Virus record (IMG/VR): IMGVR_UViG_3300035459_000097
Location: 1 to 24,870 of that record
Source of the DNA: a virus
DNA: 24,870 nt
Reading direction: 5' to 3' (one strand)
In this document: positions 1-24,870 of the stretch, piece by piece
Layout of the letters: each line of letters starts with the position of its first letter
How positions within the stretch are numbered: position 1 is the stretch's first letter
Translations under genes and position numbers: made by a program
Notes under the pieces: model-generated
Database searches by the model: none
Seen by the model: the letters and a program-made list of their open reading frames with translations, nothing else
What the model was told of the DNA's origin: nothing

Positions 1-233
1 AGCACGATTTCCTGGTCCCAAGCGAGGAAGATCCATTTCGTGGCGGGCAGGTTGTTGGTGGCCCGGCGGTGCGCGGCGTACCAGTTGTGCTGCGGCCAAT
101 CCTCCGCCTCGGCGAAGATGTGCAGGAGCATGTAGTCTGACGTCGGGAAGGCGTCGAGGTTGAACTCGACCGCGCCTCCGACGGTGAGCGCGCCGCCCTG
201 CGCTGGCGCTGGAACGAGACCTTTCTCGGTCAT
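1..233 (-). CDS. CotH-kinase-like protein, N-terminal part, cut by window edge
   Basis: The gene reads from an ATG at 233 leftward off the window, giving 77 codons. AAAAGGGG lies seven bases before the ATG and supports this start. After about 25 unremarkable residues comes DYMLLHIFAEAEDWPQHNWY and, about 20 residues later, WIFLAWDQE. From memory, this order matches the catalytic half of CotH-type atypical kinases, where a DYMLLN...DWPxNNW loop is followed by a metal-binding WDxE. CotH proteins phosphorylate other proteins and were described in spore coats. Here the motif begins near residue 32, so the usual N-terminal lobe seems short or missing. It is the eighth gene of the leftward operon, 23 bp after the zinc-ribbon gene. 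The family call is moderate; the phage role is unknown. Confidence 0.5.
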   Translation of the reverse strand, partial: MTEKGLVPAPAQGGALTVGGAVEFNLDAFPTSDYMLLHIFAEAEDWPQHNWYAAHRRATNNLPATKWIFLAWDQEIV

Positions 234-256
234 GGGGTATCCCCTTTTCTCTCGGC

Positions 257-823
257 CTAGCCGAGCGTTGATGGCGTGCCAGACTCGCCGCCGCGGGCGG
301 GGGGATAGACACCCGCGGCAGGAAGGCCGTCAGGCCAGATGGACTGGTTATGCGGAATCGGGTCTTTCTCAGGCCCTACCAGGCTGTGCAGCGGGCGTGG
401 GGCCTTCTCGGGGAACGGTCCCCATGCGGTCGGCCAGTCGCGGCGGTCGAGATACTCGGGCGCCGGATTAGCTGGCCGGCTCTTGGGCATCCGAGCCGCA
501 CGGTCCTCCGTGGCGGTCTTGGAGCCGCGGAACCAGTCGGCGGGGCCCATCGCCCGGAAGCAGAACGAGCAGTACCAATGGGCAGCCTCCCAGCGGCCGC
601 AGCTAGGGCAGCACTGCTGGAGGCGCCCCGCCTCGAGATCGGTCCGGACGCTCGCCGGCATGTCGATCGGCTCGCGGGCGTGGCGAGGGGTCGCCGGGGT
701 CCCAGTGCTTACGCTCGCCTGAGCTTCCGGGACCCCGACAGGAGCCCGGCGAGGAGCTGAGGGGGAGACTTCTCGCCGGGAGGATGATCTTCGGATTGGG
801 CGACGCGGTGACGACGCGTGCAT
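257..823 (-). CDS. Zinc-ribbon protein of unknown function (188 aa)
   Basis: The first about 55 residues are rich in Arg, Ser and Pro and look disordered. Residues 71-88 carry CCPSC and CSFC pairs, a compact zinc-ribbon pattern with likely ligands C72, C75, C85 and C88. The C-terminal 90 residues are Pro- and Trp-containing with no recognised domain. The ATG at 823 follows a GGGGA stretch, and Met55 is an alternative start that would drop the disordered leader. The gene lies nine bases after the 37-residue basic gene in the leftward operon. A nucleic-acid or protein-binding role is plausible from the zinc ribbon but is inference. The coding frame is supported by the Cys pairs and by contiguity with its neighbours. 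Confidence 0.65.
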   Translation of the reverse strand: MHASSPRRPIRRSSSRREVSPSAPRRAPVGVPEAQASVSTGTPATPRHAREPIDMPASVRTDLEAGRLQQCCPSCGRWEAAHWYCSFCFRAMGPADWFRGSKTATEDRAARMPKSRPANPAPEYLDRRDWPTAWGPFPEKAPRPLHSLVGPEKDPIPHNQSIWPDGLPAAGVYPPARGGESGTPSTLG

Positions 824-832
824 GGGATTCCC

Positions 833-946
833 CTACTTGCTGGCCGAGGCCTTCTTGCCGAGGCGGGCCCACTTGGCCTTTGGGCTCTTGGTGATGTAGC
901 TGCCGCCGAGGCGGACCCGCTCGGCCTTCTGCAGGTGCTGTTTCAT
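833..946 (-). CDS. Short basic protein (37 aa)
   Basis: This small frame runs from the ATG at 946 to a TAG at 833 and encodes 37 residues, starting MKQHLQKAERVRLGG and ending KKASASK. About a third of the residues are Lys or Arg. The ATG overlaps the TGA of the upstream 160-aa gene as ATGA, and the next gene starts nine bases after its stop, so it fills the only gap in the leftward operon. High charge suggests nucleic-acid binding, but no family is recognised. The precise coupling on both sides is the main evidence that it is real. Confidence 0.6.
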   Translation of the reverse strand: MKQHLQKAERVRLGGSYITKSPKAKWARLGKKASASK

Positions 947-1425
947 GCCGCCACCGTCCGGAACTGGAGGAACCCGCAGCGCCGGACCTCACGCATCCAG
1001 GAGATGAGGTCGGCACAGGCGAACAGGAAGTCGTCGGAGCGCGGCGCCAGTGGCCCGCCGGCGGTGGCAGTCATGGGGCCCGGGCCATCGAGGAAGTCGG
1101 CCAGTTCGCTCTCCAGGAAGGCGATCCCTTCAACGGGATCGCCGCCGAGCAGCGGCATCGCAGGCTCGGGGGGCATCGCGGTTTCGCGCGAGCGGATGGC
1201 CCAGATAGTCATCTGCTGGAGGAGGAACTCGCCCCAGACCGGATCGCAGCGCGGGCACCAGAGCGTCCCAATGGTCTTACTGCCGCGCAACTCTTCACGG
1301 CCATCCTCGAAGAGATCGGCGTCCTCGAGGGATGGAAACGGGTAGAGCCGGGCACCCCACAGGCCGCACTCGAAGCAGGACATCTGGATCGGCCATCCAG
1401 GGCGGAAGCCGCGGGACTTACTCAT
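943..1425 (-). CDS. Hypothetical protein with split CxxC zinc-ribbon (160 aa)
   Basis: Two Cys pairs, C17-x2-C20 (CFEC) and C57-x2-C60 (CPRC), are separated by a 36-residue acidic loop and form a likely zinc ribbon. The rest is mixed, with acidic stretches around residues 95-115 and a predicted helical C-terminus containing further Cys residues. The ATG at 1425 overlaps the TGA of the 49-aa membrane gene (ATGA), and its own TGA overlaps the start of the 37-aa gene. No enzyme family is recognised. It may be a small regulatory or adaptor protein of the early operon; this is inference. Confidence 0.65.
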   Translation of the reverse strand: MSKSRGFRPGWPIQMSCFECGLWGARLYPFPSLEDADLFEDGREELRGSKTIGTLWCPRCDPVWGEFLLQQMTIWAIRSRETAMPPEPAMPLLGGDPVEGIAFLESELADFLDGPGPMTATAGGPLAPRSDDFLFACADLISWMREVRRCGFLQFRTVAA

Positions 1426-1571
1426 GGCTGGCCCGCCACGAACACGAAGCAGAGCCCGATCACGGCGAGGAACACGAGGAAGGCACCGACGTCGTCGCGG
1501 GTGACGCGCAGCTCGGCGGGGTCGAGGTCGAGAGCGAAGAGGCGGACGAGGAGCCAGCCGAGGCGGGTCAT
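1422..1571 (-). CDS. Small single-pass membrane protein (49 aa)
   Basis: The chosen start is the ATG at 1571, which overlaps the TGA of the upstream secreted-type protein as ATGA; a longer frame exists but would lie almost wholly inside that gene. The product begins MTRLGWLLVRLF, has a charged middle, and ends with one hydrophobic span (about residues 29-46, FLVFLAVIGLCFVFV). The topology suggests a small inner-membrane protein. Its coupling to the 209-aa type I membrane protein suggests that the two act together. No family is recognised. Confidence 0.55.
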   Translation of the reverse strand: MTRLGWLLVRLFALDLDPAELRVTRDDVGAFLVFLAVIGLCFVFVAGQP

Positions 1572-2197
1572 CGCTCGCCTCGGAAGTGCTCTTCGAGGAG
1601 CTCGCGCCCGGGGTTGCTCGGCCGGATCGTCTTGATCCAGAGCAGGGCGGCGGCGAGGCTCAGCAAGCCCACAAGAGCCCACGGCACGGACGAGTCGGAC
1701 GCCGGAGCGCTCGAGGTCGACGTGGCAGGCGGGGTCGCCTGGCTCGCCGGAGTGCAAGGTCCGACGGTGTAGCTCAGCGTCTGGTAGTGGTCGCCGAGGG
1801 CGATGATCGGCGGCATGCCGAAGGTGCCCGGGGGCGGCTCGGTCGGATTCGGATCATCGGGACCGAAGGGGTTCACGGCATAGGCGACGCTGACGAGCGT
1901 GCCTGCGGGGAGGTCCATCGGGCCGTACTCGACTGCGGTGCCGGAGCCCGACAGTCGATCTTCGTAGAACCCCTCGGACACTCCTGGTTCCACTTGGGCG
2001 CCGATGGAGACGTTCGCGACCACCACATCGCCCGGATGCATCCCCGAGTAAACGACCACGATCTCGACGCGAGAGCAGTCGGCATTAGGCCCAATACGGA
2101 CCTGCGCCTGGGGACCGGCGGCAGCGGCTGGGCTCGCGAAGGCGAGCAGGAAGGCTATCGAGACCAGGGCAAACGGAGAGCGCCGGAGGTGGGTCAT
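1568..2197 (-). CDS. Secreted, C-terminally membrane-anchored protein (209 aa)
   Basis: The N-terminus is a clear signal peptide: basic MTHLRR, a hydrophobic core, and an AxA-type cleavage site near residues 24-28. A domain of about 120 residues with two Cys (near 40 and 149) follows. Next comes a Ser/Thr/Pro-rich stalk (about 150-172), a transmembrane segment (about 174-192) and a short charged cytoplasmic tail. The bulk should therefore face outward. ATGA overlaps link it to both neighbours. Phage-encoded surface proteins of this shape can serve superinfection exclusion or lysogenic conversion, but no such family is recognised here, so the role is open. Confidence 0.65.
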   Translation of the reverse strand: MTHLRRSPFALVSIAFLLAFASPAAAAGPQAQVRIGPNADCSRVEIVVVYSGMHPGDVVVANVSIGAQVEPGVSEGFYEDRLSGSGTAVEYGPMDLPAGTLVSVAYAVNPFGPDDPNPTEPPPGTFGMPPIIALGDHYQTLSYTVGPCTPASQATPPATSTSSAPASDSSVPWALVGLLSLAAALLWIKTIRPSNPGRELLEEHFRGER

Positions 2198-2448
2198 GCC
2201 GCACGGTCCTCGTCACTGATCGCGCACAGCCAGTGGCCCGTCTTGACCAGGTCGCGGACTTCGCGGGATTCGGCGGCAATGCGGCGACCGAGCGCTGGCC
2301 GGCCCTGATTGGCGGCGGCGAGCTCGCCGAGGAAGGCGGCCAGGCGCAGGCCGGCGGCGGTGACTTCGACACCCGCCTCGGCAAGGGCCTGGGACGGGAC
2401 GACGGTCGTATGGGGGCGCCGATCGGACAGATAAACGAGCTTCCCCAT
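2194..2448 (-). CDS. Hypothetical small protein (84 aa)
   Basis: The product begins MGKLVYLSDRRPH and is mostly helical-looking, rich in Ala, Arg and Glu, with no Cys, signal peptide or membrane span. Its ATG shares one base with the TGA of the upstream HTH gene (TGATG), and its TGA overlaps the next ATG. That tight coupling to the HTH protein suggests an accessory or regulatory partner. No family is recognised. Confidence 0.6.
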   Translation of the reverse strand: MGKLVYLSDRRPHTTVVPSQALAEAGVEVTAAGLRLAAFLGELAAANQGRPALGRRIAAESREVRDLVKTGHWLCAISDEDRAA

Positions 2449-2675
2449 CAGACGGCTGCCTTCCCGCGCTGGCCGGGGAAGCGAAGTTCGATCCCGAAGA
2501 AATCCAGCCAGCGCGCTACGGTCGTACTCGAGAGCCCGAGGCTCGCCGCGATCTCGCTCGTGGTGCAGCCGTCATCCTCGTACCGCTCCCGCAGGTATTC
2601 ACGGAGGGGCCGACCTATCCGGGTCTCCACCCGACGCATCGGCCCCGTAAGTTCGGTGTGCTGCTTGGGTTCCAT
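2448..2675 (-). CDS. Small HTH DNA-binding protein, first gene of leftward operon (75 aa)
   Basis: Residues 38-60 (TTSEIAASLGLSSTTVARWL and following) form a helix-turn-helix typical of small phage or MerR/Fis-like regulators, preceded by a basic helix. The ATG at 2675 is preferred over Met codons at 2684 and 2729. The predicted -10 box (2683-2688) overlaps the codon at 2684, and the codon at 2729 lies upstream of the promoter. The transcript is expected to start at or next to the ATG at 2675, making the message leaderless. The gene heads the accessory operon and is divergent from the XRE-like regulator, a position typical of a Cro-like or early regulatory protein. It may bind the palindrome that overlaps its own promoter. 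Confidence 0.7.
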   Translation of the reverse strand: MEPKQHTELTGPMRRVETRIGRPLREYLRERYEDDGCTTSEIAASLGLSSTTVARWLDFFGIELRFPGQRGKAAV

Positions 2676-2682
2676 GTGCGGC

Positions 2683-2710
2683 ATTCTACACAACTGTAGA
2701 AAGTCGTCAA
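2683..2710 (-). promoter_or_regulatory. Sigma-70-like promoter for a leaderless leftward transcript
   Basis: Reading the minus strand, TTGACG (2710-2705) is followed by a 16-base spacer and TAGAAT (2688-2683). Seven bases later comes the ATG at 2675. The -35 matches five of six consensus positions and the -10 also five of six. This spacing puts the transcript start at or beside the ATG, predicting an mRNA with no leader or Shine-Dalgarno site. It is the clearest promoter in the window. Confidence 0.7.
2684..2701. promoter_or_regulatory. Palindromic operator TTCTACA-CAAC-TGTAGAA
   Basis: A perfect inverted repeat with 7-bp arms and a 4-bp spacer lies between the two divergent regulators. It covers most of the leftward promoter spacer and four bases of its -10 box, so a bound dimer would block that promoter. 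The likely ligand is the XRE-like protein at 2734 or the small HTH at 2448; which one is not shown. Confidence 0.65.
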
Positions 2711-2733
2711 TAGGCAAGATAGTCAGCACACAG

Positions 2734-3192
2734 ATGGAACCAAACGCAAGCGCGCCATGGTCAGTCAGAAAGGCGGCGATTACCGTCCTTTTCGTGCCTG
2801 GGACCGATCGCGACCGACTTGCCTACAAGAAGCGCCTCGGGCGCTCCATTGAGCAGCTGCGGCGGCGATTGGGTTTCACCCAAGAATCCTTCGCCGAAGC
2901 CTTGGGCGTCGACAACAACACGGTTGGACGATGGGAGAGCGGCAAGACCGAGCCGAGAGCCTATGACCTGGCGCGCGTTCTGGGGCGGCTACGGAAGGAG
3001 ACCGAGAACGAGATCCCGGCGGAATGGCTTATCGATCCGACCGACTCGATAACGGAGACCGAGGCTCGTCTGGCCACGCTCCAACGGCGCGCAGAAACCG
3101 CCGAGTCCAAACGCTGGGGTGCGCGGGGGGCGCGCAGAGTCCGAGCATCTGCATCCGGGCCCGTCGACGAGCTCGGTAGACGCTCAGCATGA
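2734..3192 (+). CDS. XRE-like HTH transcriptional regulator, candidate phage repressor (152 aa)
   Basis: Residues about 36-90 form an XRE/Cro-C1-type HTH. The core FTQESFAEALGVDNNTVGRW is followed by ESGKTEPRAYDLARVL, the usual order of recognition helix and supporting helices. Then comes EIPAEWLIDPTDSITETEARL and a short coiled coil (about 105-125). The final 25 residues are basic and less convincing. The start is uncertain: ATG 2734 is chosen, and GTG 2794 would remove the weakly conserved first 20 residues. Neither has a strong Shine-Dalgarno. It is the only gene transcribed rightward next to the operator and promoter of the leftward operon, so it is a good candidate for the lysogeny repressor. 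No S24-type peptidase domain is present, so RecA-dependent self-cleavage is not expected. Confidence 0.75.
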   Translation: MEPNASAPWSVRKAAITVLFVPGTDRDRLAYKKRLGRSIEQLRRRLGFTQESFAEALGVDNNTVGRWESGKTEPRAYDLARVLGRLRKETENEIPAEWLIDPTDSITETEARLATLQRRAETAESKRWGARGARRVRASASGPVDELGRRSA

Positions 3193-3247
3193 ATGTCCCC
3201 TCGATCGCCTCGATGACTTCCGGGTCAGTGACGGGCTTCCCGCGCAT
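3029..3247 (-). CDS. Doubtful small ORF antisense to the regulator's 3' end (72 aa)
   Basis: The ATG at 3247 is preceded by AAGGGTGA at a workable distance. The first 30 residues (MRGKPVTDPEVIEAIEGTF, then an Arg-rich helix) look protein-like, whereas the last 30 do not. It overlaps the end of the rightward regulator by 164 bp on the opposite strand. It could be a real short protein, a decayed gene fragment whose true sequence ends near 3190, or chance. No family is recognised. Confidence 0.25.
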   Translation of the reverse strand: MRGKPVTDPEVIEAIEGTFMLSVYRARRRARMQMLGLCAPPAHPSVWTRRFLRAVGAWPDEPRSPLSSRSDR

Positions 3248-3332
3248 GGTTCACCCTTCGATACGTCGGCCGTTGCCGGGACGTTCGGTCGAGCGGCCTA
3301 AGATGGGAATCGGGGCATCCAGGCTGTAAGGG

Positions 3333-3358
3333 CGTTGCGAGCGGGCAACGTTTCCCGC
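3333..3358 (+). promoter_or_regulatory. Overlapping inverted repeats in the leader of the zinc-ribbon/DUF4352-like gene
   Basis: CGTTGC (3333-3338) pairs with GCAACG (3345-3350) around a 6-base loop, and GCGGG (3341-3345) can instead pair with CCCGC (3354-3358). The two stems share bases and cannot form together. They lie just upstream of the Shine-Dalgarno AAAGGG (3361-3366) of the gene at 3375. They could be an operator or a small translational control element. A possible -10 (TAAGAT, 3299-3304) lies upstream, without a good -35. Confidence 0.3.
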
Positions 3359-3374
3359 GAAAAGGGCTGGGGAG

Positions 3375-4163
3375 ATGAACTGCTCTCGATGTGGGGCGAT
3401 CCTGGCGGTTGATGCCGCCTTCTGTGCGCGATGCGGGCAGCCGGTCGCTGGGCCACCACAACCGCCTCTGGTGCCAGTCAAGAAGTCTGCCTTCACCAAC
3501 GACACGGCGTTGGGGCTGGGGCTCATCGTCGCGATCGTCGTGGTACTCGCCCTCGGCGCCGTACTGATCACGGGCGCCATCAAGGGCGGGTCAGGGGTCG
3601 CAGCGGCATCGGCGACAGCTACGGCCACCCCTATGGCCACTTCCACGGCGAGCCCGAGCCCGACGCCTACGGCCACGCCGGAACCCACCCCGTCACCGAC
3701 GGCCACGCCGACTCCGGCTCCCACGGGTCCAAAAACATTCCCGGTCGGCACTCCGGTCTACCTGACAACGGACGACGGAGTCACGCCCTGGGGAACCGTC
3801 ACGGTCTCCGACGTCAAGACAGCGGCGTATTACAAGGGCTCCTATGGCTACCAGGAGAAGCCCGAGGTAGCAGGCAATGTGTTCATCTCGGCCAAGGTGA
3901 CCTACGAGGCTGCGGCCGATGGGATCACCTACAACCCCTACGACTGGGAGGTCTTCTGCGATGGGATGGCGGTCGGATCCAGCAGCTACGCCCTCTATGG
4001 ACCTCAGCCGGCGCTCCACTCCGGAACACTGCCGAGTGGTCGGAAGGCCTCCGGGTACGTGGTCTATGAAGTCCCGCCCAAAGGTGAGGTCCGAATGTCC
4101 TACGGGGCGAGCGCGATCGGCGGGAGGGGCCCGGTCTTCGAGGTGATCATCCGCGCGGCCTGA
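3375..4163 (+). CDS. Zinc-ribbon membrane protein with DUF4352-like extracellular domain (262 aa)
   Basis: The order is an N-terminal zinc ribbon (C3, C6, C17, C20), one transmembrane helix (about 45-68), a Thr/Pro/Ser-rich linker (about 76-120) and a beta-rich domain (122-262) resembling DUF4352. The zinc ribbon should be cytoplasmic and the last domain outside. The ATG at 3375 has AAAGGG eight bases upstream. The gene has its own orientation, converging on the baseplate gene with 37 bp between stops, and is not part of the late operon. Such isolated genes in phages are often morons expressed in the lysogen, and DUF4352-type proteins are known as surface lipoproteins or membrane proteins. 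A role in superinfection exclusion or surface change is inference. Confidence 0.75.
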   Translation: MNCSRCGAILAVDAAFCARCGQPVAGPPQPPLVPVKKSAFTNDTALGLGLIVAIVVVLALGAVLITGAIKGGSGVAAASATATATPMATSTASPSPTPTATPEPTPSPTATPTPAPTGPKTFPVGTPVYLTTDDGVTPWGTVTVSDVKTAAYYKGSYGYQEKPEVAGNVFISAKVTYEAAADGITYNPYDWEVFCDGMAVGSSSYALYGPQPALHSGTLPSGRKASGYVVYEVPPKGEVRMSYGASAIGGRGPVFEVIIRAA

Positions 4164-4200
4164 GTCACCGGCCTCCGCGGCGGCGCACGGACGAGTCTGG

Positions 4201-5928
4201 CTAGGTCGCCACGGTTCGATAGGCCAGCCCATGGCGGACCCACAATCCGCCGGGTGTACCCGTCTTAGTGGCCGAACCCTGGACGTCGTAGCGCGGGGCC
4301 GAACCGAAAGAGGACCATAGAGCACCTACCGCTTGCGAATCGATCCGCCAGGCGTTCGAGGCCCCGGAATTGATGGTGTGCGTGGCAATGGTGCCGCCGC
4401 CCGTCGAGACGGCTACGATCCAGTAGTGCGAGCCTGAGAGGGCCGTGCCGCCATTGATGTAGAACGTGATCTTGGATGAGACGATCCAGATATCGGAGAT
4501 TGCTCCGTACCAGGCATTCCCCACCATTTCAGCGCCCGTCGCGGTAAGTTCCCCAATCCCCAGACCCCAGGGCGAGAGATCGGCGAGGTGCAGGGTTTCA
4601 CTCAACCAGCGCGTCCCATCGTAGTAGTACCACTGTCCAAGATCTATTCGGAACCAGACCATGCCGACGGTGGGATTGAGAGGGAAGGACGGCCCGCCAG
4701 GGAAACCCTTCGGGTTGGTGAGGGTCAGGTTTCCGGCGACGGTGCCGCCCGTGCTCCCTCCGTTGCCGGAGACAGACGCGATGAGCTGCCGGAGCTGCGC
4801 CTCGCCATCGAGAACCACGGCCCCGAGGTTGGCGTCCACTGTGTAGTCCGCACCTGTGGTCGCAGCGACCGTGATCCCGAAGACTTGGAAGTCGACCTGG
4901 CTGTAGGGCCCGACGTTGAGCGCGATCTTGTCTCCGAGGCCGTAGTGGGTATACGGCTCATACAGCCCGAGGGCTCGAGGGCCGTGGGTCAGAGGGACGT
5001 CGATCGCCTGGCTCGCAGCTTCGGTGAGTGCGATCTGTTGCTGCCCCGCGAGGGCCATCTGTGTCGGATCTCCTGAGACCGCGGAGAAGTCCAGGCCTCC
5101 CTCCCGGCGGCCGACGAGCGGGTTGCTGATGTAGTTGTTCCCTGCGGCGTCGGTCTGCTCGCTAAAGACCCCACCAGGGCCCTTGACGAGGCACACGGTT
5201 TTCATGCCGGCCCGGGCGCCAGTGCTCGTCAGGGGACGATCGTTCCGGATGTTGGGAGCCTGCCAGACCACATCGGCGCTGCGGTCGATGCCCTGCTTGC
5301 CCGGGGCGTAGGCGTGGAGGCAGAGTTTGTCGGGGTCCATGTAGATCCCGATCCCCCAAGCCATCAGCTGCTTGATCGCATCGAGAAGCGTGGTCGTCGC
5401 ACAGTCCGCGGTGAAGTTGAGGTTGGCTGTCCAGGCATTGCCCCCGGAGTCATAGGTGGCATCGAAGTCGTAGGTCATGACCGGGATGGCCCCGCGGGCC
5501 TGGGCCTCATCGATCAGGGTCTTGAGCACGGTGCCCGGGGTGGCTGCCACCCAGGAACGGACGGAGGCAGTCGGCGCAGCCCATCCGCCGGGCGGGTAGA
5601 TCGCCGCGTAGGAGGTGTAGTTGAGCACGGAGTACCCCGACAGGGTCCACTTGCTCTCGGCCCCCTCCTGGATGGCCTGGACCGGCGCCTCGATGAAGTA
5701 GGCGAAGACCGGGACCGGCGCAGCTCCGGGAACCGGAGCCAGGCAGAACTTGATGAGGTTGCCCTCCACGGCCAGGGAAGCCTTGGGGTCAGAGGCGGCC
5801 AGCTCGCATCGCCCGGTGCCGAGGTCCAGGTATATGTCCGTCCACTGCATCCCGGCAGCTCCCTCGAGGATGGCAAGCTCGAGCTGGGGGTGCGCTCCGT
5901 CATATACCCGGACCTCGATCCCGCTCAT
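4201..5928 (-). CDS. Baseplate hub / tail-associated protein with C-terminal receptor-binding-like region (575 aa)
   Basis: This is the last gene of the late operon. Residues 1 to about 380 have the layout of siphovirus hub (Tal/gp37-like) proteins: an N-terminal beta domain, a middle segment (TVLKTLIDEAQARGAIPVM, then a section ending LLDAIKQLMAWGIGIYMDPD) and a beta domain ending in VVLDGEAQLRQLIAS. From about 399 on, the style changes. A Gly/Thr/Asn-rich linker is followed by PTVGMVWFRIDLGQWYYYDG, a motif seen in tail fibres and adhesins, and then about 130 beta-rich, Trp/Ser/Gly-rich residues. The ATG overlaps the TGA of the Dit-like gene. No separate fibre gene follows before the convergent plus-strand gene, so this C-terminus may contact the host receptor. 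Confidence 0.7.
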   Translation of the reverse strand: MSGIEVRVYDGAHPQLELAILEGAAGMQWTDIYLDLGTGRCELAASDPKASLAVEGNLIKFCLAPVPGAAPVPVFAYFIEAPVQAIQEGAESKWTLSGYSVLNYTSYAAIYPPGGWAAPTASVRSWVAATPGTVLKTLIDEAQARGAIPVMTYDFDATYDSGGNAWTANLNFTADCATTTLLDAIKQLMAWGIGIYMDPDKLCLHAYAPGKQGIDRSADVVWQAPNIRNDRPLTSTGARAGMKTVCLVKGPGGVFSEQTDAAGNNYISNPLVGRREGGLDFSAVSGDPTQMALAGQQQIALTEAASQAIDVPLTHGPRALGLYEPYTHYGLGDKIALNVGPYSQVDFQVFGITVAATTGADYTVDANLGAVVLDGEAQLRQLIASVSGNGGSTGGTVAGNLTLTNPKGFPGGPSFPLNPTVGMVWFRIDLGQWYYYDGTRWLSETLHLADLSPWGLGIGELTATGAEMVGNAWYGAISDIWIVSSKITFYINGGTALSGSHYWIVAVSTGGGTIATHTINSGASNAWRIDSQAVGALWSSFGSAPRYDVQGSATKTGTPGGLWVRHGLAYRTVAT

Positions 5929-7373
5929 TCGTAGGGGGCCAGGAAGCTAACGGTGACGAGGGTGGAGCCGGTGCAGCCGGAGCCCGAGACCTGCAGGACG
6001 TTGGCGCCTGGGGAGAGCGTCAGGAACCCGGTGGCACTTGAGGAATGGGACAGGGAGCCAATCACGTTGGCTCCGTCGTTGAGGGCCGTGTAGAGCCGCG
6101 TGTCGATGAGCAGGTGCTTCGTGCCGGCGACGGTCGTGTTGATGGTGAAGGAAGATCCGTTGGTCAGGTTGGTGATCGAGGGGTTGATGATCGGCCCGAG
6201 GATGTCCAGGTTGATGTTCTCTGCGAGCACGCTGCCCGGGTTGGTCAGAGACAGGGTGGCCGCGGCCCCCGAGGCGGTCTTGAGGATCACCCCGACCACA
6301 TCCCAGGTCGGAGCCCAACCGATCTGTGGTACCAGGGAGACCCCGGAAGCGGGGTAGAGGAACCCGAGCTCCGCTGCTACCCAGACCCCGGAGTAGGACA
6401 AGAATGCCGCCTCTGAGTAGTTGGGCGGGATGTTGTACCCGATGGCATTGGGAGAGGAGACCAGGCCGGCGAAGATCGCAGCTTCCCAGCTGGCCGTGGG
6501 GGTCAAGCCGAGCGAGCTCCAGCCCCCGGCTCCGTTCTGATTGCCATGAGCATCGACCGCCAGGAGGCCCGCGCCAGTTGAGGCCCCGGAGAAAGGAATC
6601 ACCATGCCACCGATCTTGCCGCTCGCAGCGGTCACGGTCACGGTGCCGGAGGTGCCCACCCCGCCCGTCCCGATGTAGATCTCAATGTCGTTGTAGGTGT
6701 TGGAGCCGTCTACCTTTGTCCAGGTGTAGTGACCGGCAGCGAAGCTATCCGCGATCGAGGACAGGGCCGTCGTGGAGCCCTGAGTGCAGTGGATCAGGAG
6801 AAGGGGCTGCCCGGAGACCACATTGACTGTCGGGCTTGTCCAGGTGGTCCGGTTGCCGCTGATCGTGGTGGCGACGGGCGTTCCGATCGCGAGACCCGCG
6901 TTGGGCACGACCGTGCCGCTGACTGTCGCTCCATAGAACCAGGGATCGGCCAGGCTGAACTGGGCCACTCCGGAAAAGACCGTACCCGCGTCGTCGGAGG
7001 TGTCGGCCGGAGTCCAGGCGATGCACTCGGCCTGAGCTGTCCGGGCCGTGCCGTCTGTGAAGGACTGGACCAGGGCTCCCTGGGTCCGATCCGAGAACAG
7101 CCGGGAGAGGGCATCGAAGTAGATCCGGGCGTTCTCGGCGGTGTCCAGCAGGACGATCTCGAGGGGGATGACTCGGGCGTCATGGACCTTCTGGACGAAC
7201 CTGCGCCCGGTGACGTTGGCCGGCAGGAAGTCCCCTCCGCGCAGGGGAGGCAGGCCAAAGGCCCCGCCGATCTGCCGGACGAAGAGCCCGGGCTGGTAGA
7301 AGGGGAAACCCCGGAAGGACCAATGATCGAACTTTGATCCGATGAGGATTCGCGGCGAGGGGCTAAGGGGCAT
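5925..7373 (-). CDS. Distal tail (Dit)-like protein with large inserted domain (482 aa)
   Basis: Residues 1-148 match the N-terminal half of Dit proteins, ending in FSGVAQFSLADPWFYG. Residues about 376-482 match the C-terminal half (NPGSVLAENINLDILGP, then TKHLLIDTRLYTALNDGANV). Dit proteins form the hexameric ring that links tail tube and hub. Typical Dit proteins are about 250-300 aa. The extra about 225 residues (150-372) are Gly/Ser/Thr-rich, beta-looking and inserted between the halves, as in 'evolved' Dit proteins carrying carbohydrate-binding modules. The ATG lies 11 bases inside the tape measure gene, and the stop overlaps the next ATG. The role in host adsorption is inferred. Confidence 0.75.
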   Translation of the reverse strand: MPLSPSPRILIGSKFDHWSFRGFPFYQPGLFVRQIGGAFGLPPLRGGDFLPANVTGRRFVQKVHDARVIPLEIVLLDTAENARIYFDALSRLFSDRTQGALVQSFTDGTARTAQAECIAWTPADTSDDAGTVFSGVAQFSLADPWFYGATVSGTVVPNAGLAIGTPVATTISGNRTTWTSPTVNVVSGQPLLLIHCTQGSTTALSSIADSFAAGHYTWTKVDGSNTYNDIEIYIGTGGVGTSGTVTVTAASGKIGGMVIPFSGASTGAGLLAVDAHGNQNGAGGWSSLGLTPTASWEAAIFAGLVSSPNAIGYNIPPNYSEAAFLSYSGVWVAAELGFLYPASGVSLVPQIGWAPTWDVVGVILKTASGAAATLSLTNPGSVLAENINLDILGPIINPSITNLTNGSSFTINTTVAGTKHLLIDTRLYTALNDGANVIGSLSHSSSATGFLTLSPGANVLQVSGSGCTGSTLVTVSFLAPYE

Positions 7374-9597
7374 TGCCGGGGACCTCGTATCCGAGGGTGC
7401 GGAGTCGGAGGAGACTCTGCTGGACGGACATGCCGGCGGGCTCGGCCTTCGGGTTCGTGACGCTCACGTAGACAGGAGCCGCCACTCGAGAGGACTGGGC
7501 CGGCTGAGCAGCTCCCCCGAGGGCTCCCTTGATCGCCTCGGTGATTGAGGGCCCAGACGATCGGAGACCCTCGGCGTAGGCCTGGCCAGTGCGGAGGCCC
7601 CAGTCGCCAATGTTGTGGAGGGGCGACTCGGGCCCTGGAGGCGAGGAGGCCACGATGATCGAGCGGGCGGCTTTGGTCATGTCCTCGGCGGCGTGCTTGA
7701 CCGCTCCCTGTCCGCTCGAGAGCCCGTTGGCGTATTCCTGAGCCGTCGTCTGGCCCCAGGCATAGGCGCCCTCTCCGGGGTCGTAGAGCTTGGCGAGCTC
7801 GTCCTTGATTGCCTGCTCGGTCGCCTGGGCCTGTTGCTGGACGGCGGGATCGCTGCTCTTGAGCCCATCGGCCAGAGACTGAGAGGCGAGCTCCCCCTTG
7901 AGCTTGGCGATCTGCGCTACGCGGTCGCCGTACTGGGCCGACTCCGCGAGGAGGTTCTGATAGGACTCCTGATCTTGGGTCAGCTGGAGCTGCAACTCAT
8001 GCTTGCGGGCGGCGGTCAGCCCACGGGCGTTGAGAGCCTGCTTGTCTGCCGCGATCTTGTCCTGAGCGACCACCTGCTCCTGGGCGTTGATGACCGGATC
8101 GAAGGCGTCGGAGATCGTCTGCTTCATGGCGGTGGCAATCCCACTCCGACCGTCCCGGATCTCTTTCGCCATGTCGGCCATGGTCTTCTTGACTTCGGTT
8201 GTGGCCGCCGTGCCGGCGGCGTCCGTGGCATCGGTAAGCCCGGCGAGGCTGTACTTGGAGGCATCGACAACGGCGGGAGCTGCGTCCTTAACGCTCTGAG
8301 CCGTCCCGGTGCCCCAGGCATCGACTGAGGCACGCATCTGGTCCACGGTCCGCTGGAGATCCTGCGCCGCTCCCTGCCAGGGACCGGGTATCGCGGCGGC
8401 CACGCCGACGAGGGTCCCTGCCAGGTTGAGGAAGGTCCCGATGATCCCCTTGGCGACCCCGATGACAACTCCGCCGACCGTCTGGGCGATGTCCCGGATC
8501 CCGAACATGTTGTTCTTGAAGGCCAGGGCCACGGCGACCACCACGGCGCCAACAGCGAGGAAGGGCCAGGTGACGGCCAGGACCCCGATGGCGGTCGCCG
8601 CGAGAACCGGCAGAGAGGCCAGGAAGGCAGGGATCATGGTCGCGACCCAGATGCCGGCGATGATGGCGCCGGCAGCCCCGAGCGCGTCCAGGTTGTCCGT
8701 GAGCGGGCTGATGACCTTGGCAAAGGTGCCGATTGCCGGAACGGCATCGTCCGCGATGATCGACACGAACGCGGCCACCGCGGGAGCTGCACTCTTCTCC
8801 AGCTCCTCCACGCTGTTTTGGATCTTCGCGAAGCTGCCGGCGGTGCTGTCCCCGAAGGCCTTGGCACTCCCACCAAACTCCGTGTTCAGCTCTTTGAGGA
8901 TGACCTTTTGGGCCTCGAGGGTCTTGCCGCTATCGACCAGGGTCTTGATCTGGTCCTTTTGCTGAGCGGTGAAGCTGACGCCTACCCGCTGGAGGGCCGT
9001 GACCCCCTTGATCGGGTCGTTGAGGGCCTTGCCGAGCTGAATGGCGGCGTTCTTTGTGTCCTCTCCGAGGGCGGTTGACATGTCGATGAGGGTGTCCGTC
9101 GCCTGATTGAAAACGTCGTTGCCGGCGCCGACCCCGTTCTTGATGTTCGTGAAGGTGAGGAGCATGTTCTCTCCCTCCTTCACGTTCTCGTCGGAGACCC
9201 CGGTCAGGTCCATGATCGACTTGGCCATGGAGTCCACCTGGCCGGCCGTGACGTTGGCAGCTCCTCCGGTGGACTTGATGACCGCGGCTGTCTGCTTGTT
9301 GAGCTTGTCCTCCGCGGCGACGAGGTCGAGGGCGTTCTTCCCGAAGCTGATGAGGGACTGAACCCCCTGGGCCGCGATGATGCCCCCGGCAACGCTGAAC
9401 GCGGTCCCGAGCTTGGAGGTGGCATTGCCGAGCGATCCGACGCTGTTCTCCGCCTGTTGCATGGCGCTCGAGGTGGAAGCGCCATGCACCTTCGCGGCCG
9501 AAGAGACTCCGGAAAGCTCGCTCTTGACCGCGGCTGCACCTGTCTTGGCGCCGGTCGCGTCGATACCGAACTTGATGAGGAGCTCTTCGATGGTCAC
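7363..9597 (-). CDS. Tape measure protein (744 aa)
   Basis: This is the longest gene, placed between the tail assembly chaperones and Dit as is usual. It has an N-terminal amphipathic start (MTIEELLIKFGIDATGAKTG), long Ala/Gly-rich helical stretches, and hydrophobic segments around residues 295-365 that may enter the host membrane. A second coiled region (about 495-600, many Gln/Ala) follows. The C-terminus includes PPGPESPLHNIGDWG, common in tape measures. The start is GTG at 9597, with GAGAGG upstream, four bases after the G-T stop. At the usual about 1.5 Å per residue it would set a tail of roughly 110 nm (estimate). No lytic transglycosylase or peptidase domain is evident. Confidence 0.9.
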   Translation of the reverse strand: MTIEELLIKFGIDATGAKTGAAAVKSELSGVSSAAKVHGASTSSAMQQAENSVGSLGNATSKLGTAFSVAGGIIAAQGVQSLISFGKNALDLVAAEDKLNKQTAAVIKSTGGAANVTAGQVDSMAKSIMDLTGVSDENVKEGENMLLTFTNIKNGVGAGNDVFNQATDTLIDMSTALGEDTKNAAIQLGKALNDPIKGVTALQRVGVSFTAQQKDQIKTLVDSGKTLEAQKVILKELNTEFGGSAKAFGDSTAGSFAKIQNSVEELEKSAAPAVAAFVSIIADDAVPAIGTFAKVISPLTDNLDALGAAGAIIAGIWVATMIPAFLASLPVLAATAIGVLAVTWPFLAVGAVVVAVALAFKNNMFGIRDIAQTVGGVVIGVAKGIIGTFLNLAGTLVGVAAAIPGPWQGAAQDLQRTVDQMRASVDAWGTGTAQSVKDAAPAVVDASKYSLAGLTDATDAAGTAATTEVKKTMADMAKEIRDGRSGIATAMKQTISDAFDPVINAQEQVVAQDKIAADKQALNARGLTAARKHELQLQLTQDQESYQNLLAESAQYGDRVAQIAKLKGELASQSLADGLKSSDPAVQQQAQATEQAIKDELAKLYDPGEGAYAWGQTTAQEYANGLSSGQGAVKHAAEDMTKAARSIIVASSPPGPESPLHNIGDWGLRTGQAYAEGLRSSGPSITEAIKGALGGAAQPAQSSRVAAPVYVSVTNPKAEPAGMSVQQSLLRLRTLGYEVPGNAP

Positions 9598-9601
9598 GTT
9601 T

Positions 9602-10350
9602 CTAGCCTCTCGCCCAGAAGGGCACTTCGGCGGTCGCGCCGGGGAGGGCGGCTATCTTGTCGGCGAGCATCTGCGGGCTGGGTCGCGAGGGTTCCCGTTT
9701 GACCCAGGGCGGGAGGAAGGTCTCCGTGGTGACGCTCGCTTTCAGGGCTCCCAGCATCGATCCGATCCAGTAGAGGGCATGAGCCACGAGGTAGTCCATG
9801 CGGTCTGTCCCGACCGGGCCGTGCAGCTCTTCGTAGGCCTGTAGCTCGGAAAAGTCGTATCCGCTCAGCCTCTCCTGCGCTTCGGCGCGAGTGCAGTGGA
9901 GCGCCTCGGCGTAGCGGAGCCAGTCGAGACCGTTTGGTCTAAAGGGAGGCCGGCGACCAGCTTTTGGACGTCGCGATTGCTGACACCGGATAGGGCGGAG
10001 GCAACCTCGAAGATCAGATCGAGGGGCTTGGCACTCTTCTCTCCGAGGGCCTCGACGTCGGCCTTGCTGAAAAGAAGGTGGAAGGTGGTCTCGGGGTCCT
10101 CGGGATCCGCGTTGGGGTCGTCGGGTCCGACGATGGTCCGGGCGGCCAGATCGGCTCGGAGGTTCTCGAGGTTCTTCTCGACATCGGGGGTCCGGTTGGA
10201 TTGCGTCTCGATCTCCCACTTGTCCCTCTCGTGCCCGGAGAGACCCCGGACCAGGACGACTCCTCCCCAGTCTGCGGCGGGGACCGCGATCGGTCTGCGG
10301 TCCTGGGCGGCGAGGATCTCTTCGCGGGAGAGGATGTGCGGCGTGCTCAT
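9602..10350 (-). CDS. Tail assembly chaperone G-T fusion, made by -1 frameshift (249 aa)
   Basis: The product shares the first 137 residues with chaperone G. It then shifts -1 at the heptamer C CCT TTA (9946-9940) and continues at AGA (9940) for 112 more residues (RPNGLDWLRYAEALHCTRAE and on) to TAG at 9602. The downstream part has no start codon with a ribosome site of its own near the junction, and its first coherent residues lie exactly at the slip. In lambda and many siphoviruses, G and G-T bind the tape measure and tail tube protein during tail assembly and are absent from the virion. Position before the tape measure fits this. Only the frameshift efficiency is unknown. Confidence 0.8.
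9865..10350 (-). CDS. Tail assembly chaperone G (161 aa)
   Basis: The zero-frame product starts at ATG 10350, with AGGAG eight to twelve bases upstream, and ends at TGA 9865, 25 codons past the slippery site. A longer frame upstream lies inside the tail tube gene and is not used. Recognisable parts are a central acidic helical region (about 60-110; HERDKWEIETQSNRTPDVE) and KPLDLIFEVASALSGVSNRDV near the frameshift. The last 25 residues are basic and low-complexity, as often seen for the non-shifted tail of G. Function is inferred from position and the frameshift arrangement. Confidence 0.8.
   Translation of the reverse strand: MSTPHILSREEILAAQDRRPIAVPAADWGGVVLVRGLSGHERDKWEIETQSNRTPDVEKNLENLRADLAARTIVGPDDPNADPEDPETTFHLLFSKADVEALGEKSAKPLDLIFEVASALSGVSNRDVQKLVAGLPLDQTVSTGSATPRRSTALAPKRRRG
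9927..9946 (-). promoter_or_regulatory. Programmed -1 ribosomal frameshift site CCCTTTA with adjacent hairpin
   Basis: On the minus strand, C CCT TTA fits the X XXY YYZ slippery pattern in the reading frame of G, and the -1 frame reads CCC TTT AGA onward into T. Directly after it, AGACC-AAAC-GGTCT can form a 5-bp hairpin with a 4-base loop (9940-9927). The hairpin begins at the last base of the heptamer, closer than the usual 5-9 base spacing, so its role is less certain than that of the slip site. Confidence 0.75.
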
Positions 10351-10367
10351 GACGGCTCCTGTTTTTT

Positions 10368-10802
10368 TCAGGCGACGGTGATGGGACCGTCGATGGTGAG
10401 GGTGACGGCGGCGGTCAGCTGAGCCTCCTCGGGCCACTTCGGCACGAAGCCGGAGACGTACCCGCGGCCGGACCAGACGATCGCGTCGAAGTCGTTGATG
10501 ACCTTCCAGTTGCGGACCGCTCGGGACTGCTGGAGGGCGATGAGCCCGGTGCCGGCGTTGTGGGTGGCGTCGGTGGGCACATAGCTGATCTCGAAGGTGA
10601 AATCGCCGTTGTCGATCGAGCTCGGGCGCTTCTCCACCACGCCGCCGGGAGAGGACTGGTGGAGCACGGAGACCATCTTCGTCTTGGAGCCCGGGCCGCT
10701 GATGTCGTGCAGCTCCGCGATCGAGGTGTAGTTGCCGCCAGTCACGTCGGCAACCTGGAGATGGAAGCCAGGCCCGACCCTGGCGTTAGAGGCGACTCCC
10801 AT
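10368..10802 (-). CDS. Major tail tube protein (144 aa)
   Basis: This is a beta-rich protein of the size and position of siphovirus tail tube subunits, directly before the tail chaperones. Characteristic stretches are FHLQVADVTGGNYTSIAELH at the start, a central SSIDNGDFTFEISYVPTDAT, and a C-terminal YVSGFVPKWPEEAQLTAAVT. The order 'strand, short helix with residue pattern RAVRNWKVI, strand' is common to TP901-1/lambda V-type tube proteins. The ATG at 10802 has AGAGGA upstream. Stacked hexamers would form the tube around the tape measure. The assignment rests on context and fold-like pattern. Confidence 0.75.
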   Translation of the reverse strand: MGVASNARVGPGFHLQVADVTGGNYTSIAELHDISGPGSKTKMVSVLHQSSPGGVVEKRPSSIDNGDFTFEISYVPTDATHNAGTGLIALQQSRAVRNWKVINDFDAIVWSGRGYVSGFVPKWPEEAQLTAAVTLTIDGPITVA

Positions 10803-10837
10803 TGGGTTGTCCTCTGTCCTTTCCGGCCGGGTCGGCC

Positions 10838-11224
10838 CTAGCTGAGCGGGATGGCAGCGATGACGAGGGCGGCGTTGGAACAGGTGATGTAGACGTTGCC
10901 GTCCGATTGCTGCCAGCCGGGGATGTCCACGATGAGAACGGCAGTGGCGTTCGCCGTGGTGGCGGCGGCCTGCGCGGCCACGCTGTAGGTCGTGATGTCG
11001 CCGGTCCGCTGGTCCGGATAGTTGGCGACCGAGGTGATGGTGAAGGTGTAGGGCGTCGTGGTGGAGCTGTTCCGGATGTGGAGCAGGGTCCGGCCGGTGA
11101 TCCGGACCGTGTCGTAGGCGGCGGCCTGCGAGGCGGTCTCAGTCAGGCCGAGCGAGGCTGCGGTCACCGGAAGGGTGAACCACGGCCCCTTCGGAGTGGT
11201 GAGGGGGATGACCTGGTTTGCCAT
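10838..11224 (-). CDS. Probable virion structural protein (128 aa)
   Basis: The product begins MANQVIPLTTPKGPWFTLPV and is Thr/Ala-rich with alternating hydrophobic pattern, suggesting an all-beta fold. There is no signal peptide or membrane span. It sits between the tail terminator group and the tail tube. Proteins like this in the same slot in other phages are often virion decoration or minor structural proteins, but no family is recognised here. The ATG at 11224 has GAGGAG nine or ten bases upstream. Confidence 0.55.
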   Translation of the reverse strand: MANQVIPLTTPKGPWFTLPVTAASLGLTETASQAAAYDTVRITGRTLLHIRNSSTTTPYTFTITSVANYPDQRTGDITTYSVAAQAAATTANATAVLIVDIPGWQQSDGNVYITCSNAALVIAAIPLS

Positions 11225-11239
11225 CGGGATGTCTCCTCT

Positions 11240-11494
11240 TTAGAGCGCGGGGCGGTTGCAGTGGGCCTCGGTGATTGCCCGGTCCAGGTCCGCGAACCCA
11301 CAGGCCGAGCAGAGGAAGTTGGGAAGCCCGTTCCACGTTCCCTCGATGACGGACCCGTGGACAGGGGGCGGCGGGAACTCCGGTCGAGGATCGGGCTCTG
11401 CCGGGGCCTCGACCACATCCCCGGTCTCGATGATGTCCAGCTCGAGGGCCTCCTCCTCTGCTTCGGTCTCCGGTGTGATCTTGCGATTGCTCAT
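11240..11494 (-). CDS. Small acidic protein with C-terminal zinc-finger-like motif (84 aa)
   Basis: The N-terminal half is strongly acidic (TEAEEEALELDIIETGD) and Pro-rich. The C-terminal part has C62-x2-C65 and H78-C79, a CxxC-x12-HC pattern that may bind zinc (LCSACGFADLDRAITEAHC). The ATG at 11494 overlaps the TGA of the previous gene. Its place in the head-tail/tail region suggests an assembly factor or a minor virion protein, but the function is unknown. Confidence 0.55.
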   Translation of the reverse strand: MSNRKITPETEAEEEALELDIIETGDVVEAPAEPDPRPEFPPPPVHGSVIEGTWNGLPNFLCSACGFADLDRAITEAHCNRPAL

Positions 11495-11814
11495 GCCGAC
11501 ACCTTCGCTCTCAGGGTCAGCCGGCGGAGCTGGCGCCGCTGCACCACACAGTCAAGCCGGCCATCGACCAAACGGATCCGGACCGGGCGGCCCGGGCGCA
11601 GGGAGGGCGGCCAGTCCTCCTCTGCCTCGAGGGCCAGCTCCCGCTCCGTGTCTGCGGACAGCCCGAAGGCGATGAGCGGGGCCGGCAGCCCGAAGGCCAG
11701 GGGCTTGCCCTGCACAGGGACCGTGGGCTCGGTCAGCCCTTTCAGGCTTACCTCGAAGCTCAGGTGAAAGCCCGGCTGGAGAGCCCGTTGGTACAGAGTC
11801 CGGAGATCGATCAC
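11491..11814 (-). CDS. Hypothetical protein in tail gene cluster (107 aa)
   Basis: The start is GTG at 11814, chosen because GGAGGT (11826-11821) lies six bases upstream, the best Shine-Dalgarno in this area. A longer frame that begins inside the tail terminator gene is not used. The product starts with a helix (VIDLRTLYQRAL), has a hydrophobic beta-like centre and a basic end (QRRQLRRLTLRAKV). No family is recognised. Position suggests a role in tail or head-tail assembly. Confidence 0.6.
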   Translation of the reverse strand: MIDLRTLYQRALQPGFHLSFEVSLKGLTEPTVPVQGKPLAFGLPAPLIAFGLSADTERELALEAEEDWPPSLRPGRPVRIRLVDGRLDCVVQRRQLRRLTLRAKVSA

Positions 11815-11818
11815 GGCG

Positions 11819-12193
11819 TTACCTCCAGAGAGTGATTTCGACGCGGCGGGTGTAGATGCCCGTCTCGGGATCCCGATCGTCCGGACCGGCCCCCGAGTGG
11901 TGGGCCTGGCGAACCGATCCAAAAGCGTGGTACTCGAGATCGGCGACTAGGGCCTCCTCGAGGGCGATGGCGTCGTCGTAGGTCTTGCCCTTGCAGTCGA
12001 ACTGGTACCGGGGCGAGTGAAGACTCGTGCGGTCCTGACTCCGGACCAGAGGGTTGGAGATCCGGCTGTAGGCGATGGCCGGCATGCCCGATTCCTGCGG
12101 CACGGCGAGCGAGTAGAGCCGGGTCTCGATCAGGGCTCCTGTCTGGGAGCCTGGGTTGGTCAGCAGGAGGAAGAGATCCGTCTCGACCGTCAT
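11819..12193 (-). CDS. Tail terminator-like protein (124 aa)
   Basis: Size, position after the gp10-like gene and sequence pattern fit DUF3168/lambda gpU-type tail terminators. The sequence has an N-terminal helix (DLFLLLTNPG), the GMPAIAYSRISNPLV strand, a middle SPRYQFDCKGKTYDDAIALE helix, and a last strand with RRVEITLWR. The terminator ring caps the finished tail tube and joins it to the head. The ATG overlaps the upstream TGA. Confidence 0.65.
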   Translation of the reverse strand: MTVETDLFLLLTNPGSQTGALIETRLYSLAVPQESGMPAIAYSRISNPLVRSQDRTSLHSPRYQFDCKGKTYDDAIALEEALVADLEYHAFGSVRQAHHSGAGPDDRDPETGIYTRRVEITLWR

Positions 12194-12666
12194 AGCCCGG
12201 CCTTCAGCTCGTTGACGACGAGATCGCGTAGGGCCTGCGCCGTGGCCTTGATTGCCTCGGCCCGGTGCTCGTCCCAGGCCGGCCGGAGGAAGGGCTCTGG
12301 TGGCTGGTTATAGCGGCGCCCGAGAGAGTCCGTGCCGGTGAACCCGTACTCGATCCGGGGGGCGTACTCGAGCTTGGAGCCGATCCGGATGTTGGCCTTG
12401 GCTCCGGAGAGCTCGCCCCGGCCGAGATCCTGCGCCTTGCCCTGGAGCTCGCCGCTGAGGGCCGTGTGGCCGCCAACGTGGATCGAGCGGCGCAGAGTGC
12501 CAGTGACAACCGGCGCGTTGCGCTTGGCCGCGTTCACGATCTTGAGGGCCCCCACGATGCCCGCAGCCTCGAGGGTCTTGCCCGTCAGGGCGGCCAGGAC
12601 GCGATCGAGCCTGCCCTCGAGCTGCTCGAGTCCCGGGATTGTGACGGTGACGGTCTCGCCGCTCAT
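12190..12666 (-). CDS. HK97 gp10-like head-tail joining protein (158 aa)
   Basis: The N-terminus (VTIPGLEQLEGRLDRVLAAL) and KIVNAAKRNAPVVTGTLRRS around residues 45-66 are the hallmark of the HK97 gp10-like family, in which 'AP..TG.LR.S' is conserved. Residues 95-135 (KLEYAPRIEYGFTGTDSLG, then PEPFLRPAWDEHR) complete the pattern. The family acts in tail completion or head-tail joining. ATGA overlaps link it to both neighbours. Confidence 0.8.
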   Translation of the reverse strand: MSGETVTVTIPGLEQLEGRLDRVLAALTGKTLEAAGIVGALKIVNAAKRNAPVVTGTLRRSIHVGGHTALSGELQGKAQDLGRGELSGAKANIRIGSKLEYAPRIEYGFTGTDSLGRRYNQPPEPFLRPAWDEHRAEAIKATAQALRDLVVNELKAGL

Positions 12667-13070
12667 ACGCCAGGATCCGCGATCGGCTGCACGACCCGGA
12701 CCATGAGGTAGGTCAGGGCGGAGGCAGAGTCGTGATTGACGATCTGGACGTCGTAGCGGGTCTTGCCGTCCTCCCAGAGGACAGAGTCGCGGGCGGTGAT
12801 CTGAGGGAAGAACCCGTCAAGGACGATGACGTAGTCGTTCTGCTCAATCGCGGCGATGGCCGCGGTGCGGACCTCCCGGCCGCCTGCGGAGAGTGAGGCG
12901 ACAGATCTCCGGCACCTGACGGCCTCGAGTCCCGTCCGTGTCGCCCAAGAGGGCCGCGGAGACCCGGTGGCCGTCTGAATGTCCGTCCGCGCCTGGACGG
13001 CGCAGGTGTGGGCGAAGAACCCGCGGAGAGACTCGAGCATCCGGGGATGGACGGCAGCCGAGCGGTTCAT
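12663..13070 (-). CDS. Head closure / head-tail adaptor-like protein (135 aa)
   Basis: The start is ATG 13070, which overlaps the TGA of the connector gene. A much longer open frame upstream is spurious because it runs through that gene. The end of the protein (FFPQITARDSVLWEDGKTRY, then DVQIVNHDSASALTYLMVRV) has the barrel-like strands common in SPP1 gp16-type head closure proteins. Gene order (connector, closure, gp10-like, terminator) supports this. The sequence match itself is weak. Confidence 0.6.
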   Translation of the reverse strand: MNRSAAVHPRMLESLRGFFAHTCAVQARTDIQTATGSPRPSWATRTGLEAVRCRRSVASLSAGGREVRTAAIAAIEQNDYVIVLDGFFPQITARDSVLWEDGKTRYDVQIVNHDSASALTYLMVRVVQPIADPGV

Positions 13071-13471
13071 GGGGTCTGGTCCTGGAGCCGGAGGAGCTGC
13101 TTCAAGAGCCGCTCCCGCTCGCTGAACTCGTCGTTGACCTGCTCGGCCCAGTCGAACATGCCGGCAGGGTTGCCGATGCCCTGGTTGACCTGCTCCCGGT
13201 AGGAGTTGGCGAGGGTCATGAGCTGTTGGCCTTCCTGGACCCCATCCGTCGTGAGATCCAGGAGCTTGATGCGCTTCTGAATGTAGATCTCCGAGCCTGC
13301 GATGACCTCGATCGCCTGGGCGGCGGCGAGCCTCGGATCGGAGGAGTTGAGCGCGAGGAAGGCGTTGATCTCCTCGTCGGTGAAGATCGGCCCGGGATCC
13401 GTGAGAACGGAGTCGAAGGCGAGCAGCCGGACCTGGCCGATAGGAGTCGCGGGGTCGTAGGTCTGCGTCAT
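13067..13471 (-). CDS. Head-tail connector, gp6-like (134 aa)
   Basis: The start at ATG 13471 has GAGGAG a few bases upstream; the longer frame to 13528 lacks support. It is an all-helical protein with PIFTDEEINAFLALNSSDPR followed by AAQAIEVIAGSEIYIQKRIK, the pattern of HK97 gp6/SPP1 gp15-type adaptors that ring the portal. The C-terminus (ERERLLKQLLRLQDQTP) is a further helix. It is the first gene after the capsid gene and the long stem-loop. Confidence 0.7.
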   Translation of the reverse strand: MTQTYDPATPIGQVRLLAFDSVLTDPGPIFTDEEINAFLALNSSDPRLAAAQAIEVIAGSEIYIQKRIKLLDLTTDGVQEGQQLMTLANSYREQVNQGIGNPAGMFDWAEQVNDEFSERERLLKQLLRLQDQTP

Positions 13472-13571
13472 GCGAGCTCCTCGAGGGGCTGAGGGAGTGC
13501 CAGGAGGCAAGACCCGGGCACGCCGCAACCCGGACCGCTGCGCCTGACACTCCCGCTGAACCTGGAAGAGA

Positions 13572-13623
13572 GCAGCCCGGGGCGCACCTCACAGGAGATG
13601 AGGAGAAGGTGCGCCCGGGCTGC
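13572..13623 (-). terminator. Long GC-rich stem-loop after the capsid gene (possible attenuator or RNA-stability element)
   Basis: The arms at 13572-13589 (GCAGCCCGGGGCGCACCT) and 13607-13623 (AGGTGCGCCCGGGCTGC) pair over 17 bp with a single bulged G and a 17-base loop. The structure lies 23 bases past the capsid stop within the 175-bp gap before the connector gene, the largest gap in the late operon. No U-run follows, so full termination is doubtful. Partial termination or protection of the capsid mRNA 3' end would fit a need for far more capsid than connector. Confidence 0.65.
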
Positions 13624-13646
13624 CAGAGTCACGCTGAGCCGCCCGC

Positions 13647-14840
13647 TTACCGGCCGGAGCCGTTGGAGCCGACGGTCATGCGGTAGTCCTCGGCCACTCC
13701 GCCGAAGACGTGCCGCACCTTGTAGCGCAGGGAGTCGGTGTCGAAGTCGCCATCGAGGGGATTGACGACCCCGCCTCCGCCCACGCGGACGGCGTTGGGT
13801 TCCTTCATGAAAACTTCCGGCTCGGGGTGACCGCGGAGGAAGCCCATCTCGAAGGCCGGCCGCTGCGATCCCGGGTTGGCCGTCAGAGTCCAGGAGGTTG
13901 ACCCGTTGGCGCTCGAGGCCACGATCGGGATGTAGGCATCCACGTTGAGGTGAACGCGGTTGCGCATCCAGTTGACCGTGTGAACCTGCTGGTTGGCGGA
14001 GCCACCAGCATCGTTCAGCCAGAGCTCGGTCGCGTTGAGGATGTTCTGCGCGACCACTTCGAGGGCCGGCGGAACCGTGAGCTCGACCGCATCCACGACG
14101 ATGGGCTCGCCCTCGGTGTCCTTCATGTTCACGAGAACGGTGATGCCGTCCTGGAGTCCGGCGATTGAGAGGGCCGGATTGTCCGTGGCCGCTCCGTTGG
14201 CCTGCTTGATCTGGTTCTTGTTGCCCGACGTGTAGACGCTGGCATGGGGGCCGCTGGCGTCGAACATCAGGCCGGTCGCGAACTTCTCTTCGGAGCGTCG
14301 GGCGGCCTTGCCGAAGCGGGCCGGGATGTCCTTGAGAGCGTCCAGATCGTCGTTGACCATCGCCTCCCAGGCGAACGGGATCGAGCGGCCGTACTTGCCG
14401 ACGGCGTAGGAGTAGACGAGATCGGAGACCTTGCTCTCCGGGTATTCCTCCTGCTGGCCGACCTCGGAGAGGACCGCCTCGGAGCCGTTGATGGCGAACC
14501 GCTTGACGGTGCGGAAATCCGCGACCTGGGCCATCCGGCACCAGGACCGGAAGGTGGCCGGGGTCTCCTGGTAGTTAGCCAGGAGCTGCCGGTCGATGAT
14601 GTCCCCGAACAGATACGGGAAGTCGCCCGTGCCGAGCGCCTCCCGGAGCTTCGAGGGGTGAATGCGGCCCTTGTAGACCGCGGCGAGGAAGCGGGCAGCT
14701 TCCGTGAGCTTGGCCATGTACTGCGGATCGCTGGTCCGCAGCCGGCCGCCCGAACGGACAGTCTGCCCGGCGTCGCCAAAGAGCTTCTGAACGGAGGCCT
14801 CCTCCGCCCGGAAGGTCTCGAGGAGATCGAGGAACTCCAT
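13647..14840 (-). CDS. Major capsid protein, HK97-fold type (397 aa)
   Basis: The product begins with a helical arm (MEFLDLLETFRAEEASVQKL). It contains FRSWCRMAQVADFRTVKRFA and SYAVGKYGRSIPFAWEAMVN around residues 120-175, the N-arm/P-domain signature of a large family of HK97-fold capsids related to Mu-type gpT heads. It sits after the protease-scaffold and cement genes and before the connectors. AGGAGA lies eight bases before the ATG. Later parts (GNKNQIKQANGAATDNPALS; ILNATELWLND) fit A-domain segments. Many copies build the icosahedral shell. Confidence 0.85.
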   Translation of the reverse strand: MEFLDLLETFRAEEASVQKLFGDAGQTVRSGGRLRTSDPQYMAKLTEAARFLAAVYKGRIHPSKLREALGTGDFPYLFGDIIDRQLLANYQETPATFRSWCRMAQVADFRTVKRFAINGSEAVLSEVGQQEEYPESKVSDLVYSYAVGKYGRSIPFAWEAMVNDDLDALKDIPARFGKAARRSEEKFATGLMFDASGPHASVYTSGNKNQIKQANGAATDNPALSIAGLQDGITVLVNMKDTEGEPIVVDAVELTVPPALEVVAQNILNATELWLNDAGGSANQQVHTVNWMRNRVHLNVDAYIPIVASSANGSTSWTLTANPGSQRPAFEMGFLRGHPEPEVFMKEPNAVRVGGGGVVNPLDGDFDTDSLRYKVRHVFGGVAEDYRMTVGSNGSGR

Positions 14841-14856
14841 CGTGGGGGTCTCCTGA

Positions 14857-15609
14857 CTAGGTGTGCTTGATCCAGAGGACCAGCAGGGAGTTGTTCCGCT
14901 CGTCCGTGCCGGCGGCCTTGGTCATCTTGCCGGCACCCGCGACGTACTCGGAGGTGCGGTCTGCGGCCGTGGCGATCGAGGCGGTGTTGGTGAGGGCGAT
15001 GACCTTGGCGATCTCGTCGGTGGCGGCCATCGCAGCGAGAGTCACGTCGGCGGCCGCGTTGGTGCCCGCGAGCAGCTCCAGGTTCACGATGCCGGTTCCG
15101 AACTTGGGTCCGGTTACGGCCGCGTCGTTGAGAGCTGCCGTCAAAATGTTCTTGTTCTTGACGACGTCGCTCTGGACGGCATCGGCCTGGAGATCGGCGT
15201 GGCTGATCGAGCCTGCGCCGACGGTGGTTCCGCCGTACGTGTTGGCCCCACCCGGGTTGGCCCCGCGGCCGAGCTTGACGGCGATCGTGGCGGTCTGGCT
15301 GACGGTGACGGCCTCGAGGGCCCAGCCGAAGAATCGGCCGGAGACCTTCTTGGAGATCTTGGGCGTGTCGGCGTCCACGTAGAACAGGGCATCGCCGGCG
15401 ACGACGGCGGAGCCGCCGGAGTCGTTGATCGCAGCGACGGACAGGTTGTAGGCGCCATCGAAGTCGACGGTGGCCTTGCTCGAGACCTTGGCCTGGAGAG
15501 CCACTCCGGTCAGCTCTCCGACGCGGCAGGGATCGCCCGCGGCAACCCCGCCGTCAGTGATGGTGAGGACCAGTTGCCGCGCCAGTGCGCGGACACGGTT
15601 GCCGGCCAT
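14857..15609 (-). CDS. DUF2190-like capsid cement/decoration protein with extended C-terminus (250 aa)
   Basis: The first about 115 residues (VAAGDPCRVGELTGVALQAK; VDFDGAYNLSVAAINDSGG; VAGDALFYVD) match the small beta-barrel DUF2190 family, which decorates or cements capsids. Typical members are about 110 aa. Here another about 135 Ala/Thr/Asn-rich residues follow (SISHADLQADAVQSDVVKNK and on), ending in LLVLWIKHT. The gene starts on the base after the protease stop and ends 16 bp before the capsid gene. The extension may add a surface domain. Confidence 0.7.
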   Translation of the reverse strand: MAGNRVRALARQLVLTITDGGVAAGDPCRVGELTGVALQAKVSSKATVDFDGAYNLSVAAINDSGGSAVVAGDALFYVDADTPKISKKVSGRFFGWALEAVTVSQTATIAVKLGRGANPGGANTYGGTTVGAGSISHADLQADAVQSDVVKNKNILTAALNDAAVTGPKFGTGIVNLELLAGTNAAADVTLAAMAATDEIAKVIALTNTASIATAADRTSEYVAGAGKMTKAAGTDERNNSLLVLWIKHT

Positions 15610-17532
15610 CTATTCCCTTCCTCTCGCCGCGAGCTTCGCGGTGCTCTCGTCCAGGCCGATGTCCCGGAAGGACTCGGTCAGGCTCTTGTTGAAGTCTTCC
15701 GGCCCGGGTGTCCCGGCTGCGCCGAGACCGCGGACCTGGCCGGAGCCGGTGACTTTGGCGAGGTAGGCAACCTCGGCCGCGACGGCTTCCTTGACGGCGG
15801 CCTTGAGGGCCTCCGCGTCGAGCGCTCCGTCCTTGAGGGCGGGGTTCTTGCCGAGCGCCTCGGCCAGCCTCGTCCGGGTGATGTCCGGGATCTGAGCCGT
15901 TGCGAGCTCCGCGGCGACGACGTCGCGGGCCTCGCGCAGGATCAGAGCCTCTTTGGCTCGGGCGGCCTCGGCCAGGGCGGTGTCCCGCGCTGTCTGGGCC
16001 TCCGTGAGCTGCCTCTGGGCTTCGACCAGATCCATGCTCGGGACCTCCGTGATGGGGTTGCGGCGGGGTGCCGCGCCTGTAGGCTCGTTCCGATGCCGGA
16101 ACGACTCGAACAGCGGGAGAACCTGCCCGCCTGCTCCAGGGACCGTGATGAAGTCGGCGCTCCGTAGCGGGTCGGGCAGGAGCTTCTCGATGATCGGCCC
16201 TCGCTTTCCCTCAGCCTCGCCGGTCTTGCCGAGGCCCTTGGTCCGGATCGACACCCCGATGAAGGGGGCCATTTCGTTGAGGGCCTCCCGGTAGGGGGCC
16301 AGCACTTGAGCCGGCGCGTACAGCCCTGGGCCCTTCGGTCCCTTGGCGTCGTACCGCGCATCAGCTGCGAGGACGGCGGCCAGGTCCCGGAGGGAACGCT
16401 CCGGGCGATCGGCCTCCTCGGCGTAGCCCGGGTGGTCCCAGAACATGTGGGTTCCAGCTGCGAAGATCGCGGGCCCGTCCCGCTCGAGGAGCTGCGGAGA
16501 GTAGTAACCCGAAGATCCCCAGCCGGGAGCGATGAGCTTGACGTCGATCATGCCGTTGGAGCGAACGGCGGCCTCTTCGATCGGGATGACGTTGCCCTCG
16601 ATCTCCCACTCGCCGGCCGACTCCCCGATCACCTCGGGCATGTCGGCCGCGTCCTTGTCCGGGTTGGCAGCCTTCCAGGCCTTGCGGACCTTGGCCTTGA
16701 CTGCCGGCAGATCGGCGGTGGGAATGTCCACCTTCTGGCCCCGGAACCCCTTGCCGAGAGCGGCAATGGCGGCTCCGACGATGCCCGGATCCGGGTCTCC
16801 GCCGGGGGTCTTGACGAGGCGGAGCTTCCAAGTCGAGGGCTTCGCAGGGTCAGGAACATAGGCGAAGTCGCCTGCGGCGAACCCATCTCCGTCCTTCACT
16901 GCCTCGGTGGTGACGGTCGTGGAGCTGTAGGAGGTAGTGGTCGAATGAGGCTCCTCGTTGTCCTCCGGGCCGCCGATCTCTCCGATCTCCGCTGTGACCC
17001 AGGTCAGGACCAGGGGCACGACCGCCATGAGCCCCTCGTAGGCCTTCTGGAGCATGGCCACCTGGTCCGGCTCGTCTGATTCGTCGGAGATCAGGTAGAG
17101 GAGGGACTGCGCCGCATACTCCATCGAGGTGATGACCCCGATCCCCCGGGCGGCGTCGTTCGCCTCTCCGGAGTAGGCCTCCATCATCCGGAGGGCTTCC
17201 GTCGTCGGCTCCTCTCCGGAGGCCAGGGTCTTGAGGACTTGCTCGAGAGCAGCGGCGGCCGCGCGGATCTGCTTCTCGTTGGCGGCAGAGAGGACCCGGC
17301 CGGCCTCGTTGAGCTGATGGACTGCCCGGCTGGCCTCGTTCATCATGCCGGCCATCTTCGTGGCGGAGGCGGCGGCCTTCTCCCGGGCCATGCCCCGGCT
17401 GAGTGCCTTGTTGGCCATCTTGACCCAGGCCGCCCGGGCTGTGTCGGAGCCTTTGGGCAGGGCCTCGGTGGCGTCATCTGCGGTGAAGGCGGCCTCGCTG
17501 ACCGTCGCGGCTTCCCGGATGTGAATGAGCAT
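15610..17532 (-). CDS. Capsid maturation protease fused to scaffold (640 aa)
   Basis: The start is ATG 17532, sharing one base with the MuF stop (TGATG); a longer frame has no support. Residues 20-180 form an Ala-rich helical domain (ALPKGSDTARAAWVKMANKA). Residues 215-300 (GDFAYVPDPAKPSTWKL; KAWKAANPDKDA) are a domain often attached to such proteases. The protease spans about 310-480 and has THMFWDHPG (H362, H367), RPERSLRDLAAVL and FIGVSIRTKG (S428), then DFITVPGAGG. H and S are the likely catalytic residues of the herpes-assemblin/HK97-type fold. Residues 500-640 are a coiled, Ala/Glu-rich scaffold delta-domain. It would shape the prohead, then digest itself and the scaffold. Confidence 0.85.
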   Translation of the reverse strand: MLIHIREAATVSEAAFTADDATEALPKGSDTARAAWVKMANKALSRGMAREKAAASATKMAGMMNEASRAVHQLNEAGRVLSAANEKQIRAAAAALEQVLKTLASGEEPTTEALRMMEAYSGEANDAARGIGVITSMEYAAQSLLYLISDESDEPDQVAMLQKAYEGLMAVVPLVLTWVTAEIGEIGGPEDNEEPHSTTTSYSSTTVTTEAVKDGDGFAAGDFAYVPDPAKPSTWKLRLVKTPGGDPDPGIVGAAIAALGKGFRGQKVDIPTADLPAVKAKVRKAWKAANPDKDAADMPEVIGESAGEWEIEGNVIPIEEAAVRSNGMIDVKLIAPGWGSSGYYSPQLLERDGPAIFAAGTHMFWDHPGYAEEADRPERSLRDLAAVLAADARYDAKGPKGPGLYAPAQVLAPYREALNEMAPFIGVSIRTKGLGKTGEAEGKRGPIIEKLLPDPLRSADFITVPGAGGQVLPLFESFRHRNEPTGAAPRRNPITEVPSMDLVEAQRQLTEAQTARDTALAEAARAKEALILREARDVVAAELATAQIPDITRTRLAEALGKNPALKDGALDAEALKAAVKEAVAAEVAYLAKVTGSGQVRGLGAAGTPGPEDFNKSLTESFRDIGLDESTAKLAARGRE

Positions 17533-18434
17533 CAGGCGGCCTCCTCGGCTCGTTGGTAGAGGGCAGTACACCGGCAACCGGGGTGGACCGGCGCGGGGCC
17601 GTTCGGGAACTCTTCTGAGAGCGGGATCCAACCCGCGTCCTCGTTCTCTCCGCACTCAGGGCAGGGGCTGCCGGCGGTCAGGAAGCTCTGCTCCATCTCG
17701 AGGCCCTGAGCGCTGAGATCGTCCACGACGGAGCGGCTGCCGGCCTCGTACCCGAAGCCCAGCTCGGTCGTGGCGATCAGCTCCGCCCGGTCCTGAATGA
17801 ACGAAGGGATCCCCGGCCGGGCGCCGGTCTCCCAGCCGTCGTAGGTGGAGCGGATCGAGGCGGCGATCTTGTTGTAGGAGTCCCCGGAGGCGAGACCATC
17901 GGTGATGATCCGCTCGAGCTTGCCCCGGGTCGTCTCGTTGATATTGGCGACGCGCTCGGCTGCCCTGCCGTCCAGCCACTTGACGGCCCGCGGGTCCTCG
18001 AGCGTGAAGTCTCGATCGATGTCCAGGCTCATCGTCTCCCAGGTGCCGCCGGCGAGGTAGGCAGCCTCGAGTCCCGCCTGGACCGGATCCGTGAACAGAG
18101 ACAGGGTCGCCGTCGCCGCGTCGTTGAACGGGATGTCCCAACGCGTCACCGCCTCGCGGAGCCGAACCTGGATCCTGTCTGTGGCGGCCCGGGCGGCCTC
18201 GCTCGAGGTGAACCCTGCCCCGAGAGTGACCAGGTGCGCGAGGAAGCTCTTGCGCTGGGCTGCGAAGGCGGCGCGGAGAGCCTTGGCGAGCGATGCCTCC
18301 GCGGTACTGAGCGCCCGGGTCTTGGCCGTGCGGGCCTTAAGCCGATTCGCCTCCCGGATGTAGTCCTGGAGGGCGGCGTCGACCTCTCCCGCGACCACCC
18401 GGAAGTTGGCCGCGAAGTAGAGAGGCCCGCTCAT
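17532..18434 (-). CDS. MuF-like minor head protein (300 aa)
   Basis: It lies between portal and protease-scaffold, the usual place for Mu gpF-like proteins. The N-terminal two thirds are helical. The C-terminus carries CPECGENEDAGWIPLSEEFP followed by HPGCRC, the diagnostic 'HP.CRC' ending of the family with an added CPEC pair that may bind zinc. Middle residues (RAELIATTELGFGYEAGSRS) match the family's 'A..IA.TE' helix. MuF proteins are injected or bound near the portal and help assembly. No extra toxin domain is fused to this one. The ATG overlaps the portal stop (ATGA). Confidence 0.85.
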   Translation of the reverse strand: MSGPLYFAANFRVVAGEVDAALQDYIREANRLKARTAKTRALSTAEASLAKALRAAFAAQRKSFLAHLVTLGAGFTSSEAARAATDRIQVRLREAVTRWDIPFNDAATATLSLFTDPVQAGLEAAYLAGGTWETMSLDIDRDFTLEDPRAVKWLDGRAAERVANINETTRGKLERIITDGLASGDSYNKIAASIRSTYDGWETGARPGIPSFIQDRAELIATTELGFGYEAGSRSVVDDLSAQGLEMEQSFLTAGSPCPECGENEDAGWIPLSEEFPNGPAPVHPGCRCTALYQRAEEAA

Positions 18435-20116
18435 GCCGGCACCGCCGCGGTCATCCGCCGGAGGGCTTCGGTCAGGACCCGGGCGGCCTCCGCGAGCTCG
18501 GGCGGGATAGGCGGCGGGACTTCGGCCGGGGCCTCCGGAGATGCCCCGGCTGTTCCCGTGTCGGCCAGTGTGGCGTTGTCCGGGAACAGCTCCTCGAGCT
18601 TCTCATCGATGTCGTCCACGCCGAGGGCCGACATGAGCAGGCGGGCCAGGACCTTCGGATCCAGCGTGCCGGCCGTGGTGCCTTGCGTATTGCCGAGGGT
18701 GGCCGCCTCCACGATGGCATGGACCCGAGTGACAGGGTCATGCTCGAGGACGGAGGGGAAGTTGATGTCGATCCCCCGATCCATCGGTTCGCCGGTCGCC
18801 GGGTCGATGGCCAGGACGACCTTCCGGGTCTCGGTGTAGGGATCCACGACGATGATGCCCTGGAGGGGGCCATTGACGCGGGTGGCGGCCTGGTCAATGA
18901 CGTAGTTCAGGATGTCCGTCAGGACGTCGCTCCAGAGGCTCTGGCGGTTGCGCATCTTGAGCTCCGTTGGGCGATCCAGGCTCTTGGCAGTTGCGAGGTT
19001 GCCCGTAGACACATCCCCGGAGAGCATCGTCTCCGGGAGTCCCATGCCAGCGCCGACCATGAGCCACATTCGGCGGCCCTCGTCGGGGGGAGCTGTTGCC
19101 CCGGCCGTCTTGACCGGGGCGAGATCCATGCCATCGGAACCAATGAAGGTTGAGCCCGTGACAGGCGGCGGGTTGCCCTCCATCCGGGAGCCGTCCGAGA
19201 CGAGGGTGGTGGCGAGCTTCCCCTTGGCCGCGGCGACCGCTGTCGGGCCGCCTTTGGTCTTGGCCATCCAGGCGAACCGTGCGAGGGCTCGATGGATCGT
19301 CGCGTAGTCCTCGAGGTCTTCCTTGACCGCCCGACCCCAGTCGATCGCACTGTAGATCTCGGGCACGCCGAAGTCGTTATCGGCCAGGCCGCCGGTCTTG
19401 AGGTGATAGACCGGGGCCTCCCAGCGAACATCGAGGCCGCCGAACTTGTCTGGACGCTTGGGCGGGTCGTAGGCCCAGTCCGGGTAGTAGGCCTCATGGG
19501 CGACGATCCGCTCCGTGCCCACCTCGGGATCGAGCTCCGTCGCGGACCAGGACCGGCGGTAGTACCACGGCTCGTTCTTGTTGTCGGGGTTCTTGACGAT
19601 CTCGAAGACCTCATCGACCGGGATCGAGCCCACCCGGACGAAGCCCGTGGACACGTTGGTGAAGAGGACGAAGAAGAGGTTTGACTCGATCTGGAGCTGG
19701 CGCTCCTTCATGAGCCGGGCCGAGTGGCCGGAGAGCTCCGCGGCGTTGGGCCGGTAGTCGATGAAGGCCTGGATGACCTCGTTGACCGGCGGGCAGTGAG
19801 CGGCGATCGACACTCCCTGGCCCCAGACGTAGTTGGCCTGGACCTCCACACCGTTATGGATCAGGGGGTTCTTGAGGTAGGACAGGCGGGCGATCCGAAT
19901 GAGCTTGGCGAGCCCGTCCCGGCTGAACTCCCTCTGCCCGGCGAGGGATTGGCGCATCCAGCCCGTGTCCTCGAGGGCAAGCTCGAGCTCGGCAAACCGC
20001 TCCATGAGCAGCTCGATCGAGGCGTCCCCCTGTTCTCTGACGCGCTCAACTTCGCGCTGCATAACCTCGACCGGCACGGACTCGGTCTTGGCTGGAGCGG
20101 CTCGCCGGGCTGCCAT
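18431..20116 (-). CDS. Portal protein (561 aa)
   Basis: Size and position after the large terminase fit a portal. Typical stretches are LIRIARLSYLKNPLIHNGVE and VQANYVWGQGVSIAAHCPPV near residues 90-130, NLFFVLFTNVSTGFVRVGSI with PVDEVFEIVKNPDNKNEPWY in the wing/stem part, and AGMGLPETMLSGDVSTGN near residue 370 (long helix region). The end is Pro/Ala/Glu-rich. Twelve copies should form the DNA channel at one capsid vertex. The stop overlaps the MuF start. The start at ATG 20116 is seven bases after the preceding stop. Confidence 0.85.
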   Translation of the reverse strand: MAARRAAPAKTESVPVEVMQREVERVREQGDASIELLMERFAELELALEDTGWMRQSLAGQREFSRDGLAKLIRIARLSYLKNPLIHNGVEVQANYVWGQGVSIAAHCPPVNEVIQAFIDYRPNAAELSGHSARLMKERQLQIESNLFFVLFTNVSTGFVRVGSIPVDEVFEIVKNPDNKNEPWYYRRSWSATELDPEVGTERIVAHEAYYPDWAYDPPKRPDKFGGLDVRWEAPVYHLKTGGLADNDFGVPEIYSAIDWGRAVKEDLEDYATIHRALARFAWMAKTKGGPTAVAAAKGKLATTLVSDGSRMEGNPPPVTGSTFIGSDGMDLAPVKTAGATAPPDEGRRMWLMVGAGMGLPETMLSGDVSTGNLATAKSLDRPTELKMRNRQSLWSDVLTDILNYVIDQAATRVNGPLQGIIVVDPYTETRKVVLAIDPATGEPMDRGIDINFPSVLEHDPVTRVHAIVEAATLGNTQGTTAGTLDPKVLARLLMSALGVDDIDEKLEELFPDNATLADTGTAGASPEAPAEVPPPIPPELAEAARVLTEALRRMTAAVPA

Positions 20117-20122
20117 CTTCGG

Positions 20123-20497
20123 TTACCCGAGGATCTCGAGGAGCTTGACCCGGGAGGTGCCCGCCGGGACTTTCATCCCGCGGTGCGCCGCCATGGCGAG
20201 CAGCTCCTTGTAGGGCAGGGTCGCCAGGGACTGGGCAGCCTCGGGCTCCACCGGGAGATCGGCGACGGGGACTGGCGTCTCTGCGCCAGAGGTCGGCGGC
20301 TGGGGCTCTGCGGCGGTCTCCGGGGCCTTCTCCGGCAGGCACTCCGGGCAGCCGTTGCCCATCTCCACCGTGTCGATCGAGGAGCACATCATGGAGCCCG
20401 GAGAGCGGCGGCCGCAGCCGGTGATGAGCTTCCCATCTGGGGCAACGTCTTTGACACGGTGCCACCAGATGTCCTTGACGAAGAGTCCTGTCTCCAC
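20123..20497 (-). CDS. Zinc-ribbon protein with C-terminal SAP-like domain (124 aa)
   Basis: The start is GTG at 20497, with AGGAGG (in the gap after terminase) at good spacing. The N-terminal 55 residues carry H13, C28 and C50-x2-C53 (GNGCPECLP), likely a zinc ribbon. A Pro/Glu/Ala-rich linker (55-88) follows. Residues 92-124 (LATLPYKELLAMAAHRGMKV, then a Ser/Arg/Leu-containing helix ending EILG) match the two-helix SAP DNA/RNA-binding motif. Between terminase and portal, a DNA-binding protein could assist packaging, but this is inference. Confidence 0.7.
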   Translation of the reverse strand: METGLFVKDIWWHRVKDVAPDGKLITGCGRRSPGSMMCSSIDTVEMGNGCPECLPEKAPETAAEPQPPTSGAETPVPVADLPVEPEAAQSLATLPYKELLAMAAHRGMKVPAGTSRVKLLEILG

Positions 20498-20508
20498 GGC
20501 GTTTCCTC

Positions 20509-21789
20509 CTAGTAGGGGCTGATAGAGACCCGCTCGTCGTAGGTGACTTGCGGGGTGGGCTCGACGGTCACTGGCTCGAACGCCATCACGAGGTAGCGCA
20601 GCGAGTCGCAGGCGTCGTCGTTGATCTCGACCGGGCGATCGCGAAGGGAACCATCGCGTTGCTTGGCCCAGACGTAGCCCGGAATCTCGGCCAGAAGCCC
20701 GGTGCAGCGGGGGCTGACGGTCATGCCGGCGGCGATCGCGCGCATCACCGCCTGCAGGCCTGGATCCATGGAGTTGTCCGCTTCGACCACGTTGAGACCG
20801 GCTCGACGGCAGGTGAGGATGTAGGCGGGCTCAGATGGATCCGCGAACCAGGCGAGCACCCCGTAGCGCTCCTGGAGCTCGAGGAGGCGAGGGATGACCT
20901 CGTCGAGGGTTCTGCCTCGTTCGTAGACCTCGTCGAGGATGGCGAGCTTGCCGGATCCGGTCTGACCTCCGACATGGGCGGCGAAGGCGTGGACGAAGCC
21001 CCAGTCGATTGCGCCTGCCACGGCCTTGAACGGACCCTCGGCATCGGCGACCTGGTCGTCGGGCAGGTACCAGATGGCGCCCTCGGCCGTGACCCACTCA
21101 CCCATCGTGTAGCGGCGCTTACGGAAGTCATCGGGCGCTGACGCATGCTCGGCGATGTAGTCCGCCGGCAGCGTCGGGTTGTCGAAGGTCGTGGCGTGGA
21201 GATAGACCCGGCTCGCCGAGGGCGGAGTGAACCGTGTCTTGAGCCAGTGCTTCGGACCGGCGGGGTTGGTGGCAGCGGCGATCTGGTGGTAGGGGATCCC
21301 AGGCCAGGACAGGCGGCCCTTGACCATGTTCCAGTCATCGGCCGTGAGCTCCACCGCCTCGTCGACAAAGGCCCAGCCGAGCTCGACCGAGCCGACCTTC
21401 GAGGCAGTACCGGTCTGCAGGTTGGCATCGAGGCCGAAGAGCCGGATGACCGACCCGTTGGCGAGCTCGTAGCGCCGCAGCGAGTCGTTGCTGCGCACGA
21501 TGGCGCCTGCCGGGACCACGTCCTTGAAGAGAGTGGTCTGGGTCGAGGCCTCGAGGTCCGCGGCGATCTTGCGGAAGATGCCGATCGTGATGCCCGGGTA
21601 GCGACGGGCCAGGTAGTAGCCCTTCTCGCAGCCGATCCGGCTCTTGCCGGCGCGGAAGGCCCCGGAGTAGAGCACCTCGGGCGCCTCGCTGTCGAAGAAG
21701 ACCTGCTGCTGGGGGTTGATGAAACGGGGCCCGAGCTCGGTGCGCAGGGCCTGCAGCTGCGGCCGCGGCATCATCGCCAGGGCGTTCAT
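20509..21789 (-). CDS. terL: Terminase large subunit (426 aa)
   Basis: The ATPase has Walker A GAFRAGKS (43-50), Walker B LGWAFVDEA (D143, E144) and a coupling ATNP (173-176). The nuclease domain has D262 (AIDWGF), acidic residues at 286-290, D317 (WFADPSEP) and D392/D395 (DDACDSLRY), matching the RNase H-like metal site. It pumps DNA into the prohead and cuts the concatemer. Length is normal. ATGA overlaps link it to the small subunit. Whether packaging is by cos or pac cannot be told here. Confidence 0.93.
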   Translation of the reverse strand: MNALAMMPRPQLQALRTELGPRFINPQQQVFFDSEAPEVLYSGAFRAGKSRIGCEKGYYLARRYPGITIGIFRKIAADLEASTQTTLFKDVVPAGAIVRSNDSLRRYELANGSVIRLFGLDANLQTGTASKVGSVELGWAFVDEAVELTADDWNMVKGRLSWPGIPYHQIAAATNPAGPKHWLKTRFTPPSASRVYLHATTFDNPTLPADYIAEHASAPDDFRKRRYTMGEWVTAEGAIWYLPDDQVADAEGPFKAVAGAIDWGFVHAFAAHVGGQTGSGKLAILDEVYERGRTLDEVIPRLLELQERYGVLAWFADPSEPAYILTCRRAGLNVVEADNSMDPGLQAVMRAIAAGMTVSPRCTGLLAEIPGYVWAKQRDGSLRDRPVEINDDACDSLRYLVMAFEPVTVEPTPQVTYDERVSISPY

Positions 21790-22403
21790 GCCTGGTCCTC
21801 GGCCGGCTCTGACTGCTGGTCCAGGGCAGCATCGATGGCGCGCCGGAGCGCCGCTCGCTCGTGGTCGTTGAGCCCCTCGAGGACCTGGGAGGTGGCGATC
21901 GGGCCGCCGTTGGCGCCGGTCAGCTCCAGGCGGGCGTTCTCGCGGTAGATCGAGGGCCGGTGGGCCTTGAGCAGGAAGATGAGCAGCACGTCGCTGTACT
22001 CGCGGACCTGGCCGACCTTGTGGCCGTTCTGATAGATCGGCTTCTGGGTGCCGGTGTAGGCGCGCCGGCGGGCCTCAGCCTCGAGCAACTCGGTCGCGCC
22101 CTCCTCCGCCTCGGCCCATGCGGCGGCGAACTTCGGGTTGCTGGCCCGGACCTTGTAGGCCTGCTGACGACTGATGCGAGCCGCCCGGCAGGCCGTGAGC
22201 ACGATGCCGGTCTCGGCGAAGGCCTTGAGAAAGGCCGGCTTCCAGTTGCGAAGAGGTTTTCGCGCGGAAACGGAAGAGCCGGGGCCGGCTGAGCCGGTCC
22301 CGGCGCCAGTGGCGGCCACGGGTTCAGATGGGGGCTCTACTGGCCTACCCGAAGGAGGCGAGGTGGCCCCTGGCGAACGCACACGAGTGCCGGCCGTCGG
22401 CAT
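21786..22403 (-). CDS. terS: Terminase small subunit (205 aa)
   Basis: The first about 50 residues are Pro/Gly/Ser-rich and likely disordered. Then comes a HTH (GIVLTACRAARISRQQAYKV, about 67-90) followed by helices with FAAAWAEAEEGATELLEAEA and RRRAYTGTQKPIYQNGHKVG. Next is YSDVLLIFLLKAHRPSIYRE, a classic sequence of this terminase small subunit family. It recognises the packaging start and activates the large subunit. It lies directly upstream of terL (ATGA overlap) and five bases after the holin-like gene. Confidence 0.85.
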   Translation of the reverse strand: MPTAGTRVRSPGATSPPSGRPVEPPSEPVAATGAGTGSAGPGSSVSARKPLRNWKPAFLKAFAETGIVLTACRAARISRQQAYKVRASNPKFAAAWAEAEEGATELLEAEARRRAYTGTQKPIYQNGHKVGQVREYSDVLLIFLLKAHRPSIYRENARLELTGANGGPIATSQVLEGLNDHERAALRRAIDAALDQQSEPAEDQA

Positions 22404-22408
22404 GCTGA

Positions 22409-22717
22409 CTAGGCCGCCTTCACGATCGAGGTGGCCCGCTCGATCCTCTGGGCCAGGTTGCTGAAGATCTGACTCCAGAACATCGCGTAGGCCGCCTGGC
22501 CGATGGCCGCGCCGAGGGCGATGAGTCCCACGACGTTGTCGAGGGTGAAGTTCAACCCTGAGGTCAAGACGCCGAGGATGCCCACCACGAAGTAGCAGCC
22601 CACGGCGATGACGCTGTTGTAGGTCGGGCTCCAGCCTTCCTGGCGGATGACCGCGATGAGGAGCGGCAGGATTGCCGCGAAAATGATGTAGCCGGGGTTG
22701 GACAGGATCGGATCCAT
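22409..22717 (-). CDS. Holin-like membrane protein (102 aa)
   Basis: There are three hydrophobic segments (about 8-24, 33-51 and 63-81) and a charged C-terminal tail (SNLAQRIERATSIVKAA), the layout of class I holins. It has no signal peptide. GGAGGAA lies a few bases before the ATG. It follows the papain-like gene and the coiled-coil/TM gene, so the three together could make a lysis cassette placed before the terminase. Function is inferred from topology and context only. Confidence 0.65.
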   Translation of the reverse strand: MDPILSNPGYIIFAAILPLLIAVIRQEGWSPTYNSVIAVGCYFVVGILGVLTSGLNFTLDNVVGLIALGAAIGQAAYAMFWSQIFSNLAQRIERATSIVKAA

Positions 22718-22726
22718 GGTTCCTCC

Positions 22727-23803
22727 CTAGACGTTGAGGTCGGCGCGCACGGCACCGTCGACGGACAGCTGGACGCGGTGGAGCACGTCGCCGCCACCGG
22801 GAGCCGGCGTGAACGAGCTTGCATTCCGAGCCAGCAGGGCGACCAACTGGCCCCCGACCACGATCAGGAAGGCGTCCGTGCCGTCGAGGTTCGTTGGGCC
22901 GATCGGGGAGTTCAACTGGTAGCGGTTGATGACCGGATAGGATCCGGCCGGCACGGGCACGAGAACATTCGTGATGACGTTCTCTGCCCGGATCGCAGGG
23001 TCATTCGGGACGACGATGGTGCCGATGGGCGTGGGGACGGTGCCGTTCATGTTTCCTCCGGAGAAGGGCAGATCGCGGCCAGTCAGATCCTTGAAGGCTG
23101 CGGCAAGTCCGGCCAGGTCCATGCCCGCCAAGAACCCCTTGGAGCCCAGGTGCTCGGGCAGGATCACTCCCCAGGTGCCGTTGACCTCATGGGCCCAGAA
23201 CTCCTGGGTGAAGCCGTTCTCGCGGGTCCACGTCTCGAACCGGACGTCATCCGCGGCGGTGTCGCGGTGGCCGGCGGACATGACGGAGTGGTAGCCCTCG
23301 ACCTCGGAACTAGGGTGATAGCCCCAGTCCCGGCCGGCGTCGTAGTCGTCGAAGCAGGACTTCCGGACCCGGATTGAGGTCCACTCGAAGCCGAGGATCG
23401 AGATCGCGGCATCGTGCTTGCCGAGCGCGATCGTTCCGAAGGCCACGATGTCACCGCGCTTCTGGAGGTATTCCAGCAGCGTCTGGATGTCCATGCCGTT
23501 GTCTTCAGCTGGGTAGTTCGGGTTCTGAGTCTTGTAGATGGCGACGATCTCGTCATCGGTCAGGATGATTTCCTTGCCGCCCAGAATGGCGGACACGAGG
23601 GCCTTGACAGCTCCCCAGGTCGCGACGACGCAGGTTCCGTGCTGGTTGTTGAGCCACCACGGCCAGGTCTTGCGGTAGGAGAGATAGTCCACTGGCGGAG
23701 TGGCGGGCAGGACCTCCGGGCGGAAGAAGTCGGAGAGGACCAGGGCCGGTTTGTTGACGGCCGGGCGACATCCGAGCTTGGGGCGGAACTGTTCGCTGGT
23801 CAT
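22727..23803 (-). CDS. Papain-like (C1-like) cysteine peptidase-fold protein with beta-rich C-terminal domain (358 aa)
   Basis: Residues about 35-215 have the C1 order. Q54 and C58 lie in NNQHGTCVVATWGAV. LTDDEIVAIYKTQNPNY and MDIQTLLEYLQKRGDIVAFG (104-123) follow. H172 is in GYHSVMSAGH, and then comes TWTRENGF (191-198), similar to the Asn/Trp-containing end of papain-like enzymes. No signal peptide is present. Residues about 250-358 are beta-looking, rich in Val, Pro and Asn, and may bind a surface or form part of a virion fibre. Lying next to a holin-like gene, it could be an unusual endolysin; related papain-like phage proteins are also thought to be structural. The family call is moderate, the activity inferred. 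Confidence 0.6.
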   Translation of the reverse strand: MTSEQFRPKLGCRPAVNKPALVLSDFFRPEVLPATPPVDYLSYRKTWPWWLNNQHGTCVVATWGAVKALVSAILGGKEIILTDDEIVAIYKTQNPNYPAEDNGMDIQTLLEYLQKRGDIVAFGTIALGKHDAAISILGFEWTSIRVRKSCFDDYDAGRDWGYHPSSEVEGYHSVMSAGHRDTAADDVRFETWTRENGFTQEFWAHEVNGTWGVILPEHLGSKGFLAGMDLAGLAAAFKDLTGRDLPFSGGNMNGTVPTPIGTIVVPNDPAIRAENVITNVLVPVPAGSYPVINRYQLNSPIGPTNLDGTDAFLIVVGGQLVALLARNASSFTPAPGGGDVLHRVQLSVDGAVRADLNV

Positions 23804-23997
23804 GGGAGCCTCGTTGCTTTCCCGGAGATCTGGACGGCGTCGGCGTAGGACTCGTCCCAGTCCACGTGCAGCCCATTGCCGCTCTCGGCCGGTCGGAAGG
23901 GCGCATTGATGATCCGCGCGAGGTGCCGGCGGTAGGCGGCCCGCGCTCGCCGGCGCTCTTGCCAGTCCCGGACGGCTCGGAGCAGAAGGGTGATCAT
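23800..23997 (-). CDS. Small basic protein (65 aa)
   Basis: The N-terminal 30 residues form a strongly basic amphipathic helix (MITLLLRAVRDWQERRRARA), and the rest is mixed (ESGNGLHVDWDESYADAVQI). Its ATG shares one base with the preceding TAA (TAATG), and its TGA overlaps the next ATG, giving strong evidence for coupling. No family is recognised. It may be a small lysis or assembly accessory. Confidence 0.55.
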   Translation of the reverse strand: MITLLLRAVRDWQERRRARAAYRRHLARIINAPFRPAESGNGLHVDWDESYADAVQISGKATRLP

Positions 23998-24323
23998 TAC
24001 AACCTCCCGAGCCAGTGCAGCAGGCTCGCGCTGTTGCTGAGCAGGACCACGATCAGCGAGGCGAACGCCACGACGGCGACTCCCCAGCGCAGGATCCGGA
24101 GAGCCGCTCGCATCTCAACCCGAAGGTCGCGCTGGTCATCACAAACGCCCTTGATGCGCCTGTCCTGGTCCCCGTCACGGGTCTCCAGGTCGGTCAGCCG
24201 GCGAATGATGCCCGCCTCCCTGAGCTCCTTGAGATCCGAGGCCATGGCTCCGAGCTGCTCGAGCACTTGGTCGAGCTTTACCTCGACGGCCACGAGGCGG
24301 CCTCCTACATCTGCGGGGGTCAT
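23997..24323 (-). CDS. Coiled-coil protein with C-terminal membrane anchor, XhlA-like (108 aa)
   Basis: The start is ATG 24323, which overlaps the TGA of a possible upstream 55-aa gene; a 28-residue longer frame is less likely. The first about 75 residues form a coiled coil (KLDQVLEQLGAMASDLKELR and on). One hydrophobic span follows (about 80-98, WGVAVVAFASLIVVLL). This layout matches XhlA-type lysis accessory proteins and other anchored phage proteins. Position beside the holin-like gene supports a membrane/lysis role. It is not a proven match. Confidence 0.6.
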   Translation of the reverse strand: MTPADVGGRLVAVEVKLDQVLEQLGAMASDLKELREAGIIRRLTDLETRDGDQDRRIKGVCDDQRDLRVEMRAALRILRWGVAVVAFASLIVVLLSNSASLLHWLGRL

Positions 24324-24487
24324 CGGGGATAGGCCAGATAGACCGTCTGGGCGCCGCACTTCACCACGGCGCCCAGCGGCTGCTCGGAGGGAGGAGAAGA
24401 GGGGCAAAGAGAACGCCCGTCCTTCGCGCTCACAGCCTGGCTCGCCCGATCAGGGGTGCACGCCTTGTGACGGAAGAACGGGCTCAC
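24320..24487 (-). CDS. Possible small Cys-containing protein (55 aa)
   Basis: This frame begins GTG at 24487 and ends in a TGA overlapping the next ATG. It encodes 55 residues with three Cys (near 9, 28 and 44) and ends VVKCGAQTVYLAYPR. The end coupling is good, but the start has no clear Shine-Dalgarno, and no family is recognised. It could be a real small gene filling the space between the HTH and coiled-coil genes, or a chance frame. Confidence 0.35.
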   Translation of the reverse strand: MSPFFRHKACTPDRASQAVSAKDGRSLCPSSPPSEQPLGAVVKCGAQTVYLAYPR

Positions 24488-24507
24488 GGCCAGAAGCGTA
24501 GCTGCGC

Positions 24508-24756
24508 TCAGCCCCCGACAGCTACCCCCGACGTTGCACTATCGGCCGACGGGGTGTACGGAATAACTAGCCAGCCGAGCAGCATCGCGGCTTCGAGACG
24601 GCTGCCGGCGCCGAGTTTGACGTAGAGCGAAGCGACGTGACCTCGGACCGTATGGCGGCTGACGCCAAGCGATGCCGCTGCCTCCTTGTCGCAGCCGTAG
24701 CGGCAGACCGCCGCGAAGGCCTCGAGCTCGCGGGAGGTCGGCACCGGGTTCCTCAT
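24508..24756 (-). CDS. Stand-alone LuxR/GerE-type HTH protein (82 aa)
   Basis: Residues about 6-65 match the C-terminal DNA-binding domain of LuxR/FixJ regulators: SRELEAFAAVCRYGCDKEAA, then LGVSRHTVRGHVASLYVKLG, then SRLEAAMLLGWL. The usual pattern is 'LT.RE...L.....G..nkeIA..L..S..TV..H...i..KLg...R..A'. No receiver or sensor domain is present, so it resembles small phage regulators made only of the HTH. It lies upstream of the late genes in the same direction and may regulate them. The ATG overlaps the stop of the upstream partial gene. Confidence 0.8.
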   Translation of the reverse strand: MRNPVPTSRELEAFAAVCRYGCDKEAAASLGVSRHTVRGHVASLYVKLGAGSRLEAAMLLGWLVIPYTPSADSATSGVAVGG

Positions 24757-24870
24757 GCCGATCGCACCGCTCGGATGGGTGGCGTCGCACCACCCATCGT
24801 GACCAGGGTTCCGCCGATCAGGCGGCCGAACTGACGGGAAGCGCGGGCCCGACTCCTCTCGCCCCGACCA
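24753..24870 (-). CDS. C-terminal end of an unknown gene, cut by window edge
   Basis: The frame is open from the window edge to a TGA at 24753 that overlaps the ATG of the HTH gene (ATGA). The 38 visible residues are basic at first, then FGRLIGGTLVTMGGATPPIR and a short basic end. Only the coupling suggests that it is real; no family can be named. Confidence 0.4.
   Translation of the reverse strand, partial: GRGERSRARASRQFGRLIGGTLVTMGGATPPIRAVRSA

Follow-up and report, generated by a model that had tools for sequence, protein, structure and literature searches.

A papain-fold cysteine peptidase in a viral lysis-type operon as a candidate lysis-stage envelope protease

The papain relatives that usually cut cell walls are the NlpC/P60 and CHAP families. 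Phage lysins that are cysteine peptidases are already known, and C1A genes have been annotated in phages. Endolysins of mycobacteriophages contain a papain-superfamily N5 domain (PMC3314691), and PeiW and PeiP are phage pseudomurein endoisopeptidases that use Cys-His-Asp (PMC4592898). The N5 and Pei lysins resemble P0001, the protein described here, in being cysteine-peptidase phage proteins, but they belong to other families and have known or presumed wall substrates. The cysteine protease of phage ctsHD2 (MW202816, UOF82311.1) is a 27% identical homologue of P0001 with the same Cys and His, which differs in having no C-terminal extension and in being encoded directly next to a conventional amidase. 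Thermoanaerobacterium phage THSA-485A, whose host has been cultured, also encodes a C1-type peptidase in its late region, directly after a GH25 lysin. However, this C1A papain, which was found via a paralogue in contig L020, belongs to a separate branch and is not a direct homologue, as assessed by tblastn with P0001.

The window analyzed here is a virus fragment of 24,870 bases (IMG/VR record IMGVR_UViG_3300035459_000097). Positions 22409-23803 span two genes on the minus strand, encoding the holin-like P0002 and the papain-like P0001, with the following features in and around them.

15610-17532, minus strand: head maturation protease candidate (phrog_15531, E = 2.5e-22)
20509-21789, minus strand: terminase large subunit, TerL (phrog_2, E = 1.1e-32; Pfam Terminase_3)
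21786-22403, minus strand: terminase small subunit, TerS (phrog_4044, E = 2.8e-37)
22409-22717, minus strand: P0002, holin-like membrane protein of 102 aa with three hydrophobic segments (hydropathy; weak PHROG holin match, E = 0.08)
22727-23803, minus strand: P0001, predicted papain-fold (C1-like) cysteine peptidase of 358 aa (phrog_19005, AlphaFold, Foldseek, alignment, codon-position differences)
P0001 residues about 10-245, minus strand: putative catalytic domain (N52, C58, H172)
P0001 residues 249-358, minus strand: C-terminal part, variable and unmatched
23800-23997, minus strand: small ORF of 65 aa, overlapping the protease start by 4 bases (ORF list; searched against Pfam and PHROG)
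23997-24407, minus strand: XhlA-like protein of 136 aa with a C-terminal TM segment (Pfam XhlA, E = 0.017, below the gathering score; hydropathy)
24508-24756, minus strand: LuxR-type helix-turn-helix protein at the operon head (in L019, a homologue with 44% identity lies close to the protease gene)

The late operon runs from the LuxR-type gene through those for the XhlA-like protein, the 65-aa ORF, P0001, P0002, TerS, TerL, a portal, a Mu-F-like protein, the head protease, and tail proteins. The junctions at P0001 are tight, with the 4-base overlap before it and a gap of 9 bases to P0002 after it. The earlier note on this DNA had pointed to a holin-like gene adjoining the papain-like one, and P0002, which is assigned as a holin from its size and TM segments, indeed occupies that place in a tight, lysis-type operon. 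The LuxR-type protein, whose homologues in L019 and L024 (40-44% identity) are encoded close to the protease gene, is a candidate late-gene regulator.

Sequence comparison indicates that P0001 is a genuine coding gene, because its differences from the relative in L018 are concentrated at third codon positions (37/31/90) and because 15 relatives are found in viral contigs, with identities of 63-66% for the closest and down to 34% for the most distant. P0001 matches the profile of PHROG 19005 (E = 3e-10), as do 32 of 33 relatives, and shows no match in Pfam or NCBIfam. There was no match of P0001 over the gathering score of Pfam PF00112 (Peptidase C1), for which the best E value (0.0054) was obtained with one of 11 relatives. 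What appears to be new is a family without assigned function that fails the sequence features defining family C1. The family profile is rare in cellular genomes: it was found in 3/400 of a Chloroflexota sample, one of which is an already known locus, and in 3/296 genomes of the phylum of Streptomyces, where one is an already known locus and one is weak. One locus of the family (L055) is in Streptomyces hygroscopicus. Another family member (L072, in G386) was flagged by the search for a single in-frame TAG, yet the ORF listed for it (1438-2154) reads through 238 aa without a stop.

An AlphaFold model of P0001, built on 33 aligned relatives, has residues 10-245 mostly at pLDDT >90. Foldseek searches with this model retrieved C1 peptidases, with xylellain (3ois) as the best PDB match (E = 1.4e-6), followed by falcipains and cathepsins. 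Among BFVD entries, the hits were phage proteins annotated as Peptidase_C1 and a single C1-fold protein, also from a phage, that carries the name 'Peptidoglycan binding-like'. When a 257-aa relative lacking the C-terminal part was modelled as well, the result matched xylellain 3ois with an E value of 1.3e-8 and a TM score of 0.67. These predictions confirm, for residues 10-245, the papain-type (C1) cysteine peptidase fold that had been proposed from the letters alone. An NlpC/P60 or CHAP identity was ruled out by Pfam profile and fold searches.

As for the putative active site, C58, H172, N52, and W192 are invariant in all 33 aligned sequences, in keeping with the earlier choice of C58 and H172 as the catalytic pair. 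Q54, which had been named alongside them, does not hold up, being present in only 11/33 sequences and not at papain oxyanion spacing. N52 precedes C58 by six residues, as in papain, and because it is both invariant and correctly spaced, it is the likely oxyanion residue. The canonical third catalytic Asn is absent from its place, as located by sequence: position 190 is Ile in 27 sequences, Glu in 3, and Val in 3, followed by a conserved Thr/Ser191 and Trp192, so that N-S-W reads (I/E/V)-(T/S)-W. Because of this replacement, P0001 would likely act by a Cys-His dyad or a Thr-assisted triad, and strong proteolysis is not assured. Compared with C1 peptidases (papain, xylellain, cathepsins), P0001 shares the predicted fold, the Cys at the start of the central helix, the His on a strand, the spacing of the oxyanion residue, and the Trp after the third-residue position, but it has Asn rather than Gln at the oxyanion position, I/E/V-T-W rather than N-S-W, and no Pfam C1 match.

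The last 110 residues of P0001 are variable among relatives and poorly modelled (pLDDT <60). The idea that this part is beta-rich and binds the cell wall gained no support, as searches matched it to no other proteins and found no wall-binding domain. We also rejected a C-terminal domain shared with known lysins, because neither the 'AKGL' helical end of some relatives nor the C terminus in the window matched other proteins. In one relative (L019:10790-11107), the C-terminal domain ends in VVDVTGYF and presumably resembles repeats known from proteins that actinobacteria secrete.

L018, L019, and L037, the three closest relatives, all have a gene for a small membrane protein immediately after the protease gene, and these membrane proteins form one family (43-71% identity). 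P0002 is unrelated to this family (E = 4.8), so different holin-like genes fill one site: the place is conserved, but its occupant is not. A small TM gene is found within two genes of 17/37 protease loci versus 52/236 other genes (p = 0.004), a moderate effect obtained with a crude gene caller and with related loci among those counted. Besides the amidase in ctsHD2, genes directly adjoining the family protease encode GH25 enzymes (G011, G015, and G024), a GlyHyd-like (DUF1906) protein (G010), and PHROG endolysins (L021 and L075). By our own estimates of the counts and of the random chance, an endolysin as direct neighbour in 4/20 has a probability of 0.003 if that chance is 0.03. The genome position of the family protease is not fixed. 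Its gene lies among tail genes, between a gp10-like gene and a tail tube gene, in L054, and after a structural gene in L050. In L086 it is flanked by a terminase-like gene and the portal gene, and in several relatives it adjoins tail-fibre genes. Contig L020 carries a second, C1A-like papain gene (952-1893; Peptidase_C1 E = 0.0015, DQGSTPECV motif), which is separated from the downstream family member by one holin-like gene; a 72-aa two-TM protein is thus flanked by two papain-type proteases.

Distant relatives of P0001 occur in one genome of the Chloroflexota sample (G098), which contains two prophage copies of the family protease (E = 1.3e-19 and 1.4e-17). One prophage (L099) encodes a tail fibre, a 75-aa holin-like membrane protein, a 103-aa XhlA-like protein, and the protease; the other copy (L100) adjoins an integrase with host genes beyond. 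No match to MurG was found in G098, whereas even archaeal controls match, and FolC (E = 1e-114) is its only Mur-ligase-type protein, with no MurC-G, absences that are to be read with the possible incompleteness of this genome in mind. Some orders of Dehalococcoidia have S-layers and no peptidoglycan, and SAR202 are among the abundant bacteria that no longer have peptidoglycan and depend on S-layers instead (PMC10284905, PMC11994032). The missing MurC-G fits these published orders, to which we infer that G098 belongs, and by its gene content this host seems to have no peptidoglycan wall. Because G098 has neither MurG nor a Mur ligase, peptidoglycan is an unlikely target in its phages. For three viral contigs whose proteases are 79-89% identical, no wall hydrolase was found among the best 25 of 41 Pfam families.

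The most economical reading is that P0001 leaves the cell interior through a holin and attacks the envelope as a protease at the lysis stage, alone or with a peptidoglycan hydrolase, a candidate role that we hold to be about evenly balanced between right and wrong. It competes with the earlier suggestion of a C1-type endolysin, i.e. an ordinary endolysin of a new catalytic type that cuts peptidoglycan stems or bridges as the only wall hydrolase of the phage. The papain fold, the place in a lysis operon, the precedents of the N5 domain and of the Cys-His-Asp pseudomurein endoisopeptidases, and the 'Peptidoglycan binding-like' phage protein all agree with such an enzyme. So does the search for conventional endolysins: as noticed before, no ordinary endolysin is visible in the window, where GH25, Amidase_2, GlyHyd-like (DUF1906), NlpC/P60, M15, and CHAP gave no match; the same six families are missing from the contigs of the three closest relatives (G001, G002, and G017), and Pfam profiles revealed no wall hydrolase among 43 proteins from these contigs. 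However, all four records are fragments, and the absence is therefore not proven for whole genomes. Moreover, P0001 matches C1 peptidases rather than the usual wall-cutting families, it has no recognizable wall-binding domain, and related genes reside in a host genome without MurC-G. Because many relatives adjoin a conventional endolysin, a role as sole peptidoglycan endolysin is disfavoured in their phages, and we consider the endolysin explanation unlikely for P0001.

Relatives within structural operons (L054 and L050) or beside tail-fibre genes would suit a virion-associated protease, opening the envelope at entry or processing virion proteins, which we regard as improbable since P0001 is encoded between lysis-type membrane genes and the terminase, no tail-attachment domain was found in it, and the window has a separate head maturation protease candidate. 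A role for P0001 itself as head maturation protease was rejected because that other gene (15610-17532, phrog_15531) fits. The variable genome position and C-terminal parts of the family, and its rarity in bacterial genomes, could also reflect an accessory, moron-like protease, secreted or intracellular and unrelated to lysis, with host defence or surface receptors as conceivable targets. As holin, XhlA, and endolysin neighbours recur in several lineages, we find this the hardest explanation to credit.

As a lysis-stage envelope protease, P0001, which has no signal peptide, would be made late in infection and pass the membrane through P0002, with help from the XhlA-like protein. In the host envelope it would then hydrolyse peptide bonds, with C58 serving as the nucleophile, H172 as the base, and N52 forming part of the oxyanion hole. 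The favoured substrate would be an envelope protein (S-layer or surface proteins), ahead of peptidoglycan peptide bridges, because the host whose prophages carry distant relatives lacks peptidoglycan genes. A relative encoded next to an endolysin would be the partner of a glycosidase or amidase in walled hosts. One that lacks such a neighbour would act as the main lysin, and in hosts with a protein coat the protease would be the lysin itself. Extended to the family, this suggests, tentatively and with more doubt than confidence, a class of papain-like lysins that open bacteria by digesting a protein envelope instead of cutting peptidoglycan, serving as the lysin in S-layer hosts without peptidoglycan (Dehalococcoidia-type Chloroflexota) and as a partner protease in walled hosts.

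Enzymes of the P0001 family may thus open host cells by cutting the proteinaceous parts of their envelope, which would provide a possible function for PHROG 19005 and, if true, add a proteolytic kind of lysin to those known. In the literature searched, we found no link of this family to hosts without peptidoglycan and no account of how phages lyse such hosts of the Dehalococcoidia/SAR202 type, for which a cassette of holin and papain-type protease would be a concrete, testable answer.

Three observations concern other genes in the window. The 640-aa protein encoded at 15610-17532 (minus strand) combines a phrog_19463 region with the head maturation protease region and is possibly a protease fused to a scaffold. 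When compared with the loci of relatives, structural genes in the window matched only a tape-measure stretch in L051 and, marginally, one in L064. The same comparison matched, in the related contig L063, a 57% identical homologue of a zinc-ribbon, single-TM, Thr/Pro-rich DUF4352 protein, which is encoded on the opposite strand next to the tail genes (3375-4163, plus strand) and is possibly the product of a lysogenic-conversion gene.
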